This document shows, piece after piece, positions 1 to 64,000 of a stretch of DNA of 64,000 bases. Location of the stretch: NCBI RefSeq assembly GCF_002872075.1, contig NZ_PGGU01000007.1:62001-126000 (forward strand). Reading direction: 5' to 3'. Source of the DNA: Microbacterium aurantiacum. GTDB lineage: Bacteria; Actinomycetota; Actinomycetes; Actinomycetales; Microbacteriaceae. Made by a program: the position numbers and the translations under genes. Below the pieces are notes generated by a model. That model had not been told where the DNA came from. It saw only the letters and a program-made list of their open reading frames with translations, and did not search any database. The number at the start of each line of letters is the position of its first letter. The first letter of the stretch is position 1.

Positions 1-2027
<2,027 letters not shown>

Positions 2028-2046
2028 GTCTTCGTCTCCTCCGTGC

Positions 2047-2355
2047 TTACTTGATGCCGGTGATCTTGACGCGCGTGAGCTCCTGACGGTGCCCCTGGCG
2101 CTTCTTGTAGCCGGTCTTGTTCTTGTACTTCTGGATGATGATCTTCGGGCCGCGGAGGTTGCCGATGACCTCAGCCGTGACCTTGACCTTCGCCAGCTTG
2201 TCGGCGTCGGTGGTCACCGTGGTGCCGTCGACGAGCAGCACGGCGGGCAGCTCGATGTTCTCGCCCTGGGCAGCCTGAACACGGTCGAGCTGAACGATGG
2301 TGCCGACCTCCACCTTCTCCTGCCGGCCACCGGCGCGCACTACTGCGTAAACCAC
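2047..2355 (-). CDS. rplU: 50S ribosomal protein L21
   Basis: A 102-aa L21, full length. The protein starts [18 protein letters not shown] at a GTG; the upstream CAGGT gives a short Shine-Dalgarno. The conserved C-terminal [18 protein letters not shown] is present. It is the first gene of rplU-rpmA(-obgE-proB), behind a near-consensus promoter and a leader of roughly 135 nt that contains small hairpins, so autogenous or leader-based control is possible. Confidence 0.96.
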
Positions 2356-2495
2356 TTCATACCTGTTTCGTTGGGGAGCTCACGGCTCCGAGAATCTCAC
2401 GGGAAGACTGTTGCTTGCTTTCATCGCTGGGCGATGGGTGCGAACACAAGACTCTCCGCACCGACCGACGAGGACGGAACGGCATACGCACCAAG
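2356..2495 (-). other. Untranslated leader of the rplU-rpmA operon
   Basis: Roughly 135 nt between the predicted start site and the rplU GTG. Two small hairpins can be drawn on the minus strand: CATCGC/GCGATG and, nearer the gene, GGAGC-CGTGA-GCTCC. L21 operons in several phyla have structured leaders; whether this is one is inference. Confidence 0.4.
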
Positions 2496-2500
2496 GGACT

Positions 2501-2529
2501 ACTTTACCGGATGCCGGACCATGTCGCAA
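2501..2529 (-). promoter_or_regulatory. Promoter of rplU-rpmA operon
   Basis: On the minus strand, TTGCGA (2529-2524), a 17-nt spacer and TAAAGT (2506-2501): a good housekeeping-sigma match with ideal spacing. It overlaps the region just upstream of the divergent DUF4031 gene. Confidence 0.6.
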
Positions 2530-2578
2530 AGCGAGCCGGACGGTGTGTCCGGTCCGCCCCGCGCTGCACGGGCGCCAA

Positions 2579-2584
2579 TAGGCT
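2579..2584 (+). promoter_or_regulatory. -10 element of leaderless DUF4031 gene
   Basis: TAGGCT ends 6 nt before the GTG at 2591, so transcription should begin at or next to the start codon. Confidence 0.45.
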
Positions 2585-2590
2585 GTCGAC

Positions 2591-2857
2591 GTGACCGTTC
2601 TCGTCGATGACCCGCTGTGGCCCGCCCACGGGAGGCTGTGGGCGCACCTCGTCAGCGATGAGAGCCTGGCCGAGTTGCATGCCTTCGCCAGGACTCACGA
2701 CCTGCCTGCGCGATCCTTCGATCTCGACCACTACGACGTGCCGGCGGAGCTCATCCCCCGGCTCGTCGCCGGGGGCGCAGAGCCGGTGGGCGGCAAGGAG
2801 CTGGTCCGGAGGCTGATCGCCTCAGGACTCAGGATTCCCGCCCGCGACCGGCGCTGA
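2591..2857 (+). CDS. DUF4031 domain-containing protein
   Basis: An 88-aa protein covering a whole DUF4031 domain, recognised from VLVDDPLWPAHGRLWAHLVS, ELHAFA, SFDLDHYDVP and LVRRLIASGLRIP. No catalytic activity is known for the family; it is widespread in actinobacteria as a small free-standing protein. The GTG start has no Shine-Dalgarno but sits 6 nt after TAGGCT, so it looks leaderless. It converges on rne, and the two coding sequences overlap by 36 bp at their 3' ends. Confidence 0.85.
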   Translation: MTVLVDDPLWPAHGRLWAHLVSDESLAELHAFARTHDLPARSFDLDHYDVPAELIPRLVAGGAEPVGGKELVRRLIASGLRIPARDRR

Positions 2858-5293
2858 CGTCTCGGCGTTCACCGAAACGGGAGTACCGGTGAGCGCGGCC
2901 GTGCTCACCCGACGGCGTCCACGCCCCTGCCCGGGAGCCTTGGGCTCAGGAAGAGCGTCGAGCACCGAGTCGAGCAACTGCTCGGCCGGGGACTTGGCCG
3001 CATTGCGGTCTGAAGGACGCTTCTTGCGCGGCTTCTTCGCACGCTCCGGTTGAGTCGGCTGCACCGGCTCGACGGCGGCGACGGGCTCCGCGGTCTCCTC
3101 GACACTGGGTGCGAGGGTGGATGCGGCGATCTGCGCGAGCGCCGATTTCGCCCCCTCGGGGATGCTGTGGGTGACGGCACTCGCGGGCGGAGCGCTCTGG
3201 CTCTGCCCGTTGCCGCCGCGCTGGCGACGGTTGCCGGCCTGCCCGTTGCCGTTGCCGTTTCCATTGCCGTTCGAGCTGGAGCGGTGCTTGACGACCGGAT
3301 CGTGGTGCACGATGACGCCACGGCCGGCGCACACGTCGCACGCCTCGCTGAACGTCTCGAGCAGCCCGAGCCCGAGCTTCTTGCGCGTCATCTGCACGAG
3401 GCCCAGCGAGGTCACTTCGGCGACCTGGTGCTTGGTGCGGTCGCGACTGAGGCATTCGATGAGACGGCGCAGCACGAGGTCGCGGTTGGATTCGAGCACC
3501 ATGTCGATGAAGTCCACGACGATGATCCCGCCGATGTCGCGCAGCCGCAGCTGACGGACGATCTCCTCGGCGGCCTCGAGGTTGTTCTTGGTGACGGTCT
3601 CCTCGAGGTTTCCACCGGAGCCGACGAACTTGCCGGTGTTCACGTCGACGACGGTCATCGCCTCGGTGCGGTCGATCACGAGGGAGCCACCCGAGGGCAG
3701 CCACACCTTGCGGTCCAGCGCCTTCTCGATCTGCTCCGTGATGCGGAACGCGTCGAAGGGGTCCGTCTCGTCCTCGTATGCTTCTAGGCGCTCCAGAAGA
3801 TCAGGCGCGACGCTTTCGAGGTACGAGCGGATGGTGCGCTGCGACTCGTCGCCCTGGATGAGCATCTTCGTGAAGTCCTCGTTGAAGACGTCGCGGACGA
3901 TCTTGACGAGGAGGTCGGGCTCGGCGTGCAGGAGCGCCGGAGCCTGCTGGTTCTCGACCTGCTTCTGGATGTGCTCCCACTGCGAGGTGAGCCGCTGCAC
4001 GTCGCGCGTCAGCTGGTCCTCGGTGGCGCCCTCGGCCGCGGTGCGGACGATCACGCCGCTGGACTCGGGGAGAACCTCCTTGAGGATGCGCTTTAGGCGT
4101 GCCCGCTCGTTGTCTGGGAGCTTGCGGCTGATGCCGTTCATTGAGCCGCCGGGCACGTACACCAGGTACCGGCCGGGGAGCGAGATCTGGCTGGTCAGCC
4201 GAGCGCCCTTGTGGCCGATCGGATCCTTGGTGACCTGGACGAGCACACGGTCACCGGGCTTGAGAGCCAGTTCGATGCGGCGGGGCTGATTGCCGGTCTC
4301 GACGCCGTCCCAGTCGACCTCACCGGAGTACAGCACGGCGTTGCGGCCGCGGCCGATGTCGACGAAGGCGGCTTCCATGCTCGGGAGCACGTTCTGCACG
4401 CGGCCGAGGTAGACGTTGCCGATCAGGGACGCGTCCTGGTTGCGGGCGACGTAGTGCTCGACGAGCACGCCGTCCTCGAGGACGCCGATCTGAGTGCGGC
4501 CGTTCTTGGAGCGGACGACCATCTTGCGGTCGACCGACTCACGACGGGCGAGGAACTCGGCCTCGGTGACGACGGGACGACGACGACCGGCGTCACGCCC
4601 GTCGCGGCGGCGCTGCTTCTTGGCCTCGAGCCGGGTCGACCCCTTGATGGCCTTCGGCTCGGTGATGTACTCGACGACGCGCTGGCGCTGACGCGGTTCT
4701 TCGCGCGGCTGCTCGTCGACTTCGACTCCGCCACGACGACGACGGCCACGACGAGCCGACGCCGGCTCTTCCGCCTCGCGCTCGATGCTGCGGTCGAAAC
4801 CGCGGTCCGGACCGCGGTCGAAGCTGCGCTCGCGACCCTGGCGCGCCGGGAGCGGCACGATCTCGGGCGCGTAGAACGCGAGCCGGGTGGACACCTGCGA
4901 CACGAAGACCTCGGGGAGGAGCCCGAGCGAGACAGCCGTGAGCGGTACCGGCTCGGCGGCAGCTTCCTCGGCGGGAGCATCCTCAGCAGGAGCTTCCTCA
5001 GCAGGAGCTTCCTCAGCAGGAGCATCCTCAGCAGGAGCGTCCTCCGCAGGAGCGTCCTCCGCAGGAGCGTCCTCCGCAGGAGCGTCCTCCGCGGGAGCAT
5101 CCTCAGCAGGAGCATCCTCAGCAGGGGCCGATTCCTCGAGGGACTCGGCGCCACCCTCCGCAGACTCTGCCCGCTCGACGGTCGTCTCTGCGGCGGACTC
5201 CTCGGGAGGAGCCGCCGACTCCGTCAGCGGCTCCGCGGCGTAAGCCGGGAAGTCGAGGGTAGGTACGTTGTTGTCATTGTTGTCATCGGCCAT
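2822..5293 (-). CDS. rne: Ribonuclease E/G family endoribonuclease
   Basis: An 823-aa RNase E/G, the main endonuclease of mRNA decay and rRNA processing. In order: a long acidic Ala/Pro/Glu-rich N-terminal extension with 11 tandem APAE(D/E) units; an Arg-rich stretch; the S1 domain (IGNVYLGRVQNVLPSMEAAF); the catalytic DNase I-like domain with VVDVNTGKF and GGIIVVDFIDM bearing the Mg-binding Asp residues; the Zn-link CDVCAGRG; and a disordered Asn/Gly- and Arg-rich tail. Disordered extensions on both sides of the core are typical for actinobacterial RNase E. The start MADDNNDNN is preceded by a GGGAG Shine-Dalgarno. Its 3' end overlaps DUF4031. Confidence 0.93.
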   Translation of the reverse strand: MADDNNDNNVPTLDFPAYAAEPLTESAAPPEESAAETTVERAESAEGGAESLEESAPAEDAPAEDAPAEDAPAEDAPAEDAPAEDAPAEDAPAEEAPAEEAPAEDAPAEEAAAEPVPLTAVSLGLLPEVFVSQVSTRLAFYAPEIVPLPARQGRERSFDRGPDRGFDRSIEREAEEPASARRGRRRRGGVEVDEQPREEPRQRQRVVEYITEPKAIKGSTRLEAKKQRRRDGRDAGRRRPVVTEAEFLARRESVDRKMVVRSKNGRTQIGVLEDGVLVEHYVARNQDASLIGNVYLGRVQNVLPSMEAAFVDIGRGRNAVLYSGEVDWDGVETGNQPRRIELALKPGDRVLVQVTKDPIGHKGARLTSQISLPGRYLVYVPGGSMNGISRKLPDNERARLKRILKEVLPESSGVIVRTAAEGATEDQLTRDVQRLTSQWEHIQKQVENQQAPALLHAEPDLLVKIVRDVFNEDFTKMLIQGDESQRTIRSYLESVAPDLLERLEAYEDETDPFDAFRITEQIEKALDRKVWLPSGGSLVIDRTEAMTVVDVNTGKFVGSGGNLEETVTKNNLEAAEEIVRQLRLRDIGGIIVVDFIDMVLESNRDLVLRRLIECLSRDRTKHQVAEVTSLGLVQMTRKKLGLGLLETFSEACDVCAGRGVIVHHDPVVKHRSSSNGNGNGNGNGQAGNRRQRGGNGQSQSAPPASAVTHSIPEGAKSALAQIAASTLAPSVEETAEPVAAVEPVQPTQPERAKKPRKKRPSDRNAAKSPAEQLLDSVLDALPEPKAPGQGRGRRRVSTAALTGTPVSVNAETSAPVAGGNPES
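4962..5126 (-). repeat. In-frame 15-bp tandem repeat in rne (11 units)
   Basis: Eleven consecutive 15-bp units, plus-strand form GC(A/T/G)TCCTC(A/C/G)GC(A/G)GG(A/G), encode APAE(D/E) in the acidic N-terminal extension of RNase E. The period is a multiple of three, so copy-number change alters length without breaking the frame. Confidence 0.9.
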
Positions 5294-5581
5294 CTCTGGC
5301 TGCTCCCTGCGCGGGGCACTGCGTGCTCCGCGAAATCTCGTGCGACACCCGCAGGTGCCGCGAACTCACTCGGTGTGCGACCGGCTCATGGCTCTGGTCA
5401 CGTGGGGCATAGGACCCCGAAGTCTGCGTCGATGCGTGCCACGGCAGCGCCGCGTGATGCATCACAGATCATTATCGCACCAAGTGCGCCGGTTCGCGGC
5501 ATCCCGGCTCGCGCGCGCCGTACGCTGCACATCCGGCGCGCTTCACGTCCCGCGCATAGCCGACGCTGAGATAATCGCGAT
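5294..5581. other. Intergenic region: rne leader and VKOR promoter
   Basis: The 288 bp between the divergent genes rne and VKOR holds no convincing gene. On the minus strand GATAAT (5476-5471) could be a -10 for rne, giving a leader of about 170 nt; RNase E mRNAs often have long autoregulatory leaders. On the plus strand GATAAT (5570-5575) ends 6 nt before the VKOR ATG, pointing to a leaderless transcript. Confidence 0.4.
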
Positions 5582-6214
5582 ATGAGCGTGGAGAATCCCC
5601 AGATGAGCGAACATCGCCCCCGCCCGGTCGCCTTCGCCATCTGGCTGATCGTCGCCGGCGTCGTCGGCTGGTTCGCTGCCTTCCAGCTCACCATCGAGAA
5701 ATTCGCGCTGCTGGAGAATCCTGAGGAGGCGCTGGCCTGCGACCTCAGTCCCTTCATCCAGTGCAGCACCAACCTGCAGTCCTGGCAGGGTTCCGTCTTC
5801 GGATTCCCCAATCCGATCCTCGGTCTCACCGGCTGGATGGCGCCCCTCGTCGTGGGCGTGGCGATCCTCGCCGGAGCACGATTCCCCCGCTGGTTCTGGG
5901 CCGCCTTCGGCGTCGGCATCACGTTCGCCTTCGGATTCGTGTGCTGGCTGATCGGGCAGAGTCTCTACGACCTGCTCGTGCTGTGCCCCTGGTGCATGGT
6001 GACCTGGGCCGTGACGATCCCGACGTTCTTCGCCACCATGGTGCATCTCGCCCGCAACGGCACCTTCACCTCTTCGGTGAAGGCCCAGGAGCGCGCCGGA
6101 CGGATGATGATCTGGGTGCCGCTGGCGACGATCGTCGCATACGCCGTCCTCATCCTGCTGGCGCAGCTCCAGGACCTCGACTTCCTCGGCGAGATGGCGC
6201 GCATCCTGTTCTGA
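5582..6214 (+). CDS. Vitamin K epoxide reductase (VKOR) family protein
   Basis: A 210-aa integral membrane quinone-linked thiol oxidoreductase. About five membrane segments are visible (residues about 16-40, 83-98, 104-132, 137-160 and 180-200). The redox pair CPWC is at 135-138, and the loop cysteines C53 and C61 match the shuttle pair that passes oxidising equivalents outward. The family reoxidises a DsbA/thioredoxin-like partner to form disulfides in exported proteins; no partner domain is fused and none is adjacent. It is probably leaderless (GATAAT, 6 nt, ATG). It ends before a strong two-way terminator. Confidence 0.9.
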   Translation: MSVENPQMSEHRPRPVAFAIWLIVAGVVGWFAAFQLTIEKFALLENPEEALACDLSPFIQCSTNLQSWQGSVFGFPNPILGLTGWMAPLVVGVAILAGARFPRWFWAAFGVGITFAFGFVCWLIGQSLYDLLVLCPWCMVTWAVTIPTFFATMVHLARNGTFTSSVKAQERAGRMMIWVPLATIVAYAVLILLAQLQDLDFLGEMARILF

Positions 6215-6225
6215 CGTCGGACCGC

Positions 6226-6267
6226 GACACGAAAGCCCGTCCGCGGAAGCGGACGGGCTTTCGTGTC
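6226..6267. terminator. Bidirectional terminator between VKOR gene and ndk
   Basis: A perfect 19-bp stem (6226-6244 with 6249-6267) and GGAA loop. The stem ends carry AAAG/CTTT, giving a T-containing 3' side in both directions. It separates two convergent genes. Confidence 0.9.
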
Positions 6268-6274
6268 GGCTCGA

Positions 6275-6691
6275 TCAGTCGAACCAGATGCCGAGCTCAC
6301 GCGCGGCGGACTCGGGGCTGTCCGAGCCGTGCACGAGGTTCTGCTGCACCTTGAGACCCCAGTCGCGTCCGAAGTCGCCGCGGATCGTGCCGGGAGCGGC
6401 CGTGGTCGGGTCGGTCGTGCCCGCGAGCGAGCGGAAGCCCTCGATCACGCGGTTGCCGGCCAGGCGGATCGCGACCGACGGGCCGGAGAGCATGAACTCC
6501 AGCAGCGGCTCGTAGAACGGCTTGCCCTCGTGCTCTGCGTAGTGCGCGGCGAGGAGGTCGCGGTCGGGATCGACGAGGCGGATGTCGACGAGGGCGTAGC
6601 CCTTCGCCTCGATGCGCGCGAGGATCGCACCGGTGAGTCCGCGGGCGACGCCGTCGGGCTTGACGAGGACGAGGGTTTCTTCGGTGGCCAT
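6275..6691 (-). CDS. ndk: Nucleoside diphosphate kinase
   Basis: A 138-aa NDK that transfers phosphate between nucleoside tri- and diphosphates through a phospho-histidine. The start MATEETLVLVKPDGVARG is the canonical family N-terminus. The catalytic His is H121 in NLVHGSDSPESA. I chose the ATG at 6691 over an in-frame GTG three codons upstream because it matches the family N-terminus and lies one base after the DUF4233 stop. It is last in ileS-folC-DUF4233-ndk, ending at the strong terminator. Confidence 0.96.
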   Translation of the reverse strand: MATEETLVLVKPDGVARGLTGAILARIEAKGYALVDIRLVDPDRDLLAAHYAEHEGKPFYEPLLEFMLSGPSVAIRLAGNRVIEGFRSLAGTTDPTTAAPGTIRGDFGRDWGLKVQQNLVHGSDSPESAARELGIWFD

Positions 6692-6692
6692 G

Positions 6693-7109
6693 TCATTCAC
6701 TCTCTGTCTGAGTACGAGTCTGAGTCTCGGTCATGGGCTCCGCCGGACGTCGTGCGTCCAACCGAGCCCCCATGATCGTCGCATACCCCCACATGCCGCC
6801 GAAAATCAGGACGACGATGACGATCGTCGGCTCGAAGAACGCCGACAGGGCGATGATCGCCTGGATCGTCCAGCCCGCGCCGATCGCCCACGGCCGGGTG
6901 ATCATGCCCGCGATGGCGATGCACGCCAGGGCGACCACCGCTCCCGCGACGATCGCCCACCACTGCTCGATGCCGTCCGGCAGCCTCTTGAGCCCGAAGA
7001 TCGTGAGACCCACGAGCAGCACCACGATCGCCTCGAAGCCGAGCACGATCGGTGCGAGTTTCTGCACGAGTGTCCGCGGCGGACGCGGTGGACGCGCCTG
7101 CGCGCTCAT
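6693..7109 (-). CDS. DUF4233 domain membrane protein
   Basis: A 138-aa protein with four hydrophobic segments (about residues 20-40, 48-70, 75-92 and 92-110) and a polar C-terminal tail rich in Thr, Gln and Glu. It belongs to DUF4233, which in actinobacteria is almost always encoded just after folC. The start overlaps the folC stop (ATGA), and its stop is separated from ndk by one base. No function is established; the fixed position next to folC suggests co-translation rather than a known role in folate metabolism. Confidence 0.8.
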   Translation of the reverse strand: MSAQARPPRPPRTLVQKLAPIVLGFEAIVVLLVGLTIFGLKRLPDGIEQWWAIVAGAVVALACIAIAGMITRPWAIGAGWTIQAIIALSAFFEPTIVIVVLIFGGMWGYATIMGARLDARRPAEPMTETQTRTQTESE

Positions 7110-8458
7110 GCGCTCCACCCGGATTTCCAATCCTCGGTCTCGGCCAGCGCGATCGCCTCGCCGGCGAGCACGACGGATCCGGCGATGGCGACGGCTCGGC
7201 GATCGGAGGATGCGGCCCATTCGCGCGCCGCCTCCGCCGCTTCGGCGAGCGTCGGGTGCACGGTCGCCCGCCCGCCGATCTGCTCGACCAGGTCGGCGAT
7301 GACATCCGCGTCGCTGGCCCGCTCCGAGTCCGGCGCGGTCGCGAAGACATGCGCCGCGGCCGGAGCCAGGCGGGCGACGATGCCGGCGGCATCCTTGTCG
7401 GAGAGGATGCCCAGAACGATCCCCCACTCGTCGAAGTCGAAGCTGTCGTCGAGGGCAAGGGCGAGAGCGGCGGCCCCGTGCGGGTTGTGCGCGGCGTCGA
7501 CGATCACCGTCGGCGCGATCCCGAGCAGCTGCAGGCGGCCCGGCGAGGTCGCCCCCTGCAGCCCTTCGGAGATCACGTCGGCCGCGATGCGCTGCGACCC
7601 TCCGCCGATGAGTGACTCGACCGCGGCCACGGCCAGAGCCGCGTTGTGACCCTGGTGAGCGCCGTACAGCGGCAGGTACTCCTCGATGTACTCCCCCGCG
7701 AGCCCGCGGACGGTGAGCAGCTGTCCGCCCACGGCGAGCTTCTGATCGACGAGACCGAACTCCGCGCCCTCGAATGCGATCGTCGCGCCGTTCTGGGCCG
7801 CGACCCGACGCAGGACCTCCATCGCCTCCGCGGGCTGCTGGGCGGAGACGACAGCCGCGCCCTCCTTGATGATGCCGGCCTTGACTCGGGCGATCTCGGC
7901 GATCGTCGAGCCCAGGCGGTCGGCGTGGTCGATGTCGATCGGCGTGAACACGGCGACGTCGCCGTCGGCGGTGTTCGTCGAATCCCACTCGCCGCCCATC
8001 CCGACCTCGAGCACGAGCACGTCGACCGGCGCGTCCGCCGCCGCCACGAACGCCAGCACGGTGAGCAGTTCGAAGAACGTCAGCGGGGCATCGCCCGCTG
8101 CCTCGAACTCGGCGTCGACGATGTCGACGAAAGGCTCGATCTCGTCCCAGGCATCCGCGACGGCCGCATCGTCGATCGGCTCGCCGTCGATCATGATGCG
8201 CTCCGTGAAGCGCTCCAGGTGCGGACTGGTGAACAGGCCGGTGCGCAGATCGTGGGCGCGCAGCAGGCTCTCGATCATCCGGGCCGTCGACGTCTTGCCG
8301 TTGGTCCCCGTGATGTGCACGACCCGATACGTGCGCTGCGGGTCGTCGAGAAACGCCAGGATGCGCGCGGTGCGCTCCTTGCGCGGCTGCACCCACCGCT
8401 CGCCCGCTCGGGCGAGCAGGGCCTCGTAGACGGCGTCTGCGCGTGCCCGGTCGCTCAT
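7106..8458 (-). CDS. folC: Folylpolyglutamate synthase / dihydrofolate synthase
   Basis: A 450-aa FolC of the Mur-ligase family, which adds glutamate to (dihydro)folates. Seen: the ATP-binding [11 protein letters not shown], the omega-loop region [25 protein letters not shown], and the C-terminal Mur ligase domain with [15 protein letters not shown]. The start [10 protein letters not shown] overlaps the ileS stop (ATGA), so the two are translationally coupled; a longer reading frame upstream lies inside ileS and is not used. Length is normal. Confidence 0.95.
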
Positions 8459-11400
8459 GCTGTTGTCCCGTTCTTCTCGAAGCCCTCTCGGGCGATGCTC
8501 ACACGGATGTTCCCGACGTTGGCGTAGGTGCCCGCTTCGACAACGGCCTCGTACTCGAAGCCGCCCTCCTGCCGCCCCCAATCACCGCCGCCGTGCTCCA
8601 GCACGACCTCGTCCTTCGCCCCGAGCGAGTACGAGACTGCGAGGGTCTCCTCGGCGACGCCCGCGACTGCGAATGCGCTCTTGACCGCGAACAGATCGTC
8701 GAGATCAGAGAACCACAGCTCCAGACGGATGCGGTCGCTGACGTCGAAGTCCGCGGACTTGCGGCTGTCCTGCACCGCGCGGATCACGTCGCGCGCGAGG
8801 CCTTCGGCCTTCAGCTCGGGAGTGAGGGCGGTGTCGAGCAGCACGAAGCCACCACTCGGGACGATGGCCAGAGCCTCGCCCTCCGGACGGCCCGTGGTCT
8901 CCAGGACCAGCTCGTACTCGCCGGGCTCCAGCGCGATGCCGTCGGCGGTGACGATCCCGTTCTCCTCGGTCCAGAACCCGCCGCGCGCCGCCTGGATGAC
9001 CTTCTGCACCTCTTTACCGAGGCGCGGACCGGCAGCCCGGGCGTTGACGCTGAGGCGGTGGCTGACGCCGTATTCGGCCGCGGCGTTCTCCCCGAGCTGC
9101 ACCAGTTCGACGTTCTTCACGTTGAGTTCCTCGCGCAGGATGTCCTCGAACTGGCCGAGCGACGAGGCCAGTGGCGACACGATCGTGAGCCGGGCGAGCG
9201 GCAGCCGCACCCGCAGCTTCTCCTTCTTGCGCAGCGCGTTGCCGACGCTGGAGAGCTCGCGCACCGCATCCATCGCATCTCGGATCTCGTCCGCGGCGGG
9301 GAACGCCGTGGCATCCGGCCAGTCCGTCAGGTGGACGCTCCGGCCGCCGGTGAGGCCCTGCCAGACCCGCTCGCTGACGAGCGGAACGAGCGGAGCCGCC
9401 ACCCGGCTCAGGGTCTCGAGCACGGTGTACAGCGTGTCGAAGGCTTCACGGCTCTTCGGATCCTCGGTCACGCCGACCCAGAAGCGGTCGCGCGAGCGCC
9501 GGATGTACCAGTTCGTCAGCGTCTCGGCGAACTCGCGGAGGCGCCCAGCCGCGGTGGTCGAATCCAGTCCCTGCAGGTCGGAGCGCACCTCGCGGACGAG
9601 GTCGCCGAGCCGGGCGAGGATGTAACGGTCGAGCACGTCGGTGGAATCGGTGCGCCAGGTGGCCTCGTAGCCCCCGCCGGAAGCGTTGGCGTAGGTCGCG
9701 AAGAAGTACCAGGAATTCCACAGCGGCAGGAGGAACTCGCGGACACCGGAGCGGATGCCCTCCTCCGTGACCGCGAGGTTCCCACCGCGCAGCACCGAGC
9801 TCGACATCAGGAACCAGCGCATCGCGTCGGAGCCGTCGCGGTCGAGCACCTCGGAGACGTCCGGGTAGTTGCGCAGCGACTTCGACATCTTGTAGCCGTC
9901 GGAGCCCAGCACGATGCCGTGACAGCTGACCCCGGTGAACGCGGGACGGTCGAACAGCGCGGTGGACAGCACGTGCATGACGTAGAACCAGCCGCGGGTC
10001 TGCCCGATGTACTCGACGATGAAGTCCGCCGGCGAGTGCGAGTCGAACCACTCCTGATTCTCGAACGGGTAGTGCACCTGCGCGTACGGCATCGAACCCG
10101 AGTCGAACCACACATCGAAGACGTCTTCGATGCGGCGCATCGTGCTCCTGCCCGTGGGGTCGTCGGGATTCGGCCTGGTCAGGTCGTCGATGTAAGGACG
10201 GTGCAGGTCGATCTCGCCCTCGGGGTTGCGCGGCAGCGTGCCGAAGTCGCGCTCCATCTCGGCGAGCGACCCGTACGCGTCGACGCGCGGGTACTCCGGG
10301 TCGTCGCTCTTCCAGATCGGGATCGGCGAACCCCAGTAGCGGTTGCGGCTGATCGACCAGTCCCGTGCGCCCTCGAGCCACTTTCCGAACTGACCGTGCT
10401 TGACGTTCTCGGGCACCCAGGTGATCTGCTCGTTGTTCGCGAGCAGGTCGTCCTTGATGTCGGTGACCCGGATGAACCAGCTCGACACCGCCTTGTATAT
10501 CAGGGGGTTCCGGCACCGCCAGCAGTGCGGGTAGGAGTGCTCGTAGCTCTGCAGGCGGATGAGGCGGCCATCGCCGCGCAGAAGACGCACCAGCGGCGTG
10601 TTCGCGTCCATCCACAGCTCACCGGCGACATCGGTGACGTTCGGCAGGAAGCGACCGCCGTCATCGAGGGAGAGGATCGTCGGGATGCCGGCGGCTTCGG
10701 CGACCCGCTGGTCGTCCTCACCGTAGGCCGGGGCCTGATGCACGACGCCGGTGCCATCGGTGGTCGTGACGTAGGCGTCGACGAGGATCTGCCAGGCGTT
10801 CTCGGTGCCGTAGGTCTCGACGTCGGCGTAGTAATCGAAGAGCGGCTCATAGCGGAGACCGCCCAGGTCGGAGCCGATGACCGTGCGCTCGACCGCTGCC
10901 GTCACGGCGGCGGCATCCTCGTAGCCGAGGTCCTTCGCGTAACCGCCGAGAAGGTCACGCGCGAGCAGGTAGCGGCCCTCGGCGGCCCCTTCGGCGACGC
11001 CGTTCGGCCCTGCGGGCACCACCACGTACTCGATCGCCGGACCCACGGCGAGCGCGAGGTTCGTCGGCAGAGTCCAGGGTGTCGTCGTCCAGGCGAGAAC
11101 GCGTACGCCCTCGAGCCCCTGTGCCGCGGCATCCGCACCGGTGAGCGGGAACGAGACCGTCACCGACGGGTCCTGGCGCATCTGGTACACGTCGTCGTCC
11201 ATGCGCAGCTCATGCGCCGAGAGCGGGGTCTCGTCACGCCAGCAGTACGGCAGCACGCGGTAGCCCTCGTAGGCGAGTTCCTTGTCGTAGAGGGTCTTGA
11301 ACGCCCAGAGGACGCTCTCCATGTATCCCACGTCGAGGGTCTTGTAGCCGCGCTCGAAGTCGACCCATCGGGCCTGGCGGGTGACGTAGTCCTCCCAATC

Positions 11401-11820
11401 GCGGGTGTAGGTGAGAACCGAGTCTCTCGCCTTCGCGTTGAAGACATCGATGCCCATGGCCTCGATCTCGCTCTTCTCGGTGATGCCGAGCTGCTTCATC
11501 GCCTCGAGCTCAGCCGGGAGTCCGTGGGTGTCCCATCCGAAGACGCGGTCGACCTTGTTCCCGATCATCGTCTGGAAGCGCGGGAACACGTCCTTCGCGT
11601 AGCCGGTCAGCAGGTGGCCGTAGTGCGGCAGGCCGTTGGCGAACGGAGGACCGTCGTAGAACACCCACTCCGGCGCGCCCTCGCGCTGCTCGATCGAGGC
11701 GCGGAACGTGTCATCCGTCTTCCAGAACTCGAGGACGTCTGTCTCGATCTCGGGGAAGCGCGGGCTGGGTACGACGGTGGCCTCGGCGGCGGGGCCGAAG
11801 GATGAACGCGGGTATGTCAT
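8455..11820 (-). CDS. ileS: Isoleucyl-tRNA synthetase
   Basis: An 1121-aa class I synthetase, the long actinobacterial/eukaryote-like form. The HIGH signature reads HYGH (residues 66-69) and the KMSKS loop is at about 642-646 ([12 protein letters not shown]). An editing domain (CP1) separates them, with [15 protein letters not shown] and the [11 protein letters not shown] block; a C-terminal anticodon-binding domain follows. The first codon abuts a T-box leader whose sequestering helix ends at the base before ATG. It is first gene of ileS-folC-DUF4233-ndk. Confidence 0.98.
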
Positions 11821-12026
11821 GTCGTCTCGCAGTGATCTGAGCTGGTGGCACGGGCGGATGCTGCTGCGAGGACGACCCTCGCGGACCGCGGTACCACCTC
11901 ACGTGCTGCGCCTGGAGACGCAACCACTCTCACTGCGGCGATGACGGGCCTGCCCCGCTCGGTTCTACTTGCAGTCGCCTGCGTTCTTCCGAGAGCTCCC
12001 CGGTGATGGCCGGATCAGTGCTTGTG
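11821..12026 (-). promoter_or_regulatory. T-box riboswitch controlling ileS (translational type)
   Basis: Reading the minus strand: a very short stem I region with CCGGCCATCACCGGGGAGC, in which ATC is the likely isoleucine specifier; then a GGAAGAAC block; then the T-box bulge sequence GGTGGTACCGCGG (11898-11886), which pairs with the tRNA acceptor end. Downstream, GTCGTCCTCGCAG (11876-11864) pairs with CTGCGAGACGAC (11832-11821), which touches the ileS ATG; with one bulge this is a 12-bp helix covering the ribosome entry site. There is no T-run terminator, so control should be at translation, as described for actinobacterial ileS T-boxes. Confidence 0.88.
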
Positions 12027-12031
12027 CTCTC

Positions 12032-12037
12032 ATTCTA
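12032..12037 (-). promoter_or_regulatory. -10 element of ileS T-box transcript
   Basis: TAGAAT on the minus strand, about 6 nt before the predicted start of the T-box leader. No clear -35 is visible. Confidence 0.5.
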
Positions 12038-12077
12038 CGCGCAGGCCGCGCCTACGGCATCCGCGATCTCTACCGTG

Positions 12078-12161
12078 CGCCAGCCTCGGCCAGATTCGCT
12101 TCCTTCGGCCACATTTCCGGAATCCGCCCGAGCGTGACGTACTTGGCCGAGCGAGACGTAC
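12078..12161. repeat. Palindromic repeat, copy A (downstream of DUF559 gene)
   Basis: An 84-bp element that starts 3 bp beyond the DUF559 stop codon. By hand alignment it shares about 63 of 84 positions, without gaps, with copy B at 13119-13202, in the same orientation. It begins CGCCAGCCTCGGCCA and ends near TTGGCCGAG; the outer arms CTCGGCCA and TGGCCGAG are complementary, so it can fold. Confidence 0.7.
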
Positions 12162-12164
12162 AGC

Positions 12165-13007
12165 TCATGCGGCACGGTGCAGCCCCTGCGCCACCGCACG
12201 CATGATCAGGTCCTGCACCATCGCCCACTCGAATATCATCTGCGTGTACGACACTCGGATTACGTGATACCCCATGAGTTTCAGTTCGGCATCGTGGCGG
12301 ATGTCCTCGGTTCGCTGTGCCCCGACGTGATGCGCGCCGTCGATCTGCAGTACGAGCCGATCCCCGATCAGCGCATCGACGCGGTGGCCGGCGATCCAGA
12401 TCTGCACCCGGATCGGCACCCGCAGCCATCGCAATCGGTCCCGCAGATAGGTCTCCAGCCCCGCATCCGCGAACGGCATTGCATGCTCCAGAATGCGGCG
12501 GGCCGCCGGCCTCCACATGAATCCCTGCAGCGACTCGAGATTCACAAGCGACTTGTTGAGTGCCGATTCCCACGTCGCGAGCGCCTGTTCGAACGGTTCG
12601 CACTCGGCGATATACGCGAGGACATTCTCGATCGGGTCGACGAGCGCATCGGGATGGCGTGGGACGATCGGGCTTCCCCAGTGGATCTTCGCCTGCAACC
12701 GACGCCCGCTCGCGGCGTTCGGGGACAGCGCGACGTGCGGCTGACCAGTCGCATCATGCAGCCAGAGCCCAAGGCGCTGCGCCTGGGTCTGGCATGTGAT
12801 CACCACCCCATGACGCGCCGCACCGACCAGCACAGCGTCCGCTGCTCTCAACGCCAGCCACCCGCGGCGAGGGCGAACGAGCGCGCCGCTCGCGACCGCG
12901 GCGTCCACGGTTCTACGTGTGAAGCCTTGCTTGTTGATGAGAGCGGCGCGCACGACCCCGCCCAGGTCCATGATCAGCGCAATCAGCTCATCGAGGCTCC
13001 TTCGCAT
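12165..13007 (-). CDS. DUF559 / AbiEi-antitoxin-like domain protein
   Basis: A 280-aa protein. Residues 1-75 look like the winged-helix N-terminal domain of AbiEi-type antitoxins (LIALIMDLGGVVRAALI, RRTVDAAVASGALVRPRRGW). The C-terminal part resembles DUF559, a Vsr/restriction-endonuclease-like fold: VDALIGDRLVLQIDGAHHVG, DIRHDAELKLMGYHVIRV. The usual Glu before the DG motif is Gln here (LQIDG), so nuclease activity is doubtful. No toxin-like partner is adjacent. Two related palindromic repeats bracket the gene. The start at 13007 is favoured by CAAACT 6 nt upstream; an in-frame ATG at 13058 would add 17 residues. Confidence 0.75.
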   Translation of the reverse strand: MRRSLDELIALIMDLGGVVRAALINKQGFTRRTVDAAVASGALVRPRRGWLALRAADAVLVGAARHGVVITCQTQAQRLGLWLHDATGQPHVALSPNAASGRRLQAKIHWGSPIVPRHPDALVDPIENVLAYIAECEPFEQALATWESALNKSLVNLESLQGFMWRPAARRILEHAMPFADAGLETYLRDRLRWLRVPIRVQIWIAGHRVDALIGDRLVLQIDGAHHVGAQRTEDIRHDAELKLMGYHVIRVSYTQMIFEWAMVQDLIMRAVAQGLHRAA

Positions 13008-13118
13008 CGCGCCAGTTTGCGCCGGTCGCCATCCCTCGGTGGCGCGCAACTTCAGCATCCGTGGACAACTCGACAGATTCGGGACCTGTGCAGGAACAAT
13101 CGCGGGCGTCTTCGCTTA

Positions 13119-13202
13119 CGCCAGCCTCGGCCAAGTGCGCTTGCATCGGCCCTATTCCCGAGATCCGGCCGAGGGAAGCGCATTTGGCCGAGTGAGGTGT
13201 AT
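13119..13202. repeat. Palindromic repeat, copy B (upstream of DUF559 gene)
   Basis: The more symmetrical partner of copy A. The arms CTCGGCCAAGTGCGCTT and AAGCGCATTTGGCCGAG form a 17-bp inverted repeat with one mismatch (G-U in RNA), enclosing a second GGCC-rich inner pair. It lies between the DUF559 gene and the divergent pentapeptide-like gene, where either promoter could sit. Confidence 0.75.
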
Positions 13203-13234
13203 GGGTGCGACCTCCCCGTGTCCGCGCCACCGCC

Positions 13235-13240
13235 TACGCT
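13235..13240 (+). promoter_or_regulatory. -10 element of leaderless pentapeptide-like gene
   Basis: TACGCT ends 6 nt before the ATG at 13247. Confidence 0.4.
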
Positions 13241-13246
13241 CGAGGG

Positions 13247-13897
13247 ATGGCCCGCTCCCCCGAATCCCCCGTCGCGCCGCGCGTCACCGCACCCGACCTC
13301 CCGGAGGATCTCGCACCGGCGGCCCCCTCGCGCCGGGCCGATCTGCTGGCCGCCCGCCTCGAACTCGGGGGCTCCGCCGATCTCGCCTACGCGACGCTCG
13401 AGCAGTGCGTGATCACGGCGGATGCCGACACCGTCGACCTCACCGGTGCCACGATCCTCGATGTCGCGATGACAGATATGAGAGTCGCGTCCCTCAAGCT
13501 CCGTGACGCCGGGATCCGCCGCCTTCGAATCACCGGCGGCCGCATCGGCACCCTCGACCTCAGCGGCGCCCGCATCGCTGAGCTAGAACTGCGCGACGTG
13601 CGCATCGACTACCTGAACCTCGGGGCGGCGCGAGCCGAGGATGTCGAGGTCATCGGATGCAGCATCCGCGCGCTCGACATGCCCCAGGCCGAACTCACCC
13701 GCGTGCGCTTCGCGAGTACGCGCAGCGACGAGGTCGACCCGCGCGGCATGCGTGCCAGCCACGTCGATCTGCGCGGACTGGACGCCCTCGCCTACCTCGA
13801 CGCGAACAGCCTGCGCGGAACCACGCTCACCGAGTTCCAGGTGCAGCAGCTCGCGCCCGTCATCGCGGCCGGGCTCGGCATTCAGATCAAGGGCTGA
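13247..13897 (+). CDS. Pentapeptide-repeat-like protein
   Basis: A 216-aa protein. From about residue 55 the sequence follows a five-residue rhythm (ADTVDLTGATILDVAMTDMR, then LKLRD, LRITG, LDLSG, LELRD, LNLGA, VDLRG), the pattern of a right-handed quadrilateral beta-helix. There is no signal peptide or membrane segment, so it should be cytoplasmic. Members of the family include gyrase-protecting DNA mimics, but most have no known role and I cannot assign one here. The ATG at 13247 is chosen because TACGCT precedes it by 6 nt. It converges on the ABC transporter operon with 12 bp between stops. Confidence 0.7.
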   Translation: MARSPESPVAPRVTAPDLPEDLAPAAPSRRADLLAARLELGGSADLAYATLEQCVITADADTVDLTGATILDVAMTDMRVASLKLRDAGIRRLRITGGRIGTLDLSGARIAELELRDVRIDYLNLGAARAEDVEVIGCSIRALDMPQAELTRVRFASTRSDEVDPRGMRASHVDLRGLDALAYLDANSLRGTTLTEFQVQQLAPVIAAGLGIQIKG

Positions 13898-13909
13898 CAG
13901 GCAGGGAAT

Positions 13910-15406
13910 TCACGGCACGACGCTCGCCGCGAGCAGTTCTCGAGTGAACGGATGCTGCGGCGCTCTGAAGACCTCGTCGGTGCGGCCCTGCTCCACGATC
14001 CGCCCGTCCTGCATCACGAGCACATCGTCCGCGACTGCGGCGATCACGTCGAGGTCATGCGAGACGAAGATCATCGTGAGCCCGCGGTCGAGCTGCAGCT
14101 GTCGCAGCAGCTGCAGGATCCGCTCGCGCACCGAGGGGTCGAGCGCCGACACCGGCTCATCGAGCACGAGAACGTCCGGATCGGCGGCCAGGGCACGAGC
14201 GATCGCGGCGCGCTGACGCTGGCCGCCGGAGAGAGCGGCGGGCCGCCGACCGGCGAGGGCGGCATCCAGGCCCACCTCTGCGAGGAGCTCGGTCACCCGC
14301 GACGACCGCTGAGAGCGCGGCACTTTGCCTGCGGCGAGCGCTTCGTGCAGTGACCGGCCGATCGTCCACCGCGGATCGAAAGCGCCGAGCGGGTTCTGGT
14401 GCACGAGCTGCACCCGGTGCGCGCCGTTCCAGCGCAGCTCACCGGCGTCGGGATGCTCAACTCCGACGAGCATCCGAGACAGCGTCGTCTTTCCGGAGCC
14501 GGACTCCCCGACGATCCCCAGCGTCCGCCCGCGACCCGCCACAAAGCTCGCTTCGGTCACCGCCGGCATCCGCCCGAAGGATTTCGACACCCGCTCCGAT
14601 GTGAGCACCGGCTCGCCGGCACCGTCGACGGTCCCCCGCGGTTCGTGCATCGTCGCCGCGATGAGCTGCCGCGTGTACTCGTGCTGCGGGGCCTGGAGCA
14701 CCTGCTCGACTGCGCCGGCCTCGACCACCCGGCCGTTCCGCATGACCAGCACCCGATCGGCGATCCTGCGCACGGCCGCGAAGTCGTGGCTGATGAACAC
14801 CACCGCAGTGCCCTCATCCGCGATTCCTCGCAGCAGATCCAGGATGCGGGCCTGCACGGTCGCGTCGAGTGCTGTGGTCGGCTCATCCGCGACGACTACA
14901 GCGGGAGCGCCCGCAAGCGCCGAGGCGATGAGGGCGCGCTGACGCAGGCCCCCGGACAGCTCGTGCGAGTACTGCCCGACTCGCCGCGCCGCGTCCGGCA
15001 TCACCACCGCGTCGAGCAGCTCGAGAACCCGACCGCGCCGCTGAGCCGCCGTGAGACGTCGATGTATCTCCAAAGGTTCGGCGATCTCTGCGCCGATGGT
15101 GCGGAGCGGGTCGAGTGAGACCAGAGCATCCTGCGACACGAGCGCGATCCGCTGCCCGCGCAGCCGCCGCCACTCCCGCTCTCCGTATCTCCGCGCATCG
15201 ACGCCGTCGACGTCGAGGGTCGCGGCGGTGACCCGTGCCACGCTCGGAGCCAGGCCCAGCAGAGCCGACGCCGTCAGCGACTTGCCGGCACCCGACTCCC
15301 CGACGATCGCCACGCACTCCCCCGGACCCACTGTGAAGGAGACGGCATCCACCACTCTGGCGCCACCGATCGTCACGGAGAGGTCGCTGACCTCGAGCGC
15401 ACTCAC
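13910..15406 (-). CDS. Dipeptide/oligopeptide ABC transporter, fused double ATPase
   Basis: A 498-aa protein made of two complete nucleotide-binding domains in one chain. First: Walker A GESGAGKS, signature LSGGLRQRALIASAL, Walker B VVVADEPTTALD. Second: Walker A GESGSGKTT, signature LSGGQRQRAAIARAL, Walker B VLVLDEPVSALD. It corresponds to DppD plus DppF or OppD plus OppF joined. The oligopeptide-binding C-terminal region typical of OppD/F is short in both halves. The GTG start overlaps the permease stop (GTGA). A longer frame upstream runs inside the permease gene and was not used. Confidence 0.92.
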   Translation of the reverse strand: MSALEVSDLSVTIGGARVVDAVSFTVGPGECVAIVGESGAGKSLTASALLGLAPSVARVTAATLDVDGVDARRYGEREWRRLRGQRIALVSQDALVSLDPLRTIGAEIAEPLEIHRRLTAAQRRGRVLELLDAVVMPDAARRVGQYSHELSGGLRQRALIASALAGAPAVVVADEPTTALDATVQARILDLLRGIADEGTAVVFISHDFAAVRRIADRVLVMRNGRVVEAGAVEQVLQAPQHEYTRQLIAATMHEPRGTVDGAGEPVLTSERVSKSFGRMPAVTEASFVAGRGRTLGIVGESGSGKTTLSRMLVGVEHPDAGELRWNGAHRVQLVHQNPLGAFDPRWTIGRSLHEALAAGKVPRSQRSSRVTELLAEVGLDAALAGRRPAALSGGQRQRAAIARALAADPDVLVLDEPVSALDPSVRERILQLLRQLQLDRGLTMIFVSHDLDVIAAVADDVLVMQDGRIVEQGRTDEVFRAPQHPFTRELLAASVVP

Positions 15407-16215
15407 GAGCCCCTCCCCTCCGCACGGGCCCGCAGCAACCGTCCGACGATCGTCGCCGATACGACCGTGAGCGTGATCGCCGCACCGGGGAAGACCGAGA
15501 TCCACCACGCCTGCCCGAGGACGTTGCGTCCACCGGCGAGCATGAGTCCCCATTCCGGCGATGGTTCGGCCGGGCCGAGACCGAGGAAGCTGAGCCCGGC
15601 AGCGGCGAGGATGCTGGACCCGATGCCGATCGTCGCGAGGACGCTCAGTGACCCCAGCACACCGGGCACAACATGCCGGAGGAACGCGCGTCCCGGGGGC
15701 ACACCGAGGATTCGAGCAGCTTCGACATGCTCAGCGACGGCGAGCGTCCGCGTCTGCACGCGGCCCATGCGCACATACACAGGCACGGCGGCGAGCGTGA
15801 CGGCGATCGCGACGTTCACCGGGCCGGGCCCGAGCACGGCGACGACGATCAGTGCAACGAGGAACTCCGGAAAGGCGAGGAGCACATCGGTGATGCGCAT
15901 CGCCACGATGTCGACAGGACGGGGCGCGATGCCCGCCAGGGTGCCGAACAGCAGGCCGAGGGCGAGGGCGAGTCCGGTCGCGAGCAGACCGATGCCGACC
16001 GACCTGCCGGCCCCGTGCACGACCCGCGAGAAGACGTCGCGACCGCTCTGGTCGGTGCCGAAGGGGTGCACGGCGCTCGGCGCCTGCAAAGCGCCGCGCA
16101 CATCCGTCCGCAGCGGATCCTGCGCGGCGATCAGGTCGGGCGCCAGCGCCGCAACGGCGATCACCGCGAGGACCAGCACGGCTGTGCCGAGAAGGATGCG
16201 ACGGCCGATGCTCAT
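15403..16215 (-). CDS. ABC transporter permease (DppC/OppC type)
   Basis: A 270-aa inner-membrane permease with about six hydrophobic segments. The N-terminal HPFGTDQSGRDVFSRVVHGA is the signature of DppC-type subunits, and the EAARILGVPPGRAFLRHVVP stretch is the loop that contacts the ATPase. It overlaps its neighbours on both sides by 4 bp (ATGA upstream, GTGA downstream), so the operon is tightly coupled. Confidence 0.93.
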   Translation of the reverse strand: MSIGRRILLGTAVLVLAVIAVAALAPDLIAAQDPLRTDVRGALQAPSAVHPFGTDQSGRDVFSRVVHGAGRSVGIGLLATGLALALGLLFGTLAGIAPRPVDIVAMRITDVLLAFPEFLVALIVVAVLGPGPVNVAIAVTLAAVPVYVRMGRVQTRTLAVAEHVEAARILGVPPGRAFLRHVVPGVLGSLSVLATIGIGSSILAAAGLSFLGLGPAEPSPEWGLMLAGGRNVLGQAWWISVFPGAAITLTVVSATIVGRLLRARAEGRGS

Positions 16216-17159
16216 GCCGGGATCCTCCTGTCCGAGGTTCTCGCGGTTGCCCGCATCCGAGGATCGAGCAGCGGATGCACGAGTTCGACGGCGAGATTCA
16301 CGACGACGAATGTGAACGCGCTGAGCAGGATGATGCCGCTGAGCACCGGGAGGTCGCGGTCGGTGATCGCCGACAGCGTCACCCTGCCGAGACCCGGGCG
16401 CGCGAAGACCGTCTCCACGAGCACGGCACCGCCGAGCAGCGAGCCGACGAGGTAGGCGGTCAGCGTGAGCGCGCCGGCGGCACCGTGCCGCAGCGTGTGG
16501 CGCAGGGTGAGCCGCACGTGCCCCGCGCCGCGCGCGCGGACGGTCGTCGCGAAGGGCTGGCGCTCAGCGGACTCGATGCCGTCCCGCAGCACCTGTCCGA
16601 GCAGGGCGGCCACCGGTAGCGCCAGCGTCACCGCCGGAAGCACGATCGTCGCCGGGTTGCGCGTGCCGGAGACCGGGAACCACCCGAGGCCGAACGCGAA
16701 GACACTCAGCAGCACGAGGCCGATCCAGAACACCGGCGATGAGAGGAGGACGAGCTCGATTCCCGCGACGACCCCGCGTGAGACGGCACCGCGGGCGAGA
16801 AGCGCTGCCGCCAGAGCGAGCAGCGCGCCGATCAGCAGCGCCAGTGCGGTCAGCTGCAGGGTCGCACCGAGTTGCCGGCCGATCACCTCCGCAACCGGCA
16901 TCCGCAACTGATATGACTCGCCCAGGTCACCGCGCAGCAGCTGCCCCAGGTACGAGACATACTGCTCGAACGGCGGCCGGTCGAGCCCCAGCTCCGCTCG
17001 GATGCCGTCCTTGACCGCTTCGCTCACCTGGGCCTGGGGCCCGAGCATGACGTCGACCGGGTCACCGGGGATCACCCGGAACGCCAGGAAGGCGAGCGTC
17101 GCCGCTCCCCACAGCACGACGACGAGGGATGCCGCGTGCCCGACGATCCTTCTGATCAT
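16212..17159 (-). CDS. ABC transporter permease (DppB/OppB type)
   Basis: A 315-aa permease of the DppB type: the N-terminal transmembrane segment, FRVIPGDPVDVMLGPQA and LGLDRPPFEQYVSYLGQLLR are characteristic, and RARGAGHVRLTLRHTLRHG is the ATPase-coupling region. I chose the ATG at 17159 (MIRRIVGHAAS) over the GTG at 17174 because CAGGAG lies 6 nt upstream of it. It is the second gene of the operon, 43 bp after the binding protein. Confidence 0.92.
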   Translation of the reverse strand: MIRRIVGHAASLVVVLWGAATLAFLAFRVIPGDPVDVMLGPQAQVSEAVKDGIRAELGLDRPPFEQYVSYLGQLLRGDLGESYQLRMPVAEVIGRQLGATLQLTALALLIGALLALAAALLARGAVSRGVVAGIELVLLSSPVFWIGLVLLSVFAFGLGWFPVSGTRNPATIVLPAVTLALPVAALLGQVLRDGIESAERQPFATTVRARGAGHVRLTLRHTLRHGAAGALTLTAYLVGSLLGGAVLVETVFARPGLGRVTLSAITDRDLPVLSGIILLSAFTFVVVNLAVELVHPLLDPRMRATARTSDRRIPA

Positions 17160-17202
17160 TGCGCTCCTGACCACGGCATCGTATCGCTGATGCCGCGCCG
17201 GG

Positions 17203-18816
17203 TCACTCGACGGTCACGCCGAAGAAGAGCGGCCGCCCGTAGAAGTCGAACTGCAGGCCGGAGATGCGCTCCCCGACCGCCGTGATGGCGGACGGCACGT
17301 ACAGCGGCACGATCGCGACGTGCTCGGCGTTCCATTCCTGCAGCTCGGCGTAGACGTCCGCGCGTGCGTCGGCATCGATCGTCGCGACGCCCTTCTCGAG
17401 CAGCTCGTCGACAGCAGGGTCGGTGACCTGCGAGGCGTTCTGGAACCCCTCGCTGTGCAGGTGGTTGCGCAGCAGATCGGCGTCGACGCCGGAGAAGCTC
17501 CAGTCCGTGAGGTCGAAGGTCTTCGGTCCGTACTGCTCGTTGTAGGCGCCCGGCTCGAGCTCTTCGCGCGTGATCTCGAAGCCGACCTCCTTCAGGTCGG
17601 ACTGGATGGCGTTCGCCAGCGCGGCACGGTCGTCGGGAATAGGCGTCCAGGCGATCCAGCGCGCGGACAACCGCTGGCCGTCCTTGATGCGGATGCCGTC
17701 GGCACCGCGCTGCGTCCAGCCGGCCTCGTCGAGCAGGGCGTTCGCGAGTTCACGGTCCATCGGCCACGAGCCCTCGAGCGATGCGTCGTAGCCCGGCGTC
17801 GTCGGCCCGAGGATGCTCCACGCACGCGGGTACTCGCCGAAGAAGATCTCCTCGACGGACGCGTCGATGTCGATCGCACGGGAGAACGCCTGGCGCACCT
17901 TCTCGTCTGCGAACACGCCGTGCTTCTCGTTGAGGTACAGCGAGTAGGGAAGACCCGGCTCTTCGACGGCCTCGACCGTCACGTCGTCGCCGAGAGTGGA
18001 GACCAGGTTCGGCGGGATCTGGCCGACGAGGTCGGCCTCTCCGGAGCTGACGACGCCCGCGCGCACCGATGGCTCAGGGAGGATCTCCACGCGCAGCGTC
18101 TCGAATCCCGGCTTCTCGGTGCCTTCGGGTGCCCATTCGTAGTCGGCGTTCGCCGTGTAGACGATCTCCTGCTCCGGCGTGTACTCGGTGAGTTCGAACG
18201 GGCCTGTTCCGACCGTGATCCCGGGGCCGCCGACCTTCAGCTCGCCGGCGGAATCGGCGAGCACCTTCGGCGAGTAGAAGCCGAGCTGTGCGGTGCTCGC
18301 TGCCTGGAGGAACGGCGCGTAGGGCCGGGAGAAGCGCACCGTCACGGTGTGCTCGTCGACGACGTCGGTCCCCGCGTAGAACTCGCCGCCGAGCATGCTC
18401 GCGGCCTGCGCGGACTCCGTCTCTGGGTCGATGATCCGATCGAAGTTCGCCTTCACCGCTGCGGCGTCGAACGGTTCCCCGTCGTGGAACGTCACATCGT
18501 CGCGGAGCGTGAACGTGTACTCCGTGCTGTCGTCGGAGACGGTCCACTCCGTCGCCAGCCAGGGGGCGAAGGAGCCGTCGGGCTTCTGGAAGACCAGAGA
18601 ATCGAGCACCGCCCGCTGCACGGCCGCGGAGATGTCGAGCTGGCTGGTCTGCGGGTCCATGTGGCCGGATGCCAGCAGGCTGCCGTCGACGCCCCAGACG
18701 ACCTCGCCGCCACCCTCCTCGGTCGAACCAGGTGCGGCGCAGGCGCTCAACGCGAGTGCGGCGGCGGCGGACACCGCGAAGAAGGGCAGGAGGCGACGCC
18801 GGAGCGAGATGCGCAT
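17203..18816 (-). CDS. Peptide-binding lipoprotein of ABC transporter (SBP family 5)
   Basis: A 537-aa extracellular solute-binding lipoprotein. A basic N-terminus (MRISLRRRLLP), hydrophobic core and lipobox LSAC, with the lipidated Cys near residue 25, are visible. Family 5 motifs follow: LATEWTVSDDSTEYTFTLRD, VTFHDGEPFDAAAVKANFDR, GTGPFELTEY. The start at 18816 is preceded by GAGG, 7 nt away. It opens a complete ABC operon whose ligand is probably a peptide or similar small molecule; family 5 also includes nickel and opine binders. Confidence 0.92.
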   Translation of the reverse strand: MRISLRRRLLPFFAVSAAAALALSACAAPGSTEEGGGEVVWGVDGSLLASGHMDPQTSQLDISAAVQRAVLDSLVFQKPDGSFAPWLATEWTVSDDSTEYTFTLRDDVTFHDGEPFDAAAVKANFDRIIDPETESAQAASMLGGEFYAGTDVVDEHTVTVRFSRPYAPFLQAASTAQLGFYSPKVLADSAGELKVGGPGITVGTGPFELTEYTPEQEIVYTANADYEWAPEGTEKPGFETLRVEILPEPSVRAGVVSSGEADLVGQIPPNLVSTLGDDVTVEAVEEPGLPYSLYLNEKHGVFADEKVRQAFSRAIDIDASVEEIFFGEYPRAWSILGPTTPGYDASLEGSWPMDRELANALLDEAGWTQRGADGIRIKDGQRLSARWIAWTPIPDDRAALANAIQSDLKEVGFEITREELEPGAYNEQYGPKTFDLTDWSFSGVDADLLRNHLHSEGFQNASQVTDPAVDELLEKGVATIDADARADVYAELQEWNAEHVAIVPLYVPSAITAVGERISGLQFDFYGRPLFFGVTVE

Positions 18817-18852
18817 GAAAGTCCTCGGGAAGATGCGATGGGGTGACATCTC

Positions 18853-18858
18853 AGTCTA
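18853..18858 (-). promoter_or_regulatory. -10 element upstream of the peptide ABC operon
   Basis: TAGACT on the minus strand, about 37 nt before the binding-protein start. No convincing -35. Confidence 0.35.
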
Positions 18859-18915
18859 CGGCCGCTTCTTGGACGGGGTCGATTTACGCCTCATCCCGCG
18901 CCCTCGGCGCTCCGT

Positions 18916-18921
18916 TAGACT
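18916..18921 (+). promoter_or_regulatory. -10 element upstream of valS
   Basis: TAGACT, placing a start near 18928 and a leader of about 58 nt. No T-box sequence is found in the leader. Confidence 0.4.
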
Positions 18922-18985
18922 GAACGCACAACCCACACTCAGGCACGCTCACACAGTGCCGCATACATCGCTCGAGGAGACCTCC

Positions 18986-21610
18986 ATGGCCGCGTCCGTA
19001 CAGAACCAGATTCCTGACAAGCCCGCACTCGAAGGTCTCGAAGCGAAGTGGGATGCCGCGTGGCGCGACCAGGGCACGTACCTGTTCGACCGCATCCGCG
19101 CCGCTGCCGCCGGCCGCGAGGGCGTCTACTCGATCGACACGCCCCCGCCGACGGCATCCGGCTCGCTGCACATCGGGCACGTGTTCTCGTACACGCACAC
19201 CGACATCAAGGCTCGTTTCGAGCGGATGCGCGGCAAGACCGTGTTCTACCCGATGGGCTGGGACGACAACGGCCTGCCCACCGAACGCCGGGTGCAGAAC
19301 TACTACGGCGTCCGCTGCGACCCGACTCTTCCCTACGATGCCGACTTCACTCCCCCGTTCGAGGGCGGTGACAACAAGTCCAGCCGTGCAGCCGATCAGC
19401 TGCCGATCAGCCGTCGCAACTTCATCGAGCTGTGCGAGCGGCTGACCGTCGAAGACGAGAAGCAGTTCGAGAGCCTGTTCCGCCAGCTCGGCCTCAGCGT
19501 CGACTGGACCCAGACCTATCGCACCATCTCCGACGACACGATCCGTCAGAGCCAGCTCGCGTTCCTGCGCAACATCGAGCGCGGCGAGGCGTACCAGGCA
19601 CTGGCGCCGACCCTGTGGGACGTCGACTTCCGCTCGGCGATCGCACAGGCCGAACTGGAGGACCGCGACCAGCAGGCGGCATTCCACACGATCGAGTTCC
19701 CGTTCGCGGACGGCTCAGGCACGATCGCCGTCGACACGACGCGCCCCGAGCTGCTGCCGGCGTGCATCGCGATCGTGACGCATCCGGAGGGCCCCCACAA
19801 GCACCTCATCGGCACGAAGGTGCGCACCCCGTTCTTCGACGCCGAGATCGAGATCCACGGCCATCACCTCGCCCAGCCAGACAAGGGAACCGGGGCCGCG
19901 ATGGTCTGCACCTTCGGTGACGTGACCGACATCATCTGGTGGCGCGAGCTGCGCACGACGACCGGCGAATCGCTGCCGAACATGACCACGATCGGCCTGG
20001 ACGGCCGGTTCCTCCCCGAAGCCCCCTCTCTGGTGTCGGGTGCGGATGCCCGCGACTGGTACGCCGAGAGCATGGGGGGCAAGACGGTCTTCAGTGCGCG
20101 CAAGGCACTCGTGGAGAAGCTGCAGGAGACCGGCGACATGACGGCCGTCGGCAAGCCGTTCAACCACGCGGTGAAGTTCTTCGAGAAGGGCGACCGTCCG
20201 CTCGAGATCGTCTCGACCCGTCAGTGGTACATCCGCAACGGCGCCAGGGATGCGAAGCTCCGCGATGAGCTCATCGCCCACGGTGCCGGACTCGCCTGGC
20301 ATCCCGACTTCATGCGCGTGCGCTACGAGAACTGGGTGGGCGGACTCACCGGCGACTGGCTGGTGTCCCGTCAGCGCTTCTTCGGCGTGCCGATCCCGCT
20401 CTGGTACGCGCTCGATGAGAACGGCGAACGCGACTACGAACGGGTGCTGACTCCCGACGCCGCCATGCTGCCGATCGACCCGACGACCGACGTGCCCGCA
20501 GGTTACACCGAGGCACAGCGCGGTGTCGCAGGCGGATTCGACGCCGAGGCGGACATTCTCGACACCTGGGCCACGTCGTCCCTCACTCCCCAGCTGGCCG
20601 GCGGCTGGAAGCGCGACGAGGAGCTGTGGAACCTCACCGCACCGTTCGACCTCCGCCCGCAGGGCCAGGACATCATCCGCACCTGGCTGTTCTCGACGAT
20701 GCTGCGCTCGACTCTCGAGGACGACCGCGCGCCGTGGCGCAACGCCGCGATCAGCGGCTTCATCGTCGACCCCGACCGCAAGAAGATGTCGAAGTCCAAG
20801 GGCAACGTCGTCACGCCGGCCGACATCCTCGCATCCCATGGCTCGGATGCCGTGCGCTACTGGTCCGCGTCCAGCCGTCTCGGGATGGACGCCGCGTTCG
20901 ACCCGCAGAACCCGACGCAGGTGAAGATCGGCCGCCGTCTGGCGATCAAGGTGCTGAACGCCGCGAAGTTCGTGCTGTCGTTCCCGGTCCCCGAGGGCGC
21001 GCAGGTCACGCACGCGCTGGATGCGTCGATGCTCGCAGCCCTCGATGCCGTGATCCGCGATGCGACGAAGGCGTACGAGAACTACGACCAGGCGAAGGCG
21101 CTCGAGATCACCGAGGCGTTCTTCTGGACGTTCTGCGACGACTACCTCGAACTCGTCAAGGAGCGCGCGTACGACCAGACCGACATCGGGCAGGCATCGG
21201 CCGCACTCACGCTGCGTCTCGCTCTCTCGGCGCTGCTGCGGCTGCTCGCTCCGGTGCTGTCGTTCGCGACCGAGGAGGCATGGTCCTGGTTCGAGGACGG
21301 GTCGGTGCACACGGCGGCCTGGCCGGAGCCGCTCGGCTTCGACGGCGACCCGGCGGTCCTGTCCGCCGCGAGCGAGGCGCTCATCGGCATCCGTCGCGCG
21401 AAGACCGAGGCGAAGGCCTCCCAGAAGACGCCGGTCGCCCGCGCGGCGATCGCGGCTCCCGCTGCGAAGCTCGAAGCGCTCCGCGCCGCGGCCGACGACC
21501 TGCGTGCGGTCGGACGCATCGCCGAGCTGGAGTTCTCCGAGGCAGAGGCTTTCGCGGTCACCGCGATCGAACTCGCTCCCGTCGAGCCCGTCGTGGGCGA
21601 GGACAACTGA
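18986..21610 (+). CDS. valS: Valyl-tRNA synthetase
   Basis: An 874-aa class I synthetase. HIGH reads HIGH at residues 62-65 (SGSLHIGHVFSYTHTD) and KMSKS at about 600-604 (RKKMSKSKGNVVTP). The editing domain is recognised by TTRPELLPACIAIVTHPEG, and a C-terminal anticodon-binding domain follows. The start MAASVQNQIP is preceded by GAGGAGA at good spacing; the open frame extends much further upstream, but that part is antisense to the peptide-binding lipoprotein gene and is not used. Confidence 0.97.
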   Translation: MAASVQNQIPDKPALEGLEAKWDAAWRDQGTYLFDRIRAAAAGREGVYSIDTPPPTASGSLHIGHVFSYTHTDIKARFERMRGKTVFYPMGWDDNGLPTERRVQNYYGVRCDPTLPYDADFTPPFEGGDNKSSRAADQLPISRRNFIELCERLTVEDEKQFESLFRQLGLSVDWTQTYRTISDDTIRQSQLAFLRNIERGEAYQALAPTLWDVDFRSAIAQAELEDRDQQAAFHTIEFPFADGSGTIAVDTTRPELLPACIAIVTHPEGPHKHLIGTKVRTPFFDAEIEIHGHHLAQPDKGTGAAMVCTFGDVTDIIWWRELRTTTGESLPNMTTIGLDGRFLPEAPSLVSGADARDWYAESMGGKTVFSARKALVEKLQETGDMTAVGKPFNHAVKFFEKGDRPLEIVSTRQWYIRNGARDAKLRDELIAHGAGLAWHPDFMRVRYENWVGGLTGDWLVSRQRFFGVPIPLWYALDENGERDYERVLTPDAAMLPIDPTTDVPAGYTEAQRGVAGGFDAEADILDTWATSSLTPQLAGGWKRDEELWNLTAPFDLRPQGQDIIRTWLFSTMLRSTLEDDRAPWRNAAISGFIVDPDRKKMSKSKGNVVTPADILASHGSDAVRYWSASSRLGMDAAFDPQNPTQVKIGRRLAIKVLNAAKFVLSFPVPEGAQVTHALDASMLAALDAVIRDATKAYENYDQAKALEITEAFFWTFCDDYLELVKERAYDQTDIGQASAALTLRLALSALLRLLAPVLSFATEEAWSWFEDGSVHTAAWPEPLGFDGDPAVLSAASEALIGIRRAKTEAKASQKTPVARAAIAAPAAKLEALRAAADDLRAVGRIAELEFSEAEAFAVTAIELAPVEPVVGEDN

Positions 21611-21825
21611 TGCAGCTGGGCACGCGCTGGGCCGCTGGGTCCGAGGCGCCGGCTTCGGTACCCGCGGCGCTGCGCCCGGCGATCGCCGAGGTCGAGGCAC
21701 GCGGCCTGCGCGGCCACTGGACGCTCACCTGGCTCGAGGGCCGTGCGACCGCGGAACTCGACTCGGGCTGGGAGGTCCTGCAGACCGCCTCGGGCGACGT
21801 GATCGCGCGGCCGTTCGAGGACTGA
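21610..21825 (+). CDS. Small hypothetical protein coupled to valS
   Basis: A 71-aa protein whose ATG shares one base with the valS stop (TGATG), implying reinitiation. It begins MQLGTRWAAG and ends VIARPFED. The central part (RGHWTLTWLEGRATAELDSG) is beta-rich in appearance and contains no cysteine or membrane segment. I do not recognise a family. The coupling and GC-rich codon use support a real gene. Confidence 0.6.
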   Translation: MQLGTRWAAGSEAPASVPAALRPAIAEVEARGLRGHWTLTWLEGRATAELDSGWEVLQTASGDVIARPFED

Positions 21826-21835
21826 TCCGGGTTTT

Positions 21836-22060
21836 TCAGCGCCGCGGCAACCCGAGTTGCGCGAGGGCGTGATCCACGGCCCGCGGGTCGTGTCGGCGCG
21901 CCTGCTGCTCGCGGAGCATGTCGAGGGCGATCTCCCGGCGCTCGGCACGGGCGGCGATGCGTCGATCGACGTGCCGGGAGAGCCCGAGGGCGAGCTGCTG
22001 AAGAAACCGCTCGAAGCGCGTCGGGGCGGCGAGGCGAAGTGTGGCTGTGGTCATGATCAC
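21836..22060 (-). CDS. Small basic hypothetical protein downstream of ArsR-type regulator
   Basis: A 74-aa Arg- and Ala-rich, probably all-helical protein (FERFLQQLALGLSRHVDRR, ALDMLREQQARRHDPRAVDH). The start overlaps the regulator's stop by 4 bp, so both should be made from one mRNA. Small helical proteins of this kind accompany HTH_20/ArsR repressors in other Micrococcales; no role is known. It converges on the valS-linked gene. Confidence 0.6.
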   Translation of the reverse strand: MIMTTATLRLAAPTRFERFLQQLALGLSRHVDRRIAARAERREIALDMLREQQARRHDPRAVDHALAQLGLPRR

Positions 22061-22662
22061 TCCTCAGGGCTGGTGCGGCGGCTGGCCGCCGTCGGAAGGT
22101 CGAAGATCTCGGCGCGCAGAGACACTCGACGCACATCGGGTCCGGTCTGCCCGCGGAAGCGCCGAATCGCACTCTCGACGATCGACTCCAGCTCCTCGCG
22201 CAACTCCATCACCTGGGCGGCCGTCATATCGAGGTGAGTCGTCATCGTGAGGCCGACGTCACGCCAGTCCTCCGGCACGTCCGTCTGCGGCCGGTTGAGG
22301 TAAGCCATGAGGGTCTCGTGGCGAAGACGGAAGAACTCCGAAGTCACGATCTGAGCGGCGGCACGATTCGCGGGCGACATGGCCTCGTCGGGTCCCGGGA
22401 CCTCGATGCGACCCTTCGGACGCTCCCACCACCGTTCCCGGGCGGTGCCTCGCCCCTCGACCTCGTGGATGAGGCCATGGGCAGCGAGGGCTCGCAGGTG
22501 ATAGCTGGTCGATCCGGACGTCTCGCCCACAAGCGCAGCGAGCGAGCTCGCCGTCTGCGGGCCCCGGGCGGCGAGCAGGTCGAAGATCTGCACGCGCAGC
22601 GGGTGTGCGAGAGCCTTCAGCGCGCTGGAATCGAGCTTCCGTACCTGAGTGTCATCTTGCAT
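22057..22662 (-). CDS. ArsR-type (HTH_20) winged-helix transcriptional regulator
   Basis: A 201-aa regulator. Residues 10-85 form a winged helix: LKALAHPLRVQIFDLLAARG, SSLAALVGETSGSTSYHLRA, GLIHEVEGRGTARERWW. The rest is a helical domain of the type found in longer ArsR-like proteins, with no obvious metal-binding cysteines, so a metal is an unlikely signal. I chose the ATG at 22662 because TATCTT lies 7 nt upstream (leaderless), inside a palindrome that is probably its own operator. An alternative TTG at 22698 would place the start inside the operator array. Confidence 0.85.
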   Translation of the reverse strand: MQDDTQVRKLDSSALKALAHPLRVQIFDLLAARGPQTASSLAALVGETSGSTSYHLRALAAHGLIHEVEGRGTARERWWERPKGRIEVPGPDEAMSPANRAAAQIVTSEFFRLRHETLMAYLNRPQTDVPEDWRDVGLTMTTHLDMTAAQVMELREELESIVESAIRRFRGQTGPDVRRVSLRAEIFDLPTAASRRTSPEE

Positions 22663-22663
22663 G

Positions 22664-22714
22664 CTTGCAAAGATACCTTTGCAAGTGTTTCTTTGCAAGT
22701 ATTTCTTTGCATTG
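22664..22714. promoter_or_regulatory. Operator array for the ArsR-type regulator
   Basis: Four copies of one 9-bp half-site fill the 60-bp gap between kbl and the regulator: CTTGCAAAG at 22664-22672, then its complement CTTTGCAAG at 22677-22685 and 22691-22699, and CTTTGCATT at 22706-22714. The first two make a perfect inverted repeat with a 4-bp centre that overlaps the minus-strand -10 TATCTT (22675-22670), so the regulator should repress itself. Confidence 0.75.
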
Positions 22715-22722
22715 TGTGAGTG

Positions 22723-23901
22723 TCAGCCCACAGTCGCACGGGCCGCCACGAATGCCGCGACGCATCGCTCGATCTGCTCGGGGGTGTGAGCGGCCGAAAG
22801 CTGCACACGGATCCGCGCCGCTCCCCGCGGGACCACCGGGAAGCTGAACGCCGTCACGTACACCCCTTGGGCCTGCATCTCTCTCGCGATCTGTGCGGTG
22901 AGCGATGCGTCCCCGAACATCACCGGCACGATCGGATGCTCACCGGGAAGCAGATCGAACCCCTCGGCGGTCATCCGCTCGCGGAACAGTGCGGCGTTGT
23001 TCCGCAACTGCGCCCGCAGATCGGCCGAGCCCTCGACGAGGTCGAGCGCGGTCAGCGTCCCCGCGACGATCGCCGGCGCGAGCGTGTTGGAGAACAGGTA
23101 GGGCCGGGAACGCTGGCGCAGCAGTGCGACGACATCCCGGTGCGAGGCGACGTAGCCTCCGGATGCGCCGCCCAGGGCCTTTCCGAAGGTGCCGGTGTAG
23201 ATGTCGACGCGGTCCGCGACGCCGCAGAGCTCGGGCGTGCCGCGGCCGTTCTCGCCGACGAAGCCGACGGCATGGGAGTCGTCGACGAACACCAGCGCGT
23301 CGTAGCGCTCGGCCAGATCGCAGATCTCGGCGAGCGGGGCGATATAGCCGTCCATCGAGAACACGCCGTCGGTGACGACCACGCGGAACCGCGCATCCGC
23401 CGCCGCCCGCAGCTGCTCCTCGAGGTCGGCCATGTCGCGGTTGCGGTACCGAAGCCGTCTGGCTTTCGAGAGCCGGATGCCGTCGATGATCGACGCGTGA
23501 TTGAGCTCGTCGGAGATGATCGCGTCCTCCGCACCGAACAGCGTCTCGAACACTCCCCCGTTCGCGTCGAAACAGGAGGAGTACAGGATGGCATCGTCGG
23601 TACCGAGGAAGCCCGAGAGGCGACGTTCGAGCTCGAGGTGCTGCTCCTGGGTGCCGCAGATGAAGCGCACGCTGGCGAGGCCGTAGCCCCACTCCTGCAG
23701 AGCCGTGGTCGCAGCATCCAGGATCCGCGGGTCGTCGGCGAGCCCCAGGTAGTTGTTCGCGCAGAAGTTCAGCACCTCCGCACCGTCGGCGGTGATCTCC
23801 GCCCGCTGCGGGCCGCGGATCCCGCGCTCATGCTTGGTGAGCCCGGCATCCTCGATGGCGGCCAGCTCGGTCGCCAGGTGCTTCTGGAAAGTCCCGTACA
23901 T
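22723..23901 (-). CDS. kbl: Glycine C-acetyltransferase (2-amino-3-ketobutyrate CoA ligase)
   Basis: A 392-aa PLP enzyme of the alpha-oxoamine synthase family. It cleaves 2-amino-3-ketobutyrate with CoA to glycine and acetyl-CoA, completing threonine breakdown started by Tdh. Seen: [11 protein letters not shown], the cofactor-binding [15 protein letters not shown], and the PLP lysine in [14 protein letters not shown]. The start [10 protein letters not shown] shares one base with the tdh stop (TGATG), with GGAG 6 nt upstream. Length is normal. Confidence 0.95.
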
Positions 23902-24944
23902 CACAACTCCGTCCAATCGAGGATGATCTTGCCCGTTCCCGCCGACTCCGCAGCCGCGAAGCCCTTCTCCCAGTCGCGCGCCGGAATCACATCGGCGATG
24001 ACCCGCCCGATCGAAGCGCGCAGCGTCGCGCTGCTCTGCAGCATCGCGCCCATCGCGTTCCAGGTCTCGAACATCTCGCGGCCGTAGATGCCCTTGATCG
24101 TGAGCATGTGCGTGACGAGCTTGCCCCAGTCGACGCCGAATCCGCTGGTCGGCAGGCCGAGCATCGCGATGCGTCCGCCGTGGTTCATGTTGTCGATCAT
24201 CGCCGGCAGAGCGGAAGCGGCCCCGCTCATCTCGAATCCGATGTCGAAGCCCTCGCGCATTCCGAGGGTCGCTTGAGCCTCCCGGATGTCGCGCTTCGAG
24301 ACGTCGACGACCTCATCGGCGCCCATCTGCCGAGCCATCTCGAGCCGTGGAGCACTGACGTCGGTGGCGACGATGAAACGTGCGCCGGCGTGACGTGCCA
24401 CGGCGATCGCCATCAGCCCGATCGGTCCGCACCCGGTGATGAGGACGTCCTCGCCGATGAGCGGGAAGGTCAGGGCGGTGTGCACGGCGTTGCCGAGCGG
24501 GTCGAAGATCGCCCCCAGCTCCGGACTCACGTCGGAGTGGTGCACCCAGACGTTGGTCGCCGGCAATGAGAGGTACTCGGCGAATGCGCCGTCGCGCTGC
24601 AGCCCCAGCCCGATGGTGCGGATGCACATCTGGCGGCGGCCGGCACGGCAGTTGCGGCACGTGCCGCACACGATGTGTCCCTCTCCGGAGACGCGGTCAC
24701 CGACGGTGATGTCGTGCACGAGGGGTCCGACCTCGACGACTTCGCCGTAGAACTCGTGTCCGGGGATCAGCGGCGCCTCGATCGCAGAAGCAGCCCAATC
24801 GTCCCAACGGCGGATATGGAGGTCGGTGCCGCAGATGCCGGTCCGGAGCACGCGGATGACCACCTCGTCGGCACCCGCCACCGGATCCGGGCGATCGACG
24901 AGTTCGAGTCCCGCTGCGCGTTCAGCTTTGAACAGTGCCTTCAT
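23901..24944 (-). CDS. tdh: L-threonine 3-dehydrogenase
   Basis: A 347-aa zinc-dependent medium-chain dehydrogenase that oxidises L-threonine to 2-amino-3-ketobutyrate. Catalytic zinc ligands: C38 ([11 protein letters not shown]) and the GHE motif at 62-64. Structural zinc cysteines occur in [15 protein letters not shown]. The Rossmann motif GCGPIGLMA is present. The start [10 protein letters not shown] at 24944 is preceded by a weak GAAG; a longer reading frame upstream overlaps the LysR gene and is discarded. It is cotranscribed with kbl and divergent from a LysR-type regulator. Confidence 0.95.
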
Positions 24945-24955
24945 GCTTCGATCAC

Positions 24956-25019
24956 ACCGTACGCGACGTTGTAGAGCCATCGTCAATATCTGCATCGTCG
25001 ATGTAGATGGGGCTAATGT
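24956..25019. promoter_or_regulatory. Divergent promoter/operator region between tdh and LysR gene
   Basis: For the LysR gene, TAATGT (25014-25019) ends 6 nt before the GTG. For tdh, TTGACG (24986-24981) and TACGGT (24961-24956) lie on the minus strand with a 19-nt spacer. Between them, CATCGTCGATG (24993-25003) is an 11-bp palindrome, and a related CATCGTC is at 24979-24985: a plausible LysR-type binding site. Confidence 0.5.
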
Positions 25020-25025
25020 TTGAAC

Positions 25026-25934
25026 GTGGAACTCCATCACCTCCAGATCCTTCGGGAGCTGGGCGCTCTGGGCAGCGTCACCGCGGTCGCCGAGGCTCTG
25101 AACGTCACGCCCTCCGCCGTCTCGCAGCATCTGGCCGCGCTGCAGCGGGGCTTCCGCACGCCGCTCACACGCAGAGAGGGGCGCCGGCTCATCCTCACTC
25201 CGGCCGGCGAGGTGCTCGCCGCCGCCGGCGCTGAGGCGATCGATGCCATGGCCGCCGCCCGAAGCGCACTCGACGAGTTCGAGGGCGCGAGGGCCGGCGT
25301 CGTGTCGATCAGCGGCTTCCACAGCGTCGGCCAGGTGCTCTTCGGACCTCTGATCCGCGAGCTGGCCAGCACGACGGACTCCCCCACCGTCCGCCTGACC
25401 GACGAAGACGTCGCGCAGAGCGACTTCCCGGCTCTCACCGCCCGCTACGACCTGGTGCTCGCACACCGCATGGAGCATTCGGCTCCATGGCCGACGGACG
25501 GCGTCCGCAGCCTCACCCTCGTCCGTGAGCCGCTGGACGTCGCCGTCTCGGCATCCCATCCCCTCGCCTCCCGGCGAACCGTCTCACCCGACGAGGTCGT
25601 CGACCACCCCTGGGTGACCAGCCGCATCGGATACTCCCCCGACGACGTCCTGAAGGCCGTCTCCGCCGTGGCGGGGCGGTCGGTCGACGTGCGTCACCGA
25701 ATCAACGACTACGGCGCCGTCGCGGCCGTGGTCGCGGCGGGCGAGGTGCTCGGGATGCTGCCCAGGTACACCTCGCGCAGCGTCGACGATCGCGACATCA
25801 CCCGCCTTCCGCTGCGCGGTGTGAGCACCCACCGCATGATCGACGTACTGGCCAGGCCGGAGAATCTTCGACGGCGCTCCGTCCGCGTCGTCGTCGAGGC
25901 ACTCGAGCGAGTGATGGCTAGGCTCAGAGAATGA
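25026..25934 (+). CDS. LysR-family transcriptional regulator
   Basis: A 302-aa LysR-type regulator: an N-terminal winged helix ([37 protein letters not shown]) followed by a periplasmic-binding-like effector domain. It is divergent from tdh-kbl, so control of threonine catabolism is the first hypothesis, but the gene also begins an operon with an M3 peptidase (ATGA overlap). The GTG at 25026 is preferred: it fits the family N-terminus and follows TAATGT by 6 nt; a TTG at 25020 is possible. Confidence 0.9.
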
Positions 25935-27982
25935 TCGACGTCTCGAATCCGCTTCTCCAGCCGTCCGCTCTTCCCTATGGGCTTCCCGACTACGACGCGA
26001 TCCGGCCGGAGCACTATCTCCCGGCCTTCCGCGCCGCCTTCGACGAACATCTGAAGGAGATCTCCCGCATCACGATGGTGCGCTCGATGCCGACGTTCGA
26101 GAACACCATCGAGGCACTGGAGCGCTCGGGCGAGCAGCTCGATCGCGTAGCGCATGCCTTCTACACCGTCAGCTCCGCCGATGCGACGCCTGCGATCCAG
26201 GACGTCGAAGAGCAACTCGCCCCGCTGATGGCCGCGCACCAGGATGCGATCACGCTCGACGGAGCTCTCTACTGGCGCGTGCAGCAGGTGCACGATCAAC
26301 TCGATCAGCTGGACCTCGACCCGGAGCAGCGCTATCTCGTCGAACGCCACCACCGCGAGATGACGCATGCGGGAGCGGCGCTCGACGACGAGGCCAAGGC
26401 GCGGCTGACAGCGCTGAACCAGCAGCTCTCGACCCTCAGCAACACGTTCGAGCGCAATCTGCTGAACGACACGAACGACCTGGCGGTCGTGTTCGATTCC
26501 GTCGACGAACTCGACGGCCTCAGCAGCGGCGAGTTGTCTGCGGCGTCGCGGTCCGCGCAGGAACGAGGGCTCGACGGCAAGTTCGTGATCTCGCTTCCTC
26601 TGTTCACCGGGCACCCCCACCTCGCTCAACTGCGGAACCGGGAATCTCGGCGCCGCATCATGGCGGCGTCACGATCGCGCGGGGGCCGAGACAACGCGAA
26701 CGACAACAGACCGGTGCTGGCCGAGATCGTGCGCCTGCGCGCCGAACGGGCTGCACTCCTCGGCTACGACTCGCACGCCGCCTACGTGACGGCGGATGAG
26801 ACGGCGGGCAACCCTGAGGCGGTCGAACGGATGCTCCGCGAGCTCGCCGCGCCCTCCGCGCGCAACGCCGCCGCCGAACGCGAGTCGTTGCAGAGCCTCG
26901 TCGATGAGACCGAGGTCGAGCCGTTCGCCGTCGAAGCGCACGACTGGGCGTTCTACACGGAGAAGGTCCGCGCGGCGCGCTACGACATCGACACCGCCGC
27001 GCTGCGCCCATGGTTCGAGGCCGAGCGCGTGCTGCGGGACGGCGTGTTCCATGCCGCGACGATGCTGTACGGAGTGACCTTCACCGAGCGCGAGGACATT
27101 GTCTCGTACCACCCGGGCGCTCGGGTTTTCGAGGTGCACGACGAGGACGGCAGCCCTGTGGGCCTGTACGTCCTCGACCTGTACACCCGGGATTCCAAGC
27201 GCGGTGGCGCCTGGATGAATCCGATCGTGAGCCAGTCCCATCTGCGCGGCACACTCCCGGTCGTCGTCAACAACCTCAATGTGCCGCAGCCGGGCGACGG
27301 CGAGCCCACGCTCCTCACGCTCGACGAGGTCACGACCCTGTTCCACGAGTTCGGGCACGCCCTCCACGGTCTCTTCGCGGTCGTCACCTACCCGCACTTC
27401 GCGGGCACGAACGTGTTCCGCGACTTCGTCGAGTTCCCCAGCCAGGTCAACGAGATGTGGATCCTCTGGCCGGAGGTGCTCGACAACTATGCGAGGCACC
27501 ACGAGACGGGCGAGCCGCTGGACCCGGGTGTGGTCGAGCGGCTGCGCGCCACCGAGACCTTCGATCAGGGGCACGCGACGAGCGAGTACCTCGCGGCGGC
27601 ATGGCTGGATCAGGCCTGGCATCGTGTCGGCCCGCCAGACGCGGCGGTCGACGTCGCGACGTTCGAAGTGGCAGCGCTGGCGGACATCGGGCTCGACAAC
27701 CCGGCAGTCCCCACGCGCTACTCGTCGACGTACTTCGCGCACGTGTTCTCCGGCGGCTACAGCGCCGGGTACTACTCCTACATCTGGAGCGAGGTGCTCG
27801 ACGCCGACACCGTGGACTGGTTCCGGTCGAACGGAGGCCTGACCCGGGAGAACGGCGACCGCTTCCGTCGGCGTCTTCTCGGCGTCGGCGGGTCGAAGGA
27901 TCCGCTCGATGCGTACCGCGACTTCCGCGGCCGCGACGCCGAGATCGCCCCGTTGCTGAAGCGGCGTGGCCTGAAAGCATGA
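25931..27982 (+). CDS. dcp: M3-family metallopeptidase (peptidyl-dipeptidase Dcp-like)
   Basis: A 683-aa zinc peptidase of family M3. The zinc motif HEFGH is at about residues 472-476 (TTLFHEFGHALHG), with the downstream Glu ligand in FVEFPSQVNEMW. The N-terminal GLPDYDAIRPEHYLPAF is typical of Dcp/oligopeptidase A. There is no signal peptide, so it should be cytoplasmic and degrade short peptides. The start overlaps the LysR stop (ATGA) and the stop overlaps the methyltransferase start (ATGA). Confidence 0.93.
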   Translation: MIDVSNPLLQPSALPYGLPDYDAIRPEHYLPAFRAAFDEHLKEISRITMVRSMPTFENTIEALERSGEQLDRVAHAFYTVSSADATPAIQDVEEQLAPLMAAHQDAITLDGALYWRVQQVHDQLDQLDLDPEQRYLVERHHREMTHAGAALDDEAKARLTALNQQLSTLSNTFERNLLNDTNDLAVVFDSVDELDGLSSGELSAASRSAQERGLDGKFVISLPLFTGHPHLAQLRNRESRRRIMAASRSRGGRDNANDNRPVLAEIVRLRAERAALLGYDSHAAYVTADETAGNPEAVERMLRELAAPSARNAAAERESLQSLVDETEVEPFAVEAHDWAFYTEKVRAARYDIDTAALRPWFEAERVLRDGVFHAATMLYGVTFTEREDIVSYHPGARVFEVHDEDGSPVGLYVLDLYTRDSKRGGAWMNPIVSQSHLRGTLPVVVNNLNVPQPGDGEPTLLTLDEVTTLFHEFGHALHGLFAVVTYPHFAGTNVFRDFVEFPSQVNEMWILWPEVLDNYARHHETGEPLDPGVVERLRATETFDQGHATSEYLAAAWLDQAWHRVGPPDAAVDVATFEVAALADIGLDNPAVPTRYSSTYFAHVFSGGYSAGYYSYIWSEVLDADTVDWFRSNGGLTRENGDRFRRRLLGVGGSKDPLDAYRDFRGRDAEIAPLLKRRGLKA

Positions 27983-28590
27983 CCGACGCGTCGCTTGTGG
28001 CGATCCGGTCCGAGTTCAACGGGCGGGCAGCCGATTACGACGACGGCATCTTCCACCGCGACCTGGCGGAAGCCGTGGCCGAGTTCGCCGACCTGACCGG
28101 AGTGCGCACCGTTCTCGACGTCGCGACCGGCACAGGGCTCGCACTCCGGGCCCTGGAAGACCGCGCTCCGGGGCTCGATCTGATCGGCGTGGACATCTCG
28201 CCGGCAATGCTGGCCGTCGCCCGCACTGCGCTGCCGCGCGCACGGTGGATCGAAGCGGAGGCGGCAGCGCTTCCGCTCCCCGATCAGGCCGTCGACCTGA
28301 TCACCTGCGTGACTGCGCTGCACCTCATCCCTGACACGGCCCGCGCGACTGCCGAGTGGCGACAAGTGCTGCGGCCGGGAGCCACGGTCGTGACGGCGAC
28401 GTTTCTGCGCGGCGGTCGTCATCTGGCACCGCCGAAGCAGCGGCCCTTCGCTGTGGACCACGATTCATTCGACACCGCGGGCACCCTGCGCGCGACGTTC
28501 GCGCCATTCGGCTTCGCCGTGGCACGGCACCACGAGTGGCGAGGAAACGAGATGGGGATGCTCATCGCGGAACTCCGCGCAGAAGGCTAG
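27979..28590 (+). CDS. Class I SAM-dependent methyltransferase
   Basis: A 203-aa Rossmann-fold methyltransferase. Motif I is VLDVATGTGLALRAL, followed by the acidic end of strand 2 (LIGVDISPAMLAVA) and the post-motif LITCVTALHLIPDTARA. It resembles UbiE/Coq5-type enzymes, but nothing nearby gives a substrate. The start overlaps the M3 peptidase stop (ATGA). It is last in the LysR-dcp operon and converges on the peptidase E-like gene. Confidence 0.88.
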   Translation: MTDASLVAIRSEFNGRAADYDDGIFHRDLAEAVAEFADLTGVRTVLDVATGTGLALRALEDRAPGLDLIGVDISPAMLAVARTALPRARWIEAEAAALPLPDQAVDLITCVTALHLIPDTARATAEWRQVLRPGATVVTATFLRGGRHLAPPKQRPFAVDHDSFDTAGTLRATFAPFGFAVARHHEWRGNEMGMLIAELRAEG

Positions 28591-28605
28591 GCCGGAATCG
28601 GCGTG

Positions 28606-29319
28606 TCAGGATGCGCGCCGGAGAACACGAACGGGAACCTCGTGTTCGACGGCCGTGCCACCATCGCGTTCGACACGGAAGACGGGACGATCGGGTCGCT
28701 CAGCGATCGCCTCGTGAAGGGTGCCGTCACGCACGACGATCGCCGCGTAGTCGTCGACCGCGTATCCATCGGGCAGAGCGCCGATGCCGACCCAGTCCAG
28801 ATACTTCTCCCGCCGATCGGGCTCACCGAGGTAGTGCGGGCACGCACTCCCCTCGACGAAGCCGAGTCCATCGGTCAGTGGTGCCAGCGAACCGAACGAA
28901 TCCGTCGAAGACGCCTCGAACCAGCAGTTCATTCCTGCGCTGATGCCGGCCAGCACCGTCCCACTGCTCGCGGCGTCACGCAACAGCCCGGTCAGGCCGT
29001 GCAGACGCCAGAGCGCGAGAAGGTTCGCCGTCGAACCGCCGCCCACGTACACCAGATCCTGGTCGAGCAGCATCCGCGGGTCGGAATAGCCCCACGGATC
29101 CCGGCCGTACAGCGACAGCACGGACGTCTCAGCGCGTCCCGCGAAGGCTGTCTCGAAACGCCTGCTGTATGAGTCCGAGTCCCCGCTGGCGGTCGGTATG
29201 AAGCAGACGCGGGGGTTCGCCGCCCCGGTCAGATCGAGAAGGTGGTCATCGATGAGCGAGCTGCCGTCGTCCGACATCGAGAACCCGCCGCCTCCGAGGG
29301 CGACGACGGTACCGATCAC
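28606..29319 (-). CDS. Peptidase E-like (family S51) serine hydrolase
   Basis: A 237-aa protein of the glutamine-amidotransferase-like fold. The nucleophile elbow is GISAGM with Ser at about residue 127, as in peptidase E and cyanophycinase, rather than Cys. ALGGGGFSM and [15 protein letters not shown] are also family motifs. Peptidase E removes N-terminal Asp from dipeptides; the true substrate here is unknown. The GTG start overlaps the clpX stop (GTGA), suggesting cotranslation with clpX. Confidence 0.85.
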
Positions 29320-30584
29320 GCGCTCTTGCGCTTGCGCTCCATGATGATCGTCGGCGGCGCACCCTCGTCGACCGCGGCTTTGGTGACGATGACCTTGGCC
29401 ACGTCGTCGGCCGACGGGATCTCGAACATGATCGGGCCGAGAACGTCTTCGAGGATCGCGCGGAGTCCGCGGGCGCCCGTCTTGCGATCGACCGCGAGGT
29501 CGGCGATCGACCGAAGCGCCTCCTCATCGAACTCCAGCTGCACGCCGTCGAGCTCGAACATGCGCTGGTACTGCTTCACGAGCGCGTTGCGCGGACCGGT
29601 GAGGATCTCCATCAGCGCCTCCTGATCCAGCGGCGACACGTTCGTGACCACCGGCAGGCGGCCGATGAACTCCGGAATGAGCCCGAACTTGTGCAGATCC
29701 TCCGGCAGCACCTCGCTGAAGAGGTCGAGGTCCTTGGTCTTGTCGTGCAGCGGGGCGCCGAAGCCGATGCCGTGCTTGCCGACGCGAGCCGACACGATGT
29801 CCTCGAGCCCGGCGAAGGCGCCAGCGACGATGAACAGCACGTTGGTCGTGTCGATCTGCAGGAACTCCTGATGCGGGTGCTTGCGGCCACCCTGCGGCGG
29901 AACCGAGGCGACCGTGCCCTCGATGATCTTCAGCAGCGCCTGCTGCACGCCTTCTCCGGACACATCGCGCGTGATGGAGGGGTTCTCCGCCTTGCGGGCG
30001 ATCTTGTCGACCTCGTCGATGTAGATGATGCCCTGCTCGGCGCGCTTCACGTCGTAGTCGGCGGCCTGGATCAGCTTGAGCAGGATGTTCTCGACGTCTT
30101 CACCGACGTACCCCGCCTCGGTGAGGGCGGTGGCATCGGCGACGGCGAACGGCACGTTCAGACGCTTCGCGAGAGTCTGTGCGAGGTACGTCTTTCCGCA
30201 ACCCGTCGGTCCGATCAGCAGGATGTTGCTCTTCGCGATCTCGACCTCTTCGGCCTTCTGCTCCGCCGTCTGCAGAGTGCCGTGCGCGCGGACGCGCTTG
30301 TAGTGGTTGTACACCGCGACCGAAAGAGCGCGCTTTGCCGGATCCTGTCCGACGACGTACTCCTCGAGGAAGGCGAAGATCTCACGCGGCTTGGGCAGAT
30401 CGAATTCCGCCGTGCCCTCGGCGGACGACTCCGCCATCCGCTCCTCGATGATCTCGTTGCACAGCTCGACGCATTCGTCGCAGATGTACACACCGGGGCC
30501 AGCGATGAGCTGCTGCACCTGCTTCTGGCTCTTTCCGCAGAACGAGCACTTGAACAGGTCAGCGCTTTCACCGATACGGGCCAT
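29316..30584 (-). CDS. clpX: ATP-dependent Clp protease ATP-binding subunit ClpX
   Basis: A 422-aa AAA+ unfoldase that feeds ClpP1P2. The N-terminal C4 zinc domain (C13, C16, C35, C38: [16 protein letters not shown]) binds adaptors. Walker A GPTGCGKT, Walker [11 protein letters not shown] and sensor [14 protein letters not shown] are seen. The start [10 protein letters not shown] is set by AGGAGGA 6 nt upstream; the frame extends further but without support. It is separated from clpP1-clpP2 by about 4.5 kb that contains the deo operon. Confidence 0.97.
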
Positions 30585-30659
30585 GCGCGTCCTCCTAGGG
30601 GGGATCCAGAGATCGTCATCTGAGCCTAACCGCTGCAACGGACACTGGGCCGCATTGGC

Positions 30660-30692
30660 GCGGGGCCGCTCGCCCATGGCGAACGGCCCCGC
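30660..30692. terminator. Terminator of deo-ALDH operon, before clpX
   Basis: The outer stem GCGGGGCCG/CGGCCCCGC (9 bp) is extended by an inner CTCGCC/GGCGAA pairing with one mismatch. It lies 18 bp after the last ALDH gene. Confidence 0.65.
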
Positions 30693-30709
30693 ATCGGATC
30701 AGGTTGCGA

Positions 30710-31561
30710 TCAGACCATGCTCTTCGTGTGCCACACCGTCTTGATCTCGGTGAACGCCGAGATCCGCTCCGGCGACGCCGTGACCTCGCCCGGCGCGAGA
30801 ACGCGCTTCAGCGTGTCGGCGGCGGCGATCTGCAGGTCGACCCAGTCGAGGTCGCCGGCGCCGGCGAGGTCGAGCGCGTTGACGTCCTGATGGGAGGCCA
30901 GCCAGGGCGTCATCTCAGCCGGCGAGCCGGTGAGGACGTTGACGACTCCCCCGGGCACGTCGCTCGTCGCGAGCACCTCCGCCAGGCTGATCGCCGAGAG
31001 CGGGTAGCGCTCGCTGGCGATCGCGACGACCGTGTTGCCTGCGACCAGTGCCGGAGCCACGACCGAGACGAGTCCCAGCAGAGCCGAATCCTGCGGGGCG
31101 ACGATGGCCACCACGCCCGTCGGCTCCGGCACCGAGATGTTGAAGTACGGACCGGCGACCGGGTTCGCGTTGCCGGCGAGCTGGGCGTGCTTGTCGCACC
31201 AGCCCGCGTACCAGACCCAGAGGTCGATCGCCTCGTCGACCTGCGCTCCGGCCGCGGCGAAGGACACGCCCTCCTGAGCCATGATCTCGTCGACGAACTG
31301 CGCCCGGCGCCCCTCGAGCACCTCGGCGACGCGGTAGAGCACCTGCCCGCGGTTGTAGGCGGTCGCACCGGACCAGCCCTTCACCGCAGCGCGGGCGGCC
31401 ACGACGGCATCCCGAGCATCCTTCCGCGATCCCTGCGCGGCATTCGCGAGGAATGCGCCCTTCGCCGAGAGCACCTCGTAGGTGCGGCCGGATTCGCTCC
31501 GAGGGAACGCCCCGCCGATGGCGAGCTTGTACGTCTTCGGCACGGTCAGTCGCTTGCTCAT
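30710..31561 (-). CDS. Aldehyde dehydrogenase-like protein lacking the catalytic cysteine
   Basis: A 283-aa protein that matches the NAD-binding half of ALDHs (VPEPTGVVAIVAPQDSALLG, ALVAGNTVVAIASERYPLS, VPGGVVNVLTGSPAEM) but ends before the catalytic domain. The usual ELGG glutamate region is replaced by DLAGAG, and no catalytic Cys block exists. The coding sequence is clean, ATGA-coupled to the full ALDH gene before it, and has normal codon use, so it looks like a kept non-catalytic partner rather than decay. The pairing recalls ALDH16-type enzymes, which carry an inactive second ALDH domain. Confidence 0.8.
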   Translation of the reverse strand: MSKRLTVPKTYKLAIGGAFPRSESGRTYEVLSAKGAFLANAAQGSRKDARDAVVAARAAVKGWSGATAYNRGQVLYRVAEVLEGRRAQFVDEIMAQEGVSFAAAGAQVDEAIDLWVWYAGWCDKHAQLAGNANPVAGPYFNISVPEPTGVVAIVAPQDSALLGLVSVVAPALVAGNTVVAIASERYPLSAISLAEVLATSDVPGGVVNVLTGSPAEMTPWLASHQDVNALDLAGAGDLDWVDLQIAAADTLKRVLAPGEVTASPERISAFTEIKTVWHTKSMV

Positions 31562-33000
31562 GCTGCAGACCCCTTCAGGTAGGCGGTGAGTCCCTGGCGT
31601 CCGCCCTCGCGGCCGTAACCGGACTCCTTGTAACCGCCGAACGGGCTCGACGGATCGAAACGATTGAAGGTGTTCGCCCAGATCACACCCGCGCGCAACC
31701 GGTCCGCGACCGCGAGGATGCGGGATCCCTTGTCCGACCAGATGCCGGCGGAGAGCCCGTACGGCGTGTTGTTCGCCTTCGCGATGGCCTCGGCAGGTGT
31801 GCGGAAGGTCAGCACCGAGAGCACCGGCCCGAACACCTCGTCGCGCGCGATGCGGTGCGAGGCCTCGACACCGGTGAAGATGGTCGGAGCGAACCAGAAT
31901 CCCTTGTCCGGGATGACGCAGTCCGCCGTCCAGCGCTCCGCCCCTTCCGCCTCGCCGATGTCGCTGAGTTCGCGGATGCGGGCCAGCTGGGCGGCGGAGT
32001 TGATCGCCCCGATGTCTGTGTTCTTGTCCAGCGGGTCGCCGAGACGCAGGGTCGAGAGGCGGTTCTTCAGCCGGTCGATGACCTCGTCGTGGATCGACTC
32101 CTGCACGAGCAGGCGGCTGCCGGCGCAGCAGACGTGTCCCTGATTGAAGAAGATGCCGTTGACGATCCCCTCGACGGCCTGGTCGATGGGAGCGTCGTCG
32201 AAGACGATGTTCGCAGCCTTGCCGCCGAGTTCCAGAGTGAGCTTCTTGTTCGTGCCGGCGACGGCGCGTGCGATGTCGCGGCCGACGCCGGTGGAACCGG
32301 TGAATGCCACCTTGTCGACATCGGGATGCCGGACGAGGGATGCTCCGGTCGAACCCGCGCCGGTGATGATGTTCACCACCCCGGCCGGGAGGTCGGCCTG
32401 CTGCAGGATCTCGGCGAAGATGAGCGCCGTCAGCGGCGTCGTCTCCGCAGGCTTCAGCACCACCGTGTTGCCGGCGGCGAGGGCCGGAGCCAGCTTCCAG
32501 GCCAGCATCAGCAGGGGGAAGTTCCACGGGATGATCTGACCGGCGACGCCGAGCGAACGCGGGTTCGCGCCGAGGCCGGCGTGATCGAGCTTGTCGGCCC
32601 AGCCCGCGTAATAGAAGAACCAGGCGGCGACGAGCGGCACGTCGACGTCGCGACTCTCCTTGATCGGCTTGCCGTTGTCGAGGCTCTCCGCGACGGCGAG
32701 TTCGCGGGCGCGCTCCTGCACGAGGCGGGCGATGCGGAAGAGGTACTTGCCGCGATCGCGGCCGCTCATCTTCGACCACGTCTTCTCGTAGGCGCGTCGC
32801 GCTGCGGCGACGGCACGGTCGACGTCTTCATCGCTCGCCGCGGAGACCTCGGCGATGCGTGATTCGTCGGCCGGCGAGATCGTGACGAAGCTCTTGCCGG
32901 AGCCGTCGACGAACTCCCCGTCGATGAACAGCCCATAGCTGTCCTTGAGGTTCAGAACCGCCTTGGATTCCGGCGCGGGGGCATATTCCAGAAATGACAT
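31558..33000 (-). CDS. Aldehyde dehydrogenase (catalytic)
   Basis: A 480-aa NAD(P)-dependent ALDH. Seen: IIPWNFPLLMLAWKLAPALA, FTGSTGVGRDIA, the general base in LELGGKAANIVF, and the nucleophile in NQGHVCCAGSR (about residue 291). It lies 13 bp after deoC, whose aldolase reaction releases acetaldehyde, so oxidation of acetaldehyde to acetate is the likely job (inference from the operon). The ATG at 33000 (MSFLEYAPAPES) has AGGGA upstream; the frame runs on into deoC and is not used there. Confidence 0.93.
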   Translation of the reverse strand: MSFLEYAPAPESKAVLNLKDSYGLFIDGEFVDGSGKSFVTISPADESRIAEVSAASDEDVDRAVAAARRAYEKTWSKMSGRDRGKYLFRIARLVQERARELAVAESLDNGKPIKESRDVDVPLVAAWFFYYAGWADKLDHAGLGANPRSLGVAGQIIPWNFPLLMLAWKLAPALAAGNTVVLKPAETTPLTALIFAEILQQADLPAGVVNIITGAGSTGASLVRHPDVDKVAFTGSTGVGRDIARAVAGTNKKLTLELGGKAANIVFDDAPIDQAVEGIVNGIFFNQGHVCCAGSRLLVQESIHDEVIDRLKNRLSTLRLGDPLDKNTDIGAINSAAQLARIRELSDIGEAEGAERWTADCVIPDKGFWFAPTIFTGVEASHRIARDEVFGPVLSVLTFRTPAEAIAKANNTPYGLSAGIWSDKGSRILAVADRLRAGVIWANTFNRFDPSSPFGGYKESGYGREGGRQGLTAYLKGSAA

Positions 33001-33013
33001 GTGCTTGTCCCTG

Positions 33014-34015
33014 TCAGTCGATCGTGACGTAGTCGGGGCCGGAGTAGTGGCCGGTGGTGAGCTTCTGGCGCTGCAGGAGCACATCGTTGAGCAGGCTGGA
33101 GGCGCCGAAACGGAACAGGTGCGGCTGCAGCCAGTCCTCGCCCACCGTCTCGGCGACCGTGACGAGATACTTGATCGCGTCCTTCGACGAGCGGATACCA
33201 CCGGCCGGCTTCACGCCGATCTTCTCCCCCGTCGCCTGGTGCCAGTCGCGGACGGTTTCCAGCATGAGCAGCGTCGTGGGCAGGGTCGCGGCCGGTTGCA
33301 CCTTGCCGGTCGAGGTCTTGATGAAGTCGCCGCCGGCGAGGATGCCGAGCCACGACGCCCTCTTGATGTTGTCGTAGGTGTTGAGTTCACCGGTCTCCAG
33401 GATGACCTTCAGCGAGGCGTAGCTGCCATCCGCGCGGCGACAGGCCTCCTTCACCCGGGCGATCTGGTCGAAGACGAGGCCGTAGCGGCCGGAGAGGAAC
33501 GCGCCGCGATCGATCACCATGTCGATCTCGTCGGCACCGGCGGCGACCGCGTCCGCCGTGTCGGCGAGCTTGATCTCGAGGGAGGAGCGTCCGCTCGGGA
33601 ATGCGGTGGCGACGGCGGCGACCGAGATCAGTCCGTCATCGGGATCGCCGTGCAGAGCGCCGAGCGCAGTGACCGCATCGCCGACCATGTCGCCGTAGAC
33701 GCAGACGGCCGCGACCTTCGGGCACGTCGGGTCGGCGGCATCCGGGTTCTTCGCCTTGGCGACGAGCGAGCGCACCTTGCCCGGCGTGTCCGATCCTTCC
33801 AGCGTGGTGAGGTCGATCAGCTTGATGATCGTGTCCAGCGCCCATGCCTTCGACGTCGTCTTGATGGAGCGGGTGCCGAGGCCGGCCGCGCGCTGCTCAA
33901 GGCCCACCGCATCCACCCCGGGGAGGCCGTGCAGGAACCGCCGGAGCGTCGCGTCGTCGGGCTCACCGCCCAGCACGTCTACCGCGGTTCTGCGGCTCAA
34001 TTCCTTGGTCGTCAC
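33014..34015 (-). CDS. deoC: Deoxyribose-phosphate aldolase
   Basis: A 333-aa class I aldolase that splits 2-deoxyribose 5-phosphate into glyceraldehyde 3-phosphate and acetaldehyde. The Schiff-base lysine is K233 in GGDFIKTSTGK, with the second lysine in GVKPAGGIRSS. It is longer than the E. coli enzyme, as in the eukaryote-like DeoC group. The GTG start overlaps the regulator stop (GTGA). It is second in regulator-deoC-ALDH-ALDH-like. Confidence 0.95.
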   Translation of the reverse strand: MTTKELSRRTAVDVLGGEPDDATLRRFLHGLPGVDAVGLEQRAAGLGTRSIKTTSKAWALDTIIKLIDLTTLEGSDTPGKVRSLVAKAKNPDAADPTCPKVAAVCVYGDMVGDAVTALGALHGDPDDGLISVAAVATAFPSGRSSLEIKLADTADAVAAGADEIDMVIDRGAFLSGRYGLVFDQIARVKEACRRADGSYASLKVILETGELNTYDNIKRASWLGILAGGDFIKTSTGKVQPAATLPTTLLMLETVRDWHQATGEKIGVKPAGGIRSSKDAIKYLVTVAETVGEDWLQPHLFRFGASSLLNDVLLQRQKLTTGHYSGPDYVTID

Positions 34016-34947
34016 TGTTCCTCCAACAATGCTCGGGCTGTGGTCTCATCGGTCACCAGAACGCTGCACAGGCCGCTGGTCACGACTGTACGCGCGATGT
34101 CATGTTTCGCGGGGCCCGCGGTGACGAAGATCGCCGTCTTCGCCGCACGGAGGCGTCCGAGTTCGACTCCGACGGTACGGGCGTCCAGCTGCGGATCGAC
34201 GATGTTGCCGTCGGCGTCCACGTAGCGCCCGAGCACGTCGCCGACGGCGCCGCGCCTGGCGAGCTCCTCGACGTCCTGGACGCTGAGGTAGCCGTTGTCG
34301 ACATGCGCCGAAGTGGCGTCGCAGGGGCCCGCGGTGAACAGGAACGCCTGAGCGTGAGCCGCCTCCTCCAGAACGGCGGCGACGGTCCGATCGGCCTCGA
34401 TCGCCAGCTTCGTCTCCACCCGTTCCAGGATGGCCGGGCTCGGCAAGAGGGAGACGTGCCCGGACGCGCGCTGCGCGATCGTTCCTGCGAGGCCCGCGGC
34501 TCCGCCGGAGCGGCGGTTCAGGCTCACGCCGCCGTTGAGCTGGACCACGGTGACGCCGTGCGCCCAGCCGTCGGTGAGCGCCTCGGCGACCGCTCGGAGC
34601 GTTCGGCCCCAGCTCACGCCGAGGGTGCGCGGCACCGGTCGAAGGGTCGTCAGGAAATCGGCTGCGGCCTGCGCGACGCGCTCGAGAGTGCTCTCCTCAC
34701 CGGAGGGCGACGGCACGACGACCGCCTCGGTGAGACCGAACCGCTCGACGAGCACACGCTCGAGTCCGAGGCGGCGAGCCCGAGGATGCACGATCTCGAT
34801 GCGGACGATGCCGCGCTCGCGCGCCTGCGTGAGTAGGCGGCCGACCTTCCACCGTGAGATCTTGAGAAGGGAGCCGATCTCGTCCTGCGTCTTGTCCTCG
34901 TCGTACGAGAGTTCGGCGACTCTGACCATGAGCAATTCGTCGTCCAC
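34012..34947 (-). CDS. SorC/DeoR-type sugar-binding transcriptional regulator
   Basis: A 311-aa regulator with an N-terminal helix-turn-helix (YDEDKTQDEIGSLLKISRWK) and a C-terminal sugar-phosphate-binding domain of the SorC family (VVQLNGGVSLNRRSGGAAG, FTAGPCDATSA, FVTAGPAKHDIA). Deoxyribose phosphate is the likely inducer given the coupled deoC. I set the start at the GTG at 34947 because AAGGAGG lies 5 nt upstream; the open frame extends 35 codons further without a ribosome site. Confidence 0.88.
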   Translation of the reverse strand: MDDELLMVRVAELSYDEDKTQDEIGSLLKISRWKVGRLLTQARERGIVRIEIVHPRARRLGLERVLVERFGLTEAVVVPSPSGEESTLERVAQAAADFLTTLRPVPRTLGVSWGRTLRAVAEALTDGWAHGVTVVQLNGGVSLNRRSGGAAGLAGTIAQRASGHVSLLPSPAILERVETKLAIEADRTVAAVLEEAAHAQAFLFTAGPCDATSAHVDNGYLSVQDVEELARRGAVGDVLGRYVDADGNIVDPQLDARTVGVELGRLRAAKTAIFVTAGPAKHDIARTVVTSGLCSVLVTDETTARALLEEQ

Positions 34948-35094
34948 AGCATCCTCCTTCTCCTCCAGCGTAGGCGCTCTGCCCCATCCGCGCACGTCTC
35001 TGCTCATATGAGCAAGTCGGGTCGAGCCTACGCGCATTCGCGCTGAACGCACTGTCGAAGTCGCCGGCAGAGAATCCCTCCCGCGGGCATGCGA

Positions 35095-35124
35095 AAGGGC
35101 GGCCCGGATGACCGGGCCGCCCTT
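35095..35124. terminator. Terminator after clpP2
   Basis: A perfect 13-bp stem (AAGGGCGGCCCGG with its complement) and an ATGA loop, 12 bp after the clpP2 stop. It isolates the clpP operon from the deo operon. Confidence 0.85.
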
Positions 35125-35135
35125 CCAGCGAGGTA

Positions 35136-35777
35136 CTACGAGCGCTTGCGCGTGGTGAGCACCTGGTCGACGATTCCGTACTCGAGCGCCTGAGCGGCCG
35201 AGAGGATGTTGTCGCGGTCGATGTCGCGGTTGACCTGCTCGACGGGCTTGCCCGTGTGCGCGGCCATCGTCTCCTCGAGCCAGGTGCGCATGCGGAGGAT
35301 CTCCGCCGCCTGGATCTCGATGTCGGACGCCTGTCCCTGTCCTGCCTCGCCCATCGCGGGCTGGTGGATCAGCACACGGGCGTTCGGCAGCGCGAGACGC
35401 TTGCCGGGGGCACCGGCCGCGAGCAGCACGGCCGCCGCGGAGGCGGCCTGGCCGAGCACGACAGTCTGGATCTGCGGCGCGACGTACTGCATCGTGTCGT
35501 AGATCGCGGTCATCGCGGTGAACGAGCCACCGGGCGAGTTGATGTACATCGTGATGTCGCGCTCGGCATCCTGGCTCTCCAGGACGAGCAGCTGGGCCAT
35601 CACGTCGTCGGCGGAGGCGTCGTCGACCTGCACGCCCAGGAAGATCACGCGATCTTCGAAGAGCTTGTTGTACGGGTCCTGGCGCTTGAAGCCGTAGGCG
35701 GTGCGCTCCTCGAACTGCGGGAGCACGTAGCGGCTGGAAGGCAGATTTCCTGCGGATTGGAAGGTCGGGGTGTACAT
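35136..35777 (-). CDS. clpP2: ATP-dependent Clp protease proteolytic subunit 2
   Basis: A 213-aa ClpP. The catalytic triad is visible: S113 (GQAASAAAVLL), H138 (VLIHQP), Asp near 187-189 (DIDRDNILS). Actinobacterial ClpP2 forms a mixed 14-mer with ClpP1. The start MYTPTFQSAG is preceded by GAGAGGA. It lies 19 bp after clpP1. The N-terminal extension (about 30 residues) is probably processed. Confidence 0.96.
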   Translation of the reverse strand: MYTPTFQSAGNLPSSRYVLPQFEERTAYGFKRQDPYNKLFEDRVIFLGVQVDDASADDVMAQLLVLESQDAERDITMYINSPGGSFTAMTAIYDTMQYVAPQIQTVVLGQAASAAAVLLAAGAPGKRLALPNARVLIHQPAMGEAGQGQASDIEIQAAEILRMRTWLEETMAAHTGKPVEQVNRDIDRDNILSAAQALEYGIVDQVLTTRKRS

Positions 35778-35796
35778 GTGTGTCCTCTCGAATCCG

Positions 35797-36393
35797 TTAT
35801 TCTGCGGCGTCCGCAGTGCCGCCGCCGCCGGTCACATCGCTCGCGTGCTCGCGGATGTGGTCGACGAAGCCGTACTCGAGAGCCTCGTCCGCCGTGAACC
35901 AGCGGTCGCGGTCGCCGTCGGCGTTGATCTGATCGACCGTCTTGCCGGTCTGCGCCGCCGTGATCTCGGCGAGGCGCTTCTTCATCGAGAGGATGAGCTG
36001 CGCCTGGGTCTGGATGTCGCTGGACGTGCCGCCGAAGCCGCCGTGCGGCTGGTGCAGCAGCACGCGTGCGTTCGGGGTGATGTAGCGCTTGCCCTTGGTG
36101 CCGCTGGTGAGCAGCAGCTGCCCCATGGATGCCGCCATGCCGATGCCGACGGTGACGATGTCGTTCGGCACGAACTGCATCGTGTCGTAGATCGCCATGC
36201 CGGCGGTGATCGAGCCACCGGGCGAGTTGATGTAGAGGTAGATGTCCTTCTCTGAGTCTTCTGCGGCGAGAAGAAGGATCTTCGCGCAGATCTCATTGGC
36301 GTTCGAGTCGCGCACCTCTGAGCCCAGCCAGATGATGCGGTCCTTCAGCAGCCTGTCGAAGACACTCGTCGCGACGAGGGGTTCTGCAGCCAT
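35797..36393 (-). CDS. clpP1: ATP-dependent Clp protease proteolytic subunit 1
   Basis: A 198-aa ClpP. Triad: S89 ([11 protein letters not shown]), H114 (VLLHQPHGG), Asp near 161-163 (DGDRDRWF). It pairs with ClpP2. The start [10 protein letters not shown] is chosen because AGGAG lies 6 nt upstream; 16 further in-frame residues upstream are not supported. It follows a TPR gene and tig. Confidence 0.96.
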
Positions 36394-36474
36394 GTCAGCT
36401 CCTGTTTCCGTGTTTCGGTGATTCGAATCTACCGGCGACAACGCGGCGCCCCGGCCGTGTTCGCCGTCGGCATA

Positions 36475-36969
36475 TCAGCGTGGCGGGGCCGCGAGTTCCC
36501 GGGCGTACGCCGTCATCGATCGGTGATAGCGCGGCAGGTGCGGCACCAGCGCGAGCAGCGCGACGGACAGGCCTTCGGTCGGTCTGCCGCTGCTGGCCAA
36601 CACGAGTGCGTGCATCGCGGCGATGGCGTCCCCGTACGGCGAATCCTTCGCGTTGTCCTGCTCCGCGGTGATCAGCGCGAGCGCCTCTTCGTTCTCACCG
36701 AGATTGCGCAGTGAGCTCGCCAGCTGGATCACGGCCTGCGGTCGGTGCTCTTCGTCGAGGCCGAGTTCGAGAGCGCGGCGGTACAGTGCCACGGCCTCTT
36801 CGGGTCGCCCGGCCGAGTCGCGTGCACCGGCCCGCTCGAACTCCGCCCTGGCGTCATCCGTTCCGCGCTCGGCCGCCAGAGCGTCGATCCGTTCGATGAC
36901 CTCGTCGTCGACCGCTCCGCCGGCGGCATCGGCCCAGACCGCGTCGATCCGTTCTTCCCAGCTCGTCAT
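36475..36969 (-). CDS. Tetratricopeptide-repeat protein
   Basis: A 164-aa cytoplasmic protein composed of helical TPR-like repeats (REFERAGARDSAGRPEEA-type pattern; ALYRRALELGLDEEHRPQAV; LGENEEALALITAEQ). It fits the TPR_5 family common in actinobacteria. It has a strong GAGGAGG ribosome site. It sits between trigger factor and clpP1, although a terminator separates it from tig. A role in protein quality control would be guilt by association only. Confidence 0.8.
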   Translation of the reverse strand: MTSWEERIDAVWADAAGGAVDDEVIERIDALAAERGTDDARAEFERAGARDSAGRPEEAVALYRRALELGLDEEHRPQAVIQLASSLRNLGENEEALALITAEQDNAKDSPYGDAIAAMHALVLASSGRPTEGLSVALLALVPHLPRYHRSMTAYARELAAPPR

Positions 36970-36992
36970 CGCATCCTCCTCCTCGGATGAGA

Positions 36993-37022
36993 AAGGGGCG
37001 GATGCCGCAGCATCCGCCCCTT
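36993..37022. terminator. Terminator of tig
   Basis: A perfect 13-bp stem (AAGGGGCGGATGC with its complement) and a CGCA loop, 20 bp after the tig stop codon. Confidence 0.85.
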
Positions 37023-37041
37023 CACGTCGATCGCGTCGCGA

Positions 37042-38523
37042 TCACTCGGCCTTGTCGGCCGCCTTCTTGGCCGGAGCCTTCTTGGCAGCGGGCTTCTTCG
37101 CGGCGGGCTTCTTCGCAGCGGGCTCGACCTCGGCGGCGTCGGCGGCGTCGTCCGCCTCCTTCGCGGGGGCCTTCTTCGCGGCGGGCTTCTTGGCCGGAGC
37201 CTTCTTGGCCGGCTTCTCGTCGGCCTCGGCGGCTTCCTGCTCGTCGTCGACGCCGATGAAGCCGGTGAGGTCGACGGGCTTGCCGTTCGTGTCGACGACC
37301 TTCACCTTGCCGAGTGCGATCGCCAGGGCCTTGTTGCGCGCGACCTCTCCGACGAGGGCCGGAAGCTGGTTCGAGGACTGCAGCGCCTCGACGAACTCCT
37401 GCGGCGCCATGCCGTACTGCGCGGCCGACTGGATCAGGTACTGGCTGAGCTCGTCCTGCGAGACCTGCACGTCGGCCTGCTCGGCGATCGTGTCGAGGAG
37501 GACCTGGGTGCGGAACTGCTTCTCGCTGGCCTCGGTCACCTCGGCGCGGTGCTCGTCGTCTTCGAGGCGGCCTTCGCCTTCGAGGTGGTTGTGCACCTCG
37601 TCCTCGATGAGCTTCGGCGGAACCGGGATCTCGATCTGCTCGAGCAGCGTCTCGACGAGCTTGTCGCGCGCCGCGGAACCCTGCGCGAACACGCCCTGCT
37701 GGGCGACGGTCTCGGCGAGGCTCGCACGAAGTTCGGCGATGGTGTCGAACTCGCTGGCGATCTGCGCGAAGTCGTCGTCGGCCTCGGGAAGCTCGCGCTC
37801 CTTGACGGCCTTGACGGTGACGGAGACCTCAGCCTCGGCACCGGCGTGGTCGCCACCGACGAGAGCCGAGCGGAACGTCGTGTCCTCACCGGCGGTGAGC
37901 GACTCGATAGCGTCGTCGATGCCCTCGAGCAGTTCGCCCGAGCCGACCTCGTACGAGACGCCTTCGGCGCGGTCGATCTCGGCGCCGTCGATCGCGGCGA
38001 CGAGGTCGAGCTCGACGAAGTCGCCCTTCGCGGCGGGACGGTCGACCGGGATGAGCGTGCCGAAGCGGGCGCGCAGACGGTCGAGCTCCTCGTCGAGGGC
38101 GGACTCGTCGGTCTCGACGGCGTCGACGGTCACGGTGATGCCGTCGTAGGAGGGCAGTTCGATGTCGGGACGGACGTCGACCTCGATGTCGACGAGCAGG
38201 TCGCCGGAGAAGTCCTTCTCGTTCGGCCACTCGATGATCTCGGCGGCCGGACGGCCGACCACGCGGAGCTTGTGCTCGGCGGTGGCAGCGCGGAAGAACT
38301 GGTCGAGGCCCTCGTTGACGGCGTGCTCGATGACTGCGCCACGGCCGATGCGCTGGTCGATGATCGGAGCGGGGACCTTGCCCTTGCGGAAGCCGGGGAT
38401 CTGGACATCCTGAGCGATGTGCTCATAGGCGTGAGCGATGCTCGGCTTGAGGTCGTCCGGGGTGACCGTGATGCTGAGCTTGACCCGGGTCGGGGTCAGC
38501 TTCTCGACGGTGCTGTTCGCCAT
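37042..38523 (-). CDS. tig: Trigger factor, ribosome-associated chaperone
   Basis: A 493-aa trigger factor. The ribosome-binding domain contains the signature [14 protein letters not shown]; the PPIase domain ([10 protein letters not shown] region, [14 protein letters not shown]) and the long helical C-terminal domain follow. A Lys/Ala/Pro-rich, histone-like tail (repeats of PAAKK and APAKK) covers the last 65 or so residues; such tails occur in actinobacterial Tig. Ribosome site AAGGAGA is present. tRNA-Pro lies 63 bp upstream on the same strand and may share a transcript. Confidence 0.96.
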
Positions 38524-38586
38524 GCTGGTTCGTTCTCCTTGTCATTTCCGCGCTGAATCGCGGCTGTGAGGCATGTGGAAGTCGTG

Positions 38587-38660
38587 TCGGGGCGACAGGA
38601 GTTGAACCTGCGACCTCCCGCTCCCAAAGCGGGCGCTCTACCAAGCTGAGCTACGCCCCG
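38587..38660 (-). tRNA. tRNA-Pro (anticodon TGG)
   Basis: A 74-nt cloverleaf on the minus strand. The acceptor arms CGGGGCG and CGCCCCG pair perfectly with an A discriminator. The anticodon stem CCCGC/GCGGG holds the loop TTTGGGA, giving TGG. The T-arm has the GTTCAACTC loop. CCA is not encoded. Confidence 0.96.
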
Positions 38661-38724
38661 GGGAATCCGCGCGCGGATTCGGCCTCATGAAGTCTAACGG
38701 ACGAGAGCACCCATGACAGTCCGC

Positions 38725-38730
38725 TATGAT
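38725..38730 (+). promoter_or_regulatory. Candidate -10 element of tRNA-Gly
   Basis: TATGAT, 37 nt before the mature 5' end of tRNA-Gly. No good -35 is visible. Confidence 0.35.
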
Positions 38731-38767
38731 CGAAGAGTCCGGTAGGCGTCATTCGATGACGTTTTTC

Positions 38768-38838
38768 GGGGCTGTAGCTTAGTGGTAAAGCCTCTGTCTT
38801 CCAAACAGATGATGCGAGTTCGATTCTCGTCAGCCCCT
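38768..38838 (+). tRNA. tRNA-Gly (anticodon TCC)
   Basis: A 71-nt cloverleaf. The acceptor arms GGGGCTG and CAGCCCC pair; the anticodon stem TCTGT/ACAGA holds CTTCCAA, giving TCC. The T loop is GTTCGATTC. The discriminator is T and CCA is not encoded. A strong hairpin follows 6 bp later. Confidence 0.95.
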
Positions 38839-38844
38839 CGTTCC

Positions 38845-38874
38845 CAGAAGGCCCCGCTTCGGCGGGGCCTTCTG
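38845..38874 (+). terminator. Terminator of tRNA-Gly
   Basis: A 13-bp perfect stem (CAGAAGGCCCCGC) with a TTCG loop followed by CATTTCC. It lies before the HEVGH gene. Confidence 0.85.
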
Positions 38875-38939
38875 CATTTCCGCCGGATTAGACTCGTGTC
38901 CACGACCGCACCGTGGTGCGGAGGCAGGAGACGAACAGC

Positions 38940-40133
38940 GTGAGCCACCCCTATCCGGTCGGCGGGCACGAGCTCCCGCCGCAGATCTCCGGTTCGGCCA
39001 CTCCGCCGCCGGTTGCGCCGCGGAAGAAGCACACCGGCGCGATTCTCGCATCTCTCGCCGCCCTCGCGGCTGTCGTGACCATCGCCGGGGTGCAGCTCTC
39101 CGCCCATACCGGATACGACAGCGCCCAAGAGGCCTACCGGGATTCCGTCTCTGCGGCCGCAGTCTCCGCGGAGGAGCTCAGGGCCGAGGTCGGCACGCTT
39201 CGGGCGACGACGGATGCAGCCGCACTCATCCTCGAGAACAACAGCGGCACCCTGCTCGACGCGACGTCGTCGGAATCACTCGGTTCCGCTGTCTCTGAAG
39301 GCCAGGCCACGGCATCCGCGGCGGAAGACGCCCTCTCCGTGTCCCTTCCGGAGACCGGCCAGAAGCCGTTCTGGTTCTGGGAGCTGTTCGGGGAGACGCA
39401 ACACCTCGACGAGCATCGCGAACGCGCCGATGAGCACGCCGAGAATCTCGAGGATCTGGGCGATGACGCCGGCACGGTTGCGACGAGCGTGAACGACTCC
39501 GGCGTCACCGCACTCGCGAGCGCCGCGAGCAGCGCCTCCACGCTCGAAGCGGCGCACGTCTCGGCGCGGAACCTCGACGTGATCGCCCTGCGCGATGCTG
39601 CCGAGGACGTTTCGTCCACGACCTCGATCGACGCCTACGCCGCCGACGCGTTCATCGCGCTGGAGTCGGCGGCGATGCAGGTCGTCGCCTCGGCACAGGC
39701 GGAGATCGCCGAGAAGGCGGGGCCGCTGCAGGGCACGCGTCTCGAAGTGGAGGCGTTCGCCCGGAGCCTGGCGCCCGGCGTGCTGCTCGAGTTCGACTGG
39801 TCCCAGATCGTGAACGGCTTCGGACTCGACGGCGGAATGGGCGGCTACACGACCTGGTGGTACGACGATCCCGGCTACGCGACGATCGAGCTGTCGGACT
39901 CCGTCGCCGAGCAGTGGCCGTCCGCGATGAGTCAGGCCCTGGTAGCCCACGAGGTCGGCCACGCGATCAGCGTGAAGTGCGCCGACATGTACGACGACTC
40001 CACTCAGGACAGCATCGAGAAGTGGGCGACGGGCTGGGCCATCAGCATGGGCTTCACGGACGATGCCAACGGCGTGTGGGCATACGGCTATCCCCCGCAG
40101 TCGTACATCGACGCGGCTGCCGGGTGCCGTTGA
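38940..40133 (+). CDS. Membrane-anchored protein with HEVGH zinc-protease-like motif
   Basis: A 397-aa protein of unknown family. A Pro-rich cytoplasmic N-terminus (about 35 residues) leads to one transmembrane segment (AILASLAALAAVVTIAGVQL). A long Ala/Ser/Glu/Asp-rich helical stretch, probably coiled, is followed by a C-terminal domain with QALVAHEVGHAI: HExxH at residues 337-341, the zinc site of many metallopeptidases. Acidic residues shortly after could supply a third ligand. The GTG start has AGGAG upstream. It would act outside the membrane. Substrate and true activity are unknown. Confidence 0.65.
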   Translation: MSHPYPVGGHELPPQISGSATPPPVAPRKKHTGAILASLAALAAVVTIAGVQLSAHTGYDSAQEAYRDSVSAAAVSAEELRAEVGTLRATTDAAALILENNSGTLLDATSSESLGSAVSEGQATASAAEDALSVSLPETGQKPFWFWELFGETQHLDEHRERADEHAENLEDLGDDAGTVATSVNDSGVTALASAASSASTLEAAHVSARNLDVIALRDAAEDVSSTTSIDAYAADAFIALESAAMQVVASAQAEIAEKAGPLQGTRLEVEAFARSLAPGVLLEFDWSQIVNGFGLDGGMGGYTTWWYDDPGYATIELSDSVAEQWPSAMSQALVAHEVGHAISVKCADMYDDSTQDSIEKWATGWAISMGFTDDANGVWAYGYPPQSYIDAAAGCR

Positions 40134-40144
40134 CCGCAGACGAA

Positions 40145-40175
40145 GAAACCGCCACGACTCTGTCGTGGCGGTTTC
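40145..40175. terminator. Bidirectional terminator between HEVGH gene and rbpA
   Basis: A 13-bp stem (GAAACCGCCACGA with its complement) and a CTCTG loop. The GAAA/TTTC ends give a T-rich side toward the plus strand. Confidence 0.8.
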
Positions 40176-40191
40176 CTCATCGGAGCGTGGG

Positions 40192-40545
40192 TCACTGACC
40201 TCGGCGCTCGCGGAGCTGGGTGAGGGCGTCTTCCAGGAGCTGGACGGCTTCCTCGTCGGTACGACGTTCCTTCACGTAGGCGAGGTGCGTCTTGTACGGC
40301 TCGGGCTTGGCGAGGGCAGGAGGGTTCTCCTTGTCCCGGCCGGCGGGAAGACCCGACTGCGGGTGGTCGATGGTCTCGGGGATCTCCTCATCCGGGAGAC
40401 CGGCGGCGAAGTAGCGGACCGTCTCGTTGCCGAGTCCGTCCCAGTACGACACCGCGATGCGGTCGGCGTGGTAGCCGTGGTCCTGCTCGCCCATCGGGCC
40501 GGAGCCGACACGCGTGCCGCGAATGGCGTTGCCACCGGTAGCCAT
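40192..40545 (-). CDS. rbpA: RNA polymerase-binding protein RbpA
   Basis: A 117-aa actinobacteria-specific RNA polymerase partner that stabilises promoter complexes through region 2 of the housekeeping sigma factor. Recognised by NAIRGTRVGSGPMGEQDHG, VSYWDGLGNETVRYFAAGLP and LPAGRDKENPPALAKPEPYK. The start at 40545 shares a base with the secG stop (TGATG). The longer open frame upstream is inside secG. Confidence 0.95.
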   Translation of the reverse strand: MATGGNAIRGTRVGSGPMGEQDHGYHADRIAVSYWDGLGNETVRYFAAGLPDEEIPETIDHPQSGLPAGRDKENPPALAKPEPYKTHLAYVKERRTDEEAVQLLEDALTQLRERRGQ

Positions 40546-40793
40546 CAGATCACCTCGAACTTCGTGATGAGCCCCAGCGCGACGATGGCGACGAACCACA
40601 CCAGCGCCAGGACCACAGTGAAGCGATTGAGGTTCCGCTCCGCGAGACCGGACGAGCCGACCGCCGACGACATTCCTCCACCGAACATGTCGGACAGGCC
40701 GCCACCGCGGCCCTTGTGAAGGAGGATGAGGAGGGTCAGCAGGACGCTGGTGATACCCAGCACGACCTGCAGGACGAACTCGAGAATTGCCAC
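40545..40793 (-). CDS. secG: Preprotein translocase subunit SecG
   Basis: An 82-aa SecG with two transmembrane helices (FVLQVVLGITSVLLTLLILL; FTVVLALVWFVAIVALGLIT) joined by the Gly-rich loop HKGRGGGLSDMFGGGMSSA, typical of the family. It starts with GTG and is followed with one-base overlap by rbpA. It follows tpiA, but a terminator lies between, so it may have its own promoter. Confidence 0.94.
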   Translation of the reverse strand: MAILEFVLQVVLGITSVLLTLLILLHKGRGGGLSDMFGGGMSSAVGSSGLAERNLNRFTVVLALVWFVAIVALGLITKFEVI

Positions 40794-40846
40794 GAAGAAG
40801 AGCCTTTCGCCAGGGCAGAATTGCCCCCGTAACGGTCAAGTATACG

Positions 40847-40874
40847 GTGTGACGGGGCCGCAGCCCCGTCACAC
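40847..40874 (-). terminator. Terminator of the gap-pgk-tpiA operon
   Basis: A 12-bp perfect stem (GTGTGACGGGGC with its complement) and a tetraloop, directly after the tpiA stop. Confidence 0.75.
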
Positions 40875-41666
40875 TCACACGCCGACGTGCTTCTGGAAAC
40901 GGATGATCGCCGCGAATTCGTCGACGACGAGGCTCGCGCCGCCGACGAGAGCGCCGTCCACATCGGGCTCGCGCATGAAGCTGGCGATGTTCGACGACTT
41001 CACAGAGCCCCCGTACAGGATGCGGGTGCGAGCAGCCGCATCATCGCCCAGGACCTTCGCGATCACGCCGCGCAGAGCGGCGCAGACGTCCTGCGCTTGC
41101 TGCGGCGTCGCTGCCTGACCCGAGCCGATGGCCCAGACCGGCTCGTACGCCACGACGATGTCGGCATCCTTCGCCACGCCCTGGAGCGCGACCTCGAGCT
41201 GACCGGCGGGAACCGCGCTGGCACCGAACTTCTCGAGATCCTCCGCGGTCTCACCCACGCAGATCACGGGGACCACCGCGTGCTTCAGTGCGGCCTGCAC
41301 CTTCGATGCGACGACCTCATCGGACTCGGCGTGGTACTCACGACGCTCCGAGTGGCCGATGATCACGTACTTCGCGTCGAGCTTGGCGAGGAAGGCCCCC
41401 GACACCTCCCCGGTGTACGCACCGGAGTCGTGCGCCGAGATGTCCTGCGCACCGAGCGCGAACGGGATCTTGTCGGCGTCGATCAGGGTCTGCACGCTGC
41501 GGATGTCCGTGAAGGGCGGGAAGACCGCGACCTCGACCGAACCGTCTTCGTGCTTGGCGTCCTTCAGTGTCCAGTGCAGCTTCTGCACGAACGCGACCGC
41601 CTGCAGGTGGTCGAGATTCATCTTCCAGTTTCCCGCGATCAGCGGGATCCGATTGTTCATGCCCAT
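40875..41666 (-). CDS. tpiA: Triose-phosphate isomerase
   Basis: A 263-aa TIM-barrel enzyme of glycolysis. Substrate-binding GNWKMN, electrophilic His in IIGHSERREY, the catalytic Glu in VVAYEPVWAIGSGQAAT, and the phosphate-binding YGGSVKSSN are all present. The ATG at 41666 is preceded by GGAGGT with 6-nt spacing, favouring it over the second Met at 41660. It overlaps the pgk 3' end by 10 bp. Confidence 0.97.
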   Translation of the reverse strand: MGMNNRIPLIAGNWKMNLDHLQAVAFVQKLHWTLKDAKHEDGSVEVAVFPPFTDIRSVQTLIDADKIPFALGAQDISAHDSGAYTGEVSGAFLAKLDAKYVIIGHSERREYHAESDEVVASKVQAALKHAVVPVICVGETAEDLEKFGASAVPAGQLEVALQGVAKDADIVVAYEPVWAIGSGQAATPQQAQDVCAALRGVIAKVLGDDAAARTRILYGGSVKSSNIASFMREPDVDGALVGGASLVVDEFAAIIRFQKHVGV

Positions 41667-42871
41667 CCGAGCACCTCCAGGCCGGGTAGTTTCTTGCCCT
41701 CGAGGAACTCGAGGCTGGCGCCTCCACCCGTCGAGATGTGACCGAACTGGTCATCATCGAATCCGAGCTGACGTACGGCTGCTGCGGAGTCGCCCCCGCC
41801 GACGACACTGAGGCCGTCGACCTCGGTGAGCGCCTGAGCGACCGTCTTGGTCCCGGCAGCGAAGGCCGGGAACTCGAACACACCCATCGGGCCGTTCCAG
41901 AACACGGTCTTCGAGCTGCGGATGACCTCGGCGAAGCGTGCAGCCGTCTCGGGTCCGATGTCCAGACCGATTCCGGACGCGCCGAACGCCGTGGCCTCGA
42001 TGGAGTCCGCCGCAGCGATCTCATGCGCGGCATCCGCCGAGAAGGATGCAGCCACGACCACGTCGGTCGGGAGCACGATCTCGACGCCGCGCTGCTCGGC
42101 CTCGGCGAGGTAGCCGCGGACGGTGTCGAGCTGGTCCTCTTCGAGGAGGCTGGCCGCGACGGGATGACCCTGCGCCTTGAGGAACGTGAACAACATGCCG
42201 CCGCCGACGAGGATCCGGTCGACCCTCGGAAGCAGGTGTGAGATCACGCCGAGCTTGTCACTGACCTTCGAACCGCCGAGCACGACCGCATAGGGCCGCT
42301 CCGGGGTCTCGGTGAGACGGTCGAGCACATCGAGCTCTGCGGCGATGAGCAAGCCGGCCGAGGACGGCAGGAGCTCGGCGAGCTCGTACACGCTGGCCTG
42401 CTTGCGGTGCACGACGCCGAAGCCGTCGGACACCAGCGCGTCGCCGAGCTCTGCGAGCTGAGCAGCGAAGGCCTGACGCGTCACGTCGTCCTTCGCCGTC
42501 TCACCCGGGTTGAAGCGCAGGTTCTCGATGACGACGACGCCGCCGTCCTCCAGGGACTCGACGGCATCGTGCGCGGACTCCCCCACCGTGTCACGTGCGA
42601 ACGCCACCGGCTTGCCGAGCAGCTCGGACAGTCGCTGAGCGACGGGCTCCAGGCTGTACTGCGGGTCGGGCGCCCCATCAGGGCGACCGAGGTGGGAGCA
42701 CACGATCACGCGTGCTCCGGCGTTGATGAGGGCGTTCAGGGTCGGCAGCGAAGCGCGCACACGACCATCGTCCGTGATGACCCCGTCCCGCAGGGGGACG
42801 TTGAGGTCACAACGGACGATGACGCGCTTGCCTTCGAGCGAACCCAGTGAGTCCAGGGTGCGCAGAGTCAT
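41657..42871 (-). CDS. pgk: Phosphoglycerate kinase
   Basis: A 404-aa two-domain kinase. N-terminal RVIVRCDLNVPLRDG, substrate-binding HLGRPDG, nucleotide-binding VLGGSKVSDKLGVI and the GGGDSAAAVRQLG hinge region near the C-terminus are present. It lies 7 bp after gap and overlaps tpiA, forming the usual gap-pgk-tpiA glycolytic unit. Confidence 0.97.
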   Translation of the reverse strand: MTLRTLDSLGSLEGKRVIVRCDLNVPLRDGVITDDGRVRASLPTLNALINAGARVIVCSHLGRPDGAPDPQYSLEPVAQRLSELLGKPVAFARDTVGESAHDAVESLEDGGVVVIENLRFNPGETAKDDVTRQAFAAQLAELGDALVSDGFGVVHRKQASVYELAELLPSSAGLLIAAELDVLDRLTETPERPYAVVLGGSKVSDKLGVISHLLPRVDRILVGGGMLFTFLKAQGHPVAASLLEEDQLDTVRGYLAEAEQRGVEIVLPTDVVVAASFSADAAHEIAAADSIEATAFGASGIGLDIGPETAARFAEVIRSSKTVFWNGPMGVFEFPAFAAGTKTVAQALTEVDGLSVVGGGDSAAAVRQLGFDDDQFGHISTGGGASLEFLEGKKLPGLEVLGWA

Positions 42872-42878
42872 GCGAAGC

Positions 42879-44619
<1,741 letters not shown>

Positions 44620-44756
44620 ATCGCTTTCATCCAATCCGCGCCGCGCCGCGGCGCTTGCCGATCCTCCGCGCCACCGAAGTGCGGCGTGGAGCAGACGTTA
44701 TTCATCCTAGTGACGAGAACGCCGGTGCGGTCCGGATCCTTCCGGCTGTGACGGGC

Positions 44757-45734
44757 TCAGACGTCCAGACCCGCGGGCACCGCGGCCTCGGTGCCCGGGA
44801 TGCCCTCCTGCTGCGCGCGCTTGTCGGCGGTGGCGAGCAGGCGGCGGATGCGGCCGGCGACGGCGTCCTTGGTCAGCGGCGGATCCGCATGGTGGCCGAG
44901 CTCGTCGAGGCTCGCGTCGCGGTGCGCGAGGCGCAGTGCGCCGGCGAGACGGAGATGATCGGGCACGTCATCGCCGAGGATCTCGAGGGCGCGCTCCACG
45001 CGCGCACAGGCGGCGACGGCGGCCTGTGCCGATCGCCGGAGGTTCGCATCATCGAAGTTGACCAGTCGGTTGACCCCGGCACGCACCTCGCGACGCTGAC
45101 GGAGTTCCTCCCATGCCACGGCCGTTCGCTGGGCGCCCATCTCGTTGAGGATCGTGCGGATGGCCTCGCCCTCGCGCACGACGACGCGCGGCATCCCGCG
45201 CACTTCACGCGCCTTGGCTGCAACGCCGAGCCGGTGGGCGGCGCCGACGAGCGCCATGGCCGCCTCGGACGAGGGGCAGGCGACTTCGAGCATGGCCGAA
45301 CGACCGGGTTCGCTGAGCGTTCCGGCAGCGAGGAAGGCACCCCGCCAGAGGCCGGCGACCTCTTCGCGGGAGCCGGTGGTGAGGCGGTTGGGCAGGCCGC
45401 GCACGGGGCGCCGGCGCTGGTCGAGGAGTCCGGTCTGCCGGGCCAGGGTCTCCCCTGCGCCGATGACGCGGACGGCCCATCGGGCACCCTCGTTGGCTGT
45501 GCTCGACTGCACCTGTGCGATCTCGGGGCGCACACCGTAGATCTCGGCGAGGTCCCGCGCGACGCGGCGCGCGAGAGTCTCGGCATCCACTTCCGCCTCG
45601 ACCGCGACGCGACCCGCGATGGAGTGCAGTCCACCGGCGAACCGGAGAATGGCGGTCACCTCCGCGACACGCACCGTGGGGGGTGCATTGCGGATGCTGA
45701 CCAGCTCAGCCTTGACGTCGGTGGTTAGTGCCAC
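44757..45734 (-). CDS. whiA: DNA-binding protein WhiA
   Basis: A 325-aa WhiA, with a degenerate LAGLIDADG-like N-terminal domain and a C-terminal helix-turn-helix ([35 protein letters not shown]). In Streptomyces it controls sporulation division genes with WhiB; in non-sporulating relatives it is linked to division and growth. The GTG at 45734 ([11 protein letters not shown]) fits the family N-terminus and has GAGGAG just upstream. It follows rapZ directly; a yvcK gene, common at this place, is missing. Confidence 0.93.
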
Positions 45735-45802
45735 GAGACTCCTCATACGCTCACGCGCCGGATCGCGGCGCAAACGTCCAGCTTACTCGGCCGAGCGCCC
45801 TG

Positions 45803-46675
45803 CTACTCCCGTCCGAGATCCCGGTGACGGACGTTGACGGCCACCCCGGGGATCGCTGAGAGCCGGCGCGCCAGCTCCTCTGACATCGCCACGGAGCGGT
45901 GTTTGCCGCCGGTGCAGCCGATCGCGATCGTCGAGTGGCTCTTGTTCTCGCGCTGATACCCCTCGAGCACCGGCGACAGCGCCGCGGCATAGGCGTCGAG
46001 GAACTCCGTGGCCCCCTCACGGGAGAGGACGTAGTCCCTCACCTGTGCGTCCTGACCGGTGAGCCCTCGGAGTTCTTCGTTCCAGAACGGGTTCGGCAGG
46101 AACCGCATGTCGGCGACGAGGTCGACGTCGGTCGGGAGCCCGTACTTGAACCCGAAGCTGAGCAGCGTGACGCGGTGCCGGGCAGCGCCCTCCTCGGAGA
46201 ACATCTGAGACACCTGCGTGGCCAGCTGGTGGATGTTCAGGTTCGACGTGTCGATGATCAGGTCGGCCGCCTCGCGGATGGGCGCGAGCTTGGTGCGCTC
46301 GATCCGGATGCCGTCGAGGAGCGTGCCATCCCCCTGCAGCGGCTGCGGGCGCCGGACGGACTCGAATCTCCGGACCAGGACGTCGTCGGAGGCGTCGAGG
46401 AACAGCACCCTGACGGAACCGCGATCGCGAAGAGCCATCGCCACACCGGGAAAGTCGTCGAAGAGGTTGCGGCCGCGCACATCGACGACGGCCGCGACCT
46501 TCGGGAGTGCGCCGCCACCCATGTCGGTGAGATCGAGCAGCGGGCGGAGTATCTGCGGTGGGAGGTTGTCGACGACGTACCAGCCCAGGTCCTCCAGAGC
46601 GTTTGCGACGGTCGTGCGGCCCGCGCCCGACATGCCCGTGACGATGAGGAACTCGCCCTTGTCCTCGTCTGCCAT
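45803..46675 (-). CDS. rapZ: RNase adapter protein RapZ (YvcJ-like P-loop protein)
   Basis: A 290-aa nucleotide-binding protein. P-loop GMSGAGRT at residues 14-21, Walker B-like KVAAVVDVRGR, and the C-terminal IGCTGGKHRSVAMSEELARR of the family are present. In E. coli RapZ guides RNase E to small RNAs; in Gram-positives (YvcJ) the role is less clear. The start MADEDKGEFL has GAAGGAG 5 nt upstream; upstream in-frame residues are unsupported. It lies 28 bp after uvrC. Confidence 0.94.
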   Translation of the reverse strand: MADEDKGEFLIVTGMSGAGRTTVANALEDLGWYVVDNLPPQILRPLLDLTDMGGGALPKVAAVVDVRGRNLFDDFPGVAMALRDRGSVRVLFLDASDDVLVRRFESVRRPQPLQGDGTLLDGIRIERTKLAPIREAADLIIDTSNLNIHQLATQVSQMFSEEGAARHRVTLLSFGFKYGLPTDVDLVADMRFLPNPFWNEELRGLTGQDAQVRDYVLSREGATEFLDAYAAALSPVLEGYQRENKSHSTIAIGCTGGKHRSVAMSEELARRLSAIPGVAVNVRHRDLGRE

Positions 46676-46703
46676 GCTGCTCCTTCTCCGTGTACCCGCA
46701 AGC

Positions 46704-48614
46704 CTAGCGAGTGGAGAGATGCGTATGGATGTTCTGGGCAAGGACCGGGCCGATACCCGGCACTTCTTCGATCTCCCCCGGCTGCGCCGCGCGCAGGGCG
46801 GTGACCGAGCCGAAGTGCTTCAGCAGGGTCTTGATGCGCGATGCACCGAGCCCCGGCACCTCGGTGAGCACGGTGGAGATGTCGCGCTTGCGTTTCCTGC
46901 GCTGATGGACGATCGCGAAGCGGTGCGCCTCATCGCGCAGTCGTTGCAGCAGGTACAGCGACTCGCTCGTCCGCGGCAGGATCACCGGGAAGTCCTCTCC
47001 CGGCAGCCAGATCTCCTCGAGGCGCTTGGCGATGCCGCACACCGCGATCTCGGTGTGGCCGGCGTCGCGGAGGGCTCGTGCCGCCGCTTCGACCTGCGGC
47101 TTTCCGCCGTCGACGAGCAGAAGCTGCGGCGGATAGGCGAACCGCGGCTTCTTCTTCGCCTGGATCACCGCGTCCGCCGACAGTTCGTTTGCGTCCTCCG
47201 CGAGTGCGATCTCGGGGCCCGCCTCCAGTTCCGGCCGGTCGAGATACGCGAGTCGGCGTCGGAGGACCTGGTACATCGAGTCGGTGTCGTCGGTCGTCTC
47301 GGCGATGTTGAAGGACCGGTACTGGTCCTTCCGCGGAAGCCCGTCTTCGAACACGACCATGGAAGCCACGACGTTGGTGCCGCCGAGGTGCGAGATGTCG
47401 AAGCACTCGATCCGCAGTGGCGCCTCTTCCAGCTCCAGCGCCTCCTGCAGATCGGTGAGCGCCTGGGTGCGGGCGATGTAGTCGCTGGTGCGACGGGTCT
47501 TGTGCCTGATCAGAGCCTGCTGCGCGTTCAGCGTCGCGTTGCGCATCAGATCTGCCCGCTGGCCGCGTTGGGCGACGGCGATCTCGACCTTCTTCCCGCG
47601 ACGCTCGCGCAGCCACAGCTCCAGTTCGAGCGCATCATCGGGAAGCGAGGGCACCAGGATGCGGCGGGGCACATCGGCCGCTTCGCCGTATGCCCGCTGC
47701 AGCACCTGATCCACGAGCTCGGCGGTGGTGATGTCGATCTCCTTCTCGATCGTCATCGCCCTCACTCCGCGCACGCGGCCGCCGCGGATCACGAACTGCT
47801 GAACGGCGGCTGCCAGCTCATCCTCGGCGATGCCGAACAGGTCCGCATCCTCGTCGGCGGCGAGCACCAGCGCGCTCTTGCCCAGCACCGCTTCGATCGC
47901 GGAGAGCTTGTCCCGGTACTTCGCGGCCGCCTCGTAGTCCATGGCCGCTGATGCCGCCTGCATCCGCTTCGTGAGTTCCTTGGTGAAGCGTTCGTCTCCG
48001 CCCGCCATGAAGGCGACAAAATCGTCGACCATGGCGCGGTGCTCTTCGATCGTCACGGTCATCGAGCAGGGTCCGCCGCACTTGCCGATCTGACCGGGGA
48101 AGCACGGACGCCCGGTCTGCATCGCGCGCTTGTAGCTGGCGTCGCTGCACGTGCGGATCGGGAATGCCTTGACCATGAGGTCGATGGTGTCGTGCACCGC
48201 CCACACCTTCGGATAGGGACCGAAGTACCGAGCGCCGGGGATGCGATGGTTGCGGGTGACGATCACCCGAGGCGCCTCGTCGCCGAGGGTCACCGCCATG
48301 AACGGGTAGGACTTGTCATCCTTGTAGCGGACGTTGAACGGCGGATCGAACTCCTTGATCCACATGTACTCCAGCTGCAGGGAGTCGACGTCGGTGGGGA
48401 CCACCGTCCATTCCACGGATGCCGCGGTGGTGACCATCCGCCGGGTGCGCTCGTGCAGCGTGCGCAGCGGCGCGAAGTAGTTCGAGAGCCGCTGACGCAG
48501 GTTCTTCGCCTTGCCGACGTAGAGCACCCGACCCTCGGCGTCGCGGAATCGGTACACGCCGGGGTCGGTGGGGATCTCCCCCGCCCGCGGCTTGTAGGGC
48601 AGGACGTCGGCCAT
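46704..48614 (-). CDS. uvrC: Excinuclease ABC subunit C
   Basis: A 636-aa nucleotide-excision-repair endonuclease. In order: GIY-YIG domain ([20 protein letters not shown]), Cys-rich linker ([16 protein letters not shown]), UVR motif ([19 protein letters not shown]), RNase H-like domain with [12 protein letters not shown], and a C-terminal helix-hairpin-helix pair. The start shares a base with the uvrA stop (TGATG). Confidence 0.97.
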
Positions 48615-51502
48615 CAGCTGGCCTTCCGCGCGGAGCGCCCTTCCCCGAGGATCTCGGCGAGGAACTGCCCGGTGTGGCTCTCCTCGACGCGTGCGATCTG
48701 CTCCGGGGTGCCGGTGGCGAGGATCTCGCCGCCGCCGGAGCCACCCTCCGGTCCGAGGTCGATCACCCAGTCCGCCGACTTGATGACGTCGAGGTTGTGC
48801 TCGATGACGATGACCGTGTTGCCCTTGTCGACGAGGCCGTTCAGCACCTCCAGGAGCTTGCGGACGTCTTCGAAGTGCAGGCCGGTCGTCGGCTCGTCGA
48901 GCACGTAGATGCTGCGGCCGTTGCTGCGGCGCTGGAGCTCGGTGGCCAGCTTCACGCGCTGCGCCTCGCCACCGGAGAGAGTCGTCGCCGACTGTCCGAG
49001 GCGGACGTAGCCGAGCCCGACGTCGACGAGAGTCTTCATGTAGCGGTGGATCGCCTGGATCGGCTCGAAGAAGTCAGCCGCCTCCTCGATCGGCATCTCG
49101 AGGACCTCGGCGATGTTCTTGCCCTTGTAGTGCACCGCGAGGGTGTCGCGGTTGTAGCGCTTGCCGTGGCAGACCTCGCAGTCGACGTAGACGTCGGGCA
49201 GGAAGTTCATCTCGATCTTGATCGTGCCGTCGCCGGAGCACGCCTCGCAGCGGCCGCCCTTGACGTTGAAGCTGAAGCGTCCGGGCAGGTAGCCGCGCAC
49301 CTTCGCCTCCGGAGTCTCGCTGAAGAGGGTGCGGATGCGGTCGAACACACCGGTGTACGTGGCCGGGTTCGACCGAGGAGTGCGGCCGATCGGAGCCTGG
49401 TCGACGTGCACGACCTTGTCGAGGTTGTCGAGTCCCGTGACCCGGGTGTGCTTGCCAGCGAGGGTGCGGGCGCCGTTGAGCCTGGATGCGAGCACCCGGT
49501 ACAGGATGTCGTTCACCAGAGAGGACTTGCCCGAGCCGCTCACACCGGTGACGGCGGTGAGCACGCCGAGCGGGAAGTCGGCGGTGACGTTCTTGAGGTT
49601 GTTCGCCCTGGCCCCGACGACGCTCAGCAGCCGCTTCCTGTCGATCTTGCGCCGCTTCTTCGGCATCGGGATGGAACGGCGTCCGGTGAGGTAGTCGCCG
49701 GTCATCGAGTTCTCATCGCTGAGGAGAGCGGAGTATGGACCGGAGTGGACCACTTCGCCTCCGTTGACGCCGGCCCCGGGTCCGATGTCGACGACCCAGT
49801 CGGCCGCCTCGATGGTCTCCTCGTCGTGCTCGACGACGATGAGGGTGTTGCCGAGGTCGCGCAGCTTCAGCAGCGTGTCGATGAGACGGCGGTTGTCGCG
49901 CTGGTGAAGGCCGATCGACGGCTCGTCGAGCACGTACAGCACACCGGTGAGGCCGGAGCCGATCTGGGTGGCCAGGCGGATGCGCTGCGCCTCGCCGCCG
50001 GAGAGCGAGCCGGCGGAGCGGCTGAGGTTGAGGTACGACAGACCGACCTGCAGCAGGAAGTCCAGACGGAGACGGATCTCACGGAGCACCTGGGCGGCGA
50101 TCTGCGCCTCGCGCGAGGTGAGGACGAGCTTCTCCATGAATTCGCGCGCATCGGCGAGACTCAGGTGCGACACCTCGGCGATGGAGTGTCCGTGCACCTG
50201 AACGGCGAGGACCTCCGGCTTGAGCCTGTTGCCGTCGCAGACCGGGCACGGCACCTCGCGCAGGTACTCTGCCCAGCGGTTGCGCTGGTTGTCGGATTCC
50301 GCCTGCAGGTACTGCCGTTCGATGTAGGGGACGACGCCCTCGAAACCGGATGCGTAGCGCATCTCCCGCCCGTAGCGGTTCTTCCACTTGACGGTCACCT
50401 TGTAGTTCTCGCCGCGCAGGATCGCGTCCTGCACGTCGGAGTGCAGCTTCCGCCAGGGGGTGTCCAGCGAGAAGTCGAGGTCGTTGGAAAGCCCCTCGAG
50501 CAGCCGCTCGTAGTACTGGAAGAGACCCTTGCCCTGAGTCGTCCACGGGATGATGACGCCCTCACGGATGGAGAGGTCCTCATCGCCCAGCATGAGGTCG
50601 ACATCGACGGACATCCGGGTGCCGAGGCCGGAGCAGGACGGGCACGCGCCGAACGGCGCGTTGAACGAGAAGGTGCGAGGTTCGATCTCGGTCAGCGTGA
50701 GCGCGTGGCCGTTCGGGCACGCCAGCTTCTCGGAGAAGGTCTGCCACGCATCTTCTCCCTCGCCGTCGACGAAGTTGACCTGCACGACGCCGCCGGCGAG
50801 GCCCAGCGCGGTCTCGACGGAGTCGGTGACACGGCCGAGGATGTCGTCGGAAGCCACGAGCCGGTCGACGACCACGGCGATGTCGTGCTTGTAGCTCTTC
50901 TTCAGCGTGGGCGGTTCGGCGAGCTGGATGAGCTCGCCGTCGACGATCGCACGCGAGTAGCCCTTGGCGCCGAGCTCGCGGAACAGGTCGACGAACTCGC
51001 CCTTCTTCTGCGAGACGATCGGGGCGACGATCTGATACCGGGTGCGCTCGGGCAGCTCCATGAGCTGGTCGGCGATCTGCTGCACGGTCTGGCGCTGGAT
51101 CCTCTCGCCGCACTCCGGGCAGTGCGGGATGCCGATGCGTGCCCAGAGCAGACGCATGTAGTCGTAGATCTCGGTGATCGTGCCGACCGTCGAGCGCGGA
51201 TTGCGGTTCGTGGACTTCTGGTCGATCGACACCGCCGGGCTCAGGCCTTCGATGAAATCGACATCCGGACGGTCGACCTGACCGAGGAACTGGCGCGCGT
51301 ACGCGCTCAGCGACTCGACATAGCGGCGCTGCCCCTCGGCGAAGATCGTGTCGAAGGCGAGGCTGGACTTGCCGGAGCCGGACAGGCCGGTGAACACGAC
51401 GAGCGAGTCACGGGGGATGTCGATGTCGACGTTCTTGAGATTGTGGACTCGGGCGCCGCGAACGCTGAGTTTTCCTGGGGTGGCAACGGGGACAATAGGC
51501 AC
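48614..51502 (-). CDS. uvrA: Excinuclease ABC subunit A
   Basis: A 962-aa damage-recognition ATPase with two ABC modules. Walker A motifs GLSGSGKSS (about residue 40) and GVSGSGKSS, zinc modules [19 protein letters not shown] and [14 protein letters not shown], and signatures [12 protein letters not shown] and [12 protein letters not shown] are all present. The GTG start ([13 protein letters not shown]) has no Shine-Dalgarno; TAGACT lies exactly 6 nt upstream, so the mRNA is probably leaderless. It is coupled to uvrC. Confidence 0.97.
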
Positions 51503-51508
51503 CGAACA

Positions 51509-51514
51509 AGTCTA
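51509..51514 (-). promoter_or_regulatory. -10 element of leaderless uvrA
   Basis: TAGACT on the minus strand, 6 nt before the uvrA GTG. No LexA-type box is evident in the flanking 60 bp. Confidence 0.5.
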
Positions 51515-51594
51515 CGAGGGGCCACAGACATTGGCTCCGACAGCGAGTCAGGTTCGCGACGAGCGGAGCGTGATCAGCGGCCCGCGGAGAGTGA

Positions 51595-52035
51595 TCAGCC
51601 GTTCGAGGTGCGACCGGCGAACCTCGCGACGCCGTCACGGAGCGCCGCCACTTCGCCGACGTCCATCCCCACTGCGGCCATCACCTGACGTGGGACCTCG
51701 AGCGCCCGTTCCCGGAGAGCGCGTCCGGCGTCGGTGAGCGTGATGTCGAGGCGGCGCTCGTCGCCGGCGCTGCGCTGACGGGCGACGAGCCCCTCCTTCT
51801 CGAGCCGCTTCACGAGCGGCGACGCGGTGGCTGGTTCGAGGGCAAGATCCGCGGCGAGGTCGTTCAGTGTGCGCGGGGCGCGTTCCCAGAGCGCCAGCAT
51901 CACCAGGTACTGCGGATGCGTCAGCCCGAGCGGCTCCAGGATCGGCCGATAGATCGCGACGACATTGCGCGCGGCAGTCACGAGGGCGAAGCAGAGCTGG
52001 TTCTCGAGGCGGAGAAGATCGTCGGCTGCTGTCAC
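51595..52035 (-). CDS. OhrR-like MarR-family peroxide-sensing repressor
   Basis: A 146-aa winged-helix protein. The N-terminal [15 protein letters not shown] places the only Cys at residue 15, the position of the peroxide-sensing Cys in one-Cys Ohr[16 protein letters not shown] is also an OhrR signature. The DNA-binding segment is [20 protein letters not shown] with the wing [19 protein letters not shown] start, leaderless (TAGGAT then 6 nt). It is divergent from an 80-aa gene, with a palindromic operator between. No ohr peroxidase gene is in the window. Confidence 0.88.
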
Positions 52036-52041
52036 AGAATG

Positions 52042-52073
52042 ATCCTACATCGCCCTAATAGTTAGTACACTAA
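52042..52073. promoter_or_regulatory. Overlapping divergent promoters with MarR-type operator
   Basis: TTAGTACACTAA (52062-52073) is a palindrome with 5-bp arms. It contains TACACT (52066-52071), which ends 7 nt before the plus-strand ATG, and it covers the expected -35 position of the ohrR-like gene, whose -10 TAGGAT is at 52047-52042. One bound repressor could block both genes. Confidence 0.7.
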
Positions 52074-52078
52074 GAGTT

Positions 52079-52321
52079 ATGGTGAAAGACTCCCCCCGCG
52101 AACCTCTCCGGGCGCGTATCCGCGAAGCCGGCGGTTTCTACGCGTGGTTCAACACCAACCTGGTGCGCCTGGCCGGGCCCGCGTCCGTCGGGCCGTACGA
52201 GAAGACTCCACCGCCGACGGCGGCGGAGCGCGCTGAACGAGCATGTCCCCTGTGCGGCGCGCCGATGACACAGCATGAGATCGACCGTTCGGGCCCGAAA
52301 CCGCTGATGCACTGTCCGTAG
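52079..52321 (+). CDS. Small Cys/His-motif protein divergent from OhrR-like gene
   Basis: An 80-aa protein of no recognised family. The N-terminal half is basic with aromatic residues (IREAGGFYAWFNTNLVRLAG); the C-terminal part reads CPLCGAPMTQHEID and ends LMHCP, a set of three Cys and two His that could bind zinc or react with oxidants. The ATG has TACACT 7 nt upstream within the operator, so it should be a leaderless target of the repressor. Confidence 0.65.
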   Translation: MVKDSPREPLRARIREAGGFYAWFNTNLVRLAGPASVGPYEKTPPPTAAERAERACPLCGAPMTQHEIDRSGPKPLMHCP

Positions 52322-52324
52322 GAC

Positions 52325-52657
52325 TCAATCCGGGGCCGCGCTGTCCTCTCGTGCCGCGTCGAGCCAGAACATCAGCGAGTCATCGTCCTCGATCGCACTC
52401 GGCGCGACATCCAGCCAGTTCGAACTCATCGTGCGTGCCCCCATGACCGCGGGGGCCGCACCGGGGTGGGTCAGCAACGCCGCACCATGCTCGGCAGTGA
52501 CACGGACGAGCAGCACGCCGCCGTTGCGTGCTCCAACGAGGATGCGGCCGTCGACGAGGAAGGCGCGACTGCCGAACATGCGCCTCTCCTCGAGCGCGAT
52601 GTCGGAACTCAGCAGCGCGCGGATGCGGTCGCCGAGTTCGTTCCCCGCGTCATCCAA
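52325..52657 (-). CDS. TfoX/Sxy N-terminal domain protein
   Basis: A 110-aa protein equal to one TfoX_N domain (EERRMFGSRAFLVDGRILVG, GGVLLVRV). Full-length TfoX/Sxy acts in competence regulation of gamma-proteobacteria; the single-domain actinobacterial proteins have no proven role. GGAGG lies ahead of the ATG. It sits 21 bp after uvrB on the same strand and could be cotranscribed. Confidence 0.82.
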   Translation of the reverse strand: MDDAGNELGDRIRALLSSDIALEERRMFGSRAFLVDGRILVGARNGGVLLVRVTAEHGAALLTHPGAAPAVMGARTMSSNWLDVAPSAIEDDDSLMFWLDAAREDSAAPD

Positions 52658-52678
52658 CCCCGCCTCCTCCGTCGGTGA

Positions 52679-54751
<2,073 letters not shown>

Positions 54752-54757
54752 GTTTCC

Positions 54758-54763
54758 AGCTTA
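54758..54763 (-). promoter_or_regulatory. -10 element of leaderless uvrB
   Basis: TAAGCT on the minus strand, 6 nt before the uvrB ATG. Confidence 0.45.
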
Positions 54764-54816
54764 CGAGTGGCCTCGGACACTGGGGCGGCCGTCCGTGCTC
54801 CGCCTAGAGTGGTGGC

Positions 54817-55416
54817 GTGATCGAGTTCATCATCGGCTCCAGCCTGGCGGCATCCGCCGGTCTCAACGCCTGGATGCCGCTGTTCCTCCTGGGACTGGCC
54901 GATCGCCTGCTTCCCGCGATGACGCTCCCCTCGGGCTGGTCGTGGCTGTCCAGCGACCTCGCCCTCTGGATCCTCGGGGCGCTCCTGCTGCTGGAGATCA
55001 TCGCCGATAAGATCCCGGCGCTCGACTCCGTGAACGACATCGTGCAGAGCGTGCTCCGTCCGGCCGCCGGCGGCATCGCCTTCGGAGCCGGATCCGGAGC
55101 GCAGACCATCGCCGTCGACGACCCCGCATCCTTCTTCGCCGACAACACCTGGGTACCCGTGGTCGTCGGCATCGCGATCGCCCTCGTCGTGCACGTGATC
55201 AAGGCGACCGCGCGAGTCGCCGCGAACGCCACCACGGGAGGCCTGGCGGCACCGGTGCTCAGCACCGCCGAGGACGGCGCGTCGTTCCTGCTCGCCGCCC
55301 TCGCGATCGTCGTTCCGGTGGCTGCCGCCGTCGTGCTGATCGCGCTGATCGTCGGAGTGGTCGTACTGTTCCGTCGGCGCTCCCGACGTCGGATCGATCC
55401 GGCATCAGTCGGCTAG
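54817..55416 (+). CDS. DUF4126 domain membrane protein
   Basis: A 199-aa protein with about four to five hydrophobic segments and the DUF4126 pattern (SSLAASAGLNAWMPLFLLGL, LLLEIIADKIPALDSVND, FGAGSGAQTIAVDD). The family is common in bacteria and has no assigned function. It ends in a basic cytoplasmic tail. GTG start, leaderless (TAGAGT then 6 nt). Its stop overlaps the convergent acetyltransferase stop by 4 bp. Confidence 0.85.
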   Translation: MIEFIIGSSLAASAGLNAWMPLFLLGLADRLLPAMTLPSGWSWLSSDLALWILGALLLLEIIADKIPALDSVNDIVQSVLRPAAGGIAFGAGSGAQTIAVDDPASFFADNTWVPVVVGIAIALVVHVIKATARVAANATTGGLAAPVLSTAEDGASFLLAALAIVVPVAAAVVLIALIVGVVVLFRRRSRRRIDPASVG

Positions 55417-56204
55417 CAGCCCGGTTTCGTCCAGACATAGGGTGTCGTCGTCGACACCCTGATCAGGCCGGAGCGCTCCAGGATCGGCCGCGAGAACTCC
55501 GTCGAGTCTGATTGCAGGAACCGCTTGCCCATCGCGAGAGCCGAGCGGGCTCTTTGAGAGGTGAGGGCTCGATAGATGCCGCGGCCGCGCCATTCCGGCA
55601 GGGTGGCACCGCCCCAGAGACCGGCGAAATCGGTACCGGCGACGGGTTCCAGACGACCGGCGCTCACGACCCGGTCGCCGTCGAGCGCGATCCACAGCTC
55701 CACCGTGTCGTCCTCACGTACGCGACGAAGCGTCGTCTCGGCTCGCGCCCGCCATTCCGGATCCTCGAACACGATCCCCTGCATCTCCTCCATCGCCCAG
55801 ATCTTGTCGTCAGAGCGCGTCCGGCGGATCTCGATACCCTCAGGAACCGGAACGTCCTGCGCGAGCAGCGTGGCCTCGCCGATCATGATCGATTCGGGTT
55901 CCTCCGCGACGAAACCTCGTGAGACGAGTGCCTGATGCAGCCCGGGAGCATGATCGTGCCCTCGTGTCTTCCACTCGACCGATGTCGTGTCAGGCCGAGC
56001 GCGGAAGTGATCGAGGGCGGCGTCGACGAGGTCGCCGATCCCCTCCGCATCCGCTCCCCCGAGATCTGCGTAACTGATGAATCCGCGGCCGCCGGGAAAC
56101 ACCGACAGACGCAACGGGCCGTGGACCACCGTGTCGACAGCATGGGCGGACTCGGAATCCGTACGGAGCTGACGGTCGTAGGCGGCGAGAAAGCGCTGGT
56201 GCAT
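55413..56204 (-). CDS. GNAT-family N-acetyltransferase
   Basis: A 263-aa protein with a C-terminal GNAT domain. The acetyl-CoA-binding segment reads WRGRGIYRALTSQRARSALA and is preceded by the VVSAGRLEPV strand. The N-terminal 110 residues look like a degenerate second acetyltransferase-type domain (FPGGRGFISYADLGG). The substrate is unknown. The start MHQRFLAAYD is chosen on AAAGG upstream; the open frame extends beyond into the adjacent spacer. Confidence 0.82.
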   Translation of the reverse strand: MHQRFLAAYDRQLRTDSESAHAVDTVVHGPLRLSVFPGGRGFISYADLGGADAEGIGDLVDAALDHFRARPDTTSVEWKTRGHDHAPGLHQALVSRGFVAEEPESIMIGEATLLAQDVPVPEGIEIRRTRSDDKIWAMEEMQGIVFEDPEWRARAETTLRRVREDDTVELWIALDGDRVVSAGRLEPVAGTDFAGLWGGATLPEWRGRGIYRALTSQRARSALAMGKRFLQSDSTEFSRPILERSGLIRVSTTTPYVWTKPGC

Positions 56205-56260
56205 CAGGCAACCTTTGCAGACCGCACGCACGCACGCACATCCGGACGCGAGTGCGCGTG

Positions 56261-57478
56261 TCAGGCTCGCCCGGAACCGGAACGTCGCAACCCTGCTACC
56301 GCGACGAGGGCTGCGGCAGCGCACATCGATACGACGAGGAGCACGAACCACGGCCAGCCCACGTGACCGAACACGAGGCCGAGTGCCCATCCGAAGAGAC
56401 TCGAGCCGGCGTAGTAGCCGAAGTAGTACAACGACGACGCCTGGGCGCGACTGTCAGGAGCAGCCGCGGCCGGCGCCCATCCGGATGCCACCGCATGCGC
56501 TCCGAAGAATCCGGCCGTGAAGAGAATGAGGCCGGCGAGCACGACGGCTGCGATCGGCACCAGCATCAGAATCGCTCCGGTAGACGTCACGGCGATCGAT
56601 CCGAGCAGCACCGGATATCGTCCGTGCCGAGACGCGAGCGAGCCGGCCCACGGCGAGGATGCGGTGCCGGCGAGATAGGCCAGGAACAGCATCGTGACCA
56701 GCCACGCCGGCAGCAGGAACGGCGCGGCAGAGAGGTGAAAGCCGAGGTAGTTGTAGACGGCGACGAACGCGCCCATCAGCAGGAAACCCTGAGCGTACAG
56801 CGCGAGCTGCACCGATGATCGCAGGGGCACCAGCAGAGTCGTGAGGATGCCCGGGCCGTCATCGCGCATCCGGCGGGGCACGAACCCGCGGGCGCGCGGC
56901 GTCAACCAGAGGAACAGCACGGCCGCCACGGAGCAGAGCGCCGCCACGGCCCAGATGCCGGCACGCCATCCCGCGGCCTCGCCGACCACTCCGGAGAGGA
57001 TGCGACCGACGAGTCCGCCCACCGTGGTGCCCGCGATGTAGCTTCCGGCTGCCGCGGCCGCGTGGCGCGCACCGACCTCCTCGCTCAGGTAGGCCAGCGC
57101 GACCGCTGGAACGGCGCCGAGCGCGATCCCCTCGGCGAAGCGGAGCGCGAGCAGCATCCCGATCTCCGAGCTCAGCGGAGCACACAGGCCGAGCGCGGTC
57201 GCGGCGAGCACGCCGGTGCCCATGGCGCGGATCCTGCCGGCGCGGTCCGCGACCATCGACCAGGGAATCACGGCCGCGGCGAGCCCGAGAGTCGCCGCGG
57301 ACACGCTCAGTGCCGCAGAGGCGGGCGCGATGCCGAGGTCCTGGGAGATCCCCGGCAGCACGGCCTGCGGTGAGTACAGTTGCGCGAAGGTCGCTATTCC
57401 GGCGAAGAACAGACCGGCGATCAGGCGCCGGAATGCCGGAGACCCCGGGGCGTGCCCGGAGAACGTCTCCGCGCTCAC
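56261..57478 (-). CDS. MFS transporter (YnfM-like)
   Basis: A 405-aa major facilitator with about 12 hydrophobic segments. The loop 2-3 motif reads MVADRAGRIRAMGTG and is partly repeated in the second half (SLASRHGRYPVLLGS). The sequence resembles the YnfM/YybF type of efflux or uptake carrier; the substrate cannot be inferred. The GTG start overlaps the coaE stop (GTGA), so the two genes are coupled, which is not an obvious functional pairing. Confidence 0.88.
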   Translation of the reverse strand: MSAETFSGHAPGSPAFRRLIAGLFFAGIATFAQLYSPQAVLPGISQDLGIAPASAALSVSAATLGLAAAVIPWSMVADRAGRIRAMGTGVLAATALGLCAPLSSEIGMLLALRFAEGIALGAVPAVALAYLSEEVGARHAAAAAGSYIAGTTVGGLVGRILSGVVGEAAGWRAGIWAVAALCSVAAVLFLWLTPRARGFVPRRMRDDGPGILTTLLVPLRSSVQLALYAQGFLLMGAFVAVYNYLGFHLSAAPFLLPAWLVTMLFLAYLAGTASSPWAGSLASRHGRYPVLLGSIAVTSTGAILMLVPIAAVVLAGLILFTAGFFGAHAVASGWAPAAAAPDSRAQASSLYYFGYYAGSSLFGWALGLVFGHVGWPWFVLLVVSMCAAAALVAVAGLRRSGSGRA

Positions 57479-58074
57479 CGGGCGCGGATCCGCTCCCAGA
57501 GGGCGTCGGCCTGCGCCTGCGTCTCCTCGATCGTCCCCGAGGTGTCGATCACGACGTCGGCGATGGCCAGACGCCGATCATCGGACACCTGCGCGTCGAT
57601 GCGGTCCTGGGCCGCATGCTCCTCCATGCCCCGCAGTTCGACGAGCCGGCGCAACCGTTCTGAAGCCGGAGCGTGCGCCACGACGATGAGGTCCCAGGGA
57701 TCGTCGACGCGTGCCTCGACGAGCAGCGGCACGTCGTAAACCACGACGGCCGACGGATCGGTGGCGTTCGCCGCTTCGAACCGTCGCTGCGATTCGGCGC
57801 GGACCGCCGGGTGCACGATCGCGTTCAGGCGGGCGAGGAGTTCGGGATCACCGAAGACCTTGGCACCCAGGGACGCACGCTCGAGCGTCCCCTCGGAGGT
57901 GATGACGTCGTCGCCGAAGGCCGCCGCGATCTGCTGCAGCACGGGAGATCCGGCTGCTTGGACGTCTCTGACGATCTGGTCGGCGTCCACGACGATCGCG
58001 CCGTGCTCTGCCAGTCGCCGCGCGATGGTCGACTTGCCCGATGCGATGCCGCCGGTGAGCGCGATGAGAGGCAT
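57475..58074 (-). CDS. coaE: Dephospho-CoA kinase
   Basis: A 199-aa P-loop kinase catalysing the last step of CoA synthesis. It begins MPLIALTGGIASGKSTIARR (P-loop GGIASGKS at residues 8-15), with VVYDVPLLVEARVDD and RIDAQVSDDRRLAIADVVID further on. CAGGAT lies 6 nt before the ATG, so it may be transcribed leaderless, as well as downstream of rpsA. Length is normal; no extra UPF0157 domain is fused. Confidence 0.94.
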   Translation of the reverse strand: MPLIALTGGIASGKSTIARRLAEHGAIVVDADQIVRDVQAAGSPVLQQIAAAFGDDVITSEGTLERASLGAKVFGDPELLARLNAIVHPAVRAESQRRFEAANATDPSAVVVYDVPLLVEARVDDPWDLIVVAHAPASERLRRLVELRGMEEHAAQDRIDAQVSDDRRLAIADVVIDTSGTIEETQAQADALWERIRAR

Positions 58075-58157
58075 GCCTCCATCCTGGCACGCCGGTCGCC
58101 GGCGTCCGCTCGAGAGTAGCGCACGGCGGAAGAGGCAGCTGTTCACCCGGGACGCGA

Positions 58158-58189
58158 AACGGGCCGCCACCCGAAGGTGACGGCCCGTT
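58158..58189 (-). terminator. Terminator of rpsA
   Basis: A 14-bp stem (minus strand AACGGGCCGTCACC and GGTGGCGGCCCGTT, one G-U pair) with a TTCG loop, 15 bp after the rpsA stop. Confidence 0.8.
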
Positions 58190-58203
58190 CCAGAGCGTTG
58201 TGC

Positions 58204-59658
58204 TTACGCGTTGCCGCCCGAGAGCTTCTCGCGCAGAGCGGCGAGAGCCTCGTCATCGGCGAGCGTGCCGGCACCGGTCGTCTCGCTGGAGAACGCCTGG
58301 CCGCCGAAGTCGGCGCCGGCCTCTGCCTCAGCCTCGGCCGCCTTGGTGACCTGAGCCTTGTGAGCTTCCCAGCGAGCCTGGGCTGCAGCGTACTCCTGCT
58401 CCCATGCCTCGCGCTGGGAGTCGAAGCCGTCCTTCCAGGCACCCGTCTCGGCGTCGAAGCCCTCGGGGTACTTGTACTCGCCGTTCTCGTCGTACTCGGC
58501 GAGCATGCCGTACAGCGCCGGGTCGAACTCGGTGCCGTTCGGGTCTACCGACTCGTTCGCCTGCTTGAGCGAGAGCGAGATGCGGCGACGCTCGAGGTCG
58601 ATGTCGATGACCTTGACGAAGACCTCTTCGCCGACCGACACGACCTGCTCGGCCAGCTCGACGTGCTTGCTGGAGAGCTCGGAGATGTGGACGAGGCCCT
58701 CGATGCCGTCTGCGACGCGGACGAACGCACCGAACGGAACGAGCTTGGTGACCTTACCCGGCGTGACCTGACCGATCGCGTGGGTACGGGCGAAGACCTG
58801 CCACGGGTCCTCCTGCGTCGCCTTCAGCGACAGGGAGACGCGCTCGCGGTCGAGGTCGACCTCAAGGATCTCGACGGTGACCTCCTGGCCGACCTCGACG
58901 ACCTCGGAGGCGTGCTCGATGTGCTTCCAGGACAGCTCGGAGACGTGCACGAGGCCGTCCACGCCGCCCAGGTCGACGAACGCACCGAAGTTGACGATCG
59001 ACGACACGACACCCTTGCGGACCTGACCCTTGTGCAGGTTGTTCAGGAACGTGGTGCGCGACTCCGACTGCGTCTGCTCGAGCAGAGCACGGCGGCTGAG
59101 CACGACGTTGTTGCGGTTCTTGTCGAGCTCGAGGATCTTCGCCTCGATCTCCTGGCCGAGGTACGGCGTGAGGTCGCGGACGCGGCGGAGCTCGATGAGC
59201 GAAGCCGGCAGGAAGCCACGGAGGCCGATGTCGACGATGAGTCCACCCTTGACGACCTCGATGACCGTACCGGTGACGACGCCGTCGTTCTCCTTGATCT
59301 TCTCGACGTCTCCCCAGGCGCGCTCGTACTGAGCACGCTTCTTGGAGAGGATCAGACGGCCTTCCTTGTCCTCCTTCTGGAGAACAAGAGCCTCGACCTC
59401 GTCGCCGACCTTGACGACCTCGTTGGGGTCGACGTCGTGCTTGATGGAGAGCTCGCGCGAGGGGATGACACCCTCGGTCTTGTAGCCGACGTCCAGCAGA
59501 ACCTCATCGCGGTCGATCTTGACGATCGTGCCTTCGATGATGTCGCCGTCGTTGAAGAACTTCAGGGTCTTCTCGACCGCGGCCAGGAAGTCCTCAGCAG
59601 ATCCGATGTCGTTGATGGCGACCTGCTTGGTGGCCGGGGCGGTCGTTGCGGTAGTCAT
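58204..59658 (-). CDS. rpsA: 30S ribosomal protein S1
   Basis: A 484-aa S1 with four S1 RNA-binding repeats (GTIVKIDRDEVLLDVGYKTE; GTVIEVVKGGLIVDIGLRGF; GVVSSIVNFGAFVDLGGVDG; GKVTKLVPFGAFVRVADGIE), the usual number in actinobacteria, followed by an acidic, Ala-rich tail. It binds mRNA at the ribosome. The start MTTATTAPATKQ is preceded by AAGGA at long spacing. In a genome with many leaderless mRNAs, its importance may vary by transcript. Confidence 0.96.
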   Translation of the reverse strand: MTTATTAPATKQVAINDIGSAEDFLAAVEKTLKFFNDGDIIEGTIVKIDRDEVLLDVGYKTEGVIPSRELSIKHDVDPNEVVKVGDEVEALVLQKEDKEGRLILSKKRAQYERAWGDVEKIKENDGVVTGTVIEVVKGGLIVDIGLRGFLPASLIELRRVRDLTPYLGQEIEAKILELDKNRNNVVLSRRALLEQTQSESRTTFLNNLHKGQVRKGVVSSIVNFGAFVDLGGVDGLVHVSELSWKHIEHASEVVEVGQEVTVEILEVDLDRERVSLSLKATQEDPWQVFARTHAIGQVTPGKVTKLVPFGAFVRVADGIEGLVHISELSSKHVELAEQVVSVGEEVFVKVIDIDLERRRISLSLKQANESVDPNGTEFDPALYGMLAEYDENGEYKYPEGFDAETGAWKDGFDSQREAWEQEYAAAQARWEAHKAQVTKAAEAEAEAGADFGGQAFSSETTGAGTLADDEALAALREKLSGGNA

Positions 59659-59889
59659 GTAGTGGGTTGTCCTTGTGAATGGAACTCGGGCTGGAAGCAG
59701 CGGCCGCGCACGGCCACATCATGCTTCGCAGCGGATGGATTGGGATTGCTTGTCACGAACGCGCGCGCATGCACGCCACGAGTGACGCTTCAGATTATCA
59801 GAAGATCGGATGCTGTGGGGTTCGAGGTCGCCGGTACGTCCTGTGGATAACTCTGACGCACGCGGGGGCATTCGGGTTAACGTGTCGGG
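59659..59889. other. Intergenic region rpsA / lipoprotein gene
   Basis: 231 bp between divergent genes. It must hold the rpsA promoter, which I cannot pinpoint. For the lipoprotein gene, TAACGT (59878-59883) ends 6 nt before the GTG at 59890. No further gene or RNA is apparent. Confidence 0.4.
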
Positions 59890-60423
59890 GTGACTCTCGT
59901 ACGGACCGCGTCGACTCCCCTCGCCGCCCTCGGCGTGCTCGCGCTGGCGGCAGGGCTCGTCGTGGGATGCTCCCCCGCACCGAAGCCGACACCGACAGCC
60001 GCCTTCGCGTCGGAGGAGGAGGCTTTCGCTGCGGCGGAGGAGACGTATCGGGCTTACTTGCAGGCGTCTGCAGCCCGAGCAGACGGTGATGAGGCAGCAG
60101 ATCCCGAGGCGTATCTCTCGGGAGCGGCTCTCGAAAGTGACATTCAGACGCAACGCGAGCTTACGGCCGCCGGACTCAAGATCGTCGGCGCAAGCACCGT
60201 TCACGACTTTCTGGGACTGGTCGCCCGCTTCGACACGAAAATTGCTGAGGTCACTGCAGAAGTCTGCGTTGACATCAGTGCCTCTCGAGTCATAGACGAC
60301 TCAGGCTCCGATGTCACTCCGACCACGCGACCAGAGCGCGGGAAAGTAGAGGTCGTCTTCTCGGGTGACAATGACCAACTTCTAATCTCGAATACCGCAC
60401 CAGCAGAAAGTTCAGCGTGTTAG
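59890..60423 (+). CDS. Putative lipoprotein of unknown function
   Basis: A 177-aa exported lipoprotein. The signal sequence (TPLAALGVLALAAGLVVG) ends at lipobox VVGC, with the lipidated Cys near residue 27, followed by a Pro/Thr-rich linker. The mature part has an Ala/Glu-rich helical region (EEEAFAAAEETYRAYLQASA) and a beta-rich part (VCVDISASRVIDDSGSDVTP). No known family is recognised. Its 3' two-thirds has visibly lower GC than neighbours. The stop overlaps the next gene's start by 7 bp. Confidence 0.75.
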   Translation: MTLVRTASTPLAALGVLALAAGLVVGCSPAPKPTPTAAFASEEEAFAAAEETYRAYLQASAARADGDEAADPEAYLSGAALESDIQTQRELTAAGLKIVGASTVHDFLGLVARFDTKIAEVTAEVCVDISASRVIDDSGSDVTPTTRPERGKVEVVFSGDNDQLLISNTAPAESSAC

Positions 60424-61229
60424 AGGCGATCGCACTTGCGGCGCTCATCGGTTCATCTCCGGTGCCGATGGACGCGCCCACCTGTGATCTCGCGGTTTTG
60501 CAGCTCTTGGGTTTCTGCCCGAGTGTCGACAACGACGGCAGTGAGGTCGGGATCGGCGGCGAACAGAACACTCCCGGCACGGACCCCGTCTTCAACCCCG
60601 GCGACGGAACTGACGAAGGCTCTGAGTCCTCCCCGCCGCCGCAGGAGTTCGACTTCGAGACCTGCCTGCGCAGTTGGAGCTTCATCGATTGCTTCCGTCT
60701 CGCCGAAGAAGCCCCTCCCGCGGAGGAGAACGAGGCCCCGGGGATCCGCCCCATCACGATCAGCGACCTCGCCCAGTTCGCCCCGGCCCCCGCGGCCCTC
60801 GCCGGCGAACCCGACAACGTCGGCATCGCCGGGATGCCCACGAACTTCGTCACCAACGCATCCACCACGACGCAGACGGGCACGCTCTTCGGCCGGCCGA
60901 TCTCCGTCCGCTTCACCCCCACCGCATACGACTTCCACTACGGCGACGGCTCCACGACCACGACCACCACCGGCGGAGATTCCTGGGCGGCCCTCGGCCA
61001 GGCGCAGTTCACCCCCACTTCGACCAGCCACGCGTATCAGGACCGCGGCATCTATGCCGCCGACGTCGACATCCGCTACGGCGCCGAGATCGACTTCGGC
61101 ACGGGCTGGTTCCCGATCACAGGCGAACTCACCACCGACGGCCCGCCCCAGCAGATCCGCATCTTCGAAGCACACACCGCCCTCGTGGCCCACACCTGCA
61201 ACGAGCGACCCGACGCCCCGGGCTGCTGA
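60417..61229 (+). CDS. PKD-like domain protein coupled to the lipoprotein
   Basis: A 270-aa, probably exported protein. The first 16 residues form a short hydrophobic segment (LEAIALAALIGSSPVPM). An acidic, Pro-rich linker follows, then a domain with YDFHYGDGSTTTTTTGG and SHAYQDRGIYAADVDIRYG, the beta-sandwich pattern of PKD domains that often mediate surface binding. Six Cys suggest disulfides. The GTG start lies inside the lipoprotein's last codons, so production is coupled. Export by this short N-terminus is uncertain. Confidence 0.7.
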   Translation: MLEAIALAALIGSSPVPMDAPTCDLAVLQLLGFCPSVDNDGSEVGIGGEQNTPGTDPVFNPGDGTDEGSESSPPPQEFDFETCLRSWSFIDCFRLAEEAPPAEENEAPGIRPITISDLAQFAPAPAALAGEPDNVGIAGMPTNFVTNASTTTQTGTLFGRPISVRFTPTAYDFHYGDGSTTTTTTGGDSWAALGQAQFTPTSTSHAYQDRGIYAADVDIRYGAEIDFGTGWFPITGELTTDGPPQQIRIFEAHTALVAHTCNERPDAPGC

Positions 61230-61269
61230 GCCGACGGCAGGCGTCGGACCCGAGTGCCAGACTGTGCTC

Positions 61270-62199
61270 ATGACCCGCGCCGATCGCCTGATGCTGCTCG
61301 ACACCGCCAGCCTCTACTTCCGTGCCTTCTACGGCGTTCCCGACAAGGTGAAGGCACCTGACGGCTCTTCGGTCAACGCAGTGCGGGGACTGCTCGACAT
61401 CGTCGCCAAGCTCGTCACGCTCTACGAGCCGACGCAGGTCGTCGCCTGCTGGGATGACGACTGGCGGCCCCAGTGGCGAGTCGACCTCATCCCGAGCTAC
61501 AAGACGCACCGCGTCGTCGAGGTCGTCGCCGGGGCGCCCGACGTCGAGGAGGTTCCCGACCCCCTCGAGGCGCAGATCCCGCTGATCCGGCAGACGCTGA
61601 CGACCCTCGGCATCCCGATCATCGGAGTGGCCGCGCACGAGGCCGACGACGTGATCGGGACCCTGGCGACCCGCGCGACGCTGCCCGTCGACATCGTCAC
61701 CGGTGACCGCGACCTGTTCCAACTCGTCGACGACGCCCGTGACATCCGCGTCATCTACACCGCGAAGGGCATGAGCAACCTCGAGATCGTGACCGATGCG
61801 ACCGTCGTCGGCAAGTACGGCGTACTCCCCTCTCAGTACGCCGACTTCGCCACGATGCGCGGCGACGCCTCCGACGGCCTGCCTGGCGTGGCCGGCGTGG
61901 GCGAGAAGACGGCGGCGACGCTCCTCCAGGCGCACGGCGATCTCGCCGGGATCCGCGCGGCCGCTGCGGCGGGCGAGGGCATGAGTACGGGCGTCGGCGC
62001 GAAGATCCTCGCCGCCTCCGCCTATCTCGACGTCGCCCCGACGGTCGTGGAGGTCGCCAGGAACCTGAGCATCGAGGTCCCCGGCGTCCCTCTCCGCATG
62101 CTCGACCCGGCAGAGGCCGACGCCGCTGCGGCTCTCGCCGAGAAGTGGAATCTCGGCGGCTCGATGACGCGCGCCGTCGCGGCCGTGTCGGCCGTCTGA
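61270..62199 (+). CDS. 5'-3' exonuclease (Pol I N-terminal-like, stand-alone)
   Basis: A 309-aa FEN-like nuclease with no polymerase part. Seen: LMLLDTASLYFRAFYGVP, the acidic metal cluster in HEADDVIGTLA and DIVTGDRDLFQLVDD, and the helix-hairpin-helix DGLPGVAGVGEKTAATLL. It would process flaps or RNA primers. The ATG at 61270 fits the family and follows CAGACT by 6 nt; the long frame upstream belongs to another reading frame of the PKD gene. It converges on the PHP gene with 7 bp between stops. Confidence 0.9.
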   Translation: MTRADRLMLLDTASLYFRAFYGVPDKVKAPDGSSVNAVRGLLDIVAKLVTLYEPTQVVACWDDDWRPQWRVDLIPSYKTHRVVEVVAGAPDVEEVPDPLEAQIPLIRQTLTTLGIPIIGVAAHEADDVIGTLATRATLPVDIVTGDRDLFQLVDDARDIRVIYTAKGMSNLEIVTDATVVGKYGVLPSQYADFATMRGDASDGLPGVAGVGEKTAATLLQAHGDLAGIRAAAAAGEGMSTGVGAKILAASAYLDVAPTVVEVARNLSIEVPGVPLRMLDPAEADAAAALAEKWNLGGSMTRAVAAVSAV

Positions 62200-62206
62200 C
62201 CCGGAC

Positions 62207-63196
62207 TCAGCGCGCCCAGGCGAGCAGGCGATCCAGACCCCAGGTGGTCACGATGCGCGCAGCGGGAATCCCGGCGCGCTCCGCCCGCTCGGCCCCGTGA
62301 TCGAGGAGCGACAGCTGTCCGGGCGCGTGAGCGTCGGAGTCGATCGAGAACAGGCATCCGGCCTCCAGCGCCAGAGCGATGAGGTCGTCCGGCGGGTCCT
62401 GCCGCTCGGGACGGGAGTTGATCTCCACGGCCACGCCGTTCTCCGCGCACGCCGCGAAGACCGCCACCGCGTCGAACTCGGATTGCGGGCGTGTCCCCCG
62501 GGACCCCTCGACAAGCCGGCCGGTGCAGTGCCCGATCACATTCACCCTCGGATGCGACACCGCCGCGAGCATCCTCTTCGTCATCGTCTTGGCATCCATG
62601 CGCAGCTTGGAATGCACGGATGCCACGACGATGTCGAGTTCGCCGAGCAGGGCTTCTTCCTGATCCAGCCCACCCTCCTCGAGGATGTCGACTTCGATGC
62701 CGGCGAGAACCGTGAAACCTTCGGTGGACTGCGCGCGGACGAGCGGAATCTGCTCACGGAGACGCTCGGCGGAAAGCCCCCGGGCGACGCGGAGTCGCGG
62801 TGAGTGATCGGTGATCGCCTGATATTCGTGGCCGAGGGCCCGCGCTGCCTCGGCCATCACGGCGATGGACGTGGTGCCGTCCGACCAGTCCGTGTGCGCA
62901 TGCAGATCGCCGCGCAATGCCGACCTCAGCTTCGATGCGCGCTCCGGCTCCACCGCTCCACGGAGTTCGACCAGATAATCGGGCACCTCGCCGGCCTGCG
63001 CCTGTCGGATGACCGCGAAAGTGGATTCGCCGATCCCTTTGCTCGCACGCAGCTTCGCGGGGTCATCGCGCACGTCTTCCGACAACCCCTCCAGCGTCGC
63101 GGCCGCCTGTCGGAACGCCTTCGCTCGATAACGCGAAGCCCGCTCGCGTTCCAGCAGAGATGCGATCTCCAGGAGTGCGGCGACAGGGTCCATCAT
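62207..63196 (-). CDS. PHP-domain metal-dependent phosphoesterase with HhH domain
   Basis: A 329-aa protein matching the C-terminal half of PolX: an N-terminal helix-hairpin-helix region (ASKGIGESTFAVIRQAQ) followed by a PHP domain. PHP metal ligands are visible in GDLHAHTDWSDG (H99, H101), AITDHS, GIEVDIL, VVASVHS, NVIGHCTGR and SIDSDAH. The DNA polymerase part of PolX is absent. It may be a phosphatase or exonuclease acting on DNA ends. Two adjacent ATG codons (63196, 63193) are possible starts. It lies 5 bp after trpD. Confidence 0.85.
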   Translation of the reverse strand: MMDPVAALLEIASLLERERASRYRAKAFRQAAATLEGLSEDVRDDPAKLRASKGIGESTFAVIRQAQAGEVPDYLVELRGAVEPERASKLRSALRGDLHAHTDWSDGTTSIAVMAEAARALGHEYQAITDHSPRLRVARGLSAERLREQIPLVRAQSTEGFTVLAGIEVDILEEGGLDQEEALLGELDIVVASVHSKLRMDAKTMTKRMLAAVSHPRVNVIGHCTGRLVEGSRGTRPQSEFDAVAVFAACAENGVAVEINSRPERQDPPDDLIALALEAGCLFSIDSDAHAPGQLSLLDHGAERAERAGIPAARIVTTWGLDRLLAWAR

Positions 63197-63201
63197 GCGT
63201 C

Positions 63202-64000
63202 CTACGCGGAGGCGAGCTCTCGGCTGACCGCGACCCACTCGTCGAGCTTCGCCGCAGCACGGCCGTCATCGACGGTCGCCGCAGCGCGCTCATACCCTTC
63301 GCGCAGCCGCTCCAGGATCGGGCGCTGCACCTGCGTGGCGTCCTGGGAGAGCTCGAAGGCGACGATGCCTGCAGCGGCGTTCAGGAGCACGATGTCGCGA
63401 ACGGGTCCGGGAGCGCCGCTGAGCGTATGCCGCAGCACCTCGGCGTTGTGCTCGGGTGAACCTCCGATGAGGTCGGACAGCTCCGCGAGCGGAATGCCCA
63501 GGTCGCGCGGATCCAGATCGTGCTCGTGGACGTCGCCGCGCGTCACCTCCCAGATCCTGCTGTGGCCGGTGGTGGTGAGTTCGTCGAGACCGTCGTCGCC
63601 GCGGAAGACGAGCGCCGTCGCACCGCGCGTGCGGAACACGCCGGTGATGAGCGGGACACGCTCCAGATGCGCCACGCCGACGGCGTTCGCCTCGGCCCTG
63701 GCCGGATTGCAGAGGGGGCCGAGCATATTGAACACCGTCGGAACGCCCAGTTCGGCGCGCACCGCGCCCGCGTGCCGGAACCCCGGATGGAAGGCGGCCG
63801 CCCAGGCGAACGTGATGCCGGTTCGGTCGAGGACGGATGCCACCGCTGCCGGGTCCAGAGAGAGCTCGAGTCCGAGCGCCCCGAGCACGTCTGACGACCC
63901 TGAGGCGGAGCTCGCCGCCCGGTTGCCGTGCTTGACCACCGGTATCCCGGATGCTCCGATGATGATCGCGGCGGTGGTCGACACGTTCACCGTGCCGATC
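63202..64000 (-). CDS. trpD: Anthranilate phosphoribosyltransferase, C-terminal part (cut by window edge)
   Basis: 266 codons are visible of a TrpD of usual size about 350 aa. The protein enters the window in the substrate-binding TVNVSTTAA motif and continues VVKHGNRAASSASGSSDVL, FAWAAAFHPGFRHAGAVRAE and GVPTVFNMLGPLCNPA, all characteristic of the enzyme that joins anthranilate to phosphoribosyl pyrophosphate in tryptophan synthesis. The N-terminus lies beyond position 64000. Confidence 0.93.
   Translation of the reverse strand, partial: IGTVNVSTTAAIIIGASGIPVVKHGNRAASSASGSSDVLGALGLELSLDPAAVASVLDRTGITFAWAAAFHPGFRHAGAVRAELGVPTVFNMLGPLCNPARAEANAVGVAHLERVPLITGVFRTRGATALVFRGDDGLDELTTTGHSRIWEVTRGDVHEHDLDPRDLGIPLAELSDLIGGSPEHNAEVLRHTLSGAPGPVRDIVLLNAAAGIVAFELSQDATQVQRPILERLREGYERAAATVDDGRAAAKLDEWVAVSRELASA

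Follow-up and report, generated by a model that had tools for sequence, protein, structure and literature searches.

The window, i.e., the whole 64-kb stretch of DNA analysed here, comes from a 3.83-Mb Microbacterium-like assembly (G000, referred to as the own genome). On its minus strand lies a DUF559/AbiEi-type gene (12165-13058, 297 amino acids as called), with ileS as its neighbour on one side and, on the other, a pentapeptide-like gene that has a sub-threshold pentapeptide-repeat match in Pfam. The initial annotation had placed this gene between two related palindromic repeats in the same orientation, each put at 84 bp, and the arrangement was recovered: the stretches 12078-12160 and 13119-13201, which start 1041 nt apart, match at 76% over 83 nt, ungapped and in the same orientation. 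Shifted by one base, these become 83-bp elements (12077-12159, copy A; 13118-13200, copy B), each of which is itself palindromic, with 58% self-complementary positions in copy A and 72% in copy B. Copy A follows the stop codon by 3-5 bp, as annotated, and copy B, the upstream palindrome, contains the previously described 17-bp inverted repeat with one mismatch, which can be read directly in the sequence; with 31 of 42 positions paired, it is the top palindrome of its size in the window, the runner-up having 27 pairs. The consensus of copies A and B and two further genomic copies, read on both strands, forms a nearly perfect palindrome of 83 bp; it comprises four 19-bp units, two direct copies in each half, every one of which starts with the word TCGGCC. 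The features of the locus are:

12077-12159, no strand: downstream palindrome (copy A), 83 bp long and degenerate, built from four 19-bp units that carry the word TCGGCC
12165-13058, minus strand: DUF559/AbiEi-type gene, from the open reading frame, Pfam and the structure model
12168-12470, minus strand: Vsr/I-Bth0305I-like nuclease-fold domain, residues 197-297, from fold matches and the residue survey
12474-13016, minus strand: predicted AbiEi-like two-domain DNA-binding part, residues about 15-195, from the 6y8q fold match and word-tracking residues
13059-13096, minus strand: CTGCACA-N18-TTGTCCACGG module between the upstream palindrome and the gene, from the paired-motif count
13118-13200, no strand: upstream palindrome (copy B), the window's best palindrome of its size

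A plain terminator or known RNA was rejected as an account of the palindromes: Rfam returned only a sub-threshold ileS T-box and a sub-threshold microRNA match on copy B, the latter taken as a chance match to a hairpin. The T-box-like ileS leader lies at 11865-12027 on the minus strand (40 bits against a gathering score of 93, E 5e-7). The pair of motifs that forms the module at 13059-13096 (CTGCACA ... TTGTCCAC) was found in 26 of 119 family upstream regions and in 2 of 209 control upstream regions; its second half resembles an actinobacterial DnaA box.

The predicted protein and its nuclease motif

In the Pfam scan the protein matched DUF559 (PF04480) over the curated cut-off (E 9e-7, 29.1 bits vs 20.6), AbiEi_4 under its cut-off (E 3e-4) and, weakly, REase_MTES_1575; these were the only families found, and no Y1 domain was among them. 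NCBIfam assigned no family to the three proteins queried, and PADLOC gave weak matches to AbiEi. In the structure model (mean pLDDT 80.6, pTM 0.66), the N-terminal part matched the AbiEi antitoxin 6y8q with Z 8.9 over 174 residues (20-194; Foldseek E 8e-5), and the C-terminal 100 residues matched I-Bth0305I (3r3p, Z 9.4), NGO0050 (3hrl, Z 9.0) and Vsr (1vsr, Z 8.3). The N-terminal two thirds are predicted to fold like AbiEi and the C-terminal third like Vsr and I-Bth0305I, in keeping with the antitoxin-type winged helix and Vsr-like fold that had been proposed for this one gene. Translation may in fact begin at Met18 (13007): the model has low confidence over residues 1-13, and in many relatives the alignment opens only around residues 13-22.

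DUF559 proteins typically have Glu at a position that is Gln238 here, within the motif LVLQIDG. This substitution, pointed out before, is a property of the family: Gln stands in 46 of the 50 aligned relatives that have a residue there, and Glu in the other four (L051-L054), which are distant own-genome paralogues. Gln is found, too, in the genes of the genomes richest in dispersed copies (L033, L034 and L038). As judged from sequence alignment, the Vsr/EDxHD catalytic set retains E202, D228 and D240, and E202, D228, Q238 and D240 are invariant across a 13-sequence alignment. Since the nuclease motif carries Gln in nearly all of these relatives, catalysis may be lost or altered, and the change from Glu to Gln speaks against simple catalysis.

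The fold raises the question of a homing or defence nuclease, one that would cut at the word unless the word is arranged as in the resident palindromes, the flanks then fixing the gene or marking self. The nuclease domain is closest in fold to I-Bth0305I and Vsr, and PMC12907096 makes a Caulobacter DUF559 Vsr-like protein responsible for an SOS response in the absence of a methyltransferase. Against this, no methyltransferase or toxin gene directly adjoins the DUF559 gene in the window (the lack of an adjacent toxin partner had been remarked on from the start), and the gene interrupts no palindrome but has one standing on each side. We regard a nuclease of this kind as very improbable.

Private palindromes around family genes

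Of 198 Microbacterium genomes sampled, 190 gave a match in the family search, frequently to more than one member, and the named relatives recovered with the protein were all from Microbacterium. Bracketing was assessed in 23 genomes, i.e., the own genome, with six genes, and 22 further genomes, which contributed 90 of 94 matches after four fragment rows had been dropped. The 350 bp upstream were compared with the 250 bp downstream for the 92 of these 96 genes that could be oriented (the other four include the sole gene of G045), gene starts being estimated from alignments. A repeat shared between upstream and downstream flanks at 35 bits or more was present at 64 of 92 family genes vs 1 of 179 control ORFs taken from those loci. 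Lowering the threshold to 30 bits gave 75 of 92 and 2 of 179, L113 and L162 being window-overlap artefacts that are counted at 30 bits and not at 35. Own-genome members, which are 100 to 29% identical to the query, showed the same arrangement with differing sequences: five of six paralogues were clearly bracketed (40-78 bits) and the sixth weakly (30 bits). The earlier reading of the locus as a mobile cassette or REP-type element is upheld as to a recurring gene-repeat unit, with a REP-like dispersal described below, but not as a rule for the whole family, since 28 of the 92 genes stay under 35 bits.

Among Actinomycetes DUF559 proteins are common: 59 of 118 class-level genomes gave a match. 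Outside the genus, 8 of 29 class-level DUF559 loci were bracketed at 35 bits or more, a count that excludes the own genome, has no control set and contains six short-contig loci that are possibly misframed; 12 of 30 loci were re-examined. A plasmid-borne element was dismissed, the only plasmid records being three from Tsukamurella at 30-31% identity.

The repeats are specific to their gene. Of 123 genes, 119 could be oriented, and in 86 of these 119 the upstream and downstream flanks matched each other at 35 bits or above. When upstream flanks were instead paired with the downstream flanks of other genes, matches were found in 2 of 346 pairs of same-genome paralogues and in 170 of 13,696 pairs drawn from different genomes. 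Chance resemblance of the flanking repeats is ruled out by these mismatched pairs together with the control ORFs. What is kept across the family palindromes is geometry: in the 172 flanks of those 86 genes, 9-base self-matches occurred at a shift of 19 in 44% (5% when shuffled) and at a shift of 18 in 33% (7% when shuffled), the next-highest shift reaching 15%. Judged from these flank comparisons, each family gene has its own palindrome word set in a common 18-19-bp spacing. The single 84-bp consensus that had been put forward (CTCGGCCA...TGGCCGAG) does not exist, and because every gene has its own word, the pattern would have escaped any search limited to that consensus.

Among 29 close relatives, palindrome similarity correlated with protein identity (Spearman 0.43 over 406 pairs), and no p-value is claimed because the protein pairs are not independent. 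After correction for identity, association peaked in two stretches, residues 36-65, where partial r reached 0.38, and residues 96-120, where it reached 0.41, with a third, smaller peak of 0.29 at residues 206-220, where the nuclease-fold domain starts; over residues 226-295 it ranged from -0.11 to 0.17. In a wider set of 52 proteins (Spearman 0.21) the same two regions peaked, more weakly (0.22 and 0.28). By this measure, word similarity appears to follow the nuclease core less closely than the winged-helix region (36-65) and a second loop, and such co-variation suggests that the protein reads, i.e., binds, its own palindrome.

Reading and moving need not be done by the same protein, and some other enzyme might move the palindromes, leaving the DUF559 protein as a simple binder or as cargo. 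The Gln in the nuclease motif would fit such a division of labour, and we know of no transposition by DUF559 proteins. It is difficult to reconcile with the finding that every DUF559 gene has words of its own, which vary along with the recognition region of its protein; moreover, the Y1 transposase, the only transposase family searched, was present in 0 of 12 genomes (Y1_Tnp, PF01797; the control was detected in 5 of 14). We consider this division of labour distinctly unlikely. The same search, together with the lack of a Y1 domain in the protein's own Pfam scan, also served to reject identity with a RAYT.

Dispersed copies and orthologous sites

Two palindromes, CGCGGA of G106 and AAGTCC of G001, were counted across 20 genomes as places at E <= 1e-5, compiled by hand and including copies beside the gene. 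The CGCGGA palindrome occupies 16, 13 and 16 places in G106, G069 and G183, the three genomes in which the ileS-site gene carries it, against 0-2 places in the other 17; the AAGTCC palindrome occupies 8 places in G001 (an array and a partial gene-side copy being counted as one apiece) and 0-2 in the remaining genomes. Of the six genomes with a matching gene, four thus have 8-16 places; everywhere else the count is 0-2. G127 and G143 carry AAGTCC genes yet show 1 and 2 places, those of G143 being its own flanks. For these two palindromes the counts indicate that dispersed copies tend to track the matching DUF559 gene, a link that the initial annotation had asked about, although G127 and G143 make this a tendency and not a strict rule. 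The dispersed CGCGGA copies align to a near-perfect 89-bp palindromic consensus. In a codon-composition scan of 40 copies, 14 lay within a coding-like frame and 26 had a coding-like 3' end within 150 bp, the two sets overlapping. Two solo copies were found in the own genome, one in the gap between aspS and a TauE-like gene and the other separating panB from a PadR-type gene, with gene names taken from the proteins. The single own-genome palindrome at the panB site has its counterpart in G001 in a tandem array of the 19-bp AAGTCC unit (L263, G001:C5:50286-50435). One solo palindrome of the own genome is chimeric, half CGCGGA and half TCGGCC (L276, G000:C7:32361), possibly a word change in progress.

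Sites with and without palindromes were then compared between genomes. ileS is a neighbour at 28 of the 30 closest family loci, yet the palindromes there differ, and among 30 sampled ileS loci a family gene was detectable within 1.5 kb in 8 and absent in 22. In G023, G002 and G040 only a short spacer separates the pentapeptide-like gene from ileS, in which no self-palindrome exceeds 26 bp or 24 bits. Behind the gene beside L260, a palindrome that begins a few bases past the stop codon is present in 3 of 30 genomes, and of the 27 loci that lack it, 5 contain self-palindromic sequence that is weaker and of a different sort. Between TauE and aspS, the position of a solo palindrome in the own genome, Microbacterium sp. 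NIBRBAC000506063 has a bracketed family gene (L065), and 2 of 21 loci at the aspS site carry a single palindrome of the DUF559-flank kind. The refuting conditions named in the initial annotation, once checked, did not overturn its reading: gene-free ileS and L260 sites mostly have no such repeat, and those two aspS loci have a single one. Most other aspS loci hold self-palindromes of other kinds, so that this site is not palindrome-empty in general. Behind aspS, six of the 21 loci (L190, L193, L201, L203, L205 and L206) have another kind of palindrome with GAGACCCC words, perhaps terminators or perhaps another repeat family. Filled and empty sites, compared by eye, are too diverged to show a target-site duplication.

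Palindromes also lie inside genes, whose types were read from sequence alone. In G106 and G069 they occupy orthologous positions, in frame, within two genes, one for a thiamine-pyrophosphate-type enzyme and one for an ABC-type ATPase. One loop of the ATPase is short (45-57 nt) in G095, G034, G115 and G008, contains CGCGGA palindromes in G106, G069 and G183, and in many other genomes contains self-palindromic sequence with other words; at E <= 1e-4, 8 of 27 genomes match a DUF559-flank palindrome in this loop, weaker matches being maybe chance. Across the genus the same loop holds palindromes of several different words (L380 of G000; L367-L393). Because occupied and empty sites exist, and insertions in frame, the comparison supports movement or loss of the palindromes and the gene cassette as units.

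At orthologous sites the words themselves can differ. Beside L260, the words are AAGTCC (three copies) and AAGGCC (one) in G001, AAGTCC and GAGTCC (two each) in G127, and AAGGCC (two) and GAGGCC (one) in G124; between G001 and G124 (L260/L278) the flanks and the palindrome centre are conserved while the words differ, and a second pair, L254 of G001 and L287 of G124, gives the same word contrast. The ileS-site gene has AAGTCC only in G001 and both AAGTCC and GAGTCC in G127. In G124, the flanks of the ileS-site gene (L027) are mixed (AAGTCC twice, GAGTCC once, AAGGCC once, GAGGCC twice), so its solo words agree with that gene only in part, in a comparison that uses L027 from among several family genes of G124. 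At the aspS/TauE site, G000 has TCGGCC and G001 AAGTCC, i.e., the words of their respective ileS-site genes. Taken across genomes, orthologous solo sites would seem mostly to match the word of the resident gene, and inheritance of the centre alongside differing words could reflect either copying or selection on binding sites.

This last point bears directly on a regulator, i.e., a DNA-binding AbiEi-type autorepressor with dispersed operators, an inactive nuclease and no mobility, whose words are selected as its specificity drifts. AbiEi autoregulates by binding inverted repeats, according to PMC7319586; the co-variation of the recognition region with the word, the Glu-to-Gln change and the inherited centre would all suit such a protein. 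It would leave several observations without a place: the second palindrome directly behind the stop codon, the in-frame copies within coding sequences such as that of the ABC-type ATPase, the coding-like 3' end near 26 of the 40 scanned copies, and the orthologous sites that have no palindrome. On balance we judge the regulator unlikely, while giving it real weight.

A proposed spreading repeat and its relation to known systems

We rather favour, with some reserve, the view that together with its two palindromes the gene forms a single unit of a REP/RAYT-like system, one that relies on an unrelated protein. In this protein the winged-helix part of AbiEi type would read a gene-specific word presented at 18-19-bp spacing in a four-unit palindrome. 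Palindromes bearing the word would flank the gene and, in several genomes, also occur elsewhere as dispersed non-autonomous copies, many of them close to stop codons and some lying in frame within coding sequences; the protein would keep the copies alike and let them spread. The simplest route would be for the nuclease-fold domain to nick or cut at palindromes or targets, followed by repair copying; it is this step, with the spread and copying driven by the nuclease fold, that we infer. A concerted change of words could arise through repair copying or else through selection on binding sites, the inherited centre fitting either. A wider version is more doubtful, and we offer it only tentatively: across the class, an AbiEi-type reader joined to a Vsr-fold nuclease would copy a private four-unit palindrome by cutting or nicking and repair, placing it behind stop codons and in frame in genes and rewriting resident copies to the new word when specificity shifts, as a self-spreading repeat that is the convergent, HUH-free counterpart of REP/RAYT.

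The system shares with REP/RAYT a gene bracketed by palindromes, a repeat class of its own, dispersal in genomes with the cognate gene and coevolution of gene and repeat, as these are set out in PMC2817692 and PMC3116915, and its own-genome paralogues are mutually divergent, as RAYTs are single-copy. It differs in the protein, which in RAYTs is a Y1/HUH tyrosine transposase and here an AbiEi-type winged helix with a Vsr-like fold. It differs also in the repeat: REPs usually number more than 100 (PMC2817692), whereas palindromes here are 83-89 bp long in four 19-bp steps and occupy 1-16 places in matching-gene genomes at E <= 1e-5. With the AbiE type IV toxin-antitoxin systems it has in common the N-terminal two-domain AbiEi fold (6y8q) of a protein that binds inverted repeats (PMC7319586). 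Unlike AbiE, it has no AbiEii nucleotidyltransferase toxin gene adjoining in the window, an additional nuclease-fold domain, a second palindrome behind the gene and dispersed palindromes. The C-terminal 100 residues share the fold of Vsr and of I-Bth0305I-type homing endonucleases, from which the protein is set apart by the Glu-to-Gln change in the DUF559 motif, the fused reader part and the flanking of the gene by its palindromes.

A further likeness is to the Rickettsia palindromic elements, which insert in frame inside coding sequences as palindromes do here. We know of no cognate protein for those elements, whereas the present palindromes resemble those beside DUF559 genes. The Rickettsia elements are named in a MITE review (PMC10969869). 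In the open-licence literature, judged by titles and the openings of abstracts, no description of an association between DUF559 and palindromes was found. The protein falls outside every system tested here, with a logic that converges on REP/RAYT. Protein and palindromes vary together, in what looks like an undescribed kind of spreading DNA repeat.

Pfam lists DUF559 as a domain of unknown function, and, if our reading is correct, private dispersed palindromes would give a DUF559 lineage a substrate. A second, unrelated protein lineage would then join the logic of REP/RAYT, and the family would offer many natural pairs of protein and word from which a DNA-recognition code could be read. The one-base difference between AAGTCC and AAGGCC at the solo sites of G001 and G124 makes both the specificity of the protein and the cause of concerted repeat evolution directly testable.
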